Assembly: GCF_020621385.1 (NCBI RefSeq)
Contig: NZ_JAESVA010000012.1
Span: 62,001 to 126,000 of the forward strand
From: Acidisoma cellulosilyticum
Lineage (GTDB): Bacteria > Pseudomonadota > Alphaproteobacteria > Acetobacterales > Acetobacteraceae
DNA: 64,000 bases
Direction: 5' to 3'
Positions 1 to 64,000 of this stretch are shown here, piece by piece. Every line of letters begins with the position of its first letter. Position 1 is the stretch's first letter. The translations under genes were made by a program, and so were the position numbers. The notes below the pieces were generated by a model, which worked only from the letters and a program-made list of their open reading frames with translations, did no database searches and was not told the origin of the DNA.

Positions 1-63
1 CCTTCCATGCTGCGCCATATGGAAGAGCTGGCCGAACTGTCGCCCTTCAAGGATGAAGGCTGA
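1..63 (+). CDS. 3' end of an unidentified gene (partial)
   Basis: The first 20 codons are an open frame that ends in TGA at 61-63. The visible C-terminus is short and acidic (HMEELAELSPFKDEG). There is no recognisable domain, and the rest of the gene lies outside the window. It converges on the VOC gene, whose stop is 17 bases further on. Function cannot be assigned. Confidence 0.4.
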   Translation, partial: PSMLRHMEELAELSPFKDEG

Positions 64-79
64 TGCCCGAATTCCGCGA

Positions 80-484
80 TCAAGCGTCGGAATAGATTTC
101 CCACAGATAGTTGTCGGGGTCGCTGAAATAGCAGCAGCGCGCGCCCCAGGGGTAATCGGCGGGCGGCCGTTTGAAGGGAATGCCGCGCGCGGCAAGGCCT
201 TCATACAGCGCATCGACAGCCGCGCCAGAGTGCAGCTTCACCGAAAGACAGGCCCGGTGCTCCTCGCGGGTCGTGGGCGGCAGGCTCGGTGTCCGCGGCT
301 CATCCGGCACATGGGTCGATTCCCAGACCACCAGATTGATGCTTTGGCTGTTGAAGGCCGCGAAGCCTTCCGTCCGTCGGGTCACGGTGAAGCCCAGCTT
401 TTCGGTATAGAAAACGATCGAACGGTCCAGGTTTTGGACCAGCAGGCAGATATCGCTGATCGACTGGAGCTGGCTGAAATCCAT
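80..484 (-). CDS. VOC-family (glyoxalase/bleomycin-resistance fold) protein
   Basis: A 134-aa protein with one complete vicinal-oxygen-chelate domain. The N-terminal half reads ISDICLLVQNLDRSIVFYTE (start of the first beta-alpha-beta-beta-beta unit) and the C-terminus reads YFSDPDNYLWEIYSDA, the usual FxDPDGNxxE metal-site strand with Glu near the end. The open frame runs further upstream to 715, but ATG 484 is preceded by CCGGAGGCTAAG, a good Shine-Dalgarno, and it begins the domain correctly. VOC proteins include glyoxalases, dioxygenases and resistance proteins. Nothing here fixes the substrate. The gene stands back to back with the GNAT gene at 709. Confidence 0.82.
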   Translation of the reverse strand: MDFSQLQSISDICLLVQNLDRSIVFYTEKLGFTVTRRTEGFAAFNSQSINLVVWESTHVPDEPRTPSLPPTTREEHRACLSVKLHSGAAVDALYEGLAARGIPFKRPPADYPWGARCCYFSDPDNYLWEIYSDA

Positions 485-708
485 CTTAGCCTCCGGTGGC
501 GGTTCGGGCCGGTATTCCGGCCTCGGTCTTCTGGTAGTGGGCAAGTCTGTGCAGCTGTGAGGCTGCGGGGGCTCGGTCGGGCATGGAGCCCCTTTCAATC
601 GCTTTGTCTCGTGCGCATGGCACGCGCCGGAGGTTGCGAAAATATTGGTCCGCAAGCAAGCGGCATCGGCCCGGCGCGGCGGGGCACAGATCTGAGGAGG
701 GGACAGGC

Positions 709-1245
709 ATGGCAAGACTGACCGGTCTGCCGGTTTTCGAAACGGCCCGGTTGCGCCTTACGCCGCGGTCAATCGCGGAGACGGAAGCCTGCCTGGCGAT
801 GGACCGGGCACCGGGCGTGACCCTTCATGTGGCAGGCCCCTGGGATGATCCGGACGCGCATCGATTATTCGTGGAGCGGCGCACAAGCGGGCCTTATCCG
901 GCCGGTCTGGGCTATTGGACGATCCGCCTGCGCGGCCAACCGCAAGGCTTCCTCGGCTGGGTGCTGCTGATCCCGGAAGATGCGCGAGGGCCGGAGACGG
1001 AAATCGGCTGGCGCCTGCGGCCGGAATACTGGGGGCAGGGGATCGCGACGGAGGCTGCTCAGCCGATCCTGGCCCATGCCTTCCGCACCCTCCGCTGTCC
1101 CCGTCTGGTTGCCGATATCATGGACGCGAATGCCGGGTCCCTGCGCGTGGCGGCGAAGCTGGGCTTCGCGCCCGCCGACGGGGGAAGCGCCCTCTACCGC
1201 CGTCTGTCCTTGGCGCGCGAGGATTATGTCGCGCGGCTTGCGTGA
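709..1245 (+). CDS. GNAT-family N-acetyltransferase (RimJ/RimL-like)
   Basis: A 178-aa protein of the RimJ/RimL-type GNAT family. It opens with VFETARLRLTPRS, typical of this group, and has the acetyl-CoA binding region EIGWRLRPEYWGQGIATEA near residue 100, followed by the VADIMDANAGSLRVAAKLGF segment. The Shine-Dalgarno GAGGAGGGGAC sits directly upstream of ATG 709, so the longer open frame from 583 is not used. The family acetylates protein N-termini or small amines. The substrate is unknown. A composite repeat block follows the stop codon. Confidence 0.83.
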   Translation: MARLTGLPVFETARLRLTPRSIAETEACLAMDRAPGVTLHVAGPWDDPDAHRLFVERRTSGPYPAGLGYWTIRLRGQPQGFLGWVLLIPEDARGPETEIGWRLRPEYWGQGIATEAAQPILAHAFRTLRCPRLVADIMDANAGSLRVAAKLGFAPADGGSALYRRLSLAREDYVARLA

Positions 1246-1275
1246 CGCGGCCGTCGGCTGGCGGTCCGTCAGGTT

Positions 1276-1436
1276 TAGAGTTTGTCTGATTTTAACTGAA
1301 GCTTGTCCCTAATATCGTCATGCCCGGCCCCAGAGCCGGGCATCCATTCGTTGGGGCGCCCAAGGACTGGATGACCGGGTCAAGCCCGGCCATGACGGAA
1401 CAAGGGGTCGTTTCCACCTAAACCTGACGGACTCTA
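1276..1436. repeat. Type A dispersed repeat, copy 1 (161 bp, inverted ends)
   Basis: The element begins TAGAGTTTGTCTGATTTTA and ends AAACCTGACGGACTCTA, imperfect inverted termini. The interior carries a CATGCCCGG...CCGGGCATCC hairpin and a GACCGGGTCAAGCCCGG palindrome. A second copy at 25217-25377 has the same length and, by eye, four substitutions, all in the last third. No open frame of interest is present. The style matches small palindromic intergenic elements that are common in alphaproteobacteria. Confidence 0.85.
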
Positions 1437-1594
1437 GCCGGAAACGCCCCAAATCTGTCGCCCGCGGACTTGTTCCGCGGGTCTACCCATGCGTGCAGGC
1501 AAGCGGCCGTCCGGGCGCCGCGGCGGGTAGCCCGCGCAACACGCGCGCGGATGACGAATATCTATTAAAACCCGGCTGAATCTAAGTCTTTGAG
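1437..1594. repeat. Type B dispersed palindromic repeat
   Basis: This abuts the type A copy. It contains the CGCCCGCGGACTTGTTCCGC hairpin, then GGTCTACCC, a GGGCGCCGCGGCGGGTAG segment, GCGCGGATGACGAATATCTATTAAAACC and a terminal CTA. Related blocks lie at 49892-50031, 59422-59618 and 59940-60105. Together with the preceding element it fills the gap between the GNAT gene and the channel gene, and I see no gene in it. Confidence 0.8.
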
Positions 1595-1606
1595 GCCAAT
1601 CCTGAA

Positions 1607-2722
1607 TTACTCTCCGCCATCCGCGCGGAGCTTCGCCCAGTCTTGCGAACTCAGAAGCTGGGCGATGCTCTGGTTCAGCGCCGGCAATAACGGGCTTCGC
1701 TTCACGACCATGAAGGCATGCGGATGGCTGCCGAAGCTGTCGCCGACGATCTCCAGATCGGCATGGGTGTTCAATACCCGCCGCAGCGGCAATTCGTCGG
1801 ACACGACGCCTGACACCTGGCCATGCTCCAAGGCCGTGACGCTCTCGTCGACGGAGCGATAGGTGCGCAGGTTGATGAGGTTCTGCTGCAGCCAGGTCTT
1901 GGCGTAGGAGTCCCGGACGGTCGCCACCAGGCGGGATTCGACATCGCCGATACTGGTGATGGGGGCTGTCGCGCGGAACGAGGCCGCAAGGCTGGTTGTC
2001 AGAACGGCAGTGATCTCCGCCGTGAAGACCGTGCCGCCCAGCATCAGAAGCATCGCGACATAGCGTCCGCGCTCGGAACTCGGCAGCTTGCTGCCGCAAT
2101 TATGGGCGACGAGCGTTTGCGCGGCCCACCAGGCATTATGCCGAAACTCGCGCGGGAACATGTCCGGATCGCGGCGCCGTTCGATCAGGCGGATGACATA
2201 TCCGCCGATCAGGACGGCAACCAGGCCCACAAGGATGAGCAACAGCATCTCGCTGCTGACGAACAGATGCGTCATGCTCTGGATGGTCTCCAGCCGCCTT
2301 GACCAGACACCTTCCTTTTTCACCAGCAGATCAAGCGGCACGATTTGGTTGGCATCGCTGAAATCAACGACGAGGGCCAGTTCGGGCGTCGGCGTTATGC
2401 CGCCGATCCCGATATCGGCCTGATGGCTGATGATCGCATTCGTCAGGTCGTTCAGCGTTCGCTGCGGAAGATATTCGACCGCCCAGCCGTTTTTCGCCGC
2501 GATGGCATTGAAGACCGCGATGCTGATGCCGTGCGGCCCGTTCCGACCCGGTGAGGCATAAGGCGGATTGTCCAAGGTAGCGACGCGAACGACCAGGGGT
2601 TTGGCCGTGCCGCTGCGCGCACTGTCAGGCTCGGCGGCGCCCGCGCTGGCTTGGCCCATGGCCCAAAGCAGCATGCAAAGGGCCAGCAGCCAAGGCAGTG
2701 TCGCGAACCGACGAGATGTCAC
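1607..2722 (-). CDS. Prokaryotic ionotropic glutamate receptor-like protein (periplasmic ligand-binding domain plus ion channel)
   Basis: A 371-aa protein with a signal peptide (hydrophobic LPWLLALCMLLWAMGQASAGA). A split SBP_bac_3-type ligand domain starts VVRVATLDNPPYAS and includes ADIGIGGITPTPELALVVDFS. It is interrupted by a channel module: TM1 (MLLLILVGLVAVLIGGYVIRL), a pore-loop region, and TM2 containing GRYVAMLLMLGGTVFTAEIT, which aligns with the SYTANLAAF helix of glutamate receptors. The second ligand lobe follows (SRLVATVRDSYAKTWL, ALEHGQVSGVVSDELPL). The GTG start at 2722 has GGAAG upstream. An ATG at 2788 is possible but would put a long polar stretch before the signal peptide. 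The pore lacks the TVGYGD filter of GluR0. Ligand and ion are unknown. Confidence 0.75.
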   Translation of the reverse strand: MTSRRFATLPWLLALCMLLWAMGQASAGAAEPDSARSGTAKPLVVRVATLDNPPYASPGRNGPHGISIAVFNAIAAKNGWAVEYLPQRTLNDLTNAIISHQADIGIGGITPTPELALVVDFSDANQIVPLDLLVKKEGVWSRRLETIQSMTHLFVSSEMLLLILVGLVAVLIGGYVIRLIERRRDPDMFPREFRHNAWWAAQTLVAHNCGSKLPSSERGRYVAMLLMLGGTVFTAEITAVLTTSLAASFRATAPITSIGDVESRLVATVRDSYAKTWLQQNLINLRTYRSVDESVTALEHGQVSGVVSDELPLRRVLNTHADLEIVGDSFGSHPHAFMVVKRSPLLPALNQSIAQLLSSQDWAKLRADGGE

Positions 2723-2813
2723 GGCAGGGCTTCCGGCGACAGGATGTTGACGAGGCAGTGTTACCTTGACGCTATCGCAGCGCAACATCCCACTGATCGA
2801 GAGAAGAATCGAT

Positions 2814-2854
2814 GACGGAGCCAGTTGCGAGACGGAGCCAGTTGGGAGACGGGG
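2814..2854. repeat. 17-bp tandem repeat upstream of the receptor gene
   Basis: GACGGAGCCAGTTGCGA is followed immediately by GACGGAGCCAGTTGGGA and then a partial third unit, GACGGGG. It lies between the stop of the aminotransferase gene at 2877 and the start of the channel gene on the same strand. Confidence 0.7.
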
Positions 2855-2876
2855 CCGCGCGGACGCCGGCCGTCGG

Positions 2877-4079
2877 TCAGCGCAGGTCTTCGCAGAAGCG
2901 GATGATGCGGTTGCAGGCCTCTTCCAGCGAGGCATCATCGGTCGCGTAGCTGATGCGGACATGCGGGCTCATGCCGAAGGCAGCGCCATGGACCAGCGCC
3001 ACATGCTGCTCTTCCAGCAGCGCCACGGCGAAGTCGCGATCTGTTTCGATCGGACGGCCGCCGGCCGTGGTGCGCCCGATACAGCCGGCGATGGAGGGGA
3101 ACACGTAGAAGGCGCCTTCGGGCACGGCGCAGGTCATGCCGGGGGCACGGCGCAGCATGGCGACCACCATGTCGCGGCGGCGATGATAGGCCGCGACCAT
3201 CTCGGCCACCATCGCCTGCGGCGCGTCCAGCACGGCGGCGGCGGCGGCTTGTCCCACGGTCGAGATGCCGGCCGTCGCATGGCTTTGCACCACTGTCATG
3301 GCGCGGATCAGCGCTGCCGGACCGCCCGAGAAACCGATGCGCCAGCCGGTCATGGCATAGGTCTTGGACACGCCCGACATCACCAGGGTGCGGTCGCGGA
3401 GTTGAGGGGCGACCGCCGCGATGCTGATCGACCCGAGGCCGTCATACCGCAGATGTTCGTAGATTTCGTCGGAGAAGATCCAGACATGCGGATGCCGTTC
3501 CAGGACCGCCGCCAGGTCCTGCAACTGCTCGGCCGAATAGGCGGCGCCGGTCGGGTTGTTCGGCGCGTTCAGCACCACCCATTTCGTGCGCGGGGTGATG
3601 GCCGCGTCCAGATCCTCGGGCCGCAGCCGGAAGCCGTTATTCTCCGGGCAGGAGACGGGTACCGCGACGCCGCCGAGGAATTGCGCGGTCAAGGCATAGC
3701 TCGACCAATAGGGCGAAGGGATGACGATCTCATCACCCTCATCCAAGGTCGCGGCGAAGGCATTGAAGATCGCCTGCTTGCCGCCGTTGGAGACCATGAT
3801 CTCGTTCAAGGCGAAATCGATCTTCTGGTCGCGGGCGAATTTCCGTTGAATGGCCGTCTTCAGGACGGGCAATCCGTCGACAGGCGGATATTTGGTGAGC
3901 CCGTCGCGCGCGGATTTGGCGGCCGCTGCGATCGCGACCTCGGGCGTCGCGAAATCCGGCTCGCCGATCGCGAGCGAAATGACGTTGTGACCGGCCGCAC
4001 GCATTTCCCGCGCGCGGGTGGACATCACGACGGCAGCGGCGGTCTCGGCGCGGCCGAGCCTTTGCGACAAAGCGGGCAT
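2877..4079 (-). CDS. Pyridoxal-phosphate aspartate/aromatic-type aminotransferase (paralogue 1)
   Basis: A 400-aa fold-type I, class Ib aminotransferase. Visible landmarks are VISLAIGEPDFATPE, the cofactor and substrate region [22 protein letters not shown] with the Asp that pairs with the pyridine nitrogen, the Schiff-base lysine in [16 protein letters not shown] and the C-terminal Arg of HVRISYAT. It should transfer amino groups between aspartate (or an aromatic amino acid) and 2-oxoglutarate. ATG 4079 is chosen because it begins the domain, with GGTGAGAAC upstream. A very similar paralogue of identical length lies just upstream on the same strand. They are separated by a palindromic repeat, so this is an old tandem duplication. 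Confidence 0.9.
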   Translation of the reverse strand: MPALSQRLGRAETAAAVVMSTRAREMRAAGHNVISLAIGEPDFATPEVAIAAAAKSARDGLTKYPPVDGLPVLKTAIQRKFARDQKIDFALNEIMVSNGGKQAIFNAFAATLDEGDEIVIPSPYWSSYALTAQFLGGVAVPVSCPENNGFRLRPEDLDAAITPRTKWVVLNAPNNPTGAAYSAEQLQDLAAVLERHPHVWIFSDEIYEHLRYDGLGSISIAAVAPQLRDRTLVMSGVSKTYAMTGWRIGFSGGPAALIRAMTVVQSHATAGISTVGQAAAAAVLDAPQAMVAEMVAAYHRRRDMVVAMLRRAPGMTCAVPEGAFYVFPSIAGCIGRTTAGGRPIETDRDFAVALLEEQHVALVHGAAFGMSPHVRISYATDDASLEEACNRIIRFCEDLR

Positions 4080-4100
4080 CGAACAGTTCTCACCAAACAG

Positions 4101-4206
4101 TAGTCGCCCGCGCACTTGATGCGCGGGTCTACCCTTGGCGGAGCCCAAACGCCGTCGAGGCGCCGGGGCGGGTAGACCCGCCGGTCAAGCCGGCGGGCGA
4201 CGATTT
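4101..4206. repeat. Palindromic repeat between the two aminotransferase genes
   Basis: GTCGCCCG at the left and CGGGCGAC at the right form inverted ends. Inside are GCGCACTTGATGCGCGGGTCTACC and GGGTAGACCCGCCGGTCAAGC type segments, shared with the other repeats in this window. The block separates two co-oriented paralogues. Confidence 0.7.
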
Positions 4207-4215
4207 AACGCAGTC

Positions 4216-5421
<1,206 letters not shown>

Positions 5422-5539
5422 TCAATACACCTTTGTGGAAACGGCACCGAACCCTAAGCCGCGCTCCGGTCGGCTGCAAACGCAGGCCATGCAGACCAGA
5501 AGCCCGCCCATCGGCCGCGGGCTCCCGAACCTTTCCGGG

Positions 5540-5590
5540 AGTTAATGCGATAACTCTTTGAAAAGACCGAGTTGACCACTGTCAACTCGG
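5540..5590 (-). terminator. Intrinsic terminator of phaA
   Basis: A perfect 10-bp stem CCGAGTTGAC/GTCAACTCGG with a 4-base loop lies at 5567-5590, just 13 bases beyond the phaA stop. On the minus strand it is followed by TCTTTTC, a short U-rich tract. It separates the PHA operon from aatA. Confidence 0.8.
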
Positions 5591-5603
5591 ACTCATTTCG
5601 GAC

Positions 5604-6776
5604 CTATCTCTCGACGCACATGGCGACGCCCATGCCGCCGCCGATGCACAGCGTAGCGAGGCCCTTATGGGCGTCGCGCTTGACCATTTCATGCAGCAGC
5701 GTCGTCAGCACGCGGGCACCGGAGGCACCGATCGGGTGGCCGATGGCAATGGCGCCCCCGTTCACATTCACCTTTGCGGAATCCCAGCCCATTTCCAGGT
5801 TCACCGCGCAGGCCTGGGCGGCGAAGGCTTCGTTCGCTTCGATCAGATCCAGATCAGCCGCTTTCCAGCCGGCGCGGGCCAGCGCCTTGGTGGAGGAGGG
5901 GATAGGGCCGGTGCCCATCACCTTCGGATCGACGCCGGCGGTGGCGAAAGACGCGATGCGGGCCAGCGGCGTCAGCCCGCGGCGCGCGGCTTCGCGGGCG
6001 GACATGACGATCAGCGCAGCCGCGCCGTCATTGAGGCCGGAGGCGTTGCCGGCGGTCACCGTGCCTTCCTTGGTGAAGGCCGGGCGCAGCTTCGCCATGG
6101 TCTCGACCGTCGAATCATGGCGGATATATTCGTCGTCCGAGACGATGACGTCGCCCTTGCGACCCTTCACCGTGACGGGCGCGATCTCGTCCGCGAAGCG
6201 GCCGGACTTTTGCGCGGCGCTGGCCTTCTGCTGCGAGCCGGCGGCAAAGGCATCCTGCTGCTCGCGCGTGATCTGGAATTCGCGGGCGACGTTCTCGGCC
6301 GTCATGCCCATGTGATAGCCGTTGAAGGCATCCCACAGCCCGTCCTTGATCATGGTATCGACCAGGCCGAGATCGCCCATCTTGGTGCCGGCGCGCAGAT
6401 AGGCGCAATGCGTCGAGAGCGTCATGCTTTCCTGGCCGCCGGCAAGGACGATGTCGCTCTGCCCGGTCAGGACCTGCTGGGCGGCCAGCGCCACGGCGCG
6501 GAGGCCCGAACCGCAGACCTGATTGATGCCGAAGGCGGTGCGGCTTTCCGGAATGCCGGCGAGGATGGCAGCCTGACGGGCCGGGTTCTGGCCCTGGCCG
6601 GCAGTCAGGACCTGCCCGAGGATGACCTCGTCGATCTCGTCCGGCGAAAGTCCGGCGCGCGCCAGCGCGGCTTTGATGGCGACCTCACCCAGCTGATGCG
6701 CCGTGACGGTCGCGAAGGCGCCGTTGAAGCTGCCGACGGGCGTGCGGGCTGCGGAGACGATGACGATGTCATCCAT
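5604..6776 (-). CDS. phaA: Acetyl-CoA acetyltransferase (beta-ketothiolase)
   Basis: A 390-aa thiolase. The nucleophilic Cys is in [18 protein letters not shown] (about residue 88). The family signature [20 protein letters not shown] and the C-terminal [13 protein letters not shown] supply the His and second Cys. It condenses two acetyl-CoA to acetoacetyl-CoA. The phaC-like gene upstream on the same strand and phaR nearby make PHA synthesis the likely role. ATG 6776 has an AGGGAG Shine-Dalgarno. A small GGGACC/GGTCCC hairpin (6790-6807) sits just ahead of that site in the leader. Confidence 0.95.
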
Positions 6777-6899
6777 GGCGATGCTCCCTGGGACCTTTGC
6801 CGGTCCCTTTTCTCGATGTCCTGCGCTTAGTCCAACTGAGCGTAATCTAGGCTCCTCCGGCGGATTGGCACCATAGGCAAGCGCAATGACAGTCCCGCG

Positions 6900-8006
6900 T
6901 CAGAGTGAGGCGCACCAGTCACGCAGCGGCCGCCACAGCTCGGTCTCCGCCCGCCGTCCGGCCGCCATGCCGATATGGCCCGCCGCCGGCCGATGGGTTT
7001 TGGCGCCCGGCAGACGGTCCGCCAGGGCCATCGCGGAGGCCGGCGGGACGATCCGGTCACGGTTCGGAATGGCGACGAAACTCGGCACCTTCAAGGTCTC
7101 GGGCAGAACCGGCGCGCCGGCGACCATCCACAGACCGGCCGCCGTTCTGTTCTCGCCATACCATTCGCCGAGGCAGCTTCGCGCCACCGGGGCCGCGAGG
7201 GGAGTCCCGTCATTCAGCCAGTCTTCGAGGGCGACGAAAAGCTCGGCTGAAGCGCCTGTCTGATCGAGCGTCCCGAAATGCCGATATTTCGCTGGGGTCT
7301 CGAACGGTGCGAGGCAGGCAAACAGCATTTGCAACAGATCGGTCGGCAGCGTGCCGGTCAGCGCCATGGCCGGTTCCAAGGCCGGCAGCAGGCCAGCCAA
7401 TGTGCGGGCGTGGGTCGCGTCTTCGGCATGGAAGTCCCACGGGGTTGCGAGCAAGGCGAGACCGCGCACCGCGTCGGTCCGGCGCAGGGCAGCACCAAGC
7501 GCCAGCAACCCGCCCATGCAATAGCCGATCAGGATGACGGGCTTGCCGATGGCCTGGATCGCCCGCTCCAGCCGACCGGCGATGTAATCCGTGAGAGTGA
7601 AGCTCGTTTCGATCCGTCCCGGCGCGCCCCAATCGAGCAGCAAGGGCCGCAGGCCCGAACCGGCCAGGAAGCGCATGAGGGACGCCTGCGGCCTGAGGTC
7701 GAGGACATAGGCGCGATTGATCAGGCTGGGCACCACCAGCACGACGGGGTCTATGCTGCCCGGCGCATAGTCCAGCAGATGGCTATTACCCTCCTGCCAG
7801 ACGGCCAGCGGCTCCGCGACGCGGCGCTGATAGGGATGGCGGCGATAGGCGGCGATCCCGGCCAGGAAGGCACGATCCTCCCCCCAGACCTGATGCAGCA
7901 GGGTCTGGGCAAACTTTGCCTCAGCCGCGGGCCCGCCCGCCGCGACGCGGGCTGCGATTTGCGTCAGCCGGGCCGCGGCTGCGGCTTGCATCGGGACGCC
8001 CGGCAT
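6900..8006 (-). CDS. phaC: Short PHA synthase-like alpha/beta hydrolase (PhaC, class III/IV-like)
   Basis: The catalytic Cys is in the lipase-like box GYCMGG, the Asp in NRDRIVPP and the His in AAGHIGM, which is the PHA synthase triad. VPSLINRAYVLDL and LRPLLLDWGAPG match the conserved PhaC core (xNRxYxxDL, LxDWG). It should polymerise hydroxyacyl-CoA. The frame is open up to 8210, but the upstream partner gene has convincing coding character to about 8020. I therefore place the start at ATG 8006, giving 368 aa, the size of class III/IV PhaC. Starts at 8075, 8123 or 8174 are alternatives. The Cys nucleophile argues against an ordinary lipase or depolymerase. Confidence 0.8.
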   Translation of the reverse strand: MPGVPMQAAAAARLTQIAARVAAGGPAAEAKFAQTLLHQVWGEDRAFLAGIAAYRRHPYQRRVAEPLAVWQEGNSHLLDYAPGSIDPVVLVVPSLINRAYVLDLRPQASLMRFLAGSGLRPLLLDWGAPGRIETSFTLTDYIAGRLERAIQAIGKPVILIGYCMGGLLALGAALRRTDAVRGLALLATPWDFHAEDATHARTLAGLLPALEPAMALTGTLPTDLLQMLFACLAPFETPAKYRHFGTLDQTGASAELFVALEDWLNDGTPLAAPVARSCLGEWYGENRTAAGLWMVAGAPVLPETLKVPSFVAIPNRDRIVPPASAMALADRLPGAKTHRPAAGHIGMAAGRRAETELWRPLRDWCASL

Positions 8007-8412
8007 CGCCGTCGCGGCTGCCAAGCCGGCGTTCCAGCTCGGCCACGCGCTGCTCAAGGCGGCGGACTTCATCATCGCGAGGCTCAGATGCATCAGCAGC
8101 GGGCGCGGCCCGCGCCGCAGCATCAGCCCGGGCAGGTTGCGCCGCGCTGTGTTCGGATGGGTGCTTGCGGTCATGCGCGGGCGCGAAACCGGGAGCAGGG
8201 GGCACGGCACGCATCATCGCCTGGGCGGCCTCGCCCCACAGCGCCACCATGGCGGACCATTGCGCCTGGGTCTCCGGGTCGTTCAGATAGGCCGTTATCT
8301 CGCTTTGCCATATGGCAATCCAATCCTCGGCCAGGGCACGAAAATCCGCATCCGCGGCATTGTCCTTCCCGGTCGCAGTCTCGTCCGGTCGTTTGTCGTC
8401 ACACTGATCCAT
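7921..8412 (-). CDS. PhaE/PhaR-like small subunit of the PHA synthase
   Basis: A 163-aa protein directly upstream of and overlapping phaC. The N-terminal part is helical with regularly placed Trp (AEDWIAIWQSEITAYL, TQAQWSAMVALWGEAAQ), as in PhaE N-termini. An Ala/Pro/Arg-rich linker follows, then a coiled coil (EVRRLEQRVAELERRL) near residues 115-131. The last 30 residues are Arg/Gly-rich and lie in the overlap with phaC. Class III PhaE is about twice this length, and class IV PhaR is close to this size. Assignment rests on position and helix pattern, not a strong motif. A gene-model alternative is a phasin-like protein. Confidence 0.6.
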   Translation of the reverse strand: MDQCDDKRPDETATGKDNAADADFRALAEDWIAIWQSEITAYLNDPETQAQWSAMVALWGEAAQAMMRAVPPAPGFAPAHDRKHPSEHSAAQPARADAAARAAPAADASEPRDDEVRRLEQRVAELERRLGSRDGDAGRPDASRSRGPADANRSPRRGGRARG

Positions 8413-8549
8413 GCCGTCCTCTTACCCCAGAGGCGCGGACAAATCCTGTTCTTCAGCGCAGATCAGCCCTATAGTCATATGGAATCGGCGGCTACCGTGG
8501 GGCATGGTTCATCATGCTACCGTCCAATGACAAGCCGGTGCTGGAGTGA

Positions 8550-9221
8550 ATGATGTCGCAAGGTGAAAAGCCTGCCGGGGCGCCAGACGCACCCGTGAAG
8601 CCTCCCGTCGTGGTTAAGAAATACGCGAATAGACGACTCTATAATACCGAGAGTTCCAGTTATATCACGCTCGACAACCTTGCCATGATGGTCAGGGAAG
8701 GGCGTGATTTCATCGTCTACGATGCGAAGTCGGGCGAGGATATCACGCGTAGCGTTCTGACGCAGATCATCGTGGAAGAGGAAAGCAAGGGCAGTGCCTT
8801 GCTGCCCACGGCTTTCCTGCGCAATCTCATCGGCTTCTACGGCGACAGCATGCAAGGTGTGCTGCCGCGATATCTTGAGCAGTCGATGGCCAATTTCACC
8901 CAGCAGCAGCAGCAGGTCCGCGCGGCCATGCAGCAGACGGTGGGTACTCTCTTTCCCTTCGATCTGGAGCAGGTCAGCCGCCAGAACATCGCGATGATGG
9001 AACGCGCGATGACCATGTTCACGCCGTTCTACCGCGAGCCCGAGGCGACGTCCGAGCCTTCGGCCGAAGCGCAGCCCAAGCACCCGAATGTCGAGCATGA
9101 GCTGACCTTGCTGCGCGGCGAGCTGGCTCGTTTGCAAAAGGAATTGGGTGAAACCCGGGCGCAGCTTGCGGATCAACCTGTGGCCAAGACCAAGCTCGAC
9201 GGACGAACGGCCGCCGATTGA
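8550..9221 (+). CDS. phaR: PHA synthesis repressor PhaR
   Basis: A 223-aa regulator. The N-terminal PHB_acc_N domain is unmistakable: VVVKKYANRRLYNTESSSYI and then LDNLAMMVREGRDFIVYDA. The PHB_acc segment follows (FLRNLIGFYGDSMQGVLPRYLEQSM), then a Gln-rich helix and a C-terminal leucine-heptad coiled coil (VEHELTLLRGELARLQKELG). PhaR binds PHA granules and represses phasin and PHA genes until polymer titrates it. It is divergent from the phaE-like/phaC genes, so 8413-8549 is the likely shared control region. GGAG precedes ATG 8550, and a second in-frame ATG at 8553 is also possible. Confidence 0.93.
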   Translation: MMSQGEKPAGAPDAPVKPPVVVKKYANRRLYNTESSSYITLDNLAMMVREGRDFIVYDAKSGEDITRSVLTQIIVEEESKGSALLPTAFLRNLIGFYGDSMQGVLPRYLEQSMANFTQQQQQVRAAMQQTVGTLFPFDLEQVSRQNIAMMERAMTMFTPFYREPEATSEPSAEAQPKHPNVEHELTLLRGELARLQKELGETRAQLADQPVAKTKLDGRTAAD

Positions 9222-9270
9222 CGAGATTGGTGACCGGGCTGGCGCCAGGATCTGGTGACGGATCGAATTG

Positions 9271-9306
9271 AAAAAGGGGCGGCCCATGCAGGCCGCCCCT
9301 TTTTTT
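9271..9306. terminator. Bidirectional intrinsic terminator (phaR / TPR gene)
   Basis: The stem AGGGGCGGCC/GGCCGCCCCT with loop CATGCA is flanked by five A on the left and seven T on the right. It therefore ends both phaR (plus strand) and the convergent TPR gene (minus strand). Confidence 0.93.
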
Positions 9307-9325
9307 GTCTCCGCGAAGGCCGCGA

Positions 9326-11785
9326 TCAGGCCGCCGTCTGCGCCAATGCCCGCAAATAATCCGCGCGCCGCAGGAAGGTGGCATTCTCCGGCGCAAGCTT
9401 GAGAGCCTGTTCCACGGATAGAAGGGCATTCGCCGTGTCGCCACTGGCCTGCAGGACATTGGCGAGCTGGTAGTGATTCAGCGAATCGGCCGAATTGGCC
9501 GCGACCGCACGGCGCGCGAATTCCAGCGCCTGCCCGGTTTCGCCCCGGCGCAGCGCAATATCGCTCAGCCGTCGCAGCGCGCCGGCATCGGCGGGCGCGA
9601 GATCCACGGCGGTCTGGCCAGCGGTCATGGCTGCCGGCAGGTTGCCGGCATTGAGGTGAAGATTGGCAAGATGGCCATGGGCCGAGGCTTCCCCCGGCGC
9701 TTCCTCGGTCGCCTTGATCGCCCAGGTGAGAGCCGCGCCAATGTCTTGTCGGCGCATCGCGATATCGCTCAGACGCTGCAAGGGTAGGACCACCTGAGCG
9801 GGCGTCGCGGCAATGGCATGCGCCTGCAGGAACGCAGCCTCCGCCTCGTCCAGCCGGTTGGCCTGGAGGTGAAGCGTGCCGATCTGCTGAAAGCCGGCAG
9901 GATCCGCGGGGAAATCCTGAACCATGCGCTGGCCCCAATACAAGGCCCCCGCCTCGTCGCCACGCCGGTTGAGACTATGGCTCAGCCGGCTATGGAAGGC
10001 CGGGTTATCACCCGCGACGGCGGTTGCCTGCGTGAGAGCCCCTTCCGCCGCAGCGTGATCGCCACGCGTGAATTCCAGCGACGCCAATTGGTTGAAGCTG
10101 GCGGGGTCGTTCGGATCCGTTTCGATGGCGAGGTGCAACCATGTCGCAGCCTCGGCTTCGTCACCCCGCCGCAGCGCCACATCGGCCAGCCGGCGCAGAA
10201 GCGGCACATTCGTCGGCGCAACTTCCAGGGCGCGGTTCAACGCCACTTCCGCCGCGGCCGGATCACCTTGCCGCAAATGCAAGCCGGCAAGGTGGTTGTA
10301 GCCTGCGAGATCGCCCGGCTGCGCGGCGATCGCCTGCTCAGACAAGGCGAAGGCCTCGCCCGGTTTCCCGATGCGCATTTTAAGATCGCTGAGCCGCTGC
10401 AGAAGGGCGATGTCGGACGGCGCCAGTTCGATCGCACGGGCGAGCGATGCCTCGGCACCCTCGGCCTGATTCCGACGCATCAGAAGCATCGCCTGATGGG
10501 TGTGGTTCGCCACATCGGTCGGATGGACCACAATGGCCCTGGCAGCCCAGTCCATCGCTTCGCCTTGCTCGCCGGCGCGCCAGGCGAGATCGCTCAGCCG
10601 CCGCAGATGGATGGGATTGCCGGGGGCGAGTTGGGCAGCGCGGTCCGCGGCCTGACGGGCTTCGGCCAGCTTCTCCTGCTGCAGATAAAGACCGGCGATA
10701 TAGGCATGGTTGTCGGCATCGAAGCGATTGGCGGCGACGGCGCGTTCCGCCCAGGCCAGTGCATCGGCCTGAGCCGTTTTCTGCTGCGCCATCTGGCTCA
10801 GCCGGCGCATCAGAAAGGCGGCATCGCTCGGCTTGCCGGCTTGCGCTACTGCCGCTTCCAGCGTGGCATAGGCGTCGTCATGCCTACCTTGCGAGCCGCG
10901 GATCTGCGCCAGATGATTATGGTTCATAAGGTCTGCGGGATGATCGGCGATGGCGCGCTCGGCCCAGGCAAAGGCGCCGTCCCAGTCGCCGCGTCGCATC
11001 AAAGTATCGCTGAGGCGACGCTTATGGTGGGCTACCGCCGAATCCAGCGAAACGGCCAGGAGCAGCGCGGCTTCCGCGGCCGTATGATCGCCGGCGGAGG
11101 CAGCCAGACGGGCTTCGAGATCGTAGTTGGCCGGGCCATCGGGCTCGGTCTCGCGCGCGCGCCGTGCCCAGACAAGGGCGGTGTCGAGATCGCCACGGGT
11201 GGCTTGGAATTCGGCCATGCGCCGCAGCGCTGGGGCATTCTCCGCCGCCGCATCGATCGCGGTCAGGATAGAGGCTTCCGCCCCGTCGAAATCCCCGTAG
11301 CGTTGCTGCAGGTTGGCCAGGAAAAGATGGCCCTGAGCCTCCTGCGGCCGTAGCTGTGCCGCGCGCTCCGCCAGGGCGAGCGCGTCGTCGCGGCGGCCGA
11401 GATGAACCATGATATCCGCCAGCCGGCGCAGATATCCGGTATTGTCAGGCTTGATCTCGACGGCACGGACAAGAAGCTCGGCCGCGTCGGCATAGCGTCC
11501 GTCGCGGATGCAGAGCTGACCGAGATGGGCGTAACTCTCGGGGTCCGCAGGGTCTGCCGTCACGGCCTGTTCCGCCCATTGCCGCGCTTCCTCGGGCTTG
11601 CCTTCCTCCCAGCGCATGTCGCTGAGGCGACGCAGAAGCCCCGGATGCTCCGGATTGAAATCCAAAGCCCAGCTCAGTAGTTGCTCAGCTGTCGCGAAAT
11701 CGCCGTTGCGGATCAGTTCGGCAGTCACCCGCAGCGTCATGCCGGGATTGGTCGGGTCGACGCTTGGGCCGGTGTAATCGCTCAT
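9326..11785 (-). CDS. Large tetratricopeptide (TPR) repeat protein built of 68-residue double modules
   Basis: An 819-aa protein that is almost entirely TPR. The repeat is unusual in being a two-TPR module of 68 residues. One TPR starts LRRLSD(I/L) and the next starts with a HLAxLHLxxG-type helix, each followed by AExxLxxAxxLAP. I count twelve LRRLSD-like positions across the protein, so roughly eleven to twelve modules. No signal peptide, membrane segment or catalytic domain is visible, so a cytoplasmic scaffold is likely. It lies 73 bases downstream of the GHKL ATPase gene on the same strand, so the two may be co-transcribed. ATG 11785 has only a weak Shine-Dalgarno. The partner protein is unknown. 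Confidence 0.85.
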   Translation of the reverse strand: MSDYTGPSVDPTNPGMTLRVTAELIRNGDFATAEQLLSWALDFNPEHPGLLRRLSDMRWEEGKPEEARQWAEQAVTADPADPESYAHLGQLCIRDGRYADAAELLVRAVEIKPDNTGYLRRLADIMVHLGRRDDALALAERAAQLRPQEAQGHLFLANLQQRYGDFDGAEASILTAIDAAAENAPALRRMAEFQATRGDLDTALVWARRARETEPDGPANYDLEARLAASAGDHTAAEAALLLAVSLDSAVAHHKRRLSDTLMRRGDWDGAFAWAERAIADHPADLMNHNHLAQIRGSQGRHDDAYATLEAAVAQAGKPSDAAFLMRRLSQMAQQKTAQADALAWAERAVAANRFDADNHAYIAGLYLQQEKLAEARQAADRAAQLAPGNPIHLRRLSDLAWRAGEQGEAMDWAARAIVVHPTDVANHTHQAMLLMRRNQAEGAEASLARAIELAPSDIALLQRLSDLKMRIGKPGEAFALSEQAIAAQPGDLAGYNHLAGLHLRQGDPAAAEVALNRALEVAPTNVPLLRRLADVALRRGDEAEAATWLHLAIETDPNDPASFNQLASLEFTRGDHAAAEGALTQATAVAGDNPAFHSRLSHSLNRRGDEAGALYWGQRMVQDFPADPAGFQQIGTLHLQANRLDEAEAAFLQAHAIAATPAQVVLPLQRLSDIAMRRQDIGAALTWAIKATEEAPGEASAHGHLANLHLNAGNLPAAMTAGQTAVDLAPADAGALRRLSDIALRRGETGQALEFARRAVAANSADSLNHYQLANVLQASGDTANALLSVEQALKLAPENATFLRRADYLRALAQTAA

Positions 11786-11858
11786 CGGTCAATCAGTTCC
11801 ATGGTCTGGATCGGGTGGGCGTTGTCGATCATCCTATGACGAAAGACGGTCCGGCGCA

Positions 11859-13628
11859 TCAGGCCGCGGCTGAGTGTGGCATAGCATTGGGAATTTCGGC
11901 TGCCACGCGATCCTGGAATCTTGTCCGCGCCATTTCCAGGGCGCCCGCCCAATCATCCGCGACGAGGCTGAGACTCTCTGTGGACTGACTGCGCGAAACC
12001 TCCTCCGGCCGCCATCCCAGACCTTTCTTGGACATGCTGTAGACGACGGCGCGGGTGATGCGTTTGGTCAGGGCCCATTCGGCCGTCTCGGTCGCGATAC
12101 GGCGGCCTTCCTCTTCCTGCGGGCTGGCCTGCAGCATGCTTTCCGAGAGCAGGGTCGCGGCCATGTCCGTGACCGCAGGGTAGGACAGGTTGATGAAAAT
12201 CTGGTGCGACTGGGGATAAAATTTCGCGGCCCGCCCTTCCAAGGCCCGTTCCTTGATCTGCTCGGGCGTTCGCAAGCCGATGATCTCGGGCGGGCGCTCG
12301 AAGCTCGGCGGTGCCGGGGGTTTGGGTGGCGCCGGCGGCGGCTTGGGCTTGTCGTCCGCGACCGGCGGCAGCGGGGCCGGCGGCTTGGCGGCTTCGGGCG
12401 GCTTGGGCGGAACGGGCGCACCCGGCACCGGCGCCTGCGGCGTCAGCGGCACCTTCAGGTCGGCCAGCAGGGCCTTCAGCTCGTCGCTGATATCGTCCAG
12501 GTAATTGGCTTGGCCGGGACCGAAACTGCGGATGATCTCGGCAAGCCAGGCCGGCATATAGCTCCGCACCAGCGCGCTGAAATCGGCAATATGGACCTGG
12601 CGCTGGTCGTTGCCGCGGAAGCGCAGAAACTGGCGATAGGCTTCCGGCCAGACCAGATAGTCATGCGGCAGTTCGACGAAGACCGAGACGTATTTGGCGC
12701 CGAAAGGCACGCCGAAATTCGGCGCATCCTGCAGCCAGCCATCGCCCGCGCGGACGTCGTACATCTCGTCGCGGAAGACGACGGCGCCGCGCGAGGAACT
12801 GGTTGCGATCGCGCCCTTGGCCGATTGCGTGCTCTCGCCCTCCGGCGGATCATAGAAATAATGAATCTTCACGCCGCTCGGCGTGGTGCGGGTTTCGGTA
12901 CGGCCGAATTCGCCCTGCCGGTCGTCGAGCCCGACCATCGCGCGCGGTGCGGCCCCGCCCCAGATCGCCGGCATCAGGGTCAGACTGACGTCATGCGGCA
13001 GGCGGAAGAAGCGGTTTTCCAGATAGGCGCCCATCCAGTCCGGCGCGGACTTCAGCGACGGGCCGTAGGGTGACGCGACCGTATCCTGATCGGCACTATT
13101 GCCGCCGAGCAGAACCTCGGTCCAATCGATCGACAGGTCATAGTCGCCCTCGGCGAGACAGGCCTGCGTCGCATCGATGACCTCGGCCCGGTCGGGACCC
13201 ACCCGCAGGCGTCCGTAGGTGCCGTCGCGGTAGCCCATCACAACTTCGCTGACCCGGCCGTCGACGCAGGAGCGGTAACGCAACCCGTGCCGGTTCGACG
13301 GCAGCGAGGCGACCTTCGCGCCCATCCCGAAATTCTGGTCCAGGCTGTTCTGCTTGCGCAGCGAGGAGGCGAGATCCGTGATCTGCAGCAGCTCCGCGGC
13401 ATTGAGGCCGGGACCCGTGTTCCAGATGCGGAGCTTGCGGGCGCCTTCATGCTGTCTGGGACCGATGACGACCTGACGCTGGCCGGGCGCCGCGCCGGCG
13501 GCGGCTTCCAGCCCGTTCACCACCAACTCCCGGATCATCATGGTCTTGGGGCAGCGCTCGATCATGCTGGAGACAAGGAAGGCTTCGTTAGCCACCTTGA
13601 GGGGCGCGATCATGGAACTGTCGGACAT
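11859..13628 (-). CDS. GHKL-fold ATPase with proline-rich linker, function unknown
   Basis: A 589-aa protein. The N-terminal Bergerat-fold ATPase shows the N box IRELVVNGLEA (Glu34, Asn38), the G1 box IWNTGPGL (residues 68-75, with Asn70 where Asp is usual) and the G2 box NFGMGAK (99-105). The arrangement resembles HSP90/MutL/MORC ATPases more than histidine kinases, and no kinase dimerisation domain is seen. A middle domain follows, then a Pro/Lys/Ala-rich tract at about 400-445. After it comes a conserved-looking helical end (FYPQSHQIFINLSYPAVTDM). ATG 13628 has CGGAGTGAG upstream. The TPR gene is next on the strand. I do not recognise a named family. Confidence 0.78.
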   Translation of the reverse strand: MSDSSMIAPLKVANEAFLVSSMIERCPKTMMIRELVVNGLEAAAGAAPGQRQVVIGPRQHEGARKLRIWNTGPGLNAAELLQITDLASSLRKQNSLDQNFGMGAKVASLPSNRHGLRYRSCVDGRVSEVVMGYRDGTYGRLRVGPDRAEVIDATQACLAEGDYDLSIDWTEVLLGGNSADQDTVASPYGPSLKSAPDWMGAYLENRFFRLPHDVSLTLMPAIWGGAAPRAMVGLDDRQGEFGRTETRTTPSGVKIHYFYDPPEGESTQSAKGAIATSSSRGAVVFRDEMYDVRAGDGWLQDAPNFGVPFGAKYVSVFVELPHDYLVWPEAYRQFLRFRGNDQRQVHIADFSALVRSYMPAWLAEIIRSFGPGQANYLDDISDELKALLADLKVPLTPQAPVPGAPVPPKPPEAAKPPAPLPPVADDKPKPPPAPPKPPAPPSFERPPEIIGLRTPEQIKERALEGRAAKFYPQSHQIFINLSYPAVTDMAATLLSESMLQASPQEEEGRRIATETAEWALTKRITRAVVYSMSKKGLGWRPEEVSRSQSTESLSLVADDWAGALEMARTRFQDRVAAEIPNAMPHSAAA

Positions 13629-13833
13629 TCTCACTCCGGGTCTGTCGATAGGAGTAATCCTAACGAAAGGTTAGCATCTGCCGCAAACTAACGTTTTGCG
13701 GCGCAACATTTACTTAATTTGAAGTAAGGCGGACGCTTGTTGAGGCGCAACCGTAAAACGCGCGACACGATCGGTTGTCTTGCCGGCTGGTCTCGCCAAA
13801 TCACTATGTCCGGTCTGAAAAGGGAAGCACGCC
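13629..13833. promoter_or_regulatory. Divergent control region dense in inverted repeats (GHKL gene / SDR gene)
   Basis: Three inverted repeats lie in about 70 bases. They are CTAAC-GAAAG-GTTAG (13660-13674), CCGCAAA-N7-TTTGCGG (13681-13701) and TTACTT-N6-AAGTAA (13710-13727). CTAACG occurs in both of the first two. The stretch is more AT-rich than its surroundings. These look like operator or leader structures for one or both divergent genes, but no matching regulator is known. Confidence 0.5.
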
Positions 13834-14547
13834 ATGGCTTCGTCTCAACCCGTCGTCCTCATCACCGGCGGCGCCCGTGGCATAGGGCGCGGCATCGCTG
13901 AACGTCTGGTAGGCGATGGATGGCGCGCTGTCATCGCCGATCGACAGAAACCGGTCGGTCTTTTGCCTTTGCCGCATCGCTTCGTTGAGGGTGATGTGTC
14001 CGACGAGGCGGACGTGGCGGGGCTGGTGGCAGGCATCGCGACCGGGGAAGGGCGGCTGGACGCCCTGATCTGCAATGCCGGTTTTATGATCCGCAAACCG
14101 CTGGAGGCGCTGAGCCTGGCGGAATGGCAATCGGTCCTCGGCACCAACCTTACCAGCACCTTCCTGCTGGCCCGTGCGGCGGCGCCGTTGCTGCGACAGG
14201 CCAAGGGCGCCATCGTCACCATCGCGTCCACCCGCGCGCATCAATCCGAGCCCAATACCGAAAGCTACGCGGCGTCCAAGGGCGGCATCCTGGCGCTGAC
14301 CCATGCTTTGGCGGTCAGCCTGGGGCCCGACATCAGGGTCAATGCCGTCAGCCCGGGCTGGATCGACACGCATGGCGGCGCGCTGTCAGAGGAAGACCAC
14401 GCCCAGCACCCTGCCGGCCGCGTGGGACGCGTGGAGGATATCGCGAGCCTGGTCGCCTGGCTGGTGGGGCCGGACAGCGGTTTCGTCACCGGCTCCGAAT
14501 TCGTCGTCGACGGCGGCATGACGCGGAAGATGATTTACGCGGAATAG
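13834..14547 (+). CDS. Short-chain dehydrogenase/reductase
   Basis: A 237-aa classical SDR. The Rossmann motif is [17 protein letters not shown], followed by the NAG motif (LICNAGFM), catalytic Ser in [14 protein letters not shown] as the YxxxK pair and the PG motif in VSPGWIDT. It oxidises or reduces an alcohol or carbonyl with NAD(P). The substrate is not deducible, and it may be a 3-oxoacyl-ACP reductase-like enzyme. GGGAAG precedes ATG 13834. It is convergent with the TlpA gene, whose stop is 17 bases downstream. Confidence 0.88.
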
Positions 14548-14564
14548 GTACGGTGCCGGCCGCC

Positions 14565-15146
14565 TCAGATCTTGACCACCGGCTCGGCCGATAGATCGGG
14601 CCCGGTGAGGGATGTGACGAGGGCGAGGGCCTGCGGCGTGCTCCAATCCGTCGCACCCAATAGCTTGGCACGGGGATGACCGTTGCGGTCGAAGATGACG
14701 GTCAGCGGAATGCCCGGCACGTGCCAGGATTGCAGGATAGCCCCACCGGGATCGAGCAGGATGGGCAGGCTGTCGATACCGTGGCTGTCATAGAAACTCT
14801 GCACCGGCGCGGCGCCGCCGGCATCGGAGGAGACCGGCAGCACGACGATGTTCTGGGACGCCAAAGCCCCCGCCATCCGGTCCAGCGTCGGCAATTCCGC
14901 GACGCAGGGGCCGCACCACGTGGCCCAGAGGTTGAGTACAACACCCTTGCCGCGGTAATGGGCGAGCGTCAGCTTCTGGTTGTCCGGCGTGAAGAACTGG
15001 ATCGTCGGCAGGGTCGCGCCGGAGGGCAGGCGGGTGAGCGCATCCAGACTGCCAAGGGATTGCGCTTCTGCCCGGCGGGTCATCACCCCGGCGGCCAAGA
15101 CCGCGGTCGTGATCAGCGCATGGCGGCGCGAAACTTTCTTGCTCAT
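14565..15146 (-). CDS. TlpA-family periplasmic thiol-disulfide oxidoreductase
   Basis: A 193-aa protein. The N-terminus carries SRRHALITTAVLAAG, a twin-arginine-like export signal. A thioredoxin fold with WATWCGPC (CxxC) follows, with the cis-Pro loop VPGIPLTVIFD. TlpA/ResA proteins keep periplasmic thiols reduced, often for cytochrome maturation. An AAGGAG Shine-Dalgarno precedes ATG 15146. The gene is divergent from argH, the two start codons being only 12 bases apart, which is unusually tight. The TlpA-argH-lysA neighbourhood recurs in alphaproteobacteria. Confidence 0.9.
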   Translation of the reverse strand: MSKKVSRRHALITTAVLAAGVMTRRAEAQSLGSLDALTRLPSGATLPTIQFFTPDNQKLTLAHYRGKGVVLNLWATWCGPCVAELPTLDRMAGALASQNIVVLPVSSDAGGAAPVQSFYDSHGIDSLPILLDPGGAILQSWHVPGIPLTVIFDRNGHPRAKLLGATDWSTPQALALVTSLTGPDLSAEPVVKI

Positions 15147-15158
15147 TAGGATAGCTCC
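15147..15158. promoter_or_regulatory. 12-bp divergent start region carrying both ribosome binding sites
   Basis: TAGGATAGCTCC lies between ATG 15146 (minus) and TTG 15159 (plus). Read on the minus strand, with the adjoining TTG, it gives AAGGAGCTATCCTA, a strong Shine-Dalgarno for tlpA. On the plus strand AGGATAG is the only candidate for argH. Each gene's promoter must lie inside the other's coding sequence. Confidence 0.65.
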
Positions 15159-16612
<1,454 letters not shown>

Positions 16613-16616
<4 letters not shown>

Positions 16617-16741
16617 TCCGCCTTCTCATCCTCGCCGGCGTGCTCGTCTCCCTGGCCGCCTGCGGCAAGGTCGGCCCCAATGCACCGCCGGGCCCGGCGT
16701 CCGACGTCATCTATCCGCGCCTTACCTATCCGGCGCAGTAA
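16613..16741 (+). CDS. lptM: Small lipoprotein of the LptM/YifL type
   Basis: A 42-aa precursor. It has an N-terminal hydrophobic segment ([16 protein letters not shown]) with lipobox LAAC, then a short Gly/Pro-rich mature tail starting [12 protein letters not shown]. The start codon overlaps the argH stop (ATGA), and lysA follows 2 bases after its TAA. This position between argH and lysA is where LptM-like peptides are found in proteobacteria. E. coli LptM assists maturation of the LptD/E outer-membrane LPS translocon. The lipoprotein prediction is direct from sequence, and the LptM role is by position and size. Confidence 0.75.
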
Positions 16742-16743
16742 CC

Positions 16744-18102
16744 ATGGCAGATTTTTCTGGCCCCCTGCCGGGGGCTGAGCCCGATTCCGCCGCGCTGATC
16801 GCGGCGCGCCCGCATCTGACGATGGACGCCGAAAAGGGTTTGATGCTGGAAGGCGTTGCCCTTGCCGAGATTGCCGCCGACCTCGGCTCGCCCGTCTGGG
16901 TCTATGGCGCCGATACCATCCGCACGCGGCTCGCGGCCCTGCGCGCCGCTTTGACCAAGGCTGGTCTGGGCGGCACCGACATCCATTACGCGGTGAAGGC
17001 GAATGACCATCTCGCCATTCTCGCTGTCTTGGCGGCGGCAGGCGCGGGGGCGGATGTGGTGAGCGGCGGTGAGTTGGCGCGCGCGCGCCATGCCGGCATC
17101 CCGGCCGCCCATATCGTCTATTCCGGCGTCGGCAAGTCTTTTCGCGACCTGACCCTCGCCGTCTCAGAGGGGATCGGTCAGGTCAATGTCGAGAGCCGCG
17201 AAGAACTCGCCATGCTTTCGGCCGTCGCCGTGGCGGCCGGGCGCCAGGTCGATCTGGTGCTGCGCGTCAATCCGGACGTGGATGCCAAGACCCATGCCAA
17301 GATCACCACGGGCCTGGCCGAGAACAAGTTCGGCATCGCCTGGGCTGAGGTCGAGAGCGTTTATGCCTATGCCGGCAGCCTGCCGGGGCTGAACCCGGTG
17401 GGGCTCGCCATGCATATCGGCAGCCAGATCGTCTCGACCGAGCCTTTCGATACCGCCTTCGCCCGCATGGCCGGGATGGTTGCCCGGCTGCGTGCGGCGG
17501 GCCACACGATCAGCCGTCTCGATTGCGGCGGCGGCATCGGTATCTCGTACGAGGCCGGGACCGGTGTCTCGCTGGACGACTATGCGGGGGTGATGGCCAA
17601 GCATCTGGGCGGTCTTGGACTGCATCTGATGATGGAGCCCGGCCGCTGGCTGGTGGGGCCGGCGGGCGTGCTGCTGTCATCCGTCATCATCGCCAAAAAG
17701 ACCGGCAACCGGGATTTCGTCGTGCTGGACGCGGCGATGAACGACCTTGTGCGCCCCGCGATGTATGACGCCTGGCACGGCATTGTGCCGGTTGCAGCGG
17801 CGGTCGCGGCAGGCCCGCAGGCGCCCGTCGATATCGTGGGTCCGGTCTGCGAGACCGGGGATACATTCGCGAAAGACCGGCTGATGCCGGCGTTGGGGCC
17901 GGATGCGCTGGTGGCGATACTGGATGCCGGGGCTTACGGCGCGGTGATGAGCTCCACCTATAACGCGCGGCCCTTCGCGGCGGCGGCTTTGGTCGACGGC
18001 GACCGCTGGACCACCATCACGCCAAGACAGCAGGTGACGGAACTCTGGTCGCGTGAGACAGTGCCGGCATGGCTGACCGAGACGGCAGGCGAGACAGGCT
18101 GA
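16744..18102 (+). CDS. lysA: Diaminopimelate decarboxylase
   Basis: A 452-aa fold-type III PLP enzyme. The cofactor lysine is in IHYAVKAND, with VSGGELARA, the glycine-rich GGGIGISYE phosphate loop and the C-terminal PVCETGDTF and AGAYGAVMSSTYNARP motifs, where Cys and Tyr reach the partner active site. It converts meso-diaminopimelate to lysine. The open frame extends upstream inside argH, but ATG 16744 directly after the lipoprotein gene begins the domain. It overlaps the next gene by 34 bases. dapF of the same pathway lies separately at 45146. Confidence 0.95.
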   Translation: MADFSGPLPGAEPDSAALIAARPHLTMDAEKGLMLEGVALAEIAADLGSPVWVYGADTIRTRLAALRAALTKAGLGGTDIHYAVKANDHLAILAVLAAAGAGADVVSGGELARARHAGIPAAHIVYSGVGKSFRDLTLAVSEGIGQVNVESREELAMLSAVAVAAGRQVDLVLRVNPDVDAKTHAKITTGLAENKFGIAWAEVESVYAYAGSLPGLNPVGLAMHIGSQIVSTEPFDTAFARMAGMVARLRAAGHTISRLDCGGGIGISYEAGTGVSLDDYAGVMAKHLGGLGLHLMMEPGRWLVGPAGVLLSSVIIAKKTGNRDFVVLDAAMNDLVRPAMYDAWHGIVPVAAAVAAGPQAPVDIVGPVCETGDTFAKDRLMPALGPDALVAILDAGAYGAVMSSTYNARPFAAAALVDGDRWTTITPRQQVTELWSRETVPAWLTETAGETG

Positions 18103-20531
18103 CCCGCGCGACCCATCTGCCGCGCCGGCTGATCCGCTGGGCGCGGGTGGCCCGCGCGGTTCTGGTCTTCGAGGCGGTGTGGCCGGTGATCTGGCCACCG
18201 CTCGGCCTATGGGCCGTCTATCTCTGCGTGGCGTTGCTGGGTCTGCCGCAGCGCCTGGGGATCGCGGTCAATTCCATTCTGGTGTTCGTCGATGTCCTGG
18301 CGGGGCTCGTCGCGCTGGGCATCGGTATCGCCCGCATCCGCTGGCCGGATGAGCGCGATGCCCAGGCCCGGCTGACCCGCGCCTCCGGCCTTAAGCATGA
18401 CCCGATCGCAGCCCTGCTCGACAGTCCGGCGCAGACGGATGCCGATAGCGATCTGCTGTGGCGGGCCCATCGGGCGCGCGTCCTGGCGAGCACGCGGCGC
18501 CTGCGGGTGGGAATGCCTTGGCCCTGGCGGACGACGCCCGGCCGCTTCGCTTTTCGCGGCGGCATCCTTGCCGCCTTGATCCTGTGCCTCTGGCTCGCGG
18601 GTCCGATGGCGCAGCCACGCCTGACCAATGCCTTCACCTTCAATCCGCTGTTGCTGCTGGGACCCCCGGCCCCTCCGCCCGGCATCACCGCCTGGGTGAC
18701 GCCGCCGCCCTATACCGGACGACCGCCGGTCCTATTGCCCGCGCATGCCGATAGTGTGACCCTGCCGAAAGGCTCGCGCCTGACCGTGACCGTCTCGGGC
18801 GTCACGCGCGCGCCGCAGCTGGACGGGCTGGCCGCCCGCTTCCATGCGCTGGACGCTGACAGCTTTCAGATGGAAAGCACGCTGGACCAGAGCGGGCTGT
18901 TCGTGCTGCGGGGGCGTGGCGAGAGCCTGGCCCGTTGGCAGATCATAATCCAGCCAGATGTCCCCCCCATCATCGGTTTCGCCGGTCTGCCCGGGCCGGA
19001 CAGCGACGGCTATAGTCTGCGCCTGCCCTGGCACGCGGTCGATGATTACGCGGTCGTCTCGGCCCATATGACGGCGCATCTGATCGGCCATCTGACGGCG
19101 CCGGGCCTGTCGCTGACGCTCGCCATGCCGGACGGTCCGGCGCCCAAGGTCGACGGCGTGCAGGTGACGGATCTTTCAGCCAATCCTTGGGCCGGCCTGC
19201 CGGTTTCCATGCAGCTGGATGCCGAGGACGCGGCCGGACAGACCGGTCGTTCGACGGCAGAAACGGTCGTGCTGCCCGAGCGGCGCTTCATCGATCCCTA
19301 TGCCCGCCGTGTCATCGCGATCCGCAAGGGGCTGGTGCAGATGACGGGTCTGCGCGACCGCGACCAGCGCGTCGCCGTTGTGCGGTCCATTCTGGATACC
19401 GCCGCTACGGCGAGCTTGGCTGGCAAGAAGGCGAGTGCGACTTTGCCACTGTTCGGCGCCGGCTGGCAGTTGTTGCGCGACAGGCAGGCGCAAGTGCCGG
19501 CCGATATCATCGACACGCTATGGCAGGTGGCGCTGCATTTCGAACAGGGCGACGCCGCCGATACCGCGCAATCCCTGAACCAGGCCGAGAAGGCCTTGCA
19601 GAATGCGCTGCAGGGCAATGGCGCATCCGCGGCCGAGTTGACGAAGCTGATGCAGCAGATGCAGTCCGCGATCCTGCAGCATCTGTCGACGCTGATGCAG
19701 ATGGCGCAGCACCAGGGCGGTCAGATCCAGGTCGGCAGCGCCGGCAAGCCTTTCGATCTCGGCCAGCTTGCCCAGCAGTTGCAGGCGATGCAGGCGGCCG
19801 CCAAGGCGGGCGATATCAATGCCATGCGTCAGGCCATGGCGCAGTTGCAGCAAAGCCTGGCCCAGCTCGCCCAGGCCAGGATCGCGCAGCCGGACCCGAA
19901 GCAGATGGCGGCCAGAGCGCAGGCCGAGAAGGACCTCGGCAGTCTGCAGCAGATGATGAAGACGCAGGCGCAGTTGCTTGACCGTTCAACAAGCCGCGCG
20001 GAGTCGGGCTCGCCTGACCCGGCCGGTCAGCAAAAGGATGCGGCGGCGCAGGCCGCCTTGCAGCGCGCCGCGAAGGCCATGGCGGGACGCGTCGGCCCCG
20101 GCATGACGGCCGCAGGCCAGTCCATGGGTCAGGCCGCGCAGCAGCTTGGGCAAGGGCAGGACGCGCCGGCGGGGCAGGCACAAAGCCAGGCGCTGCAGGC
20201 TTTGCAACAGGCGGCCAACGCGCTGGGCCGGCAGCTTTCGTCCCAGCCGGGCCAGGGCGGCGGTTTCGAGATCGGTGCCGGCAATGGCCAGGGCCAAGGC
20301 GGCGAGATGCCGCTGGACGGTTTCTCCTCCGGCAATGGCCTGACCGATCCGCTGGGCCGGCCGCTGGCCAATGGCCAGGGGGTGAGTTACGGCGCGGATA
20401 TCCGCCTGCCGGACGGTCTGCAACAGGCGCGGCTGCGGGCCATTCTGCAGGAACTGCGCAGCAAGGCGGGCGACCTTAGCCTGTCGCCGGGCGAGCTCGA
20501 CTATATCGAGCGGTTGTTGCAACCCTTCTGA
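18069..20531 (+). CDS. TIGR02302/DUF4175 family membrane protein
   Basis: An 820-aa protein. Two N-terminal hydrophobic segments (AVLVFEAVWPVIWPPLGLWA and the next, about residues 28-80) and a third near 160-175 (ILAALILCLWLAG) anchor it. A long extracytoplasmic region follows, and the C-terminal 300 residues are Gln/Ala/Met-rich helices (AEKALQNALQGNGASAAELT). Family size and the lysA neighbour match TIGR02302, found almost only in alphaproteobacteria and of unknown function. It begins inside lysA, so it is co-translated with the operon. An envelope role is plausible, because the operon also makes the lipoprotein and diaminopimelate-pathway enzymes, but this is inference. Confidence 0.88.
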   Translation: MADRDGRRDRLTRATHLPRRLIRWARVARAVLVFEAVWPVIWPPLGLWAVYLCVALLGLPQRLGIAVNSILVFVDVLAGLVALGIGIARIRWPDERDAQARLTRASGLKHDPIAALLDSPAQTDADSDLLWRAHRARVLASTRRLRVGMPWPWRTTPGRFAFRGGILAALILCLWLAGPMAQPRLTNAFTFNPLLLLGPPAPPPGITAWVTPPPYTGRPPVLLPAHADSVTLPKGSRLTVTVSGVTRAPQLDGLAARFHALDADSFQMESTLDQSGLFVLRGRGESLARWQIIIQPDVPPIIGFAGLPGPDSDGYSLRLPWHAVDDYAVVSAHMTAHLIGHLTAPGLSLTLAMPDGPAPKVDGVQVTDLSANPWAGLPVSMQLDAEDAAGQTGRSTAETVVLPERRFIDPYARRVIAIRKGLVQMTGLRDRDQRVAVVRSILDTAATASLAGKKASATLPLFGAGWQLLRDRQAQVPADIIDTLWQVALHFEQGDAADTAQSLNQAEKALQNALQGNGASAAELTKLMQQMQSAILQHLSTLMQMAQHQGGQIQVGSAGKPFDLGQLAQQLQAMQAAAKAGDINAMRQAMAQLQQSLAQLAQARIAQPDPKQMAARAQAEKDLGSLQQMMKTQAQLLDRSTSRAESGSPDPAGQQKDAAAQAALQRAAKAMAGRVGPGMTAAGQSMGQAAQQLGQGQDAPAGQAQSQALQALQQAANALGRQLSSQPGQGGGFEIGAGNGQGQGGEMPLDGFSSGNGLTDPLGRPLANGQGVSYGADIRLPDGLQQARLRAILQELRSKAGDLSLSPGELDYIERLLQPF

Positions 20532-20720
20532 TCGTGCTGGTCGCGTTTATGTCGCGGGATCGAAATAATTTTACGGTTCAGTCATGACCGAATGCGCGCC
20601 GCTTACGAGCCGCGTGCAAAATAACCCTGGCTAAATACAAGAATGTAACGTTCGCGACCACGGGCAGTCATGCCATCCTGCGGCGCTGTCGCTGCGCCAT
20701 CATGTCGGGACCCAATAAGA

Positions 20721-23700
20721 ATGAGCGGGACAACGCTGGACGTGACCCTGACGGGGAGCTTGCAGGCGGAGCTGGATCAATCCGGCGTCTATGCCTATGC
20801 GGTTCTTTTCGACAGCAACGGCTTCGTGTCGGAGACGACGCTCGTCAATGACGGGGCGATTTCCAGCGACGGCAGTTACGACATTACCCTGACCGACGGT
20901 TCCGACACGCTCGATGGCGGCAAACTCTATGTCGTGGTGCAAAGCGTCGACCCCGGCACGCCGTCGACCCTCGCCACCGATATCGAGAGCCAGGCCTATA
21001 TCAACCCGACGAATGCGGCGGCCGATGATTTCGGATATGATAGTTTCGAGGTCACGCTGCTCGACAACGGGTCGGACGCGGGTAACCTGACTTCGGTCAA
21101 CGGCTTCGGCCTGCCGATGGCGGTGTCGGACGTCAACGGCAGCGTCGGCTATGGGGTCAGCGGCGACACCATCGCCGCCGACATCGGCAGCATCAGCAGC
21201 GATGCGGTATCGACCTATAGCGAGGGCGCGCTTGCGGGTGATTTCCGCATGTCGACCTCACCCACGGAATCCAATCAGGCGGATACGCCAGCCGATGTCG
21301 GGGCCTTTCCGCAGACCGCCTGGAACGCCTATATCGCGGCGCTGGAAAATACGGCGACCGCGTCGGACATCCTGATCTCCGGTCAGTTCAATGGTGCGCC
21401 GGATGCGCAAGGCGTCTGGCATAATGGCGGCTATTATGCCTATCAGCTGCAATGGGACGCGGCCGAAAAGATTTTCTGGCTGGTGCCGCTCGCGGATAGC
21501 CAGATCCAAGGCTATATCGCGCTGACGCCGGCGGAGATTGCGCAGAACGCCTATTCGCAGATCGGCTCGGTCAGCATCTATAGCAGCGACAGTCTTGATT
21601 CGACGCTCATCACCACCATGCTGGTCGGCGCGAACAATCAATGGGGCGCGGTTCTGGCCCAGTTCCTGACCGGTTTCACGGGCGGGTATTACGGCGAAGT
21701 CGGGACACCGCAGAACCCGCAGATTGCGACGCCGATCGACCTGAACCAGAACGACAATTGGCTGCCCGACTATGCGTTCGGCAATCACGGAACTTCGACG
21801 CTGGATCTGCCCGCCGGCACGCAGGTCTATGACCCTTATTCCCAGATATTCTTCGACAATTCGAATTCCTACGGCTCGCCCTATTCCGATGCCTTGATGA
21901 GCCAATACACGACAGGCGGCCCGCTGCTATCGATGGAAGATCCGAATGGCGGTGATGTATCAACTATAGATTTGACGGTCTATGCGGATGGCGAGACGCC
22001 GGGGGGCTATACGCCGCCGACGAGCGATACCTATATCGCGCCGCCCGCCGGCGGCTATGCGGTGCCCACCGAGCAGGTCCCCGGCAATAGTCTTCTTCTC
22101 AATTTCTATTCGGCGGTTGCCGATAACCAGGGTGTCGAACTCGACCCCGATGCGACCATCGTCCTCAGCATTCTGACCAGCGATACCGGCGACGTTCCGC
22201 AATGGACGACGGTGACTTTCGACGGCGCCAGTAGCGGTGGCCTGTTCCAGAGCTGGACGCTGACGCCTGACGGCAGTGGCGGCTATAGCGCGAGCGCCGG
22301 TGGGTCGAGCGGCGCGCCGGGCTATATGGTGATCGCGGGCCTGCCGACGGCGGCCAGCGGTGTCTCCTGGTATCAGCTGACGGTCGCGGGCGCGGACGGG
22401 AGCGACGGCAAGACGTTCAATCTTTATGCGACGACGGGCAGTTCCGGCCAGATCGAGAACCTGGACTATGCCGGGCAGAGCGGGGCGGTGGTGGTGGACG
22501 GCCTGGCCTCCGTCTCGCCCACCGGGCAGACCACGCAATATGTCAATAATATCAAGCTGAATTTCTCGACCGGCAGCACGGTCGCCTTCAATCCCAATCT
22601 GGCGGTGCCCGTCACGGGAACGATGAACAATCTGCCGACGCCGGCAGCACCCGTGGTCGGCACGCTGTCGGATGGCAGCCTGACGGCGCTGGCCGGTCAG
22701 ACCGCGGAAGCCACGAATACCATCACCACGACCAGCGATGCCTTCGGCTTCGGCTGGACCGGCTATAACCCGGCCGCCGCGACCATCACCGATGGCGCCG
22801 GCGGCCCCGTTACCGGCTATGGCTGGACGGGAACGGCACCGGTCAGCGGCTCCATCACCGGCAGCGGCGTGATAACCGGCTGGGTCAATGCTTATACCAA
22901 CAAGACCAATGGCGATGACACGGCATTGCTGACGGTGATGAACGGCGGGTCGGTCGTCGGCACCATCACGGCATTGGCGGACGCCGACGGCGACTGGCTG
23001 ACGGGACAGGCCGATTTCGGCAATGGCACCTATACGGTCACCATGGCCGATACGCTCGACGTGGGTGGCGCGCTGACACCGGTGTCAGCGCAAAGCGGTG
23101 ATCTGGTCCTGACCGTCGACGCGGCGGATAATCCAACCGCCGACAATAGCCTGGTCGTCGCCTGTTTCGCCGCCGGCACGCGCCTTGCGACGCCCGCCGG
23201 GCTGATCGCGGTCGAGGATCTGCGGCCGGGCATTCTTGTCGTCACGGCCGATGATCGTGTCGAGAGCGTGCAATGGATCGGTCATCGTGACGTCGATTGC
23301 GCGCGCCATCCCAATCCGCGTGCCGTCTGGCCGGTGCGCATTTTGGCCGGGGCATTCGGGGCCGGGATGCCGGTGCGTGATCTGTATCTGTCGCCCGATC
23401 ACGCGATCTTCGCCGAGGGCGCGCTGATCCCCGTGAAGCATCTCATCGACGGCCACAGCATCGCGCAGATGCCGGTTGAGACCGTTACCTATTTCCATGT
23501 CGAGTTGACCGGTCATGACGTGCTGCTGGCGGAAGGTCTGCCGGTGGAAAGCTATCTGGACAAGGGCGATCGCAGCTCTTTCGCCAATACGGTGGGCGCC
23601 GTGAGGCTGCATCCGGCCTGGGGGGCCGACGCGCGGGACCTCACGCTATTTCAGGACGCCGCCGGCTATGCGCCGCTGGTCGTGACGGGACCGGTGGTGG

Positions 23701-23747
23701 AGCGTCTTCGCGCCCGTTTGGCGGCGGGCGCTCAAGTGGCGGCCTGA
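20721..23747 (+). CDS. Large secreted or surface Hint-domain protein with glucanase-like N-terminal half
   Basis: A 1008-aa protein rich in Gly, Ser, Thr, Asp and Tyr, with few charged basic residues. The C-terminal Hint_2 domain begins at Cys815 (CFAAGTRLATPAG, IAVEDLRPGILVVTAD) and continues with LYLSPDHAIF and LIPVKHLIDG, the pattern of Hint proteins in Acetobacteraceae and Rhodobacteraceae. The N-terminal half (VNGFGLPMAV, IFFDNSNSYGSPYSDAL) recalls GH64/thaumatin-like glucanase folds, an inference from short motifs. No Sec signal is seen. The start ATG 20721 follows GGGACCCAATAAG. Hint domains self-process or attach proteins. Here no downstream extein is left after the Hint domain. Confidence 0.75.
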   Translation: MSGTTLDVTLTGSLQAELDQSGVYAYAVLFDSNGFVSETTLVNDGAISSDGSYDITLTDGSDTLDGGKLYVVVQSVDPGTPSTLATDIESQAYINPTNAAADDFGYDSFEVTLLDNGSDAGNLTSVNGFGLPMAVSDVNGSVGYGVSGDTIAADIGSISSDAVSTYSEGALAGDFRMSTSPTESNQADTPADVGAFPQTAWNAYIAALENTATASDILISGQFNGAPDAQGVWHNGGYYAYQLQWDAAEKIFWLVPLADSQIQGYIALTPAEIAQNAYSQIGSVSIYSSDSLDSTLITTMLVGANNQWGAVLAQFLTGFTGGYYGEVGTPQNPQIATPIDLNQNDNWLPDYAFGNHGTSTLDLPAGTQVYDPYSQIFFDNSNSYGSPYSDALMSQYTTGGPLLSMEDPNGGDVSTIDLTVYADGETPGGYTPPTSDTYIAPPAGGYAVPTEQVPGNSLLLNFYSAVADNQGVELDPDATIVLSILTSDTGDVPQWTTVTFDGASSGGLFQSWTLTPDGSGGYSASAGGSSGAPGYMVIAGLPTAASGVSWYQLTVAGADGSDGKTFNLYATTGSSGQIENLDYAGQSGAVVVDGLASVSPTGQTTQYVNNIKLNFSTGSTVAFNPNLAVPVTGTMNNLPTPAAPVVGTLSDGSLTALAGQTAEATNTITTTSDAFGFGWTGYNPAAATITDGAGGPVTGYGWTGTAPVSGSITGSGVITGWVNAYTNKTNGDDTALLTVMNGGSVVGTITALADADGDWLTGQADFGNGTYTVTMADTLDVGGALTPVSAQSGDLVLTVDAADNPTADNSLVVACFAAGTRLATPAGLIAVEDLRPGILVVTADDRVESVQWIGHRDVDCARHPNPRAVWPVRILAGAFGAGMPVRDLYLSPDHAIFAEGALIPVKHLIDGHSIAQMPVETVTYFHVELTGHDVLLAEGLPVESYLDKGDRSSFANTVGAVRLHPAWGADARDLTLFQDAAGYAPLVVTGPVVERLRARLAAGAQVAA

Positions 23748-23815
23748 CTAGGGCTGAGGTTGCCCGGCGCTGCCGATGCGGCCATGCTGCCCCCTCTGGA
23801 CCAGCCGGAGGGGAT

Positions 23816-25219
23816 ATGTCGATCCAAGAAGAACTCGCCGCCATTGTGGGTGCAGCCCATGTTCTGACGACCGAGGACAGCGTCTCCCGCTATGTGACCG
23901 ACTGGAAGGGCTGGTGGACGGGTAAGGCGCGCGCCGTGGTGCGGCCGGCCGATACGGCGGAGGTCGCGGCCATTATGCGGCTTTGCCATGAACGCGGGCA
24001 GCCTGTCGTGCCGATGGGCGGCAATACCGGCCTGGTGGAGGCAGCACCGCCCAGCCGCGACGGGGATGAGGTCGTGCTCAGCCTGGAACGGCTGAACCGC
24101 ATCCGCAGCCTGGACGCGGTGGGCTTCACCATGGTGGTCGAGGCCGGCGCCATTCTGCAAAGCGTGAGCGACGCCGCGCTGGACGCCGATTGCTTCTTCC
24201 CGCTGTCGCTCGGCGCGCGGGGCAGCTGCCAGATCGGCGGCAATGTCTCGACCAATGCCGGCGGCGTCAATGTGCTGCGCTGGGGGATGATGCGCGAGCT
24301 GGTTCTGGGCCTGGAAGTGGTGCTGCCGGACGGGCGCATCTGGGATGGGATCAGCCTGCTGCGCAAGGACAATACCGGCTATGACCTGAAGCAGCTTTTC
24401 ATCGGTGCGGAGGGCACGCTCGGGATCGTCACGGCGGCGTCCCTGAAACTGTTCCCGCGTCCGACGCAGCTGGAAACGGCCTTTCTGGGCCTGCCCTCGG
24501 CCGAGGCCGCGCTGACGCTGTTCGGCCGCGCGCGGCGCGATCTGTGCGATCTGCTCGGCGCCTATGAGCTGATCACGCAGCCGGCCATGGATCTGACCAT
24601 CGGTACCTTCCCCGAGAACCGCCATCCGCTATCGACGCCGGCCGCCTGCTACGTGCTGCTGCAGACCTCGGTCAGCGGCGGGTTGGATTTGCGGCCGCGC
24701 CTGGAACGCTTTCTGGAAACGGCGATGGAGGACGGGCTGGTGCTGGACGGTGCTTTGGCCGAAAGCGAAGGCCAGCGCGCGGCCTTCTGGCGCATCCGCG
24801 AAGACCTGGTCGACGCGCAGTATCGCGTCGCGCCCATCCATCTGCGCACCGATGTGTCCGTGCCCCAGGTCAAGCTGGCGGAGTTCATCGCGGCGGCGGA
24901 TGCCGAGATGGCGGCGCGTTTCCCCGACCTGCGGCCGATCGCCTACGGCCATGTCGGCGACGGCAATGTGCATTACAACGTGCTGCCGCAACCGGATTTG
25001 ACCGAGCCGGTGACCGAGCATCGCTATGAGGCATGCGAGACGATGCTGTTTGAGCTGACCGCCCGCTTTCAGGGCTCCATCAGCGCGGAACATGGCATCG
25101 GCCGTACCAAGCGCCATGCGTTTCTGGACGTGACGCCTGAGGTTGAGCTGTCCCTTATGCGGGGGTTGAAGCAGTTGCTGGACCCCAAGGGGCTGCTGTC
25201 GCCGGGTCGGGTGCTTTAG
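23816..25219 (+). CDS. FAD-linked oxidase, D-2-hydroxyacid dehydrogenase type (GlcD/D2HGDH-like)
   Basis: A 467-aa flavoprotein with an N-terminal FAD_binding_4 (PCMH) domain (VVPMGGNTGLVEAA, GGNVSTNAGGVNVLRWG) and a C-terminal FAD-oxidase_C domain. The latter shows IAYGHVGDGNVHYN (metal-ligand His) and SAEHGIGRTKR. These features fit D-lactate, glycolate or D-2-hydroxyglutarate dehydrogenases. GGAGGGGAT precedes ATG 23816. The in-frame stop TAG (25217-25219) is the first three bases of a type A repeat, so the present C-terminus is set by that element. The GLLSPGRVL ending is normal for the family, so little or nothing was lost. Confidence 0.9.
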   Translation: MSIQEELAAIVGAAHVLTTEDSVSRYVTDWKGWWTGKARAVVRPADTAEVAAIMRLCHERGQPVVPMGGNTGLVEAAPPSRDGDEVVLSLERLNRIRSLDAVGFTMVVEAGAILQSVSDAALDADCFFPLSLGARGSCQIGGNVSTNAGGVNVLRWGMMRELVLGLEVVLPDGRIWDGISLLRKDNTGYDLKQLFIGAEGTLGIVTAASLKLFPRPTQLETAFLGLPSAEAALTLFGRARRDLCDLLGAYELITQPAMDLTIGTFPENRHPLSTPAACYVLLQTSVSGGLDLRPRLERFLETAMEDGLVLDGALAESEGQRAAFWRIREDLVDAQYRVAPIHLRTDVSVPQVKLAEFIAAADAEMAARFPDLRPIAYGHVGDGNVHYNVLPQPDLTEPVTEHRYEACETMLFELTARFQGSISAEHGIGRTKRHAFLDVTPEVELSLMRGLKQLLDPKGLLSPGRVL

Positions 25220-25377
25220 AGTTTGTCTGATTTTAACTGAAGCTTGTCCCTAATATCGTCATGCCCGGCCCCAGAGCCGGGCATCCATTCGTTGGGGCGC
25301 CCAAGGACTGGATGACCGGGTCAAGCCCGGTCATGACGGGGCAAGGGGTCGTTTCCACCTCAACCTGACGGACTCTA
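25217..25377. repeat. Type A dispersed repeat, copy 2 (161 bp)
   Basis: The length and order are the same as the copy at 1276-1436. By eye the first two thirds are identical and four substitutions lie near the end. It starts TAGAGTTTGTC and ends CTGACGGACTCTA. The first TAG is the stop codon of the FAD oxidase. The next 60 bases up to 25438 hold a degenerate piece of the same family (GGTGGAAACGCCCCTAACTC) and no gene. Confidence 0.85.
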
Positions 25378-25438
25378 ATGTCCGTCCGGTGAGGTGGAAA
25401 CGCCCCTAACTCTGTCAAAATAGGACCTAACCTTTCGA

Positions 25439-25996
25439 TCAGCCGAGCAGCACAGCAACCCAGGCGGAAACCTCATCGCCGCTGCTCATGCCCGGCTGGA
25501 TCAGCCCATCGACCATGAAGGTGGGGGAGACATGGATGCCGTTCTGGCGGGCGTATTTGCTATGCCATTTGATCTCGCGATCCAGATCGCGGATTGCGAA
25601 GGCATCGCGCAGCTGAAGGCCGGTATAGGCCTCGATCCGCGCGATGATGTCATGGGGTGTGGCGTCCAGATTGGGACCCCCGGCGTGATGCGCGAACTCG
25701 AACTCCATGCGATGGTCGCCGACCGCCTGCATCACCGCTTTCGCTGAGGCTTTCCCGCCGGGCAGGGTGGAGGCGGCCAGAATGCAGCGCGTGATGACGC
25801 CCGAGAACATATGCCAGGGCTGGGATTGCAGGCGGATCTTGATGGTGATGCGGTCAGGCCCCGCTTGTTCAAGCAAAGCATCGAGCTTGTTGAAGGTCTT
25901 GACCGAAAAAGGGCAGGTGGGTTCAAGGAAAACCTCGAAAACCCTGGGACCCTGACCCCAGGTGAGGGGATCGGCGCGCCAATGGGTCTCTGTCAT
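25439..25996 (-). CDS. DsbA-fold thioredoxin-like protein with CPFS active site
   Basis: A 185-aa DsbA/FrnE-type protein. The active-site segment is EPTCPFSVKTF, a CxxS rather than CxxC. The cis-Pro loop is HVSPTFMVDG. The helical insert typical of DsbA lies between. There is no signal peptide, so it is probably cytoplasmic. A lone Cys suggests isomerase, peroxidase-like or glutathione-linked chemistry rather than disulfide donation. ATG 25996 is preceded by AAAGGATG. A GTG two codons earlier is possible. The MFS gene at 26030 lies just upstream on the same strand, 33 bases away, so they may be co-transcribed. Confidence 0.8.
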   Translation of the reverse strand: MTETHWRADPLTWGQGPRVFEVFLEPTCPFSVKTFNKLDALLEQAGPDRITIKIRLQSQPWHMFSGVITRCILAASTLPGGKASAKAVMQAVGDHRMEFEFAHHAGGPNLDATPHDIIARIEAYTGLQLRDAFAIRDLDREIKWHSKYARQNGIHVSPTFMVDGLIQPGMSSGDEVSAWVAVLLG

Positions 25997-26029
25997 GTCC
26001 ACATCCTTTATCAGCCAACCGCGTGAGTA

Positions 26030-27271
26030 TCACTCGGCCGGGACGGCAGGTCCAACCCCCTGGCGGCCCGGCCGGGTTTCCGGCAGGGCCGCCAGGATGA
26101 TCAGCAACCCCAGCATACCGGGCAAGGCGAGTGCCATAAAGGCCCAGTCCAGCCCCGCCTTGTCCGCGATCCAGCCGGCGATCGTGGTGCTGAAGGTCGC
26201 GCCCAGACTGCCGGCGAGGCCGAAAGCGCCGATCGCGAGGTTGAGATAGCCGGTCCGCTGCGTCAGGTCCGCCGCGATCAGCGGAATCATAACGCCCATG
26301 ATGGCGGCGGCCAGACCGTCCAGCAGCTCGATCGCGATGAGCGGAACGGCGTCCGGCCCCGTGGTCAGCAGCAGCGCGCGGATGGGCAGGGCCGCGAAGG
26401 CGATCATCAGCAGCGGACGGCGGCCGAAGCGCTCTGCGGCCTTGCCCAGACGGGGCGCGAACAGCACCACGACGCATTGCAGCGCGATGACCGAGCCGGT
26501 GGTGGCCAGCGCGATATCGCCGGTGTCGTGGTTCGCCGCGAGGTGATTGAGGGCGAGGGGCAGCATCGCCGCATTGCCGAGCGTGAACAGCGTCACGCAG
26601 ATCGCGAACGTATGCATATGCAGCTCGAAAAAGACCTGCCACAGCCGGCTTTGCCGATGTTTCGGGTGGAGCATGGCGGGGTGTGGCGCGACCACTTTCG
26701 GGGCAGCGGTCAAGGGATGGATCAGCGCCAGGCTGAGCACCGCCGGCACCGTCATGAAGGCCGCGAACAGGAACACGGCGCGGACGGATAGATGATAGGC
26801 GATGAGGCCCAGAATGGCTGCCGTCAGCGCATTGCCGAGCGAGGCGTAACGGGAATTATTGCCGACATGCTCCCCGAACCGATCCCGGCCACCGAGATTG
26901 AGGGTGATGGCGGCAATGGACGGCGCCAGGATCGCGGTCGCCATGCCGTGCAGTACGAGGACGCCGAAAACCGGCGTAATGCCGGGCCAGAAGGCGAGCA
27001 GCAGGGCGCCGAGGCCGAGCACGCCGAGGCTGACCGCACACAGGAACCGCCGCTGATGGATCTGATCGACCAGCAGCCCGCCGGGCAGCTGGCTGACGGT
27101 GCTGGCGATGGCACCGGTGCTGAGCGCCAGGCCGATCTGCCCTTGGCTCCAACCCGATTGCGTCAGGAAGACCGGCAGGAAAGGGCCATAGCCCGTCTGC
27201 GTGGCAGCCGCGAAGAAATTGAAGACCCTCAGTCCGGTCCAGCTGGACCTCGGGGATGCGGCATCAGTCAC
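26030..27271 (-). CDS. MFS transporter
   Basis: A 413-aa major-facilitator protein with twelve predicted hydrophobic helices. It has the loop 2-3 region (GGLLVDQIHQRRFL) and its equivalent in the second half (PRLGKAAERFGRRPLLMI). GTG 27271 is preceded by GGAGG at seven bases and starts just before the first helix. An ATG at 27301 would add ten residues without a good Shine-Dalgarno. It stands back to back with two glycosidase genes, so sugar or oligosaccharide uptake or export is a reasonable guess. The substrate cannot be read from the sequence. Confidence 0.88.
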   Translation of the reverse strand: MTDAASPRSSWTGLRVFNFFAAATQTGYGPFLPVFLTQSGWSQGQIGLALSTGAIASTVSQLPGGLLVDQIHQRRFLCAVSLGVLGLGALLLAFWPGITPVFGVLVLHGMATAILAPSIAAITLNLGGRDRFGEHVGNNSRYASLGNALTAAILGLIAYHLSVRAVFLFAAFMTVPAVLSLALIHPLTAAPKVVAPHPAMLHPKHRQSRLWQVFFELHMHTFAICVTLFTLGNAAMLPLALNHLAANHDTGDIALATTGSVIALQCVVVLFAPRLGKAAERFGRRPLLMIAFAALPIRALLLTTGPDAVPLIAIELLDGLAAAIMGVMIPLIAADLTQRTGYLNLAIGAFGLAGSLGATFSTTIAGWIADKAGLDWAFMALALPGMLGLLIILAALPETRPGRQGVGPAVPAE

Positions 27272-27362
27272 GCGGTCGCCTCCGGAAGCGGTCTTGCGCA
27301 TGCCGCCATCCCAAGCCCTTTACAGAATCTTCCTATCCTTGTCTTGAGGTGGCAGGGGGCGG

Positions 27363-28937
27363 ATGCCGATGATGGAACGTCAGGACGCATGGTGGCAGCA
27401 CGCGCCGGTCTTCGACCCGCGCGATTTCGGTGCCGTCGGCGACGGCGTGGCGCTGGACAGCCCCGCCATCAATCGCGCCATCGCAAAGGCGGTCGATGCC
27501 GGTGGCGGCACAATTCGGCTCTCGGCCGGCACCTACCGTGCTTTCTCCGTGCGGCTCGCCAGCCGCATCCGCCTGCATCTGGAAGCGGGCGCCGTGCTGC
27601 GGGCCGCAGACCCGCCGCATGAGCCGACAGCGACCGGCGGCTATGACCTGCCGGAGCCGAGCCCTGCGGAAGACTTTCCCTATCAGGATTTCGGCCATAG
27701 CCATTTCCGCAACTCCCTTCTCTCCGGCCTGGGCCTGACGGATGTCGTGATCGACGGGCCCGGGCTGATCTGGGGCGCGGGCCTGGTCAACGGCGATTAC
27801 GAGCCAGGGCATCTGCCGGCCATGCAAGCGGGCGTCGGCAATAAGGCGCTGGCGCTGTTCGACTGTCAGCGCGTGCTGATCCGGGACGTCACCATTCTGG
27901 AAGCAGGGCATTTCGCTATCCTCGCCACAGGCTGCGCGGATATGGTGGTGGAGCGCGTGCGGATCGACACCAATCGCGACGGCATCAATCTCGATTGCTG
28001 CCGCAATGTGCGGGTCGAGAACTGCCGCATCAATTCGCCGAACGATGACGGCATCTGCCTCAAAAGCACCTATGCGCTGGGGCGGCTGGCCATGGCCGAG
28101 GATATTCTGATCCGGGGCAATTGGGTCAGCGGGCGCTATCAACTTGGCAGCACGCTCGACGGCACATATCGGTTCATCGATGAGGGGCCGGAGAAGACAG
28201 CCAATGTCACGCATCGCACCGGACGCATCAAATTCGGCACCGAATCCAATGGCGGTTTCCGCCGCGTGCGCATCATCGACAATCACCTGCAGGGGTCACG
28301 CGGTCTGGCGCTGGAGACGGTCGACGGCGCGGTGCTGGAAGACGTCACCATTCGCGGGCTGACGATGCGCGATCTGCGTCATGCGCCGATCTATATCCGC
28401 CTCGGCGCGCGGCTGCGCGGCCCGGCGGGGACCAGGCCGGGCATTCTAAGGGGCATCACCATCGCGGATGTGGAGGCACATCAAAGCTTCTCCTCCATGC
28501 CCATCATCATCGCAGGGATACCAGGCGCGCGGATCGAGGATATCACCCTGCGGCATATCCATCTGCAGCAGCCGGGCGGGCAAAGCGCGCGGATCGCGCG
28601 GCAGCGGGTGCCGGAGGCGATCGCGTCCTACCCCGATCCCGAGTGTTTCGGGGTCGATCTGCCGGGTTCAGGCCTGTTCGCGCGGCATGTGAAGGGGCTG
28701 ACGCTGCATCGCTTCACGGTGAATTGCGCGGAGCCGGACGCACGGCCGGTCGCCTGGTTGCAGGATGTGATTGGCGGCAGTGTGGAGACCCGCCATCTGC
28801 ATAATCTGACCGCTTCCCCGGCGATCCATGCCGAGGCGGCGGTCGCGATCCGGGTCCGGCAAAACGGCAGAAGACCGTTCAAGCTGACACAAGGCCCGCG
28901 CTATCTGCCTGTTCTGCCGGAGGATGCCCATGGCTGA
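27363..28937 (+). CDS. Glycoside hydrolase family 28-like (polygalacturonase fold) protein
   Basis: A 524-aa right-handed beta-helix enzyme. It opens with FDPRDFGAVGDGVALDSPAINRAI, the Pectate_lyase_3/GH28 N-terminal motif. The GH28 active-site strands show NRDGINLDCCRNV and NSPNDDGICLKS, where paired Asp residues supply the acid/base chemistry. No signal peptide is seen, so it may act on imported oligosaccharide. It could cleave galacturonan, rhamnogalacturonan or related glycans. Three ATGs (27363, 27369, 27372) are possible after GCAGGGGGCGG. It overlaps the next glycosidase gene by 8 bases. Confidence 0.87.
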   Translation: MPMMERQDAWWQHAPVFDPRDFGAVGDGVALDSPAINRAIAKAVDAGGGTIRLSAGTYRAFSVRLASRIRLHLEAGAVLRAADPPHEPTATGGYDLPEPSPAEDFPYQDFGHSHFRNSLLSGLGLTDVVIDGPGLIWGAGLVNGDYEPGHLPAMQAGVGNKALALFDCQRVLIRDVTILEAGHFAILATGCADMVVERVRIDTNRDGINLDCCRNVRVENCRINSPNDDGICLKSTYALGRLAMAEDILIRGNWVSGRYQLGSTLDGTYRFIDEGPEKTANVTHRTGRIKFGTESNGGFRRVRIIDNHLQGSRGLALETVDGAVLEDVTIRGLTMRDLRHAPIYIRLGARLRGPAGTRPGILRGITIADVEAHQSFSSMPIIIAGIPGARIEDITLRHIHLQQPGGQSARIARQRVPEAIASYPDPECFGVDLPGSGLFARHVKGLTLHRFTVNCAEPDARPVAWLQDVIGGSVETRHLHNLTASPAIHAEAAVAIRVRQNGRRPFKLTQGPRYLPVLPEDAHG

Positions 28938-30576
28938 TGTTTCACGCGTCGATCGGCTCAGGGCCTATGGCCAGGACGGTTGGCATCGCGGCCAGCTGCT
29001 CGGCTTTTCCGGCGTCGAATCCGCTTATCCGGCGGATCATGAGGGCGCGATCATCCTGCGCACGATGACGGAGCCGGCGGGCTTGGCTGTCGTCTTCCCT
29101 GGCGCGGCGCGGCTGGTATTTGCCGCCGTGCCGGTCAAGGCTGTTGTCAGCAACGATTTTTTGCTGGCCGACGGGGTGATGGGCGTCCTGGCCGATCCCT
29201 ATCACCTGCTGATCGAAGGCGATGTGCGGGTTGAGAGCGTCAGCGACCTATTGCGCGTCGCGACGGGCAATGGGCGAACCCTGATCGGTACAGCAGCGCG
29301 TTTCGACCCTGAGCTTTTGACCTCCGATCTGCCGGCGCATCTTGCGAAGCGTGCCGCATGGATCGAACAACAACCGCTTCTGGCTGCGGCCAGTGACGAA
29401 CGGAAAGGAATAATCTTTCGGGCGCTGGCGGTGATGAAGGGGCAGGTCTCCGGCCCGGAAGCAGCGCTCACCCAGGCCTGGACGACGCCGGACCGCTTTC
29501 CGCATAAGGATATGTGGCTGTGGGATTCGGTCTTTCATGCCATCGGCTGGCGGCATCTCGATCTGCCGCTGGCGCGCGCGATGATCGAAGCGGTCTTCGA
29601 CGGGCAGCGGCCGAACGGGTTCGTGCCGCATCAGATGTCGCCCACACGCCGGCCCTCCGGCTATACGCAGCCGCCGGTGCTGGCGCTGGGCGTGAAGCTG
29701 GTGAATGACATCGCGCCTGACCCGGATTGGATCGCGCGCCTTTATCCCAAACTCGCGGCGGCGGTGGAATGGGATCTTAACAACCGCGACCATGACGGCG
29801 ACGGGCTGATGGAATGGTTCATCGAGGGTGACCCGACATCGCGCAGCGGCGAAAGCGGGATGGATAATTCCCCGCGCTTCGACTTCAACTATCCGACCGC
29901 GCTCGCGGTCACCGATTTCAACGCCTATATCGCGCATGAATGCGAAATCCTGGCCGGCTTCGCGCAAGACCTGGGGCATGCGGCGGAGTCCATGCTGTGG
30001 GGTGGCCGGCATGCGTCGCTCTGCCATCGCATCAATACCAGTCTTTGGTCGGATGCTTATGGATTCTACTGCGATTACGACAGTGCGGCGGCCGAACGAT
30101 CCCCGGTACTGGCGAGTGCGGGCTTTCTGCCGCTGCTGTGCGGCGCGCCGAGCATCGACCGGGCGAAGACCCTGCTGACGCATCTGAAAAATCCCGAGAG
30201 TTTCGGCACGGCCTTTCCGGTACCCTCCATCGCTGCCTCCGATCATGCGCATTATTCGAAGGATATGTGGCGCGGCCCGACCTGGATCAATATCAACTGG
30301 CTGATCGCCAGGGGGCTTGAGCGCTACGCGCCCTATGACGGCGCCTTCGGCGACGCGGCGGCGGAGATTGACCGGGCAACGATTGCCGAGATCGAGCGCT
30401 GCGCGGCCGAATTCGGCACCTTCTTCGAATATTACGACGACCGGCGCGCGGTCGAGCCGCCGCTTCTGCTGCGCAAGGGCATCTGCGATCCGAACAACCC
30501 TTTTCGTCAGGTCATTCATGACTATGGCTGGACGACGACACTGTATCTGGACCTGATCGCGCGGGCGCATCCCTGA
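28930..30576 (+). CDS. (alpha/alpha)6-barrel glycoside hydrolase (GH63/MGH-like or trehalase-like)
   Basis: A 548-aa protein. The N-terminal third is beta-rich. From about residue 170 it has a six-hairpin glycosidase domain with FPHKDMWLWDSVFHAIGWRH, PNGFVPHQMSP, DNSPRF and KDMWRGPTWININWL, the Asp/Glu-bearing loops of GH63/GH37-type enzymes. It is translationally coupled to the GH28 gene. The GGAGG at 28919-28923 abuts ATG 28924 but stands six bases from ATG 28930, so 28930 is the better start. Together they look like a cytoplasmic oligosaccharide-degrading pair. The exact linkage is not known. Confidence 0.85.
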   Translation: MADVSRVDRLRAYGQDGWHRGQLLGFSGVESAYPADHEGAIILRTMTEPAGLAVVFPGAARLVFAAVPVKAVVSNDFLLADGVMGVLADPYHLLIEGDVRVESVSDLLRVATGNGRTLIGTAARFDPELLTSDLPAHLAKRAAWIEQQPLLAAASDERKGIIFRALAVMKGQVSGPEAALTQAWTTPDRFPHKDMWLWDSVFHAIGWRHLDLPLARAMIEAVFDGQRPNGFVPHQMSPTRRPSGYTQPPVLALGVKLVNDIAPDPDWIARLYPKLAAAVEWDLNNRDHDGDGLMEWFIEGDPTSRSGESGMDNSPRFDFNYPTALAVTDFNAYIAHECEILAGFAQDLGHAAESMLWGGRHASLCHRINTSLWSDAYGFYCDYDSAAAERSPVLASAGFLPLLCGAPSIDRAKTLLTHLKNPESFGTAFPVPSIAASDHAHYSKDMWRGPTWININWLIARGLERYAPYDGAFGDAAAEIDRATIAEIERCAAEFGTFFEYYDDRRAVEPPLLLRKGICDPNNPFRQVIHDYGWTTTLYLDLIARAHP

Positions 30577-30630
30577 ACCGCGTTCCGAAAAACCCCTGGA
30601 CAGCGGCGCCCCGATTGCACAAAGGGGGGC

Positions 30631-31119
30631 ATGGCGACATCCGACCTCCCCGAGGATATGCTCTGCGCGGCCTTGCCCTACCGGCTTGGACGGCATGGGC
30701 TTGAGATCCTGCTCATCAGCAGCCGCGAGACGCGGGGCTGGGGCATTCCGATGGAATGGGCAACGGCGGAACGCCACCCGGACCGGACGGCCGAGATCGA
30801 AGCCTTTCGCGCGGCCGGTGTGAAGGGGGCGATCTCACGCAAGCCGATCGGGGACTATCCGTCCAGCCGGCGGCTGGCCGAGGGTGAGGAGCGGCCTTGC
30901 CTGGTGGAGGTCTATCCGCTTCTGGTCTCCAACGAGGCGGCCACCTGGCCCGAGAAAAACCAACGCAGACGGATCTGGTTCCCAGGGAACGAGGCAGCCG
31001 AGAAGGTTGCCGAAAGCGGATTGGCGCTGATCATCCGGGAATGGCAGGAGACGCGGGTCAGTTCCGGACGCGGCACAGCCAAGATGGCAAGGGGCCGTGG
31101 CGGAAGCCGTCACGGCTGA
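30631..31119 (+). CDS. Nudix-like protein with degenerate Nudix box
   Basis: A 162-aa protein with the diphosphoinositol-phosphohydrolase style of Nudix fold (CAALPYRLGRHGLEILLISS, RGWGIPMEWATAE, EAFRAAGVKGAISR, PCLVEVYPLLV). The helix that should read REUxEExGU has TAEIEAFRAAGVKG, lacking the tandem catalytic Glu and the leading Gly residues. It may be inactive or altered in metal use. AAAGGGGGGC precedes ATG 30631. The basic tail (KMARGRGGSRHG) could bind nucleic acid. The role is unknown. Confidence 0.7.
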   Translation: MATSDLPEDMLCAALPYRLGRHGLEILLISSRETRGWGIPMEWATAERHPDRTAEIEAFRAAGVKGAISRKPIGDYPSSRRLAEGEERPCLVEVYPLLVSNEAATWPEKNQRRRIWFPGNEAAEKVAESGLALIIREWQETRVSSGRGTAKMARGRGGSRHG

Positions 31120-31155
31120 CAGGCATAAGCGCAAGCCATCCTGCGCTGGCCGATT

Positions 31156-32178
31156 TTATTCCGCCGGAAAGGGCACCATGCGGCCGCGCTTTTCGTCCCA
31201 AAGCGCGAAGCTGGGCGTTTTCAGCGCCTCCGCGAGGGTCAGCGTGGTCACGACCGCCATCGTCTCCCGACAGGCTTCATGACAATCATGCAGCCGGTAA
31301 TTCGGGATGGATGGGCGCAGATGATGCAGATGATGCGTGCCGATATCGGCGCTGAACCACCGCAATAGCCGGGGCAATTTCAGATAGGACGAGCCGTGCA
31401 GGGCGGCGCCGGTCTGCGTCCAATCCGCCTGAGAGAACCATTGCGATTCCTCGAACCGATGCTGCACCGAGAAGAGCCAGATGCCGATGATCGAGGCGAT
31501 CGTCAAAGCCGGCAGATGCACCAAAAGGACCGTTTTTATACCGAAAAGGTAAATCAGAGGGCCAAAGATGAGCAACAGCGCGAGATTCAATCCATAGACG
31601 CTGCGCCGCTCCGCCGCGAAGGACAAGGGCGTATCGAATGGCAGGCGTTGCAGGACCAAGAAGACCAGGAGCGGCTGCAGCAGATGGATCAGAGCCGGGT
31701 TATGGCTGATCCGGTACAGGCGGCGCTTCAGCGGGCTCAAGGCCTCATATTCGGCGAGCGTCAGACAATCGGTATAAAAATCGGCCGGATAACCGCGCAG
31801 ATCCAGATTGTTCTGGCTGACATGGTGCCGCGCATGCACCCGCCGCCACCAGGCAAAAGGCGTCAGCGTGACTAGGCTGCAGGCGCGGCCGAGAATCCGG
31901 TTATGCAGGGGCGCGGAAAAAAACGAGTTATGTCCGCAATCATGCTGGAAAATAAAGATACGGATCATCAGCCCGCTATAGGGAATCGCCAGCAACAAGG
32001 TCAGCCATACCGACACTTTCGCCAAAGCATACATAGCCACCGACAGCGCCAGATAAGGCCCGAAGGTCGAAACCACCTGCCACACCGCGCGCATCTGCTG
32101 TGGCGCCTGAAAGGTGCGTATGCGGGCTTGTTCGGCGGCATCCATGGCCGTGGGTATTGTCGTCGAGACAAGCGACAC
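31156..32178 (-). CDS. Fatty acid desaturase
   Basis: A 340-aa membrane di-iron desaturase. The three His boxes are HDCGH (about residue 79), HARHH (about 115) and HHLHH (about 277), with hydrophobic pairs between. The family introduces a double bond in acyl lipids or acts as a hydroxylase or ketolase. Without a neighbour clue I would call it an acyl-lipid desaturase for membrane fluidity. The GTG start 32178 is preceded by AAGGATTTTCCTC. An ATG eleven codons later has no Shine-Dalgarno. It is convergent with the Nudix gene. Confidence 0.9.
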   Translation of the reverse strand: MSLVSTTIPTAMDAAEQARIRTFQAPQQMRAVWQVVSTFGPYLALSVAMYALAKVSVWLTLLLAIPYSGLMIRIFIFQHDCGHNSFFSAPLHNRILGRACSLVTLTPFAWWRRVHARHHVSQNNLDLRGYPADFYTDCLTLAEYEALSPLKRRLYRISHNPALIHLLQPLLVFLVLQRLPFDTPLSFAAERRSVYGLNLALLLIFGPLIYLFGIKTVLLVHLPALTIASIIGIWLFSVQHRFEESQWFSQADWTQTGAALHGSSYLKLPRLLRWFSADIGTHHLHHLRPSIPNYRLHDCHEACRETMAVVTTLTLAEALKTPSFALWDEKRGRMVPFPAE

Positions 32179-32352
32179 GAGGAAAATCCTTACTACGGGC
32201 CCGGATCAGAGGCGCCCGACCGCAGGATAGCATAAATGTGAGAAAGTCGATTTTGCGCGTTTTCAGCATCGCGGCCGTCAGAGATGTCGTTCCGGTTCCA
32301 GGGGGCGCGACACAGGGATTCGTCAATGCAAGTCATGGAAGCATTGCGCCCG

Positions 32353-33249
32353 CTACAATGCGCCGTTGAGCGTCTGGATCAGGTTGCGCAGCAGCGCGGG
32401 TTCGCGTCCCGTACGGGTGGCCAGGGCCAGACGCGCGACGGGCACGAAATCCGTAATGCGCCGATAGGCGATGCCGCGCATGGCAATCTGCGCGATCGAT
32501 TGCGGCACGATGGCGATGCCGAGTTCGGCGGCGACGAGGCTCAACCCCGAGGCGATCTGCGGCGCGATCTGGCTGGTAATGGGCTCGAAACCCGCTTCGC
32601 GGCAGGCCGACAGCACTTCGTGATAAAGGCTCAGCCCGATCGCGGGCGGAAACAGGATCAGCGGCTCCTGCGCTAAGGCCGCGAGCGCGATGCTGCGCGA
32701 CGTCGCGAGCGGATGGGCTTTGGGGATGGCCGCGACCATCGACTCATCCGGCAGGCGATGCAGGTGCAGGCCGTCCAATTCCTGCAATCCTGGCCGCAGG
32801 AAGATCGCGTCCAGCTCCTCCCGCCGCAACTGGTCGAGCAGGCCCATCGTGTTCAGCTCCTCCAGCTTGATCTGCACCGTGGGGTAACGCCTGCGGAAAT
32901 TGCGAATGGTCCGCGTGACGATAGGGTGGAAGGCGGCTGACCCGGTCAGGCCGATCGCGAGCAGCCCGGCCTCGCCCCTGGCAGCCCGCTGGGCCGCCAG
33001 TTTTGCGCGTTCGGCGGCGGCGACCACGCTTTCGGCCTCCACCAGAAAGGCCCGGCCGGATTCCGTCAGCGCCGCGCCATGCGGCAGACGGTGAAACAGC
33101 GGTGCGCCGAGTTCACGTTCCAGATCGCGGATCTGCTGGCTGAGCGGCGGCTGACCGATGCCGAGGCGGGCCGCCGCACGAGTGAAATTGCGTTCCTCGG
33201 CGACCGCCAGGAAGTAGCGGATATGGCGCAGCTCCACCGGTATCTCCAA
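32353..33249 (-). CDS. LysR-family transcriptional regulator
   Basis: A 298-aa regulator. The N-terminal winged helix-turn-helix is LRHIRYFLAVAEERNFTRAA with ARLGIGQPPLSQQIRDLE, and the C-terminal domain is the substrate-binding type (LLAIGLTGSAAFHPIV). This BenM/CatR-like subgroup binds aromatic or carboxylic effectors. It is divergent from an MFS gene across 78 bases, the usual LysR-target arrangement, so it probably controls that carrier and itself. Confidence 0.92.
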   Translation of the reverse strand: MEIPVELRHIRYFLAVAEERNFTRAAARLGIGQPPLSQQIRDLERELGAPLFHRLPHGAALTESGRAFLVEAESVVAAAERAKLAAQRAARGEAGLLAIGLTGSAAFHPIVTRTIRNFRRRYPTVQIKLEELNTMGLLDQLRREELDAIFLRPGLQELDGLHLHRLPDESMVAAIPKAHPLATSRSIALAALAQEPLILFPPAIGLSLYHEVLSACREAGFEPITSQIAPQIASGLSLVAAELGIAIVPQSIAQIAMRGIAYRRITDFVPVARLALATRTGREPALLRNLIQTLNGAL

Positions 33250-33327
33250 AACATATCAAGAATGACAGTGCCATATATTGGACAAATGGAGCGAGGCTGA
33301 CCAGTTTCACGGGCGAAGGAATTGCCC
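33250..33327. promoter_or_regulatory. LysR / MFS divergent promoter region
   Basis: A short AT-rich gap holds an imperfect dyad, CCAAAACATAT on the left and ATATATTGG on the right (about 33247-33285), which could hold the LysR operator. The MFS Shine-Dalgarno is GAAGGAATTGCCC. Confidence 0.45.
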
Positions 33328-34611
33328 ATGTTCAAGACCCAGACCTTTGCTCACCAGACCTTGGCCCTTAAGCGCAGACAGACGGATATTCGCCCGGCTA
33401 TCGCACCCGTGAAAGTGCGGCGCGGTACGCCGGACTATCAGCGTATCTCGCTGGCGCTATTCCTGGCCGGCTTCGCGACCTTTTCGCTGCTTTATACGGT
33501 GCAGCCGCTGCTGCCGCTATTTGCCCAGCATTTTCATGTGACGCCGGCCGCGAGTTCCCTTGCCTTGTCGCTATCCACCGGCGCGCTGGCCTGCGCCATC
33601 ATGCTTGCCGCCATGCTGTCGGAAACGGCTGGCCGGCGCGGGCTGATGTTCATCTCGATGAGTGCCGCCGCGATCATGAATATCGTCGCGGGCCTCGCGC
33701 CGAATTGGACGACCCTGCTGATCGCCCGTGCGCTGGAGGGTTTCGTGCTCGGCGGCGTGCCGGCGGTCGCCATGGCCTATCTGGCGGAGGAGATCGACGG
33801 CGGCAGCCTGGGCCTCGCCATGGGGCGCTATGTCGGCGGGACGGCGTTCGGCGGCATGATGGGGCGCGTCGGCGCCGGATTGTTCGCCGAGGCATTCGGC
33901 TGGCGGGCGGCCCTCTGCATCATGGGGGCGCTGGGTGTGGCGGCGGCGATCGCCTTCGTGCTTCTGCTGCCCGCGTCACGCTATTTCGACCGCAAACGGG
34001 GCTTCGACCTGCGCTTTCATGTCCGCGCCTGGGGCGGCCATCTGACGGACCGGGGCTTGCCGCTGCTTTTCGCGATCGGCTTCCTGGTCATGGGCGCATT
34101 CGTCACCGTCTATAACTATGCCGGTTTCCGGCTGATGGCCGCGCCCTATCATTTCAGCCAGACCGTCATCGGGCTGATCTTTACCGTCTATGTCTTCGGC
34201 ATTGTCGCGTCCTCGACCGCGGGCAGTGCTGCCGACAAGCTGGGCCGTGGCCGCGTATTGCCTATGGGCCTGGGGACGGCGCTGATCGGCGCGCTGCTGA
34301 CGCTGAGCGCTGCCGTTCCCGTCATCATCCTCGGCATCATTCTGTTGACGGTCGGCTTCTTCATCTCCCATGCCGTCGCCAGCGGTTGGGTCGGGCGGTT
34401 GGCGGCGGGGTCCAAGGGCCATGCATCCTCGCTCTATCTGCTCGCCTATTATCTCGGCTCCAGCGTCGCGGGCACGGCCGGCGGCTGGTTCTGGTCGCAT
34501 GGCGGTTGGCCGGGGGTGATCAGCTTCGCGGGCGTCTGCCTGGTGCTGGCGCTATTCTGCGGCCTCGGCGTCGGCCGGATCAGCCGGCCGCAAAGGGCAG
34601 AGCCCCGCTGA
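33328..34611 (+). CDS. MFS transporter (YnfM-like efflux type)
   Basis: A 427-aa transporter with twelve hydrophobic helices after a roughly 40-residue polar N-terminus. It has the first-half pattern FSLLYTVQPLLPLFAQHF and SLALSLSTGALACAI, and the loop LSETAGRRGLMF as in YnfM/bicyclomycin-type drug:H+ antiporters. The ATG 33328 is six bases after an in-frame TTG and has AAGGA at a good distance. Its divergent LysR partner points to induced export (or import) of an aromatic or acidic compound. The substrate is unknown. Confidence 0.88.
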   Translation: MFKTQTFAHQTLALKRRQTDIRPAIAPVKVRRGTPDYQRISLALFLAGFATFSLLYTVQPLLPLFAQHFHVTPAASSLALSLSTGALACAIMLAAMLSETAGRRGLMFISMSAAAIMNIVAGLAPNWTTLLIARALEGFVLGGVPAVAMAYLAEEIDGGSLGLAMGRYVGGTAFGGMMGRVGAGLFAEAFGWRAALCIMGALGVAAAIAFVLLLPASRYFDRKRGFDLRFHVRAWGGHLTDRGLPLLFAIGFLVMGAFVTVYNYAGFRLMAAPYHFSQTVIGLIFTVYVFGIVASSTAGSAADKLGRGRVLPMGLGTALIGALLTLSAAVPVIILGIILLTVGFFISHAVASGWVGRLAAGSKGHASSLYLLAYYLGSSVAGTAGGWFWSHGGWPGVISFAGVCLVLALFCGLGVGRISRPQRAEPR

Positions 34612-34664
34612 ACACAGGCGCTTTCGGCTGACGCCGGCCGCGCTCTCTGCTAAGGGCTGCCGCC

Positions 34665-35441
34665 ATGTCCCTTCCGGTGGCCCTCGCGATCGTTTTGGCT
34701 GCAGCCATGCTGGCCGGCGTCGTCAGCCTGTTCGTGCATCATCACGTGCATGTGGAACTGCGCCGCCGGCACAATGAAATCGGCACCGCGGTCTTCCTGC
34801 AGCTTGGCGTGATCTTCGCCGTGCTGCTGGCCTTCGTCTTCAGCGAGGTCTGGAGCGACTACAATAACGCGGCCAATGCCGTGCAACTGGAATGTAGCGC
34901 CCTGCAGGGTGCGGCCGTCCTGGCCAGCGCCCTGCCGAAGGCCGAAGGCCTGCCGATCCTGCAAACGGAGCGCAGCTATATCGACGGTGTCGTCCATCAC
35001 GAATGGGCGGCGATGAGCCTGACGCGGGACGAGGATTCGGCCATCGCCGACCGGCTGGCGAAACTCATTCAGTCCACGGCCCAGATGAGGCCGACCGACA
35101 TGGCTGATCTTGGTACGCGGCAACAGCTTCTGACCTTTCTGGAACAGGCCAATACCGAAAGATCGACGCGATTGTTTCAGACCAGCAGCGGCGTGCCGGC
35201 GCTGCTTTGGTGTCTGCTCATCGGTTTCGGCGGCGTGCTGGCGGTCTTCGTCACTTTGGCGGGCGTCGATCATCGTGGTGCCCTGATCAGTTTTTCGGTC
35301 ACCTTTGCGACCGCCGTCGCTGCTATTCTCGTTCTCATCCATCTGCTGGACTATCCTTTCGAGGGCGCGCTGGCGCTCGGGTCCCAGCCCTTCGTGGCCG
35401 CGGGCGTGAAGGTGAGTGCCATGATCCAGATGGTGCGTTAG
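34665..35441 (+). CDS. DUF4239 family membrane protein (bestrophin-like)
   Basis: A 258-aa protein. It has an N-terminal helix (VALAIVLAAAMLAGVVSLFV), HNEIGTAVFLQLGVIFAVLLAF as the second helix, a central soluble segment with ERSYIDGVVHHEW, and two C-terminal helices (LLWCLLIGFGGVLAVFVTLA, FATAVAAILVLIHLLDYPF). This order of two plus two helices around a cytosolic domain fits DUF4239. Function is unknown. AAGGG precedes the ATG. The next gene begins nine bases after its stop, so they are likely in one operon. Confidence 0.8.
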   Translation: MSLPVALAIVLAAAMLAGVVSLFVHHHVHVELRRRHNEIGTAVFLQLGVIFAVLLAFVFSEVWSDYNNAANAVQLECSALQGAAVLASALPKAEGLPILQTERSYIDGVVHHEWAAMSLTRDEDSAIADRLAKLIQSTAQMRPTDMADLGTRQQLLTFLEQANTERSTRLFQTSSGVPALLWCLLIGFGGVLAVFVTLAGVDHRGALISFSVTFATAVAAILVLIHLLDYPFEGALALGSQPFVAAGVKVSAMIQMVR

Positions 35442-35450
35442 AGGTCTTCG

Positions 35451-37088
35451 ATGCTGCGCGTCACGGAAATCAAACTTCCTCTCGATCATGACCCGGCGGC
35501 GCTGGCTGCCGCCATTGCCGGCCGTCTGCACCTGTCGCCCGAGCAATTGGGCGGGCATGAGGTGGTGCGGCGCGGCTATGACGCTCGGCGGCGCTCGGCC
35601 ATCACGCTGGTCTATACCGTCGATGTCGCGGTGCCGGACGAGGCTGGCGTGCTGGCGCGCGTGCAGGACGACAAGCATGTCGGGCAGGCGCCGGATATGG
35701 GCTATCGGCTGGTGGCCCGCGCCCCGGCCCATCTCGCGCAGCGGCCGGTCGTCATCGGGGCCGGGCCCTGCGGCTTGCTGGCGGCGCTGACGCTGGCGCA
35801 GATGGGCTTTCGGCCGATCATGCTGGAACGCGGCAAGGTGGTGCGCGAACGTACCAAGGACACCTGGGCGCTATGGCGTCGCGGCGTGTTGACGCCGGAA
35901 TCGAATGTGCAATTCGGCGAGGGTGGGGCAGGCACTTTCTCGGACGGCAAGCTCTATTCCGGTATCAAGGACCCGCTGCATCTCGGCCGCCGGGTATTGT
36001 CGGAATTCGTCGCCGCCGGTGCCCCGCCAGAGATCATGTATGTCAGCAAGCCGCATATCGGCACCTTCCGGCTGGTGACGGTGGTGGAAAGCCTGCGGCA
36101 GCAGATCGAGGCGCTGGGCGGCACCTATCGGTTCGAGAGCCGCGCCGACGATATCGAGATCGCGGAAGGCGCGGACGGCAGCCGGCAGGTGACGGCGGTC
36201 GTTCTGGCCAATGGCGAGCGTCTGGCGACCAACCATGTCGTGCTGGCGGTGGGCCATAGCGCGCGCGATACCTTTCCCATGCTGGAGGCGCGCGGCGTTG
36301 CGATGGTCGCGAAACCCTTCTCGCTGGGCTTTCGCATCGAGCATCCGCAGGCGCTGATCGACAGCTGCCGCTTCGGTGCCCATGCCGGCAATCCGATCCT
36401 GGGGGCGGCCGACTACAAGATCGTCCATCACGCGCAGAACGGCCGCTCGGTTTATAGTTTCTGCATGTGCCCGGGCGGGCAGGTGGTGGCGGCGACCTCG
36501 GAACCCGGCCTGGTCGTGACCAATGGCATGAGCCAGTATTCCCGCGCCGAGCTTAATGCCAATGCCGGTATCGTCGTCGGCATCACGCCCGAGGATTATC
36601 CGGGCGGACCGCTGGCCGGCATCGCCTTTCAACGCCATTGGGAGGCCCAGGCCTTCACGGCCGGCGGCGGAGACTATCGCGCGCCGGTGCAGTTGGTGGG
36701 GGACTTTCTGGCCGGCCGGGCGTCCACCAAACTCGGCAGCGTCGTCCCGTCCTACAAGCCGGGCGTCCTGCCCACCGATCTTTCGACCTGCCTGCCGGAT
36801 TACGCGATCGCGGCCATCCGTGAGGCGATCCCGGCCTTCGACCGCCAAATTCGGGGTTTCTCAATGGCCGACGCGGTGCTGACGGGGGTAGAGACGCGCA
36901 CGTCCTCGCCCTTGCGCATCAGCCGGGCGGGCGATTTTCAGAGCGTCAATACGCAGGGGCTTTACCCGGCCGGCGAGGGCGCGGGTTTCGCGGGCGGGAT
37001 TCTGTCGGCCGGCGTGGACGGCATTCGCGTCGCCGAAGCGGTCGCGCTGGCGATGACGGCGCCTGCGGGCGCTAAGCTGGACTCGTAA
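35451..37088 (+). CDS. FAD-dependent dehydrogenase of the COG2509 type
   Basis: A 545-aa flavoprotein. An N-terminal roughly 95-residue domain (LRVTEIKLPLDHDPAAL) precedes a Rossmann motif (PVVIGAGPCGLLAALTLAQ). GEGGAGTFSDGKL follows, then the C-terminal FAD-binding glycine-rich region GLYPAGEGAGFAGGI. The substrate is unknown for the family. Cys-rich CMCPGG near residue 341 is characteristic. It lies downstream of the DUF4239 gene with a GAGG Shine-Dalgarno. Its 3' end overlaps a possible 32-residue antisense micro-ORF. Confidence 0.88.
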   Translation: MLRVTEIKLPLDHDPAALAAAIAGRLHLSPEQLGGHEVVRRGYDARRRSAITLVYTVDVAVPDEAGVLARVQDDKHVGQAPDMGYRLVARAPAHLAQRPVVIGAGPCGLLAALTLAQMGFRPIMLERGKVVRERTKDTWALWRRGVLTPESNVQFGEGGAGTFSDGKLYSGIKDPLHLGRRVLSEFVAAGAPPEIMYVSKPHIGTFRLVTVVESLRQQIEALGGTYRFESRADDIEIAEGADGSRQVTAVVLANGERLATNHVVLAVGHSARDTFPMLEARGVAMVAKPFSLGFRIEHPQALIDSCRFGAHAGNPILGAADYKIVHHAQNGRSVYSFCMCPGGQVVAATSEPGLVVTNGMSQYSRAELNANAGIVVGITPEDYPGGPLAGIAFQRHWEAQAFTAGGGDYRAPVQLVGDFLAGRASTKLGSVVPSYKPGVLPTDLSTCLPDYAIAAIREAIPAFDRQIRGFSMADAVLTGVETRTSSPLRISRAGDFQSVNTQGLYPAGEGAGFAGGILSAGVDGIRVAEAVALAMTAPAGAKLDS

Positions 37089-37170
37089 TCAGCTTCCACA
37101 GCCAGACGAGCAGGCGCCACCAGGCCCAAAGCACGGATCGGCGGGAAGGGTCATCGGACGGGTTGGCCAT
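37072..37170 (-). CDS. Possible Trp-rich membrane micropeptide
   Basis: A 32-aa open frame with ATG at 37170, GAGAAG eight bases upstream, and a hydrophobic, tryptophan-rich stretch (RSVLWAWWRLLVWLWKLIT) flanked by Arg and Lys. Such a profile is that of a single-span or amphipathic peptide. It overlaps the 3' end of the preceding convergent gene by 17 bases. No homologue is recalled. The call rests on composition and the Shine-Dalgarno only, and it could be chance. Confidence 0.35.
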   Translation of the reverse strand: MANPSDDPSRRSVLWAWWRLLVWLWKLITSPA

Positions 37171-37204
37171 GGCAGCTTCTCAGTCAATCGCCCGCGCAAG
37201 CATC

Positions 37205-37240
37205 AAGTGTCGTCCGCGGCATGAAGCCGCGGATGACTGT
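37205..37240. repeat. Short repeat fragment with CCGCGGC hairpin
   Basis: GTCGTCCGCGGC-ATGAA-GCCGCGGATGAC is a compact inverted repeat that matches the hairpin arm of the dispersed family. It lies between the micropeptide and the aldolase gene. Confidence 0.55.
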
Positions 37241-37282
37241 TACTGAGAGCGGCCCTTGTGCGCGGGTGCGAGGCGGTGAAAA

Positions 37283-38059
37283 TCAGCTGCGATAATCGGG
37301 CTGTTCGCGGTCCATCTTGCGCTGAAAGGCCTGCCAGACCAGCCAGCCGTGATCGGTGCCGCGCGTGAACTGCTTCTTGGTGCGCTGCTGCGTCTCGGCC
37401 GAGGGGATCGCCAAGGGCGCGCCGGTCGATTGGGCGGAGACCTGAATGCGGCAGGCCATCTCCAAGTAATACATGAAGTAGAAGGCCTCCGCGATGGTGC
37501 GGCCGACCGTCAGCAGACCGTGATTGCGCAACAGCAGGCAGGGCTTGTCGCCTAGATCACGCACCAGCCGCTCACGCTCGCTGAGATTGTCGTCATCGGC
37601 CACGCCTTCGTATTCATGGATCGCGACTTCGTCGATGAATTCCATGCCGATCTGGTTCAGCGGCAGCAATCCACCCGTCTGGGCCGCGACGGTCATACCC
37701 GCCAGCGTATGCGTATGCATGACGCAATGGGCATCATGACGCTTCATATGGATGGCGGAGTGGATGACGAAACCGGCCGGATTGACCGGAAAGCTGGTGG
37801 CCTGGGCGGGCGCGCCGTCGGCATCGACCTTGACCAGGGAGCTTGCCGTGATCTCATCGAACATCAGCCCGTACGGATTGACGAGGAAGAAATTGCCCGG
37901 CCCAGGCACGCGAACCGAGAGATGCGTATAGACCGTGTCGGTCATGCCCAGATGGGCGATCAACCGATAGGCACAAGCCAGATCCTGGCGAACCTGCTCC
38001 TCGGTTTCCTCGACATGAGCCGGCGGCGGCTCGGGGATCTGCAAGATCAGACTGTCCAT
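37283..38059 (-). CDS. Class II aldolase/adducin-family protein
   Basis: A 258-aa protein with the family zinc-binding pattern: the THLSVRVPG segment, AIHMKRHDAHCVMHTHT (His ligands) and a late HG in LLLRNHGLLTVG. ATG 38059 has AAAGGAGA upstream. The family splits or epimerises phosphorylated sugars, and many members act on other hydroxy acids. Adducin-type members keep the fold without known aldolase function. Its substrate is not clear. It is co-directional with the phosphoesterase at 38147, which lies upstream. Confidence 0.87.
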   Translation of the reverse strand: MDSLILQIPEPPPAHVEETEEQVRQDLACAYRLIAHLGMTDTVYTHLSVRVPGPGNFFLVNPYGLMFDEITASSLVKVDADGAPAQATSFPVNPAGFVIHSAIHMKRHDAHCVMHTHTLAGMTVAAQTGGLLPLNQIGMEFIDEVAIHEYEGVADDDNLSERERLVRDLGDKPCLLLRNHGLLTVGRTIAEAFYFMYYLEMACRIQVSAQSTGAPLAIPSAETQQRTKKQFTRGTDHGWLVWQAFQRKMDREQPDYRS

Positions 38060-38146
38060 GGGCAAGGTCTCCTTTCTGCCTATCCTATCATCATCTTCTG
38101 GCACCTCTACCCCTTTGGCACGCAAAAATGCTTCAAAAAACGGCGT

Positions 38147-39841
38147 TCAGGCCGTGACGTCCAGCACCATCATGCCGTCATGCCGGCGGCCGTATTCGTC
38201 GATGCCCTGCGTCCGGATCGCGTACGTGCCGGGGCTGAGCTGCGCCGGCAGGGTCGCCTGCCAGATATGGCTGGATTTGCCGGGTTTCACCCAGGGTTTG
38301 ATGGCAAGCGGGTTGCGGGCATAGACATCCTGCACGAAGGGGTCCAGCCGTTCGACGCGCTGCATGGGCCGCCAGTCGCCGCCCTCACCAATGCTGTAGC
38401 GCAGGGTCGATTTCGGGCCGCCGTCATAGAGATTGACGACGAGGCGGGTGGAACCGGTGGCGGCCGTGCTGATCGGTCCGCCGAGCAATTGTCCGGGCAA
38501 GGTCTCGGCCAGCACCTCCGGCGTCGTGTCATGCGGGCCGTTGTCGAGCATCAGCCGCATCTGGCCCCGCTGAGGGTCATGCGCCGGTATCAGCCTTGTC
38601 TCGTAACTTGCGCCGTCGATGGAGAGGAGATGAAAGCCGTTCGGCGCGCCGTCGGTCGCGAGGGCCACCGGGATGCCGCGCACGTCGAAAGGACCGCTCC
38701 ACCAGCTGCCGGAGACCGCCGTCATGACGTGATGATGATGGCCGGTCGTGCCGTCCGTCTCACCAGCGGTCGTCAGGTAATGATGCTCATTGGTATGGGT
38801 ATGGCCGCTGAAGCTGACGGCGGCGGGGCGGTCGCGGATGACGTCCAGAAAATCCTTCCAGTCGGTATCGGCGAAATTCGCGGTGTCGCCAGCCAGCGTC
38901 CGCAGCGGAATATGCATGCAGAAGACGACAAGCTGCTCGGCCGGCACATGGGCCAAGACGTTGCGGATGAAACCGAGCTGATCCCGGCCGAAATAGCCCT
39001 GATATTTGTGGCCGCCGAGGTAATCGACATTGTCGAGCATGAAAAAGGTCGTGCCGCCGTATTGGAAGGCGTAGTAGCGCGCGCCGAAAATCCCCTTGAA
39101 GGTCTCGCGCGAGAAGCGGTTGTCTGGTGCTTCGTAGTTCATGTCGTGGTTGCCGGGGCAATTGTACCAGGGCAGGCCGAGGGTGCCGACGATCCGATTG
39201 CTGCGCTCATAGGCCGAGAGATCGTCGAACATGAGATCGCCGGTGGTGATGCCGAAGGCCGCCGGAATGCCGGTGACCTGTGCCACCACGTCATCCCGGA
39301 CATAGCCGAGTTCAGCGAGGCTTTCCGGCTGCGGGTCGGTGAACAGGATAGCATTGAAGCGCGTGGGCTCCGTCTGCCGGCGCAGCGGAAAATCGATGCT
39401 GGCCGGCAGCGGGCCGGTGGGGGCGATGCCGGGATAGCGCAGGCCGAGTGCGGCCGGCGTGCCCTGCGGTTGATGGATCGTGCTGAAGCGCGGCAATTGC
39501 GTCGCGGGATCGACGGGCGTCATCCAGCCGGTCGGCTTGATGACGAAGACCGAATCGCCCGCCTGCACGGGCAGGCTCCAGCCGCCTTGGGCGTCCGTCA
39601 GCACAACGTCGCGACCGTTGGAGACCATGACATCGGGAATGCCCTGCGCGTCCGCGGTGCGATGACCGGAGCCGTCCTTGTCCTCGAAAACTATGCCTTG
39701 CGCCGTCTCGGCGGCGGGATGATCCGCAGGTTTGGTGCCGGTTGCCGCTGGCAGGCTGTCGGCCTGCGCGACCTGACCGACCACGGAGGCTGCCATGCCG
39801 GCCAGCGCCAGGCGGCGGGGCAAAGGGGTGGTCCAATCCAT
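38147..39841 (-). CDS. Secreted calcineurin-like metallophosphoesterase (N- and C-domain type)
   Basis: A 564-aa protein with a signal-like N-terminus (RRLALAGMAASVVGQVAQA). A beta-sandwich N domain (GIVFEDKDGSGHRTADAQGI, QGGWSLPVQAGDSVFV) comes next. The metallophosphatase core has ILFTDPQ, TGDLMFDD, PGNHDMN and SGHTHTNEHHY, giving the two-metal site. A C-terminal MetallophosC-like domain ends the protein. It should hydrolyse phosphoesters in the periplasm or outside. AAGGAG precedes ATG 39841. There is no obvious operon partner. Confidence 0.88.
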   Translation of the reverse strand: MDWTTPLPRRLALAGMAASVVGQVAQADSLPAATGTKPADHPAAETAQGIVFEDKDGSGHRTADAQGIPDVMVSNGRDVVLTDAQGGWSLPVQAGDSVFVIKPTGWMTPVDPATQLPRFSTIHQPQGTPAALGLRYPGIAPTGPLPASIDFPLRRQTEPTRFNAILFTDPQPESLAELGYVRDDVVAQVTGIPAAFGITTGDLMFDDLSAYERSNRIVGTLGLPWYNCPGNHDMNYEAPDNRFSRETFKGIFGARYYAFQYGGTTFFMLDNVDYLGGHKYQGYFGRDQLGFIRNVLAHVPAEQLVVFCMHIPLRTLAGDTANFADTDWKDFLDVIRDRPAAVSFSGHTHTNEHHYLTTAGETDGTTGHHHHVMTAVSGSWWSGPFDVRGIPVALATDGAPNGFHLLSIDGASYETRLIPAHDPQRGQMRLMLDNGPHDTTPEVLAETLPGQLLGGPISTAATGSTRLVVNLYDGGPKSTLRYSIGEGGDWRPMQRVERLDPFVQDVYARNPLAIKPWVKPGKSSHIWQATLPAQLSPGTYAIRTQGIDEYGRRHDGMMVLDVTA

Positions 39842-39931
39842 CGGCGCTCTCCTTGGGCTATCGGGCCGAAAGGCTAGCCAATGCGGGGCGCGCGCTTTGT
39901 GAAGCTCTGATGGCGTTCGGCCAGGCGGCCG

Positions 39932-40903
39932 TCAGGCTGCGGCGAACCGGTCCAGTCCGGCGAGCAGGGCGGCCCGCGTGCCCGGCTCCAACGCCGAATG
40001 CCCGGCATCCGGTATCACGGTCAGTCGCGCCGCCGGCCAATGGGAGGCGAGTTCGAAGGCGCTGACCGGCGGGCAGACCATGTCGTAACGGCCTTGCACG
40101 ATCTCGGCCGGAATATGCCGGATGCGGTCCATATGGCCGAGCAGCCCTTCCGGCGGCAGGAAAAGGCGATGGGCGAAGTAATGCGCTTCGATCCGCGCGA
40201 GGCCGAGGGCCGCGCGGTCACGCGAGAAGGTGGAGACCATGTCGGGATGCGGCAGCAGCGTGCTGCAGGAGCCTTCGTAGACGGACCAGGCGCGGGCCGC
40301 CGGGCCATGGATGCGCGGGTCCGGGTCATCCAGCCGGCGGCGATAGGCGTTCAGGATATCGCCGCGCTCGGCCTCCGGCAGGAAACCCACGAACTGGGCA
40401 TGCGCGTCAGGGAAGACGCCGCGGATGCCGTGCAGGAACCAGTCCACCTCGCTGTCGCGGCCGAGAAAAATGCCGCGCAGCACGCAGCCGATGACACGAT
40501 CGGGATGGGCTTGCGCATAGGCCAAGGCGAGGGTCGACCCCCAGGAGCCGCCGAACAGCAGCCAGCGCTCGATACCCAGATGCTGGCGCAGCGCCTCGAT
40601 ATCCGCGATCAGATGCGGTGTGGAATTCTCCTCCAGCCGGCCCAGCGGGCGGGAGCGGCCGGCGCCGCGCTGGTCGAACAGTACCGCACGCCAGATGCGC
40701 GGATCGAAGAAGCGGCGATGGACGGAGCCGGCACCGGCACCCGGGCCGCCGTGCAGAAAGAGCGCCGGCTGGCCGGTGGGATTGCCCGCCTGTTCCCAAT
40801 AGACCGAATGCCCGTCACCGACGGACAGATAGCCTGAGCCATAGGGCGCGATCTCGGGGAAGAGTTCGCGCCGCGACCCTGACGTGTCTCGGGAAAAGGC
40901 CAT
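39932..40903 (-). CDS. pip: Proline iminopeptidase
   Basis: A 323-aa S33 alpha/beta hydrolase. It has LFLHGGPGAGAGSVHRRFFDP (oxyanion region), FDQRGAGRSRP, the nucleophile elbow GGSWGSTLALAYAQ and the late Asp/His (RYDMVCPP, DAGHSALEPG). It releases N-terminal proline from peptides. AGGGG precedes ATG 40903. It begins 14 bases downstream of the DegT-family gene's stop, so the two form an operon. A link between the pair is not evident. Confidence 0.92.
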   Translation of the reverse strand: MAFSRDTSGSRRELFPEIAPYGSGYLSVGDGHSVYWEQAGNPTGQPALFLHGGPGAGAGSVHRRFFDPRIWRAVLFDQRGAGRSRPLGRLEENSTPHLIADIEALRQHLGIERWLLFGGSWGSTLALAYAQAHPDRVIGCVLRGIFLGRDSEVDWFLHGIRGVFPDAHAQFVGFLPEAERGDILNAYRRRLDDPDPRIHGPAARAWSVYEGSCSTLLPHPDMVSTFSRDRAALGLARIEAHYFAHRLFLPPEGLLGHMDRIRHIPAEIVQGRYDMVCPPVSAFELASHWPAARLTVIPDAGHSALEPGTRAALLAGLDRFAAA

Positions 40904-40917
40904 GTGGCGGCGGACCC

Positions 40918-42108
40918 CTAGGCCGTCATCGCCTGGGCGAGCGCCCGGGTCACGGTGTTGCAGACATGGTCCAGCTGGGCTTCGGTGAGGTCAGGATGGA
41001 TCGGCAGGGCCATGATGCGGGTCGCGACGTCTTCCGCCACCGGCAGCGCGCCCCCTTCATGATGCGCGGCATAGGCCGGCTGGTGGTGCAAGGGCTTCGG
41101 GTAATAGACCGCCGTCGCCACGCCCTCGGCCTTGCAGGCCTCCTGCACCGCGGCGCGCACATCGCTATTCGGCAGGACCACGGCATAGACCGCCCAGGCG
41201 GCCGTGCTGTCCGCCACGCGCGCCGGTGTCGTCAGCAGATTGCCGAGGCGCTGGTCATAGAATTTCGCCACACGCTCCCGCGCGACCAGTTCTTCGTCAA
41301 AGACGGAAAGCTTGGCGAGCAATACGGCGGCCTGCAGCGTATCCAGACGGCCGTTGATGCCGATGCGTTGCACGTCATAGCGCAGCTTGCCCTCGCCATG
41401 GGTCCGCAGGCTGCGATAGAGCGCAGCGCGTTCGGCCGATTCCGTGAACAAGGCCCCGCCGTCGCCATAGCCGCCGAGGGGTTTGGACGGGAAGAAGCTG
41501 ATCGCCGTGCAATCCGCCTGGGTGCCGAGCGGCTGTCCGTGCAGCTTGGCGCCGAAAGCCTGGGCGCAATCGTCGATCGTCACCAGATCATGCCGCTTCG
41601 CGATCTCGACCAGGGCATCCCAATCGGCCGGCTGGCCGAACAGGTCGACGCCGACGATGGCGCGGGGGCGAAGCTTCCCCCCCTGGCGCACGGCGTCGAT
41701 GCGACGTTCAAGGTCAGCCGGGTCCATCTGGTAGGTGCGCGGGTCGATATCGACGAAAACCGGGGTGGCGCGGAGGAGAAGCGGGACTTCGGCGGTCGCC
41801 GTATAGGTGAAGGCCGGCAGGAAGACCGCGTCGCCGGGGCCGATATCCTCGGCCATCATGGCGATCAGCAGCGCGTCCGTGCCGGAGCTGACGGAGACGC
41901 AATGCGCCGCACCGGCGCGGCGGGCGAGTTCGGCCTCAAGCTCAGCCACTTCCGGCCCGAGCACGAATTGGCAATGGGCCATCACGGTATCGACGCGCCG
42001 GCGCATTTCAGCACCGATGCGGGCCTGCTGGGCCTTGAGATCAAGAAAGGGCACCCGGCCGGCGGCTGAGGGTGCGGGGACAGGGTCAGGCTTCTGGATC
42101 ACGCTCAT
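40918..42108 (-). CDS. DegT/DnrJ/EryC1/StrS-family sugar aminotransferase
   Basis: A 396-aa fold-type I PLP enzyme. VPFLDLKAQQARIGAEM is the typical opening, with the cofactor segment CVSVSSGTDALLIAM, DDCAQAFGA (Asp for PLP) and the lysine region SFFPSKPLGGYGDGG. It normally aminates NDP-keto sugars for cell-surface glycans or antibiotics. No other sugar-nucleotide gene is nearby. Choice of ATG 42108 rather than the GTG at 42114 is tentative. The gap upstream to 42396 holds a dispersed repeat. Confidence 0.9.
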   Translation of the reverse strand: MSVIQKPDPVPAPSAAGRVPFLDLKAQQARIGAEMRRRVDTVMAHCQFVLGPEVAELEAELARRAGAAHCVSVSSGTDALLIAMMAEDIGPGDAVFLPAFTYTATAEVPLLLRATPVFVDIDPRTYQMDPADLERRIDAVRQGGKLRPRAIVGVDLFGQPADWDALVEIAKRHDLVTIDDCAQAFGAKLHGQPLGTQADCTAISFFPSKPLGGYGDGGALFTESAERAALYRSLRTHGEGKLRYDVQRIGINGRLDTLQAAVLLAKLSVFDEELVARERVAKFYDQRLGNLLTTPARVADSTAAWAVYAVVLPNSDVRAAVQEACKAEGVATAVYYPKPLHHQPAYAAHHEGGALPVAEDVATRIMALPIHPDLTEAQLDHVCNTVTRALAQAMTA

Positions 42109-42214
42109 GCCCACTTTGTACGGGCTTGGCGGCCGTTTAGGAAGGTTCGACCTGCGAAGGGCAGGGTCGTCAGCCGGGCGTTGTCGCGGCGTGGGCGATG
42201 AAATTTTTGGGAGT

Positions 42215-42399
42215 TAGGGTCCGTCGGGTTTTAGGAGATCATTGGTCGTCCCCGTGCTTGTCACGGGGATCTACCCGGTTAGGCGCCACATCGGCGTCTG
42301 GGCGCCGGAACGGGTAGACCCGCGGCACGAGGCTCGGCCGGACAGGCCGCGGGCGACAGATTTGGGGGGGCGTTTCCACCTAAACCTGACGGGACCCTA
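42215..42399. repeat. Dispersed repeat with TAGGGTCC termini (185 bp)
   Basis: The left end is TAGGGTCCGTCGGGTTT. The right end, read in complement, is TAGGGTCCCGTCAGGTTTA, one insertion and one mismatch from it. The interior has CGTGCTTGTCACGGGGATCTAC and GGGTAGACCCGCGGCACG hairpin arms. The right terminal CTA supplies the stop codon of the antitoxin-like remnant (minus strand). No gene is seen between 42109 and 42396. Confidence 0.8.
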
Positions 42400-42494
42400 G
42401 GACCGCTCAGCGCGCCAGGCCTCCAATTCCGCGTCGATATCCTCGTCCGTCAGTCCGGTGGCCTGAGCATCATGCTTCGCTGCGGCGATCGCCT
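42397..42494 (-). pseudogene. C-terminal remnant of a Phd/AbrB-type antitoxin
   Basis: An open frame with no start codon reads AIAAAKHDAQATGLTDEDID followed by AELEAWRAERS and a TAG. The GLTDEDIDAELEAWRAER ending is a recurrent C-terminus of alphaproteobacterial type II antitoxins. The frame runs upstream into the thioesterase gene and meets TGA after about ten more codons, with no ATG, GTG or TTG in that stretch. I read it as a degraded antitoxin tail. The gap 42400-42490 has nothing else. Confidence 0.45.
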
Positions 42495-42949
42495 TAGTTT
42501 TCCGGCCAAGCCGAGGCGAGCCCGGCCGTTTCGATCAGCCGCTGGCGGAGGTCGTCCGGGATCGGGGTCGACAGGCCCGTCGCGGTTTCGACCATCACGA
42601 TGACCTCCCGCCCCATGGCGACGCAGCGGTCGCCATGGAATATGCCCTGAATGATGGTAGCGGAGCTGCGGCCGAGCTTCACCACGGCCGAGCCGAGGTC
42701 GAGCGTCGCGGGCCAATGCACTTCCGCACGGTAGTCGATCTCGACGCGGGCAAGAACCGTATGCATCCCGTTATGCAAGCCGATCGGCAGGCCGCAGGTC
42801 TGGGCGAGCGTCGTGCGGCCAGTCTCCAGATAGGCGAAATAGGCGACGTTGTTGACATGTCCCTGCGCGTCCGTGTCGGAATAGCGGACGCGTTCCTGAG
42901 CCCAGACGCGGTAGGTTTCACGCAGCGTCGGGTCGTATTCGGGGTCCAT
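42494..42949 (-). CDS. Acyl-CoA thioesterase, 4-hydroxybenzoyl-CoA thioesterase family
   Basis: A 151-aa hotdog-fold protein. The signature is VRYSDTDAQGHVNNVAYFAY, with the catalytic Asp and the His of the HVNN helix. It should hydrolyse short or aryl acyl-CoA. ATG 42949 starts one base after the ftsY stop (TGATATG), so translation is coupled. An ATG at 42967 within ftsY is the alternative. No strong Shine-Dalgarno is present, which fits coupling. Confidence 0.88.
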   Translation of the reverse strand: MDPEYDPTLRETYRVWAQERVRYSDTDAQGHVNNVAYFAYLETGRTTLAQTCGLPIGLHNGMHTVLARVEIDYRAEVHWPATLDLGSAVVKLGRSSATIIQGIFHGDRCVAMGREVIVMVETATGLSTPIPDDLRQRLIETAGLASAWPEN

Positions 42950-42950
42950 A

Positions 42951-43886
42951 TCAGGCGGCCGGGTCATTGGCACCGACAAGACCGGCGGCGAATTCGGCGG
43001 CGACGAAGGGACGCAGGTCACCGACCTTCTCGCCCACGCCGACCGCATGAACCGGCATGCCGAATTCCTCGGCGAGTGCGACGACGATGCCGCCGCGCGC
43101 CGAGCCGTCCAGCTTGGTCACGATCAAGCCATCGACTTTGACGAGATCGCGAAAGACCTGGACCTGGTTGATGGCGTTCTGCCCGGTCGTGGCGTCCAGC
43201 GTCAGCACCGTCGCATGCGGGGCCGTCGGGTCCAGCTTGCGGATGACGCGGATGATCTTCGCCAACTCATCCATCAGCGCCGTCTTGTTATGCAGGCGCC
43301 CGGCGGTATCGACCAGAAGAACGTCGATCCCTTCGCGTTTCGCGCGTTCCAGCGCGCCATAGGCGAGGCCGGCGGCGTCACCGTCCTGCTTGCCGGAGAC
43401 GACCGGCGCGCCCGTGCGGTCGCCCCAGATCTGCAATTGCTCGACCGCCGCCGCGCGGAAGGTGTCGCCCGCCACCAGCATCGGGCGCAGCCCCTGGTCG
43501 CGGTAGAATTGCGACAGCTTGCCGATGGTCGTGGTCTTGCCGGTGCCGTTGACGCCGACCATCAGCACGACATGCGGGGCATGGGCCGGGTCGATTACCA
43601 GCGGCTGCGCGACAGGCGCGAGGATCTTGGTGATCTCCTCCGCCAGCGTCGATTTGATTTCCTCGTCCGTCACTTCCTTGCCGAAGCGGGTGCGGCGGAA
43701 GCTGGCGATGACTTTCGCGGCCGCGCGCGGGCCGAGATCGGCCGCGATCAGCAGCTCCTCCAATTCCTCCAGCGCTTCGTCATCCAGCTTGCGCTTGGTG
43801 AAGACAGCGGTGATGCTGGTGGACAGCTTTTGGGTGGAGCGTGACAGCCCCTCCTTCAGCCGGGAGAAAAATCCGGAAAGCGCCAT
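42951..43886 (-). CDS. ftsY: Signal recognition particle receptor FtsY
   Basis: A 311-aa SRP-type GTPase without the long acidic A domain. A helical N domain (LDDEALEELEELLIAADLG) precedes the G domain: GVNGTGKTTTIGKL (G1), DTFRAAAVEQLQ, DTAGRLHNK (G3) and TKLDGSARGG (G4). It receives ribosome-SRP complexes at the membrane. It sits at the end of dapF-mtaB-ftsY, an arrangement known in alphaproteobacteria, and is followed by the coupled thioesterase gene. Confidence 0.96.
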   Translation of the reverse strand: MALSGFFSRLKEGLSRSTQKLSTSITAVFTKRKLDDEALEELEELLIAADLGPRAAAKVIASFRRTRFGKEVTDEEIKSTLAEEITKILAPVAQPLVIDPAHAPHVVLMVGVNGTGKTTTIGKLSQFYRDQGLRPMLVAGDTFRAAAVEQLQIWGDRTGAPVVSGKQDGDAAGLAYGALERAKREGIDVLLVDTAGRLHNKTALMDELAKIIRVIRKLDPTAPHATVLTLDATTGQNAINQVQVFRDLVKVDGLIVTKLDGSARGGIVVALAEEFGMPVHAVGVGEKVGDLRPFVAAEFAAGLVGANDPAA

Positions 43887-43919
43887 GTCAGATGCTCATA
43901 GACTGAGAGAGGTGACCGC

Positions 43920-45149
43920 TCACGCGGCCAGAAGCCCGTCGGCGTCGCAGCCTGTCACGGTCGCGGTCACGATCTGGCCGGGCACCGCTGCCACGGTCAG
44001 GCGCACAGGCCGGAAATGCTCGGAATGGCCGCGCGTCTCGGTCTCGGCCAGCACCCGCACGGTTTGCCCCAGATGCAGGGCGTCGAAGCGCGCTTCGGCG
44101 GCCGAGCCTGCCGCACGCAGCCGCGCCGCACGTTCCTTCCGCACCGCCTTGGGCACGGAGGGCATGCGCGCGGCCGGCGTGCCGCTGCGCTCGGAATAGG
44201 GAAACACATGCAGCATGGTGAGGTCGGCTTCCGCGACCAGCGCCAGGGTCTCGGCAAAGCTTTCCTCGGTCTCGGTCGGGAAGCCGGCGATGAGATCGGC
44301 GCCGAAGGCGATGCCCGGCCGCAGTTTCCGCGCGCGTTCCGTCACCGCGAGGACGTCGGCACGGAGATGGCGGCGCTTCATGCGCTTGAGGATAAGGTCC
44401 GACCCCGCCTGGATGGACAGATGCAGATGCGGCAGCAGGCGCGGCTCATCCGCGATCAGCTTCCACAGATCCTCGTCGATCTCGCAGGGGTCGAGGGAGG
44501 ACAGGCGCAGGCGCGGCAATTCCGGCAGCAAAGCCAGCAGCCGGCGCACCATCTGGCCGAGCGGCGGCTGGCCCGGCAGGTCATGCCCATAGCTGGTGAT
44601 ATCGACGCCGGTCAGGACGATTTCCTGATAGCCCGAGCCGATCAGGCTGCGGCACTGGTCCAGGATCGCGCCCAAGGGCACGCTGCGGCTGGGGCCACGG
44701 CCGAAGGGGATGATGCAGAAGGTGCAGCGATGGTCGCAGCCCTGCTGGACCTGCACGAAGGCGCGGGCCCGGCCCGCGAATTCCGTCACCAGATGGGCGG
44801 CGGTTTCCTTGGCTGTCATGATGTCCGAAACGGCGGAGGGCGAGTCGGGCTGCCAGTGGGCCGCGTCCAGCTTCTCGGCATTGCCCAGCACGCGGGAAAC
44901 GCCGGGGAGTGTCCCCCAGGCCTCGGGCGCGATTTGCGCGGCGCAGCCGGTGACGACGATCTTCGCCTCGGGCCGTTCCCGCGCCAGACGGCGGATGGCC
45001 TGGCGCGCCTGACGCTCGGCTTCCGCCGTGACTGCGCAGGTATTGACGATGATGGTATCCGCGAGCCCGGCGTCACGCGCGTGGCCGCGCATGACCTCAC
45101 CCTCATAAGTGTTCAGCCGGCAGCCGAAGCTCAGCACATCAACGGTCAT
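43920..45149 (-). CDS. mtaB: tRNA t6A37 methylthiotransferase MtaB-like
   Basis: A 409-aa radical-SAM enzyme. The N-terminal UPF0004 domain has Cys in FGCRLNTYEGE and VNTCAVTAEA and in VVTGCAAQ. The radical-SAM cluster is CDHRCTFC. A C-terminal TRAM-like end follows. It converts t6A37 to ms2t6A in tRNA. MtaB is preferred over MiaB by the FGCRLN opening and the CTFC cluster spacing and by the dapF-ftsY neighbours. Its start overlaps the dapF stop (ATGA), so expression is coupled. Confidence 0.9.
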   Translation of the reverse strand: MTVDVLSFGCRLNTYEGEVMRGHARDAGLADTIIVNTCAVTAEAERQARQAIRRLARERPEAKIVVTGCAAQIAPEAWGTLPGVSRVLGNAEKLDAAHWQPDSPSAVSDIMTAKETAAHLVTEFAGRARAFVQVQQGCDHRCTFCIIPFGRGPSRSVPLGAILDQCRSLIGSGYQEIVLTGVDITSYGHDLPGQPPLGQMVRRLLALLPELPRLRLSSLDPCEIDEDLWKLIADEPRLLPHLHLSIQAGSDLILKRMKRRHLRADVLAVTERARKLRPGIAFGADLIAGFPTETEESFAETLALVAEADLTMLHVFPYSERSGTPAARMPSVPKAVRKERAARLRAAGSAAEARFDALHLGQTVRVLAETETRGHSEHFRPVRLTVAAVPGQIVTATVTGCDADGLLAA

Positions 45150-45994
45150 GCCGCGATCTCCGCGCGCTCGACGGCGGCCAGGGCGATGCTGCCGGTGAAG
45201 CTGGTCTCAGCCGGGCCGGTCATCAGCACATGACCGTCGCTGTCGCGCCATTCGATGGTGAGACGCCCGCCGTCGAGGATCATCTCCGCCCGGCGGCCCG
45301 TCAGGCCGCGGCGGACGGCGTTCACCAGCGTGGCGCAGGCGCCGGAACCGCAGGCGAGGGTCAGGCCCGCGCCGCGTTCCCAGACCCGAAGCCTGATCCG
45401 TTCGGGTGAGACAATCTCCGCAAAACCGATATTGGCGCGGTCGGGGAACAGGCCGTCCGTCTCGAAGCGCGGACCGAGCGTCTCGACAGGCGTGGCAGCG
45501 ACGCTGCCCACAAAGAAGGTCGCATGCGGATTGCCCATGGAGCAGGCGGCCGGATCCGCGACGCTGCCCTGAGCCAGCGGCAGATGCAGCGTGTCCATCG
45601 CGGAGGCCAGCGGCACCTGCGTCCAGTCCAGGCGCGGCTTGCCGAGATCGACGGTGACGGTGCCATCGGCATGCAGCACCGAGGGCAGATCGCCCGAAAT
45701 GGTGCGGATGGTGACACAGTCGCGGCCGAGTTCCGGCCCGATCAGGCTGGCCACGCAGCGCGTGGCATTGCCGCAGGCCCCGGCCTCGCTGCCGTCAGGG
45801 TTATGGATGCGCATGAAGACATCCGCGCCTTGGCCGGCCGGTTCCAGGCTGATGAGCTGGTCGCAGCCGATCCCAAGCCGGCGATCCGCCAGATGGCGGA
45901 TGCGCGCAGGTGTCAGGTCCAGAGCCCGGGTCCGTCCGTCGAGAATGACGAAATCGTTCCCCGCTCCATGCATCTTCATGAAAGGGGCAAGCAT
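45146..45994 (-). CDS. dapF: Diaminopimelate epimerase
   Basis: A 282-aa cofactor-independent epimerase. It opens FMKMHGAGNDFVILDGR. The two catalytic Cys lie in ACGNATRCVAS and in LACGSGACATLV. It interconverts LL- and meso-diaminopimelate for lysine and peptidoglycan, upstream of lysA (found here at 16744). ATG 45994 includes the usual N-terminus. ATG 45979 is an alternative, and neither has a strong Shine-Dalgarno. It is first in the coupled dapF-mtaB-ftsY set. Confidence 0.95.
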   Translation of the reverse strand: MLAPFMKMHGAGNDFVILDGRTRALDLTPARIRHLADRRLGIGCDQLISLEPAGQGADVFMRIHNPDGSEAGACGNATRCVASLIGPELGRDCVTIRTISGDLPSVLHADGTVTVDLGKPRLDWTQVPLASAMDTLHLPLAQGSVADPAACSMGNPHATFFVGSVAATPVETLGPRFETDGLFPDRANIGFAEIVSPERIRLRVWERGAGLTLACGSGACATLVNAVRRGLTGRRAEMILDGGRLTIEWRDSDGHVLMTGPAETSFTGSIALAAVERAEIAA

Positions 45995-46131
45995 GCTCGG
46001 CTTATAGGTGCCGCAGGCCAGCATCGGAAGAGCAATTGCCGGAGGCTCTGGGTTGCCTGTGATGGAGGAATGGATGCGCCGCCGCCGCACGCGCCTCGGC
46101 GAAAAAAATCCTGGAACCATCGATTTGCCTC

Positions 46132-46146
46132 TAGACGACCGGTCTA
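46132..46146. promoter_or_regulatory. TetR operator O1 at its own promoter
   Basis: TAGACGACCGGTCTA has perfect TAGAC/GTCTA arms around five bases. It lies 21 bases before the TetR ATG (46168). An identical site precedes the PfpI gene at 46828. Confidence 0.85.
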
Positions 46147-46167
46147 ATCAACGCTATCCAGAATGCC

Positions 46168-46773
46168 ATGAGCAGTTCAGTCGCACATGAAACTTCCGAT
46201 GTTCGCGAGAGCATTCTGGAGATTGGCCAGCGGATCATGGCGGGGAAGGGGTTTTCCGCCGTCGGTCTGAACGAGATTTTGGTATCCGCTGGTGTGCCGA
46301 AGGGGTCCTTTTATCATTACTTCGCCTCGAAGGATGCTTTCGGAGAAGCTTTGCTTGAACGTTACTTCGAGGACTATCTGGCTGATCTTGATGAGACGCT
46401 GCGTCAGCCTGGCCTGACCATGGCCCAGCGTCTGATGAATTACTGGACGCAATGGCAGGAAACCCAATCCTTCTATGATTGTCAGGGCAAATGCCTTGCC
46501 GTGAAGCTGGGTGCGGAAGTCGCGGACCTGTCGGAAGCGATGCGCCTTGTTCTGAAACGCGGAACCAGCGGGATCACCAACCGGCTGGCGCAAGCCATCA
46601 GAACGGGCTTGGCGGAAGGATCGCTGTCGTTCACCGGCGATCCCGATGATGTCGCGCAAAGCCTGTATCAGCTTTGGCTGGGGGCCAGCCTGATGGTGAA
46701 GATTACGCGAACGATGCAACCCTTCGACAAGGCCATGGCGACCACACGTCAAGTGCTTAACCTTCCCATCTAG
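46168..46773 (+). CDS. TetR-family regulator (NemR/AcuR-like)
   Basis: A 201-aa regulator. The helix-turn-helix is KGFSAVGLNEILVSAGVPKG with SFYHYFASKDAFG. The C-terminal domain carries FYDCQGKCLAVKLGAEVADL. Two Cys four residues apart beside a conserved Lys suit sensing of reactive aldehydes or hypochlorite, as in the NemR/AcuR group. Identical 15-bp operators at 46132 and 46828 indicate autoregulation and control of the PfpI-ALDH-SDR genes that follow. The exact inducer is inference. Confidence 0.88.
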   Translation: MSSSVAHETSDVRESILEIGQRIMAGKGFSAVGLNEILVSAGVPKGSFYHYFASKDAFGEALLERYFEDYLADLDETLRQPGLTMAQRLMNYWTQWQETQSFYDCQGKCLAVKLGAEVADLSEAMRLVLKRGTSGITNRLAQAIRTGLAEGSLSFTGDPDDVAQSLYQLWLGASLMVKITRTMQPFDKAMATTRQVLNLPI

Positions 46774-46796
46774 TCAGGGGAGGGTGCTGCAATTCC

Positions 46797-46842
46797 TTGG
46801 CCTAACGTGTTTTCGACTTATAAATTATAGACGACCGGTCTA
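46797..46842 (+). promoter_or_regulatory. Promoter and operator O2 of the pfpI/aldehyde dehydrogenase/SDR operon
   Basis: TTGGCC (46797-46802) and TATAAA (46819-46824) are spaced 16 bases and make a plausible sigma-70 promoter. The TetR operator TAGACGACCGGTCTA at 46828-46842 lies across the predicted transcription start, ideal for repression. Confidence 0.75.
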
Positions 46843-46884
46843 ATTCACAACGCGCCCATCCATGGGCAATATAGGAAAAAGACG

Positions 46885-47574
46885 ATGAAGATTTTGATGG
46901 TTCTGACCTCGCATGACGAGCTGGGCAATACCGGGCGCAAGACGGGTTTCTGGCTGGAAGAACTCGCGGCCCCTTATTATGCCTTCAAGGACGCGGGCGT
47001 GGAGGTTGTGCTGGCCTCGCCCAAAGGGGGCCAGCCGCCGCTTGACCCCAAGAGCAACGAGCCGTCCTTCCAGACCGAGATGACGCACCGGTTCGAGGCT
47101 GACGCAGCGGCGAAAGCGCAGCTTGCCGCCACGGTCAAGCTGGACAGCGTCTCTCAGGCCGATTTCGACACGGTCTTTTATCCGGGCGGCCATGGTCCGC
47201 TTTGGGATCTGGCAGAAGACCAGAACTCGATCGCGTTGATCGAGGCTTTCATCGCGGCCGGCAAGCCCGTCGCCCTTGTCTGTCACGCGCCGGGCGTTCT
47301 GCGCCACATCAAGACAGCGGACGGCCAGCCGCTGGTCGCAGGCAAGAAGGTGACGGGCTTCGCCAATACCGAGGAAGAGGCCGTCGGCCTGACCAAGGTG
47401 GTGCCCTTCCTGGTGGAAGACGTGCTCAAAGAGAACGGCGGTATCTATTCCAAAGGCGATGACTGGGCATCCTACGTGGTGACGGACGGTCTTCTGATCA
47501 CCGGCCAGAACCCGGCTTCCTCGGCAGCGGCCGCCCTGGTCCTGCTCGACGCCGTGAATAAGGCCGCCGCCTGA
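46885..47574 (+). CDS. DJ-1/PfpI-type protein (Hsp31-like glyoxalase III or deglycase)
   Basis: A 229-aa class I glutamine amidotransferase-like protein. It opens ILMVLTSHDELGNTGRKTGF. WLEELAAPYYAF has the acidic residue near the nucleophile, FYPGGHGPLWDLA follows, and the nucleophile elbow is VCHAPGVL with Cys. This matches the HchA/YhbO/Hsp31 group that detoxifies methylglyoxal or acts as chaperone. It is the first gene under the TetR-controlled promoter. AGGAAAAAG precedes the ATG. Confidence 0.87.
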   Translation: MKILMVLTSHDELGNTGRKTGFWLEELAAPYYAFKDAGVEVVLASPKGGQPPLDPKSNEPSFQTEMTHRFEADAAAKAQLAATVKLDSVSQADFDTVFYPGGHGPLWDLAEDQNSIALIEAFIAAGKPVALVCHAPGVLRHIKTADGQPLVAGKKVTGFANTEEEAVGLTKVVPFLVEDVLKENGGIYSKGDDWASYVVTDGLLITGQNPASSAAAALVLLDAVNKAAA

Positions 47575-47585
47575 CATTGCCTGCG

Positions 47586-47609
47586 CGTGGGGGCGGCACC
47601 GCCCCCACG
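47586..47609. promoter_or_regulatory. Strong intercistronic hairpin
   Basis: CGTGGGGGCGG-CA-CCGCCCCCACG is an 11-bp perfect stem between the PfpI and aldehyde dehydrogenase genes. No U tract follows, so it is more likely an RNA stability or processing element than a terminator. Confidence 0.65.
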
Positions 47610-47638
47610 ACCGTCACCGTTGCGAGGAGGAAGCAATC

Positions 47639-49108
47639 ATGACCCGCTATACGCTTGAACAGATCAAAGCGGCCGGTTGGCTGAAGGAAGCCAATTACAT
47701 CGACGGCCGATGGGTCGCGGCCGATGACGGGCGCGTCTACGGCGTCGACGATCCCGCGACCGAGAAGCGGATCGGCGAAATCCCCTGGGTCGGTGCCGCC
47801 GAAACACATCGGGCCATTGATGCCGCGCAAACCGCTTTCACGTCCTGGTCGATGACGACGGCGGGCGAACGCGCTGGGCTTCTGGGCCGCATGGCGCAGC
47901 TTGTGCGCGACAATCTCGATATCCTGGCCAGCATGCTGACCTTTGAGCAGGGCAAGCCCGTGGCCGAAGCCCGCAACGAAATGAAGCTCGGCGCCGATTA
48001 CATTCAATGGTTCGCCGAAGAAGCAAGACGCATCAATGGTGAGATTGTGCCGTCACCCTGGAAGGATCGCCAGATTCTGGTGACGCGTGAACCCGTGGGC
48101 GTGGTCGGCGCCATCTCCCCCTGGAATTTCCCCTTCTCCATGCTGTCGCGCAAGATCGCGCCGGCGCTGGCCGCCGGATGCACGATCGTCATCAAGCCTT
48201 CGGAATTCACTCCGTTCTGCGGTCTGCTTTATGCGGTTCTGGCCGAGAAGGTCGGCATTCCTGCCGGCGTGGTCAATGTCCTGACCGGTGACGGCGCGGC
48301 GGTCGGCGCCGAACTGACGGCGAACCCGCTTGTCCGCAAGATCACCTTCACGGGCTCCACCCGCGTCGGCAAGCTGCTGTATAAGCAATCCGCCGATACG
48401 ATGAAGAAACTCTCGATGGAACTGGGCGGCAATGCGCCGACCATCGTCTTCGATGATGCCGATCTGGATCTGGCCGTCGAGAACGCGATTGCCGGCAAGT
48501 TCCGCAATAGCGGGCAGACTTGCGTCTGCACCAATCGCTTCTACGTCCAGGACGGCATCTATGACGCCTTCGCCGAGCGCCTGACCGAGCGGGTGCAGCA
48601 GATGAAGGTCGGCAACGGGTTCGATGACGGCACTGAGCAAGGTCCGCTGATCAATCAGGCCGCCGTGAAGAAGGTCGAAGCCCATATTCAGGACGCCCAG
48701 TCCAAGGGCGGCCGCATTCTGGCGGGTGGCAAACGCCATGCGCTCGGCGCTACATTCTTCGAGCCGACCGTCATTGCCGATGCAACGCCGGATATGGTGA
48801 TCGCGCATGAGGAGACCTTCGGTCCGGTCGCCGCGCTGTTTCGCTTCAAGACGGAGCGGGAAGGGATCGATGCCGCCAATTCGACCGAGTTCGGGCTTGC
48901 CGCCTATTTCTTCACGCGCGATCTGGCGCGGACCTTTCGCGTCGCGCGCGCCATCCAAAGCGGCATGATCGGCATCAATGCGGGTGTGATCACCACGCCG
49001 GAAGCGCCCTTCGGCGGTGTCAAGGACAGCGGCATCGGCCGTGAGGGATCAACCCACGGGATCGAAGACTACCTCAACCTCAAATACCTCAGCCTCGGCG
49101 GTCTGTAA
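47639..49108 (+). CDS. gabD: NAD(P)-dependent aldehyde dehydrogenase, succinate-semialdehyde type
   Basis: A 489-aa ALDH. The N-terminal region has the YIDGRWV signature. MELGGNAPTIVFDDADL (Glu general base) and FRNSGQTCVCTNRF with the catalytic Cys lie in the standard order. The run EVVGV-like PVGVVGAISPWNFPF precedes them. The closest pattern is GabD. In this operon (PfpI then an SDR) it could oxidise aldehydes formed under electrophile stress. GCGAGGAGGAAGC precedes ATG 47639. Confidence 0.9.
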   Translation: MTRYTLEQIKAAGWLKEANYIDGRWVAADDGRVYGVDDPATEKRIGEIPWVGAAETHRAIDAAQTAFTSWSMTTAGERAGLLGRMAQLVRDNLDILASMLTFEQGKPVAEARNEMKLGADYIQWFAEEARRINGEIVPSPWKDRQILVTREPVGVVGAISPWNFPFSMLSRKIAPALAAGCTIVIKPSEFTPFCGLLYAVLAEKVGIPAGVVNVLTGDGAAVGAELTANPLVRKITFTGSTRVGKLLYKQSADTMKKLSMELGGNAPTIVFDDADLDLAVENAIAGKFRNSGQTCVCTNRFYVQDGIYDAFAERLTERVQQMKVGNGFDDGTEQGPLINQAAVKKVEAHIQDAQSKGGRILAGGKRHALGATFFEPTVIADATPDMVIAHEETFGPVAALFRFKTEREGIDAANSTEFGLAAYFFTRDLARTFRVARAIQSGMIGINAGVITTPEAPFGGVKDSGIGREGSTHGIEDYLNLKYLSLGGL

Positions 49109-49135
49109 CACGCGTCATTCGGAAGGAAGTGCGTC

Positions 49136-49876
49136 ATGAGCAATGGTATCGAAAACAAGGTCGTTCTGATCACAGGCGGCGGCACGGGGATTGGCGCGGA
49201 AGCGGCCCGTCTGCTGGCCGCGCGGGGTGCCAAGGTGGCGGTCGCCGCCCGCCGGCGCGAAAAGCTGGATGAGGTCGTGGCCGAAATCGCATCCCAGGGC
49301 GGGCAGGCGCGCGCCTATGCGCTGGACGTCACCGACAAGACGCAGGTGGAAGCCGTGGTCCCGGCCGTCGTCGCCGATTTCGGGAAGCTTGATGTCCTGA
49401 TCAACAATGCCGGTCTGATGCCGATCCGCCCGATGAGCGAAGTCAATACGGATGAGTGGGATGCGATGATCGACGTCAATCTGAAAGGCACGCTTTACGG
49501 CATTGCCGCGGCGCTGCCGCGCTTCATGGCGCAGGAGAGCGGTCATATCATCAATGTGAGTTCAGTTGCCGGGATCAAGGTCTTTGCGCCCGGCGGCACT
49601 GTCTATTCGGGCACCAAGTTCGCGGTCAGCGCGATTTCCGAGGGGCTGAGGCAGGAGGTCGGCCACAAGATCCGCGTCACCTCGATCGAACCCGGCGCCG
49701 TGGACAGCGACCTTAAGCACAGCACATCCGGGACAGCGCAGGAGACCGTGCTGGATTTCTACAAACAGGCCATTCCGGCGGCTTCCGTTGCGCGGGCCAT
49801 CGCCTTCGCGATCGAGCAGCCCGAGGATGTCGATATCAACGAGATCGTCATCCGCCCGACCAGGCAGGTGTTTTGA
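49136..49876 (+). CDS. Short-chain dehydrogenase/reductase
   Basis: A 246-aa classical SDR with [35 protein letters not shown] and YSGTKFA as the YxxxK pair. It sits last in the TetR-controlled set, 27 bases after the aldehyde dehydrogenase, with GGAAGGAAG ahead of the ATG. It reduces or oxidises a carbonyl compound. Clues on the substrate are lacking. A repeat follows its stop. Confidence 0.88.
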
Positions 49877-49891
49877 TCGCCCGCCAGTCTA

Positions 49892-50031
49892 TAGTCGGTC
49901 GGGTTTAGTCCGAAACGCCCCCAAACCTGTCGCCCGCGGACTTGTTCCGCGGGTCTACCCCTGCGTGCAGGCAAGCGGCCGCGCGACGCGTGCGCGGATG
50001 ACGGATCATCTATCAAAACCTGACAGACTCT
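49892..50031. repeat. Type B dispersed repeat
   Basis: Left terminus TAGTCGGTCGGGTTTAG, right terminus AAACCTGACAGACTCT. The interior contains CGCCCGCGGACTTGTTCCGC and GGTCTACCCCTGCGTGCAGG, shared almost exactly with 1437-1594. No gene lies between 49877 and 50063. Confidence 0.8.
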
Positions 50032-50063
50032 CATCGGCTTGCGGTGAGCGGATCTTGCGTTGA

Positions 50064-50690
50064 TCAGGCGGCGTGCTGCGCGATATGGGCAAGCGCCATG
50101 TCGAATGCGACTTCCAGCGGCTGTGAGTTGCTTGCCGTCTTTGACAGCAGGATGCCGCCCTGAATGGCGGCCAGGACGGCCAGCGCGATGGTCTTTGTGT
50201 CCGCGGATGGTCGAAGATGCCCGCGCGCTTTCATACGCGACAGGCCGCTTTCGATCACCGCTGTCCAGGACAGGAAGCTTTGATCGAGCGTGCGGCGTGC
50301 GTCTTCGGATTGCGACGACAATTCACTCGCCAGCGATCCGATCGGGCAACCGCCAGAGACACCCAAACGGTTAGCCTGGATCAAGGCATCGCGCCATGCG
50401 CGCAATCCTTCGAACGAATCGAGAGGACCTAGAAACTTGCTGTTCGCCTGCAGGATGCGATCCGTCTGGATGTCGATCACCGCCCGCACCAGCGCGTCCT
50501 TGTCGGAAAAGTAGTGGTACAGCTGTGATTTGCTGGTGCCGCTTGCCTCCATGATCTCATCCAGGCTGACGCGTTCCGCGCTGGCTGCGTAAATCAAGTC
50601 GGCAGCGGCCGCGACGATGCGCTGCCTGGTGGCGAGCCCGCGCGCCGTCAAAACCCGCTTCTCTGGCTTGGCATTTCTGGCCAATGGCAT
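50064..50690 (-). CDS. TetR-family transcriptional regulator
   Basis: A 208-aa regulator. The helix-turn-helix is VSLDEIMEASGTSKSQLYHY and the C-terminal domain has VSGGCPIGSLASELSSQSE, the TetR_C_6/YcdC-like pattern with a Cys beside Pro. Two identical-arm operators lie in the 76-base gap to the divergent peroxiredoxin gene, so it probably represses itself and that gene. AGGTGA abuts the ATG, an unusually short spacing. Confidence 0.88.
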   Translation of the reverse strand: MPLARNAKPEKRVLTARGLATRQRIVAAAADLIYAASAERVSLDEIMEASGTSKSQLYHYFSDKDALVRAVIDIQTDRILQANSKFLGPLDSFEGLRAWRDALIQANRLGVSGGCPIGSLASELSSQSEDARRTLDQSFLSWTAVIESGLSRMKARGHLRPSADTKTIALAVLAAIQGGILLSKTASNSQPLEVAFDMALAHIAQHAA

Positions 50691-50700
50691 TCACCTGAAT

Positions 50701-50749
50701 TGGACTTGACAGTCCAGTTTTGTCTCTCGAAGTTGGACTAATTAGTCCA
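50701..50749. promoter_or_regulatory. Twin TetR operators between tetR and the peroxiredoxin gene
   Basis: TGGACTTGACAGTCCA (50701-50716) and TGGACTAATTAGTCCA (50734-50749) share the arms TGGACT-N4-AGTCCA. The centres are 33 bases apart, close to three helical turns, so both face the same side of the DNA. A TTGACA hexamer lies inside the first site. Confidence 0.88.
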
Positions 50750-50766
50750 TATTGGAAATTGCATCA

Positions 50767-51258
50767 ATGTCTCAGCATCTTCAGAACGGCCAGACCTTCC
50801 CGCGCTTGGACATCCCGGCGGTGGGCGGCGGCGTCCTTCATCTTCCGGAGGATTTCGCAGGGTCTTACGCTGTCCTGCTCATCTATCGCGGCCATTGGTG
50901 CCCCTTCTGCAACGAACAGATGGCGGCCTTTGTGGACGCCTTCGATACTTTGTCCCAACAGGGCATCAAACTGGCCGCGTTTTCGGTTGATGACGAAGCT
51001 TCGACCCAGGAGTTTATCGCGAAGCATCATATTCGCTTTCCGATGGGTCACTCAGCGGACATCGACGCCGTGGTCGATGCGACCGGCGCCTATGTGACCA
51101 GCTTTCCGACCCGGGGGCGTTTTCTGGAGACGACCGGCTTCGTGATCGCGCCCGACGGCAGCATCGTCAACGCGGTCTATTCAAGCCGCGCGATCGGCCG
51201 TCTTGTGCCGAGCGACGTCATCCGCCTGGTTGCGTTCATGCGGTCCTTGGCGACGTAA
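50767..51258 (+). CDS. Peroxiredoxin/AhpC-TSA family protein
   Basis: A 163-aa thioredoxin-fold protein. It has VLLIYRGHWCPFCNEQMAAF, with the peroxidatic Cys of a CPFC motif, and the ISV-type strand AAFSVDDEAST. It should reduce peroxides using thiols. ATG 50767 follows TTGGAAATTGC. An in-frame TTG at 50752 lies right after operator 2 and is less likely. Divergent TetR control suggests induction by oxidants or electrophiles. Confidence 0.86.
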   Translation: MSQHLQNGQTFPRLDIPAVGGGVLHLPEDFAGSYAVLLIYRGHWCPFCNEQMAAFVDAFDTLSQQGIKLAAFSVDDEASTQEFIAKHHIRFPMGHSADIDAVVDATGAYVTSFPTRGRFLETTGFVIAPDGSIVNAVYSSRAIGRLVPSDVIRLVAFMRSLAT

Positions 51259-51275
51259 ACCGCTGCGCGGACAGT

Positions 51276-52256
51276 TCACCGCGCCAGGGCCGAAAACCTT
51301 GCGCGATAGGCCGAGGGGCTGGTGCCGAGGCTCAGGCTGACATGATGCCGCAGATTGGCCGCGGTGCCGAAGCCGCTGGCGGCGGCCACCTCCTCGATGG
51401 GCAGCGGCGTCGTTTCCAGCAGGTCGCGCGCGCGGATCAGCCGGGCGGCGAGCAGCCAGGCGCCGGGGCTTTGGCCGGTCGTCTCGATGAAATGCCGGTG
51501 CAGGGACCGCAGGCTGAGCGCCGCTTCGGCGGCGAGACGGGAGATCGGCCAGTCTTCGTCCAGCCGGGCGAGAACGGCATCGAGCAGGGGCGCGATGCGG
51601 CTGCCGCTGTGGCGCTCGGCTGGCATCGGGGCCTCGACATATTGCGCCTGCCCGCCCTGGCGATGGGCGGGCAGCACCAGGCGCCTTGCCACCTGATTGG
51701 CTTTCGCCGGTCCCCAATCCCGCCGCACCAGATGCAGGCAAAGGTCCAGCCCGGCGGCGCTGCCGGCGGCCGTCAGCAAAGACCCTTCATCGACATAAAG
51801 CACGTCCGGCATGAAGCGGATCGTGGGATGCTTTGCCTGTAACGCGCCCGCATAGCGCCAATGGGTGGTGGCCCGCTTGCCGTCGAGCAGGCCGGTCGCG
51901 GCCAGCACGAAGGCGCCGGAACAGAGGGAGAGCAGGCGCGCGCCGCGCTGATGGGCTGCGACCAGGGCGTCGCAGAGCGCTGGCGGCACAGGTTCATCCA
52001 CACCGCGCCAGCCGGGGATGATGATGGTGCCGGCCTGTTCCAGCAGGTCGAGCCCGCCATCGACGTTGAGCGATAGGCCGCCCATCGCCCGCAATGGCCC
52101 AGGCTCGATCCCCGCGATCGCGAAGCGGTACCAGTCCGCCCCGAATTCCGGGCGGGGCAGACCGAAAACCTCGACCGCGCAGCCGAATTCGAAGGTGCAG
52201 AGCCGGTCATAGGCCAGCACGACCGCAAATGTATTTGGCATGAATTCGATGGTCAT
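51276..52256 (-). CDS. AraC-family GlxA/FtrA-type regulator with DJ-1 domain
   Basis: A 326-aa protein. The N-terminal DJ-1/PfpI-like domain has VVLAYDRLCTFEFGCAVEVF, IIIPGW and LLSLCSGAFVLAATGLLDG, with Cys in the elbow. The C-terminal tandem HTH of AraC type reads ISRLAAEAALSLRSLHRHF and IEEVAAASGFGTAANLRHHV. It is divergent from a rhodanese gene and probably activates it, as FtrA does with its neighbour. Start ATG 52256 is chosen over a TTG at 52271. Confidence 0.88.
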   Translation of the reverse strand: MTIEFMPNTFAVVLAYDRLCTFEFGCAVEVFGLPRPEFGADWYRFAIAGIEPGPLRAMGGLSLNVDGGLDLLEQAGTIIIPGWRGVDEPVPPALCDALVAAHQRGARLLSLCSGAFVLAATGLLDGKRATTHWRYAGALQAKHPTIRFMPDVLYVDEGSLLTAAGSAAGLDLCLHLVRRDWGPAKANQVARRLVLPAHRQGGQAQYVEAPMPAERHSGSRIAPLLDAVLARLDEDWPISRLAAEAALSLRSLHRHFIETTGQSPGAWLLAARLIRARDLLETTPLPIEEVAAASGFGTAANLRHHVSLSLGTSPSAYRARFSALAR

Positions 52257-52328
52257 AGGCAATTCTGCCAATCACGGCGTCTTTCCGCCAGTGGCAATCT
52301 AGGGGCCGAGAGAGAAGGAGATACCGCC

Positions 52329-52721
52329 ATGAATGCCGTGACCGAAACCCCCGCTGCGTCGTCAGCCGAGGCCGCCCGCCATTTCGCAGGGCGGCTGGCG
52401 CTGGAGACCGATTGCGCCGATGTCGAGGCAGCACTGCGCAGTGGCGCGCCCGGATTCGTGCTGCTGGATGTGCGCGGGCCGCAGGCTTTCGCGAAGGCCC
52501 ATGTGCCGGGAGCCGTGAATCTGCCGCATCGGGAAATGACGGCCGAGCGGATGGCCGCCTGGCCTGACGGCATTCTGTTCGTGGTCTATTGCGCCGGCCC
52601 GCATTGCAACGGGGCTGACCGGGCCGGCTTGCGGCTGGCGCAGCTGGACCGGCCTGTGAAGCTGATGCTGGGCGGCATGACCGGCTGGGTGGATGAGGGG
52701 TTTGCTTTTGGAGCGGGTTAG
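52329..52721 (+). CDS. Rhodanese-like sulfurtransferase
   Basis: A 130-aa single rhodanese domain. FVLLDVRGPQAFAKAHVPGA is the CH2-type motif, and the active-site loop has the Cys in VVYCAGPHCNGADRA. It moves sulfane sulfur to an acceptor. AGAAGGAGATACC precedes ATG 52329. It is paired with the divergent GlxA/FtrA regulator. Confidence 0.92.
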   Translation: MNAVTETPAASSAEAARHFAGRLALETDCADVEAALRSGAPGFVLLDVRGPQAFAKAHVPGAVNLPHREMTAERMAAWPDGILFVVYCAGPHCNGADRAGLRLAQLDRPVKLMLGGMTGWVDEGFAFGAG

Positions 52722-52745
52722 GAGGGGGTTGCTCTTCTTTCAATT

Positions 52746-52764
52746 TATACGGAAATTCCGTATA
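52746..52764. promoter_or_regulatory. Palindromic operator of the BrnT-XRE module
   Basis: TATACGGAAATTCCGTATA is a perfect 19-base palindrome with one central base. It ends seven bases before the toxin ATG. A TATAGT (52763-52768) overlaps its right arm and may be a -10 element. No Shine-Dalgarno is seen for the toxin, so a leaderless transcript is possible. Confidence 0.8.
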
Positions 52765-52771
52765 TAGTATT

Positions 52772-53044
52772 ATGGCAGATCGCTTCGATCCCGCGAAAAA
52801 TAGCGTCAACCAAGCCAAGCACGGACTGCCGCTGAGTTTTGGCGATGAGATATTGAAGGACGAGAGCCATCTGATCCTGCCCTCGATTCGTCCGCAGGAC
52901 GGGGAGGAGCGGTTCAAGGTGATTGGGCTGGTGGGGGATCGCCTGTTCACGGCGGTCTTTGTTCGGCGAGACGATGTGCTGAGATTTATCTCCGTCAGGA
53001 GGAGCAATAATGCAGAAGAACGAGCCTATCGCTTTGCCGGCTGA
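52772..53044 (+). CDS. brnT: BrnT-family ribonuclease toxin
   Basis: A 90-aa protein with the BrnT pattern: FDPAKNSVNQAKHGLPLSFG (Asn-x-x-Lys-His-Gly), EERFKVIGLVGDRLFTAVFV and the C-terminal [14 protein letters not shown]. BrnT is an RNase that stops growth when free. It overlaps the antitoxin gene by 35 bases and comes first in the operon. This order, with the antitoxin second, is normal for BrnTA. Confidence 0.9.
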   Translation: MADRFDPAKNSVNQAKHGLPLSFGDEILKDESHLILPSIRPQDGEERFKVIGLVGDRLFTAVFVRRDDVLRFISVRRSNNAEERAYRFAG

Positions 53045-53303
53045 CCCGAAGGATGCAGACGATTTCGACGTGAGCGTCGAAGCTATGGAGCGCGGCCAGC
53101 GCGCCCGGCTGATCCGCGTGACGCGAACAAAGCTGGGCCTGTCCCAGTCAGAATTCGCGGCGCGCTTCAAGGTGCCGGTCGGCACGCTGCGCGATTGGGA
53201 GCAGGCGCGCGTCACGGCGCCGGATTTCGCGATCGCTTATCTGCGCGTGATCGCCAGACACCCGGATATGGTGGCCGAGGTCTTGGCTGGAGAAGCAGCC
53301 TAG
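53010..53303 (+). CDS. XRE-type helix-turn-helix antitoxin
   Basis: A 97-aa DNA-binding protein. The HTH is [20 protein letters not shown] followed by [20 protein letters not shown]. This is the NadS/HigA-like class, not the ribbon-helix-helix of classical BrnA. It starts inside the toxin gene. It should neutralise BrnT and bind the 52746 palindrome. GTCAGGAGG is an excellent ribosome binding site for ATG 53010, much better than the one of the toxin. Confidence 0.88.
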
Positions 53304-53346
53304 CGGCCGTCCCGCCCGCGCAATCCAGCCGCCCGAGCCTCTCCGC

Positions 53347-53375
53347 TTGCGGCAGGAACGGGGGTTCGCTATACG
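53347..53375 (+). promoter_or_regulatory. Candidate sigma-70 promoter of rpmI-rplT
   Basis: TTGCGG and TATACG are spaced by 17 bases (53347-53352, 53370-53375), about 110 bases before rpmI. No infC gene precedes, and the TA module lies upstream, so the ribosomal genes need their own promoter. The leader 53376-53487 has no other feature that I can support. Confidence 0.55.
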
Positions 53376-53487
53376 CCGCCCCTCGTTCGTCTGTGGTCCG
53401 GGCCTGAAATGGGCATGCCCGGCCGCGACGCCTGATCGACGCCGCAGATCGCGGTCCCTCGGCCAGGGTAATTTGAAGGAGACCAAA

Positions 53488-53691
53488 ATGCCCAAGATGA
53501 AGACCAAGTCGTCGGTCAAGAAGCGGTTCAAGATCACCGCGACCGGCAAGGTTCTGGCTGGCCCCGGCAACAAGCGCCATGGCCTGATCAACCGCTCTCA
53601 GAAGATGAAGCGCACCAACCGCGGCTCCCAGACGCTGACCGAAATGGACGGCAAGACGGTGAAGCAGTGGGCCCCCTACGGGCTGGCGTGA
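53488..53691 (+). CDS. rpmI: 50S ribosomal protein L35
   Basis: A 67-aa highly basic protein, [20 protein letters not shown] with [15 protein letters not shown], which is L35. ATG 53488 has AAGGAGACCAAA ahead. It is followed by rplT 17 bases later. infC, which often lies just before rpmI, is absent here. Confidence 0.96.
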
Positions 53692-53708
53692 GAGAGGGAA
53701 TCAGATAA

Positions 53709-54089
53709 ATGGCACGTGTTAAACGCGGCGTAACTACCCACGCCCGCCACAAGAAGGTCCTGGATCAGTCCAAGGGCTTCGTTGGCCGCTCCTCCACCAA
53801 CTATCGCATCGCGCTTGAGCGCCTGGAGAAGTCTCTTCAGTACGCTTACCGCGATCGCCGGAACAAGAAGCGCGAATTCCGCGCGCTTTGGATCCAGCGT
53901 ATCAACGCTGCCGTCCGTGAACAGGGCATGACCTACAGCCAGTTCATCTTCGGTCTGAAGCAGGCGAATATCGAGCTGGACCGCAAGGTTCTGGCCGCGA
54001 TTGCCTTCGACGACGCCGTGAGCTTCGCTGGCATCGTCAGCCAGGTTAAGGCCGTCCTCGAAGCGGCCCCCGCCGCCGCCGCTGCTTGA
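53709..54089 (+). CDS. rplT: 50S ribosomal protein L20
   Basis: A 126-aa protein, [20 protein letters not shown] with [20 protein letters not shown], which is L20, an early 23S rRNA binder and a translational repressor of its operon in other bacteria. A hairpin (ACGCCCC/GGGGCGT, 54096-54114) follows the stop before the pheS leader. Confidence 0.97.
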
Positions 54090-54140
54090 TCGCAAACGCC
54101 CCCTGGCGGGGCGTCGTGTGACCCAAGTGACTTGAATGAG

Positions 54141-54178
54141 AGGGCTGCCGCAGCAAACGGCAGCCCTTTTCTTTTTTT
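54141..54178 (+). terminator. Intrinsic terminator between rplT and pheS
   Basis: AGGGCTGCCG/CGGCAGCCCT stem (54141-54150, 54158-54167) with loop CAGCAAA is followed by TTTTCTTTTTTT. It can end rpmI-rplT transcription or regulate read-through into pheST. An in-frame ATG at 54136 reads through it into pheS, encoding three Phe in the U tract. Confidence 0.85.
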
Positions 54179-54189
54179 CGGAGCCTTCC

Positions 54190-55257
54190 ATGTCCGACGA
54201 TCTCCTCGTCCTGCAAGCGGAAGCCGAGGCAGCCATTGCCCAGGCGTCCGACCCCCGCGCGCTTGATGCGGTGCGCGTCGCCTTTATGGGCAAGCAGGGG
54301 CGGATCACCGGCCTGCTGCGCAGCCTGGGTCAGGTCGCGGCTGAGGATCGCAAGGCGCGGGGTGCCGCCGTCAATGCGCTGCGCGACAGGCTGGACGGCG
54401 TGCTGTCCGCGCGCCAGGGCGTGATCGACCAGGCGGCGCTCGCGGCCCGGCTGACGGCCGAGCGCATGGACGTGACGCTGCCGCCGGCGCCCGACGCGCG
54501 GGGCAGCATCCACCCGATCAGCCGGACGATGGAAGAGATGGCGGCGATCTTCGGCGCCATGGGTTTCACGGTCGCCGAGGGGCCCGAGGTCGAGGCCGAT
54601 TGGTATAATTTCGGGGCGCTGAACATCCCGGCGCACCACTCCGCGCGCAGCGACATGGATACCTTCTATCTGCCGGGCGACCATGAGGGTTACCCGCTGG
54701 TGATGCGCACGCATACCAGTTCGGTGCAGATCATCTCCATGCTGTCCGAGCCGCCGCCGCTGCGGCTGATTGTGCCGGGCCGCACCTATCGCGCCGATCA
54801 CGACGCGACGCATAGCCCGATGTTTCATCAATGCGAGGGGCTGGTGATCGATCGCGGTATCACGCTGGCCCATCTCAAAGGCTGCCTGACGGATTTCCTG
54901 CGCAGCTTCTTCGGCATTTCCAACCTGCCGGTGCGCTTCCGCGCCAGCTACTTCCCCTTCACCGAGCCCTCGATGGAAGTCGATATCGGCTGGAACCGCC
55001 GCACCGGCGAATTGGGCGGCGGCGGCGATTGGCTAGAAATTCTGGGCAGCGGCATGGTGCATCCGAAAGTGCTGGCCAATTGCGGTATCGACCCGCGCGA
55101 GTGGCAGGGCTTTGCCTTCGGCATGGGCATCGAGCGCGTGACGATGCTGAAGCACGGCATTTCCGATCTTCGTCTCTTCTACGAAAGCGATATCCGCTGG
55201 CTGAAGCATTACGGGGCCTCGCCCTTCCAGCCGGCCACGCTGCACGAGGGAGTGTGA
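54190..55257 (+). CDS. pheS: Phenylalanine-tRNA ligase alpha subunit
   Basis: A 355-aa class II synthetase subunit. The N-terminal coiled coil is followed by the catalytic domain with motif 2 FRASYFPFTEPSMEVD, GMVHPKVL and motif 3 FAFGMGIERVTMLKHGI. It activates Phe and, with PheT, charges tRNA-Phe. TCGGAGCC precedes ATG 54190. The in-frame ATG at 54136 would add residues encoded across the terminator and is probably a leader. Confidence 0.97.
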   Translation: MSDDLLVLQAEAEAAIAQASDPRALDAVRVAFMGKQGRITGLLRSLGQVAAEDRKARGAAVNALRDRLDGVLSARQGVIDQAALAARLTAERMDVTLPPAPDARGSIHPISRTMEEMAAIFGAMGFTVAEGPEVEADWYNFGALNIPAHHSARSDMDTFYLPGDHEGYPLVMRTHTSSVQIISMLSEPPPLRLIVPGRTYRADHDATHSPMFHQCEGLVIDRGITLAHLKGCLTDFLRSFFGISNLPVRFRASYFPFTEPSMEVDIGWNRRTGELGGGGDWLEILGSGMVHPKVLANCGIDPREWQGFAFGMGIERVTMLKHGISDLRLFYESDIRWLKHYGASPFQPATLHEGV

Positions 55258-55289
55258 GGTTATGACCACGACCCTGTCTCCCAATAAAG

Positions 55290-55392
55290 CCGTCATCCGC
55301 ACACTCGTTGCACGGACCTACCCGTTCGGGCGCCCCGACGCCGTTCGGGCGCCGCAGCGGGTAGATGCGCGTGACGAGCACGCGCACGACAG
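55290..55392. repeat. Dispersed palindromic repeat inside the pheS-pheT operon
   Basis: GTCATCCGCACACTCGTTGC, GGACCTACCCGTTCGGGC and GCGCCGCAGCGGGTAGATGC are variants of the hairpin arms seen elsewhere in the window. The 179-base pheS-pheT gap is otherwise without a gene. The element does not carry a terminator. Confidence 0.65.
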
Positions 55393-55436
55393 TAAAAAAT
55401 GCGCGCGCGGCGAATCTGGCGGGGAGCGATAAGACC

Positions 55437-57899
55437 ATGAAATTCACCCTGTCCTGGCTGCGCGAGCATCTGGATACCGATGCGTCCTTGGAGACCATCA
55501 CCGACAAGCTGACCGGCATCGGGCTGGAGCTTGAGGGGATCGAAAACCCCGGTGCGGCGCTGGCGCCCTTCCGGATCGGCCATATTATCGAAGCCGTGCA
55601 GCACCCGAACGCCGACCGTCTGCGCGCCTGCGTGGTGGATGCGGGTGAGGGGCCGGTCTCGGTCGTCTGCGGTGCGCCGAATGCCCGCACCGGCATCAAG
55701 GTTGTGTTCGCACCGGTCGGTGCCACCATCCCCACATCAGGGCTGGTGCTGAAGGCCGGTGAAATTCGCGGCGTCGCCTCCAACGGCATGCTGTGCTCGG
55801 CCCGCGAACTCGGCCTCGGCGACGATCATGACGGCATCATCGAACTGCCCGAGGATGCGCCGGTCGGCGCGCGTTTCGTGGATTACAAAGGTCTCGACGA
55901 GCCGGTGATCGAAATCGCCGTCACGCCCAATCGCGGGGACGCGCTGTCCGTGCGCGGTGTCGCGCGCGATCTGGCCGCCGCCGGTATCGGCGTGCTCAAG
56001 ACCTGGGTGCCGGATGCCATGCCGTCCAACGGTCCGAGCGCGATCACGTGGAAGATCGAGGGAACGGAAGCCTGTTCCTGGGTTCTGGGCCGCACCGTGC
56101 GCGGCGTGAAGAACGGGCCGAGCCCGGCCTGGCTGCAGGATCGTCTGCGCGCCATCGGCCTGCGCCCGATCAGCGCGCTGGTCGATATCACCAATTTCTT
56201 CACGATCGACCTCGGCCGTCCGTTGCATGTTTTCGATGTAGCCAAGGTCAAAGGCAATCTGCTGACGCTGCGCAGCGGCGCGGGCGAGAGCTTCCTGGCC
56301 CTCAACGGCAAGGAAGTGACCGTCACCGCCGAGGACTGCGTCATTGCCGATGCCGAAGGCGTCGTCTCGCTCGCCGGTATCGTCGGCGGGGAAGCCAGCG
56401 GCTGCACCGAAACCACGACCGACGTCTTCATCGAATGCGCCTATTTCGATCCGATTGCCGTCGCCCTCTCCGGCCGCCGCCATCAGGTCGCGAGCGATGC
56501 GCGCGCGCGCTTCGAGCGCGGTATCGACCCGGCGCTGATGCCCTCCGCGCTTGAGGCCGCAACCCAGATGGTGATCGAACTCTGCGGTGGCGAGGCGTCC
56601 GAGCCTGTCGCGGCCGGTGCTGAACCCGCATGGCGGCGCACGGCGAAACTGCGCTTCGACCGTCTGAAAAACTTCGCGGGCGCCGATATTGCCCGCGATG
56701 AAGCTGAGGGGATTCTCCGCCGCCTCGGTTTCGGTCTGGCCTCGGGCGATGATGACAGCATCACTGTGCATGTTCCGTCCTGGCGCAATGACATCGCCGG
56801 CAAGGGCGTTTTGGAGCCCGCGCGGGTGCTGAGCGCCGATGTGCTGGCGCGGGTTTCGGCCGGTGTGCTTGAGATCGAACCTGAGGTCGATCTGGTCGAG
56901 GAAGTGCTGCGCATCTGGGGGATCGACCGGGTGGAACCCGTCTCCCTGCCGCCGCTGGGCGCGGTGCCGGCGGCGTCCTTCACGCCGCGCCAGGGCCGTG
57001 CGCTGGCGATCAAGCGCCTGTTCGCCAGCCGTGGTCTGAACGAGGCCGTGACCTTCAGCTTCGCCGATCACAAGGTTGCGGCATTGTTCGGCGAGGCGCC
57101 GGAAAGCCTGCGGCTCGTCAATCCAATTGCCTCCGATTTGGATCAGCTGCGCGCAACGCCGCTGATCACTCTGTCGCTCGCGGCCCAGCGTAACGCGGCG
57201 CGGGGTTTCGGCGATCATGGCCTGTTCGAAGTCGGACCCGCCTTCCATGAGGGCGTGCGAGGCGGGCAGCAGGTGGTGGCCGCCGGGCTGCGTCTGGGGG
57301 AGACGCCGCGCCATTGGCTGGAACCCGCGCGGGGTGTGACGGCCATGGACGCCAAGGCCGATGTCTGGGCGGCGCTGACCGCGCTGAGCCTGCCGCTGGA
57401 AGCGCTCAGCGTCACGACAGACGCGCCGGGCTATTACCATCCCGGTCGTTCCGGCGTCGTGCGCCAGGGGCCGAAAGTGGTGCTGGCACGCTTCGGCGCG
57501 CTGCATCCGACCCTGATCCGCGCGCTTGATCTGCCGCAGCATGCTGTCGCCTTCGAGATCTTCCTGGATGCGATCCCCGAACCCAAGCGCCGCAAGAAGG
57601 CAGCGCCCGAGCTCTCCGCCTTCCAGCCGGTGCGGCGCGACTTTGCCTTCGTCGCGGCGAGCGACACAGCCGCCGAGACCGTGTTGCGCGCGGCCCGTGG
57701 GTCGGTGCGCGATCTGGTCACCGGTGTCACGCTGTTCGACGTCTATGAGGGCGAGAAGATGGAGCCCGGCCGCAAGTCCTTGGGTGTGGAAGTCGTCTTC
57801 CAGCCAAAGGACCGCAGCCTGACGGATGCCGAGATCGAAGAGGCCTCGGCCAAGGTTATCGCGGCCGTGACCAAAGCGACTGGCGCCACGCTGCGCTAA
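55437..57899 (+). CDS. pheT: Phenylalanine-tRNA ligase beta subunit
   Basis: An 820-aa protein with the standard order. The tRNA-binding OB domain is near residues 40-150 (VVDAGEGPVSVVCGAPNA). The B3/B4 editing domain follows (GRRHQVASDARARFERGIDP), then B5 and the B6/B7 core, and a C-terminal anticodon-binding FDX-ACB domain from about 725 (LSAFQPVRRDFAFVA). It completes the heterotetramer with PheS. GGGGAGCGATAAG precedes ATG 55437. The open frame from 55365 is not used. Confidence 0.97.
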   Translation: MKFTLSWLREHLDTDASLETITDKLTGIGLELEGIENPGAALAPFRIGHIIEAVQHPNADRLRACVVDAGEGPVSVVCGAPNARTGIKVVFAPVGATIPTSGLVLKAGEIRGVASNGMLCSARELGLGDDHDGIIELPEDAPVGARFVDYKGLDEPVIEIAVTPNRGDALSVRGVARDLAAAGIGVLKTWVPDAMPSNGPSAITWKIEGTEACSWVLGRTVRGVKNGPSPAWLQDRLRAIGLRPISALVDITNFFTIDLGRPLHVFDVAKVKGNLLTLRSGAGESFLALNGKEVTVTAEDCVIADAEGVVSLAGIVGGEASGCTETTTDVFIECAYFDPIAVALSGRRHQVASDARARFERGIDPALMPSALEAATQMVIELCGGEASEPVAAGAEPAWRRTAKLRFDRLKNFAGADIARDEAEGILRRLGFGLASGDDDSITVHVPSWRNDIAGKGVLEPARVLSADVLARVSAGVLEIEPEVDLVEEVLRIWGIDRVEPVSLPPLGAVPAASFTPRQGRALAIKRLFASRGLNEAVTFSFADHKVAALFGEAPESLRLVNPIASDLDQLRATPLITLSLAAQRNAARGFGDHGLFEVGPAFHEGVRGGQQVVAAGLRLGETPRHWLEPARGVTAMDAKADVWAALTALSLPLEALSVTTDAPGYYHPGRSGVVRQGPKVVLARFGALHPTLIRALDLPQHAVAFEIFLDAIPEPKRRKKAAPELSAFQPVRRDFAFVAASDTAAETVLRAARGSVRDLVTGVTLFDVYEGEKMEPGRKSLGVEVVFQPKDRSLTDAEIEEASAKVIAAVTKATGATLR

Positions 57900-57925
57900 A
57901 CGCTGGGGCGGTAGACCTTCACAAA

Positions 57926-57958
57926 TGACCGGCGGTCACTTATGGTGACCGTCAGTCA
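57926..57958. promoter_or_regulatory. Paired TetR-type operators of the SDR-TetR operon
   Basis: TGACCGGCGGTCA (57926-57938) is a perfect inverted repeat, and TGACCGTCAGTCA (57946-57958) is a second, degenerate copy 20 bases on. They lie just before the SDR start and are the likely target of the TetR gene at 58778. Confidence 0.75.
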
Positions 57959-57974
57959 TGATTGTGAGGCGGCG

Positions 57975-58781
57975 ATGAATTCGGACAAAATCAATCCGGG
58001 AAAACTGGCGCTGATTACCGGCGCCTCCAGCGGTCTGGGTATTGCGCTCGCCGAAGATCTGGCGCGGCGCGGCTATGACCTTATCCTGACCGCGCGGTCT
58101 GCGGCGCCGATGCAGGCGCTGGCCGCGCGCCTGCGACAAAGTCACTCTATTGCTGTGACGGTGGAGACGGCTGACCTCTCCCAGCCCGGCAGCGTGCAGT
58201 CTCTGGCGACGAGGCTGAACGGGCAGGGGCTTCAGCCGACGATGCTGATCGCCAATGCCGCCTTCGGTCTGAATGCGGCTTTCGTCACCCATGACGCAGA
58301 CCGGCTGAACGCTATGCTGCACCTCAATATCGTCTCCCTCGCCGAACTCGCGCATCTCTATGGCGGGCGCATGAAGGCGGCGGGGGCAGGACATATCATG
58401 TTCGTCGCCAGTATCGCTGCCTTCCAGGCGACGCCGCTGCTGGGCGCCTATGGCGCGTCCAAGGCCTTCGTCCTGTCGCTAGGGGAATCCCTGCATGTGG
58501 AACTGGCGCCGACGGTGGGCGTGACGGTCCTTTGCCCCGGCTACATGGAGACGGGCTTCGGCGCGGTCGCGGGGTTCGAGCCGGACGGCATGGCGCGACG
58601 GACGGCGCTGCCGGCTGGCAAGGTCGCGACGATCGGGGTGGATGCCATGCTGCGGGGCCAGCCGGTGGTCGTCGCGGGCGCGGCCAATAAGGCTCTGGTC
58701 GGGCTCGCGCGTCATATTCCGCGGATGACGGCGGCGCGGATCGCCTATCGCGCCAGCGGCGGGGCTGCGCACAAGGCATGA
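57975..58781 (+). CDS. Short-chain dehydrogenase (DltE/YqjQ-like SDR)
   Basis: A 268-aa SDR. It has LALITGASSGLGIALAEDLA, LIANAAFG, MFVASIAAF and YGASKAF as YxxxK. The longer C-terminal tail is unlike the shorter SDRs in this window. ATG 57975 with GAGGCGGCG is chosen over the upstream in-frame ATG at 57942, which would put the operator inside the gene. Its stop overlaps the TetR start (ATGA). Confidence 0.86.
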   Translation: MNSDKINPGKLALITGASSGLGIALAEDLARRGYDLILTARSAAPMQALAARLRQSHSIAVTVETADLSQPGSVQSLATRLNGQGLQPTMLIANAAFGLNAAFVTHDADRLNAMLHLNIVSLAELAHLYGGRMKAAGAGHIMFVASIAAFQATPLLGAYGASKAFVLSLGESLHVELAPTVGVTVLCPGYMETGFGAVAGFEPDGMARRTALPAGKVATIGVDAMLRGQPVVVAGAANKALVGLARHIPRMTAARIAYRASGGAAHKA

Positions 58782-59410
58782 CGCGCCGCGCCTATGACAT
58801 CGCCGCCAAGGAACAGCGGCGGCAGACGATTCTAGAGACGGCGGCGACCCTGTTCGAGACGATGGGCGGCGGCTTGCCCTCCGTCGCGCAGATCGCGGAA
58901 GCGGCCGGGCTCGGCAAGGGGACGATCTATATCTACTACCGCACCAAGGAGGAGATTTTCGCGGCCCTTTTGCTGGAATCCTGGACGCCGGTCCTGGCGC
59001 TTCTGAACCAGGAGATGGTGCGGCCGAACCAGACCCTGGCGCAGCGGGTGGAGGGGTTCGTGACCCGCTTCGTGAGGTATGTCGATGCACATCCCGCCTT
59101 GCTACGCCTTGATGGTCTGAGCAAGGAGGTGCTGGAGCGGAACATGACCCGCGACGCGCTGATCGCCCATAAGCAGGCGTTTTTGGAACGTTTGGACGCG
59201 GCCAGCCGCGACCTTGAAACAGCGCTTGGCCTGCCGTCAGGGCGGGGCTTTCAGCTTCTCACCCGTTGCCACGCGCTGACGCGGGGCCTGTGGCAATCCT
59301 TCGGCGATCCGATCGCCGATTGCGCGACGGATGGGCGGCCGAACCCCGTCTTCGCCAAGGAGCTATACGAGGCGCTGCTGGAATATTGGCGCGGCGCTCT
59401 GTGGGTTTAG
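58778..59410 (+). CDS. TetR-family transcriptional regulator
   Basis: A 210-aa regulator with GLPSVAQIAEAAGLGKGTIY and IYYRTKEEIFAALL as helix-turn-helix. It follows the SDR by a 4-base ATGA overlap, so the two are co-expressed and the protein probably represses the operon through the palindromes at 57926. The inducer is unknown. The stop TAG is in GTTTAG, ten bases before a repeat that also begins TTTAGAG. Confidence 0.88.
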   Translation: MTRRAYDIAAKEQRRQTILETAATLFETMGGGLPSVAQIAEAAGLGKGTIYIYYRTKEEIFAALLLESWTPVLALLNQEMVRPNQTLAQRVEGFVTRFVRYVDAHPALLRLDGLSKEVLERNMTRDALIAHKQAFLERLDAASRDLETALGLPSGRGFQLLTRCHALTRGLWQSFGDPIADCATDGRPNPVFAKELYEALLEYWRGALWV

Positions 59411-59421
59411 ATCTGGCAGTT

Positions 59422-59618
59422 TAGAGTCCGTCAGGTTTAGGTGGAAACGCCACCAAATCTGTCGTGCGCGGGCCTAGCCGGCCGCACCCCGACCCGCGCA
59501 TCTACCCGGCGGAGCAAGCGATCGGCCGGCTGGCGCCGCGGCGGGTAGGTCCGGGGCGCGTAGCCCGCGCAACAAGTGCGCGGATGACAAATTATCTATT
59601 AAAACCTGACAGGCTCTA
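59422..59618. repeat. Complete dispersed repeat with inverted termini (197 bp)
   Basis: The left end is TAGAGTCCGTCAGGTTTAGG. The right end in complement reads TAGAGCCTGTCAGGTTTTA, so the termini match at about 14 of 17 positions. It holds type B hairpin arms (GTCGTGCGCGGGCC, GCGCGGATGACAAATTATCT). Its right terminal CTA supplies the stop codon of the small membrane gene. It is the clearest MITE-like copy in the window. Confidence 0.85.
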
Positions 59619-59795
59619 GAATGGACGTCTGACGGTGCGCGGTTGCGGTACTTGCCGCGCATGCTGTCGGGCGCGGTCATGCCGAGCGCGCGATCCCAGC
59701 ATGTTATGCACGGCGACCCAGCATAGAATGCCCAAACCGGCGGGAATGCCGAAAAAGGCAATCACGCCGTACCAGTTTCCCCCAAGCCAGCTCAT
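59616..59795 (-). CDS. Small single-span membrane protein
   Basis: A 59-aa protein, MSWLGGNWYGVIAFFGIPAG and on, with one hydrophobic helix (GVIAFFGIPAGLGILCWVAV) and an Arg/Gln-rich, probably cytoplasmic tail (SRARHDRARQHARQ). GGAAGGACACAGGAC precedes the ATG. Its TAG stop lies in the repeat terminus, so the true tail may once have been different. No function is known. Confidence 0.6.
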   Translation of the reverse strand: MSWLGGNWYGVIAFFGIPAGLGILCWVAVHNMLGSRARHDRARQHARQVPQPRTVRRPF

Positions 59796-59939
59796 GTCCT
59801 GTGTCCTTCCAAAACGGGCAAAAGCAACCGGGGCAGGTATCGACAGCAAAGCGAGCGACGTCTTTTTATTGTGACGAGTGTGAACCGTTTTCCGGGGCAG
59901 GGGAAGCAAATTGCCCGTGAAGCGGCGGCTTCACCGCTT

Positions 59940-60105
59940 CGGTCGCGGCAATGTCGAAAGCTTGGCCGGCCAGTCGCGGCCGGCCGCAACCCGACCCGCG
60001 CATCGACACTGCGTGAAGGCAAGCGGCCGTCCGGGCGCCGCGCCGGGTAGGTCCGCGCAACGCGTGCGCGGATGACCAACTATTTATTGAAACCTACCAG
60101 GCTTA
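59940..60105. repeat. Type B dispersed repeat
   Basis: It contains CGGCCGGCCGCAACCCGACC, GGCAAGCGGCCGTCCGGGC and GCGTGCGCGGATGACCAAC shared with 1437-1594 and 59422-59618. Its right end, AAACCTACCAGGCTTA, is a worn version of the TAGAGCCTGTCAGGTTT terminus. The terminal TTA is the stop codon (TAA) of the DUF1993 gene on the minus strand. The gap 59796-60102 has no gene. Confidence 0.75.
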
Positions 60106-60612
60106 GATGCCGGCGAGATAGGTCATCTTGCCGATTTCGACGCCCTGCTGCCGCAGCAGGCCATAGGCCGTGGTGACATGGAAAAAGAAATTCGGGATGG
60201 CGAATTGCGTCAGATAATCCCCGCCGGTCTTGAAGACATGCGGTTCGCCCCTTGTGGGAATGGTGACGCTACGACCCTCGCTGGCATTGATTTGCTCCGG
60301 GGTGAAGCCCTCCACATAGGCGATCACTTTGGCGATGCGACCTTTAAGCTCGTCAAAATTGGTCTCGGTGTCGGGATGGCTCGGGGGCGTTTCGCCGCTG
60401 AGGCGGGCGGCGGTCGCCTTCGCAGCATCCGCTGCGCTTTGCACCTGGCGCGCCAGATTGAACATGTCGGGCGCCAGCCGCGCTTCGATCATCGTCGCCG
60501 GGTCGATACCTTTCTCAGCCGCATGGGCGGCGGCCTTGTCCAGGATGCTGGACAGATTGTGCAGCATGCGGACCATCATGGGGATGGACGCGTCGTAGAT
60601 TGAGAATGCCAA
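60103..60612 (-). CDS. DUF1993 family protein
   Basis: A 169-aa helical protein. AFSIYDASIPMMVRMLHNLS and ILDKAAAHAAEKGIDPATMI match the family opening, and the rest (FNLARQVQSAADAAKATAARL, FFFHVTTAYGLLRQQGVEIG) resembles DinB/DUF1993-type four-helix folds. There is no ATG at the right place. A TTG at 60612 with GGAGCAGGTCTC upstream gives the normal N-terminus. Function is unknown. The stop TAA comes from a repeat terminus. Confidence 0.8.
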   Translation of the reverse strand: MAFSIYDASIPMMVRMLHNLSSILDKAAAHAAEKGIDPATMIEARLAPDMFNLARQVQSAADAAKATAARLSGETPPSHPDTETNFDELKGRIAKVIAYVEGFTPEQINASEGRSVTIPTRGEPHVFKTGGDYLTQFAIPNFFFHVTTAYGLLRQQGVEIGKMTYLAGI

Positions 60613-60796
60613 GAGACCTGCTCCGTTACGAGCGGCTGGTTTAGTCTCAAACGCCGCTGCCGGAAAGCGCGGCCCAGGCTGCAACGCGGCCGACGAAAAG
60701 GGGGAAAGATGCGCGACCTCGCTGCTAGGACAGCCTTCGTCACGGGCCCTATAGGCTTCGGCCCTGCTTGATCGCGCGCTGAAGGGTGGATTGGCT

Positions 60797-62089
60797 CTAT
60801 CCGGCCATCCTGGCCGCCGCCGTGACGGCCGCTTCCTCCCCCACCCGGCGGAGGCGCAATTTCTCGGCGTCCAGCGTCAGCACGGCCTGCGCACGGCTGG
60901 CGGCCTGTTCGGCCTGATGACGCGCTGCCGCCTGGAAATCCGCATCGCCGATGCGGCCGAGGGCATTCAACCCCTTCTGCAAGCGCAATTGCACTTCGAT
61001 CATGCCGGCGCCGTCACGGCCGATTGCCATGAAGGCGTCCTCGAACAAATCGGCTGTCGCCAGCGGCGGCACATGCACGCGGGGATGTTTGATCGCCTCA
61101 TCCGCCGTCTCGTCCGGGTTCTTGGACCAAAGCGTCATCAGCCGTACCAGGCGGCCGATGACGTCGATCGCGGTTCCCGGATCATTGACGGCGGGCGACA
61201 AAGCGCGGGAGGCGACTTCGCTGAGCACGACAAGGCCAAAGCGCGGATCCTGGTCGAAGCTCCGCTCATGACCGATGGAGAAAGCCTGGGTGATGCTATG
61301 GATATGGCCCGCGACCGCGTCGCCTGGCTGATGCGCATTGACCCAGGCGAGAACCGTGTCCGCGTAGATGAAGGCGCCGGGATTGGCGCGGACATAGATC
61401 TCCGCGTCCAGCGCTTCCGCCGCATGCGACAGAGCCAGCATGTCGATATGCAGGAGATAGCCGAGGTCATCGGTGCAGATGGCGATGGCGCCTTCCGGCA
61501 CCGCGCGCTCGGGGGCCGCCAATCTCTGGCCGCCGAGATAGGGATTGTCGAGACGCGCCTGCAATGCCGCCCGCGCGGCCTTCTCCACCCGGCTCGTCGT
61601 CTCCCCGACCCGGCCGAGCCCGGTCAGATGGTCGATCCAGCGCAGCAGCGAGACGACGACCAGGATGATGACGCCGATGGTGACGATGAACAGGATGGCG
61701 CGACCGCGATCTCCGTAAGCCCCCGTCTGCAGGACGATGATGCCGACGATGCTGAACAGGAAGGAACCCATGAAGGCCGAGAGCGCGTTCTGCGTGACGC
61801 TATCCTCCATCACCAGCTTGGTCGCGCGCGGGGAGACATTGCTGGTGGCCGAGCCATAGGCCGAGGTCACGACGCTGAGGGAAAAGGTCGTCACCGACAG
61901 CATGCTGGACGCCATGATGTTGAGGATCGTGCCGACGGAGCTTGCGCCGATATTGGGCAGGTTAAAGGGCACGAAGCGCTGTGCGACGGCGCCAAGGATC
62001 GCCGCCAGAACGCCGAGCACACCCAGCAGTGTCGCGCGTAGCCAAAGCCGCCGCAGCATGATGGTCAATATCCAGAGCCAGCGGGGCAT
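60797..62089 (-). CDS. DUF2254 family membrane protein
   Basis: A 430-aa protein. Four hydrophobic helices lie in the N-terminal third (LRATLLGVLGVLAAILGAVA, SSVGTILNIMASSMLSVTTF, NALSAFMGSFLFSIVGIIVL, ILFIVTIGVIILVVVSLL), then a soluble C-terminal domain (RALSPAVNDPGTAIDVIGRL). The family is widespread with no proven role. AAGGAG precedes ATG 62089. It is divergent from gshB across 128 bases. Confidence 0.88.
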   Translation of the reverse strand: MPRWLWILTIMLRRLWLRATLLGVLGVLAAILGAVAQRFVPFNLPNIGASSVGTILNIMASSMLSVTTFSLSVVTSAYGSATSNVSPRATKLVMEDSVTQNALSAFMGSFLFSIVGIIVLQTGAYGDRGRAILFIVTIGVIILVVVSLLRWIDHLTGLGRVGETTSRVEKAARAALQARLDNPYLGGQRLAAPERAVPEGAIAICTDDLGYLLHIDMLALSHAAEALDAEIYVRANPGAFIYADTVLAWVNAHQPGDAVAGHIHSITQAFSIGHERSFDQDPRFGLVVLSEVASRALSPAVNDPGTAIDVIGRLVRLMTLWSKNPDETADEAIKHPRVHVPPLATADLFEDAFMAIGRDGAGMIEVQLRLQKGLNALGRIGDADFQAAARHQAEQAASRAQAVLTLDAEKLRLRRVGEEAAVTAAARMAG

Positions 62090-62217
62090 CGTCTCTCCTT
62101 CATCGCTGCCGTCCGTTTCTCACTGGCACGGATCGCGCAGTCGCGCGAAGGGCGCTCCTCTAGGCGGCCGGGCGGCTGCAATCTATGCTGCCATTTCCTG
62201 TCCCGAGGTGAGTGCCT

Positions 62218-63162
62218 ATGCCGAGCGCGCTGAAAGTTGCGGTCCAGATGGACCCCATCGAGTCCGTCAATATCAATGCCGATTCGACCTTCGCGCTGAT
62301 GCTGGAGGCCGAGCGTCGCGGCCATCAGCTTTGGCATTACGAGGTGCGGCATATGGCCCAGCGCGGCACCCGCATCTCGGCCCGCGCCCATCGCGTCGCG
62401 GTGCGCCGCACGCCCGGCGACCACTTCACCTTCGGGCCGAGGGAAGACCTCGATCTTTCGACCATGGACGTGATCCTGATGCGCCAGGACCCGCCCTTCG
62501 ACATGGCCTATATCACGGCCACCCATATGCTGGAGCATATCCACCCCAAGACCCTGGTGGTGAATGACCCGGCGGCCGTGCGCAATGCGCCCGAGAAACT
62601 GCTGGTGACGCATTTCCCGGACTTGATGCCGCCGACGCTGATCACCTGGGACCGCACGGCGATCGCCGAATTCCGCACGGAATTCAAGGACATCATCATC
62701 AAGCCGCTGTTCGGCAATGGCGGTATCGGCGTCTTCCGCGTGCGTGAGGATGACGAGAATTTCGGCTCCATCCTCGACAGCCATTTCGTCCGCACGACCG
62801 AGCCGTTGATGATCCAGCGCTACGAGCCGGCGGTGCGTCAGGGCGATAAGCGCATCATCCTGGTCGACGGCCAGCCGGCGGGCGCCGTCAATCGCGTGCC
62901 GGCGGCCGGTGACGCGCGGTCGAATATGCATGTCGGCGGGCGCCCCGAGAAGTCGGTGCTGACGGTGCGCGAGCAGGAGATCTGCGCGCGGATCGGGCCT
63001 TATCTGAAGGAAAACGGCCTGATCTTCGTCGGGATCGACGTCATCGGCGACTATCTGACCGAGATCAACGTGACATCCCCCACCGGATTGCAGGAAATCG
63101 CCCGCTTCGACGGCGTCAAGATCGAAGAGACGATCTGGGACCGGATCGAGGCGCGGCTTTAA
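62218..63162 (+). CDS. gshB: Glutathione synthetase
   Basis: A 314-aa ATP-grasp ligase. [20 protein letters not shown] and [17 protein letters not shown] are the prokaryotic GshB pattern, with [18 protein letters not shown] (ATP binding) and [18 protein letters not shown]. It joins gamma-glutamylcysteine and glycine. ATG 62218 follows CCGAGGTGAGTGCCT, and a GTG at 62212 is possible. Glutathione supports the electrophile-defence genes seen elsewhere in this window. Confidence 0.95.
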
Positions 63163-63179
63163 CCGGCCCTGACCAGACC

Positions 63180-64000
63180 ATGGCCGAAACGCCGGGCCGG
63201 GCTGGCCGCACGGTAGAGTTGGACGGGGTTTGGCCCGCATGGCCGCGGGTGGCGGGGGCGGTGCGCGTGGTGCTGCGCGTGCTGGCTATCCTGATCTGGA
63301 CCGTCATCTGCGGCCTGCCGCAGGCGGTGCTGATCTTTCTGCCGGGCCCCGGCAAGGTTCGGGTGCCGCTGCTCTATTGGCGCGGCTGCTGCTGGTGCAT
63401 GGGAATGACGGTGCGGGTGACGGGCGCGCCGATGGTGCATGACATGCCGGTCGTCTTCGTCGGCAATCATACTTCCTGGCTTGATATCCCGGTGCTTGGC
63501 GCGGCTTTGCCGGCCTGTTTCATCGCCAAGGGCGAGGTCGGGAAATGGCCCGTCATCTCCATCATCTCCCGCCTCGGCCGCACGATTTTCGTCAGCCGCA
63601 AGGTGGCCGGCGCCGCGCGGGAGAATGCCGATATTCGCGGCCGGCTGACGCAGGGCGACAGCCTGATCCTGTTCCCGGAAGGGACCACGTCGGACGGTGC
63701 GCGCGTTATGCCATTCCGCTCGGCCTTTCTGGCGGTCGCGGAATCCGAGGTGCCGCATCGGCTGCAGCCCTTTACGCTGGTCTATGACCGGTTGGATTTC
63801 CTGCCGGTGCGGCGGGCCGACCGGTCGCTGTTCGCGTGGTTCGGCGACATGGAGTTGGCGAGCCATTTCAACCAGATCGCCCGTCACCGCGGCCTGCGGG
63901 CGACGATCGTGCTGCATCCGCCGATCGACCCCAAAAGCGGGCTGAGCCGGAAGCGGCTGGCGCAGCAGACCTGGCATCAAGTGGCAGTGAGTGCGGCGGA
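63180..64000 (+). CDS. plsC: 1-acyl-sn-glycerol-3-phosphate acyltransferase (3' end outside the window)
   Basis: At least 273 codons, open to the window edge. An N-terminal hydrophobic helix (VLAILIWTVICGLPQAVLIF) precedes the acyltransferase motifs: NHTSWLDIP (HX4D), the FVSRK region and FPEGTTSDG. It transfers an acyl group to lysophosphatidic acid at the inner membrane. ATG 63180 follows the gshB stop by 17 bases, so they may be co-transcribed. Confidence 0.9.
   Translation, partial: MAETPGRAGRTVELDGVWPAWPRVAGAVRVVLRVLAILIWTVICGLPQAVLIFLPGPGKVRVPLLYWRGCCWCMGMTVRVTGAPMVHDMPVVFVGNHTSWLDIPVLGAALPACFIAKGEVGKWPVISIISRLGRTIFVSRKVAGAARENADIRGRLTQGDSLILFPEGTTSDGARVMPFRSAFLAVAESEVPHRLQPFTLVYDRLDFLPVRRADRSLFAWFGDMELASHFNQIARHRGLRATIVLHPPIDPKSGLSRKRLAQQTWHQVAVSAA

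What the first reader, a model, noticed from the sequence alone, without database searches (positions are those of the whole stretch)
9326..13628. GHKL ATPase plus giant TPR protein as a possible undescribed system
The ATPase has full N, G1 and G2 boxes but Asn replaces the adenine-contacting Asp (NTGPG). It has a proline-rich linker and an unknown C-terminal domain. Next on the same strand, 73 bases on, is a scaffold protein. HSP90/MORC-like ATPases with repeat partners occur in stress and defence machines. Its upstream region is packed with inverted repeats. The combination does not match a system I can name.
Basis: inference. Interest (0 to 1): 0.65.

Follow-up and report, generated by a model that had tools for sequence, protein, structure and literature searches.

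The report
Hsp90-like ATPase with dedicated TPR partner
Two neighbouring genes in an acetic-acid-bacteria relative encode a rare Hsp90/MORC-like clamp ATPase with an altered nucleotide pocket and its own long repeat-protein partner, a pair that is also found fused into one protein in related bacteria and whose function, perhaps defence, is untested.

Summary
An ATPase gene (11859-13628, minus, 589 aa) is followed after 73 bases by an 819-aa TPR gene (9326-11785). The ATPase is GHL-type: GHKL plus S5-like domain (residues 11-372; best structural matches Hsp90, SMCHD1, MORC2), a Pro-rich linker and a confidently modelled C-terminal domain without a solved relative found. It reaches no Pfam or NCBIfam cut-off and no PADLOC model. 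The pair is a unit: in one clade of 14 ATPases, 8 have the TPR gene directly downstream, 5 have it fused, one lacks it; in 150 family genomes, 6 of 7 with this TPR type also have the ATPase (13 have it). The Asn is a fixed trait, joined by Trp in place of the Gly of the Gly-Thr motif (43 of 43), with catalytic residues invariant; four outgroup proteins keep Asp and Gly. The family is rare and scattered. Some basal members lie on plasmids or prophage-like DNA or beside Gabija, RhuM, reverse-transcriptase or DndB-domain genes, but enrichment over random loci is not significant, and the window copy sits among housekeeping genes. Most likely a nucleotide-gated clamp with a TPR capture arm; defence is the leading, unproven role.

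The parts
11859..13628 (-). GHL-type ATPase gene, 589 aa (P0001)
   Evidence: Pfam HATPase_c E 0.00098, below cut-off; structure
12513..13598 (-). residues 11-372: GHKL domain plus S5-like transducer
   Evidence: AF2 model pLDDT 83.3; Hsp90 Z 16.9, 289 aligned, rmsd 5.1; SMCHD1 Z 16.5; MORC2 Z 16.0
13419..13421 (-). codon of Asn70, at the place of the adenine-contacting Asp of the G1 box
13122..13124 (-). codon of Trp169, in place of the Gly of the Gly-Thr motif
   Evidence: 43 of 43 core rows
12309..12455 (-). proline-rich linker, about residues 392-440
   Evidence: pLDDT under 50 at 411-426; 23 Pro of 49
11862..12308 (-). residues 441-589: C-terminal alpha/beta domain with long helices, no solved relative found
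   Evidence: AF2 pLDDT 93.3; 0 PDB matches at E <= 0.001, best Z 4.5
11786..11858 (-). 73-bp spacer between the two genes
9326..11785 (-). TPR superhelix gene, 819 aa (P0002); 68-residue two-TPR supra-repeat, N-terminal DPTNP motif
13649..13727 (.). four short inverted repeats upstream of the ATPase, in the divergent spacer to the SDR gene; not seen in the five relatives compared

Best explanation
The two genes encode one machine. The ATPase is a GHL clamp of the Hsp90/MORC architecture: the GHKL head binds a nucleotide, the S5-like domain senses it, and the C-terminal domain probably holds a dimer together, so that nucleotide binding closes the clamp. The TPR protein is a long superhelix, fixed to the clamp's C-terminal end as in the natural fusions, that captures a protein or polymer target and presents it to the clamp. 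The base pocket has been rebuilt (Asn for Asp, Trp for Gly) without losing the catalytic residues, so the protein probably still binds a nucleotide, with altered strength or base preference. The most likely role is defence against phages or other mobile DNA, as accessory cargo of mobile elements that in this clade has settled in the chromosome. Shown by computation: linkage, fusions, predicted fold, conserved residues, scattered distribution. Inferred: dimer clamp, target capture, nucleotide change, defence role.
For: Adjacent in 8 and fused in 5 of the 14 ATPases of one clade (support 100/100). Fused and separate TPRs share one 68-residue register. 6 of 7 genomes with the TPR type have the ATPase, baseline 13 of 150 (hypergeometric 8e-7, and 8e-5 without the own genus, kinship ignored). 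A second copy on contig C25 keeps the TPR gene and a remnant of the ATPase end. The predicted fold is GHL. E34, N38, G72, G74, G101, G103, K105 and R332 are invariant in 43 of 43 rows with the Asn/Trp pair. Scattered: 13 of 150 in the family (one weak hit dropped). Basal members: Gabija downstream on Agrobacterium and Dinoroseobacter plasmids, in the latter with one gene between; RhuM directly upstream in L017; a DRT reverse transcriptase near L073; a DndB-domain gene directly upstream in three rhizobia and one IMG/VR contig (Pfam-tested in L024 and L079; L023 and L025 by blastp cluster); terminase, relaxase and T4SS genes near L072, L074, L066.
Against: Defence: the ATPase matches no PADLOC model at E <= 1. 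Strong PADLOC hits around 13 basal loci (at least 4 of 106 ORFs, ABC-type matches set aside, 25 of 59 models shown) do not significantly exceed random loci (1 of 99; Fisher p 0.37). The derived set shows only mad3/mad8 matches, read as ABC transporters. In the window and in same-genus G053 the pair lies between an SDR gene and phaR, a housekeeping stretch. No match in the phage records at E <= 1e-5 and one IMG/VR contig found. Part of the mobile-element list comes from plasmid and viral collections searched on purpose. Clamp: the model is a monomer; dimerisation was not tested.
Confidence: 0.43

Rival explanations
1. A bacterial Hsp90-type chaperone with a dedicated TPR co-chaperone that folds or assembles particular client proteins, in stress or cell-surface biology rather than defence.
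For: Closest sequence and structure matches are Hsp90-family N-terminal domains (TRAP1 E 2e-4 with the wide profile A3; 0.26 with A1; Z 16.9). The window copy has housekeeping neighbours; several Roseomonas-type members do too, and some lie next to glycosyltransferase-like genes (L013, L015, L069, read by eye).
Against: Rare and scattered distribution fits an accessory trait better. The C-terminal domain shows no match to a solved Hsp90 domain, though a missing match is weak evidence.
Confidence: 0.28
2. A pseudo-NTPase scaffold: Asn/Trp abolish nucleotide binding, and the head serves only as a protein-binding platform for the TPR partner.
For: The equivalent Asp-to-Asn change is used as the nucleotide-binding-defective mutant of Hsp90 (PMC10148809, passages read); VanS kinases with this Asn bind ATP weakly (PMC10017428, passages read).
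Against: Catalytic Glu, Mg-binding Asn, both G1 glycines, the G2 residues and the S5-domain Arg are invariant in 43 of 43 rows, which a dead pocket would not require (roles of these residues are from general GHKL knowledge). The VanS paper reports an Asn-adenine hydrogen bond in ThkA and cites a GTP-using kinase with the same change.
Confidence: 0.18
3. Two independent genes that share an operon by chance in a few related bacteria.
For: Outside the clade the fetched stretches around ATPase relatives hold no such TPR except L064; in G102 the TPR hit is far from the ATPase; G105 has a TPR hit without the ATPase.
Against: Five natural fusions, eight adjacent same-strand pairs with 10-114 bp spacing, and genome-level co-occurrence.
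Confidence: 0.04

Closest known systems
Hsp90 family (TRAP1, Grp94, HtpG) with TPR co-chaperones
   Same: GHKL plus S5-like architecture, N-box region aligned with TRAP1, a TPR partner
   Different: Asn and Trp in the base pocket, a C-terminal domain without a match to Hsp90 found, TPR partner encoded next door or fused, patchy distribution
MORC and paraMORC ATPases (Iyer et al. 2008, PMC2292703; abstract, passages and section 6 read)
   Same: GHKL plus S5 plus own C-terminal extension, scattered by lateral transfer; some of our relatives lie near restriction or defence genes
   Different: No helicase, methylase or nuclease gene seen next to the window pair; the term TPR does not occur in that paper's text
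VcSduA, a Shedu protein with a GHKL head (PMC12137116, passages read)
   Same: GHKL head modelled as a dimer with a clamp-like middle domain and a C-terminal working domain; shown to protect against phage
   Different: Its C-terminal domain is a nuclease; ours is a small domain without known fold, followed by TPRs
VanS and other histidine kinases with Asn in the G1 box (PMC10017428, passages read)
   Same: Asp-to-Asn at the adenine contact
   Different: Histidine kinases, not GHL proteins; the Trp change was not described in the passages read

Membership tests
GHKL/GHL ATPases | N-box Glu and Asn, G1 glycines, G2 GxG | tested here: met
   invariant in 43 of 43 core rows
GHKL/GHL ATPases | Asp of the G1 box (DxGxG) | tested here: not met
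   Asn in 43 of 43 core rows; Asp in 4 outgroup rows. Described as a GHL-like family with a changed pocket
GHKL/GHL ATPases | S5-like transducer after the GHKL domain | tested here: met
   predicted model only: residues 11-372 align to Hsp90, SMCHD1, MORC2 and MutL at Z 14.7-16.9
Hsp90 | Hsp90 C-terminal dimerisation domain | tested here: inconclusive
   no PDB match at E <= 0.001 for the C-terminal domain, best Z 4.5
Hsp90 | ATP-driven chaperone activity | not testable with these tools
   biochemistry needed
paraMORC of restriction-type operons | neighbouring helicase, methylase or endonuclease | tested here: not met
   window neighbours read as SDR, argH, phaR, phaC-like and thiolase genes (names by eye); 89 neighbours of 13 derived loci gave only mad3/mad8 PADLOC matches at E <= 1e-15
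paraMORC1-5 | sequence membership in one of the five families | not tested
   no profiles of these families were available
Histidine kinases | DHp/HisKA domain with phospho-acceptor His | tested here: not met
   no such Pfam match for P0001 at E <= 1
Known anti-phage systems of PADLOC-DB 2.0.0 | model match of the ATPase | tested here: not met
   0 families at E <= 1

The most novel reading that the evidence does not exclude
A GHL clamp whose base pocket was rebuilt (Asp to Asn plus Gly to Trp) to answer to a nucleotide other than ATP, for example GTP or an infection-related nucleotide, and that on sensing it closes on targets held by a TPR arm: a new kind of nucleotide-sensing defence machine carried by plasmids and prophages and domesticated in the chromosomes of acetic-acid-bacteria relatives.
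Probability: 0.13. Interest if true: 0.82.

Novelty: new variant of a known kind. Interest (0 to 1): 0.55.

Why it matters
GHL clamps drive chaperones, topoisomerases, mismatch repair and MORC silencing, typically through an Asp that reads adenine. A family in which that residue is Asn in every member seen, paired with a Trp in the neighbouring Gly-Thr motif, while the rest of the catalytic site is kept, offers a natural test of whether the Hsp90-type engine can run on another nucleotide. The natural ATPase-TPR fusions make the clamp-plus-TPR arrangement, transient in eukaryotic Hsp90 complexes, available as one polypeptide for structural work.

Tried and rejected
Phage origin: no match in 50,697 phage records at E <= 1e-5 for P0001 or for the Caballeronia relative; one IMG/VR contig; two more viral scans, with the Caballeronia and Dinoroseobacter proteins, found no relative. 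Solved relatives by sequence: P0001 alone gave three weak hits, starting at residues 376-394 and covering the Pro-rich linker (E 0.015-0.42); profiles gave weak Hsp90 hits. C-terminal domain fold: no significant match, which does not show a new fold.

Conserved upstream operator: the inverted repeats were not seen upstream in L059, L004, L043, L009 or L060 (compared by eye). One promoter-like match in 9200-14000, inside the ATPase gene, against 0.6 expected.

Empty-site comparison in same-genus G130: phaR and the phaC-like gene were found together, but the SDR gene was not in the fetched stretch, so no clean empty site could be shown.

Diversifying selection on the TPR: the C25 copy differs with dN/dS 0.23 overall, highest in one 68-residue stretch 0.61, so purifying selection dominates. 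Between the window and G053 the TPR is the least conserved gene of the stretch (44%, ATPase 66%, eight other genes 59-91%; a ninth query was out of frame and dropped).

Neighbour test: 13 basal loci (106 ORFs), 13 random loci (99 ORFs), 13 derived loci (89 of 92 ORFs, three TPR partners dropped); gene calls by a rough codon-composition script that missed known genes such as Gabija in L045. By ORF 4 of 106 against 1 of 99, p 0.37; by locus 4 or 5 of 13 against 1 of 13, p 0.32 or 0.16 (L045 counted). mad3/mad8 matches were set aside: in the basal set their carrier is L024 997-2841, read as an ABC transporter ATPase by eye; for the derived set the same reading is assumed from the shared sequence cluster. 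The member behind Aga_Nuclease was not identified.

Rows dropped: L059, L062, L068 as duplicates of L005, L016, L019; L019 (ATPase in two ORFs) left out of the tree; L075 lacks the N-terminal part; loci L040, L052, L053, L058 had no full match; G119 (18.9 bits) dropped from 14 to 13 positives. For L077 and L085 the Gly-Thr motif was read by eye because MAFFT misaligned it.

Full report
What is there. The ATPase gene occupies window 11859-13628 on the minus strand (589 aa) and the TPR gene 9326-11785 on the same strand (819 aa), with a 73-bp spacer. The window is G000:C12:62001-126000 of a 6.0-Mb genome. The closest named relatives of the ATPase are Acidocella aminolytica (79%) and, among plasmid records, Acidisoma sp. 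PAMC 29798 (65% over the whole length); the host is probably Acidisoma or a relative in the Acetobacteraceae, an inference. The pair lies between a divergently read SDR gene and a phaR gene (names by eye).

The ATPase. Pfam gives only a sub-threshold HATPase_c match (E 0.00098); NCBIfam gives nothing above cut-off; PHROGs and PADLOC give no match. An AlphaFold2 model from 24 relatives is good (pLDDT 83.3, pTM 0.80). Residues 11-372 match the GHKL plus S5 module of Hsp90 (Z 16.9, rmsd 5.1, 289 aligned), SMCHD1 (16.5), MORC2 (16.0), topoisomerase VI (14.8) and MutL (14.7); Foldseek ranks MORC3 first at E 6e-9. The C-terminal 149 residues fold confidently alone (pLDDT 93.3) but find no solved structure at E <= 0.001 and no Z above 4.5.

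The pocket. A profile of the family aligns its W-N-T-G box to the D-T-G box of TRAP1 and Grp94, so Asn70 stands where the adenine-reading Asp stands. One search tabulated 48 rows: 43 have Asn together with Trp-Thr-Glu at positions 169-171; four outgroup rows (L047, L076, L077, L085) have Asp with an ordinary Gly-Thr (two of these read by eye); one (L075) lacks the region. Glu34, Asn38, the G1 and G2 glycines, Lys105 and Arg332 are invariant in the 43. Because the change is shared by descent it counts as about one event; its conservation afterwards is the evidence that it matters. The equivalent Asp-to-Asn in Hsp90 is used as a nucleotide-binding-defective mutant (PMC10148809, passages read). 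In histidine kinases the same change occurs naturally: VanS has it and binds ATP weakly, GTP was not preferred there, and the paper cites another kinase with the change that was reported to use GTP (PMC10017428, passages read). So Asn alone has a precedent in kinases. I found no description of the Asn/Trp pair in a GHL protein in the searches, which cover open-licence full texts only and none of which named the Trp.

The pair is a unit. One genome scan returned 24 loci; whole-genome and plasmid searches gave more. In a tree of 46 ATPases, 8 with a TPR gene directly downstream and 5 with the TPRs fused in the same ORF fall in one clade of 14 rows (100/100); only Gluconacetobacter (L006) in it has no such TPR in the fetched stretch. 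Spacing in the 8 adjacent pairs is 10-114 bp, and all 8 TPR proteins begin near a DPT-N/K/R-P motif. Adjacent and fused TPRs share a 68-residue two-TPR supra-repeat with Arg-Arg at positions 2-3 (88 and 94% in 80 adjacent units; 96 and 61% in 42 fused units). Outside the clade one more locus (L064) has this TPR type, convergent and 730 bp beyond the ATPase end; the other ATPase loci outside the clade show none in the stretches held. With a profile of eight units of the window protein, 7 of 150 family genomes have a match at E <= 1e-11: six of them have the ATPase, one (G105) does not. In G102 the two hits are far apart, and G016 has a second TPR of this type elsewhere. The two calls appear to draw the same 150 genomes by their handles; unlisted ones could not be compared. 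Ignoring kinship the chance is 8e-7, and 8e-5 without the own genus.

A decayed second copy. Contig C25 of the same genome carries another TPR gene (2198-4651, 817 aa, 91% DNA identity, dN/dS 0.23). Its similarity to the window ends inside the spacer, next to a transposase-like ORF; a 75-bp remnant of the ATPase end lies 5 kb away among further transposase-like ORFs (ORFs read by eye). Insertion elements probably broke up a second pair.

Distribution and surroundings. 14 of 150 family genomes match (13 after dropping an 18.9-bit hit); 6 of 398 in a phylum sample and 7 of 385 in a class sample, own genome and weak hits included; 3 of 299 in a phylum sample with the wider profile. Same-genus G053 has the pair at the same place; same-genus G130 lacks it. 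On a plasmid of Acidisoma sp. PAMC 29798 the pair sits near IS transposases. More basal relatives: on Agrobacterium and Dinoroseobacter plasmids a short ORF precedes the ATPase and Gabija follows, in Dinoroseobacter with one gene between (GajA E 3e-220 and GajB 1e-178 for Dinoroseobacter). A RhuM gene is directly upstream in Rhodopseudomonas (L017). A DRT reverse transcriptase (RT_UG13a, E 4e-225) lies about 600 bp upstream on the other strand in G410 (L073). A DndB-domain gene is directly upstream in Rhizobium, Mesorhizobium, Bradyrhizobium and one IMG/VR contig that also has a PIN_8 gene (Pfam-tested in L024 and L079, the others by blastp cluster). Terminase, relaxase/ArdC and T4SS genes accompany L072, L074 and L066. 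Part of this list is biased because plasmid and viral collections were searched on purpose. Against random loci, strong PADLOC matches, ABC-type matches set aside, were seen in at least 4 of 106 basal neighbours, in 1 of 99 control neighbours and in none of 89 neighbours of derived loci; the difference is not significant (p 0.37 against random). Several Roseomonas-type members lie among housekeeping genes or near glycosyltransferase-like genes (by eye).

Mechanism. Best reading: a nucleotide-gated GHL clamp with a TPR capture arm, an accessory trait that came with mobile DNA; the leading role is defence (0.43 for the whole statement, lowered slightly from 0.45 after the neighbour test was computed as not significant). 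The chaperone reading and the dead-pocket reading stay open. DefensePredictor (PMC13092281, passages read) lists TPR and HATPase among the abbreviations of a figure legend on predicted systems; the figures were not visible, so I cannot exclude that a similar pair is among its predictions.

Verdict. Real, conserved and undescribed as far as the searches reach; a new variant of a known kind (GHL ATPase), not a new kind. The most testable surprise is the rebuilt base pocket.

Noticed in passing
G000:C25:2198-4651 and 9690-9764 (L078): Second, apparently IS-broken copy of the pair: intact TPR gene, 75-bp remnant of the ATPase end, AT-rich flanks.
   Followed up: yes
L044 7800-9875 and 9931-13072; L045 7748-9854 and 11345-14489: Short ORF (65-76 aa, weak DUF4145) plus ATPase upstream of Gabija genes on plasmids of Agrobacterium and Dinoroseobacter.
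   Followed up: partly
L023-L025 upstream of the ATPase; L079 1761-5116: DndB-domain protein paired with the ATPase in three rhizobia and a viral-collection contig with a PIN_8 gene: possibly a second two-gene system of the same ATPase family.
   Followed up: partly
L012, L044, L066, L072, L073, L074 upstream of the ATPase (cluster c2); similar-sized ORFs also in L045, L046: Conserved short ORF of about 75-107 aa with a GNLSN motif directly upstream of basal ATPases.
   Followed up: partly
L060 3631-7902: TPR partner of 1423 aa with about 15 near-identical 68-residue repeats in tandem: recent repeat expansion, or an assembly effect.
   Followed up: no
G016:C8:13939-15972: A second protein of the same TPR type in a genome with a single ATPase match.
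   Followed up: no
window 20670-23747: Large protein with a C-terminal stretch that looks like a Hint domain (recalled motif, not tested).
   Followed up: no
window 2877-4148 and 4216-5418: Two related aminotransferase-like genes in tandem (by eye).
   Followed up: no
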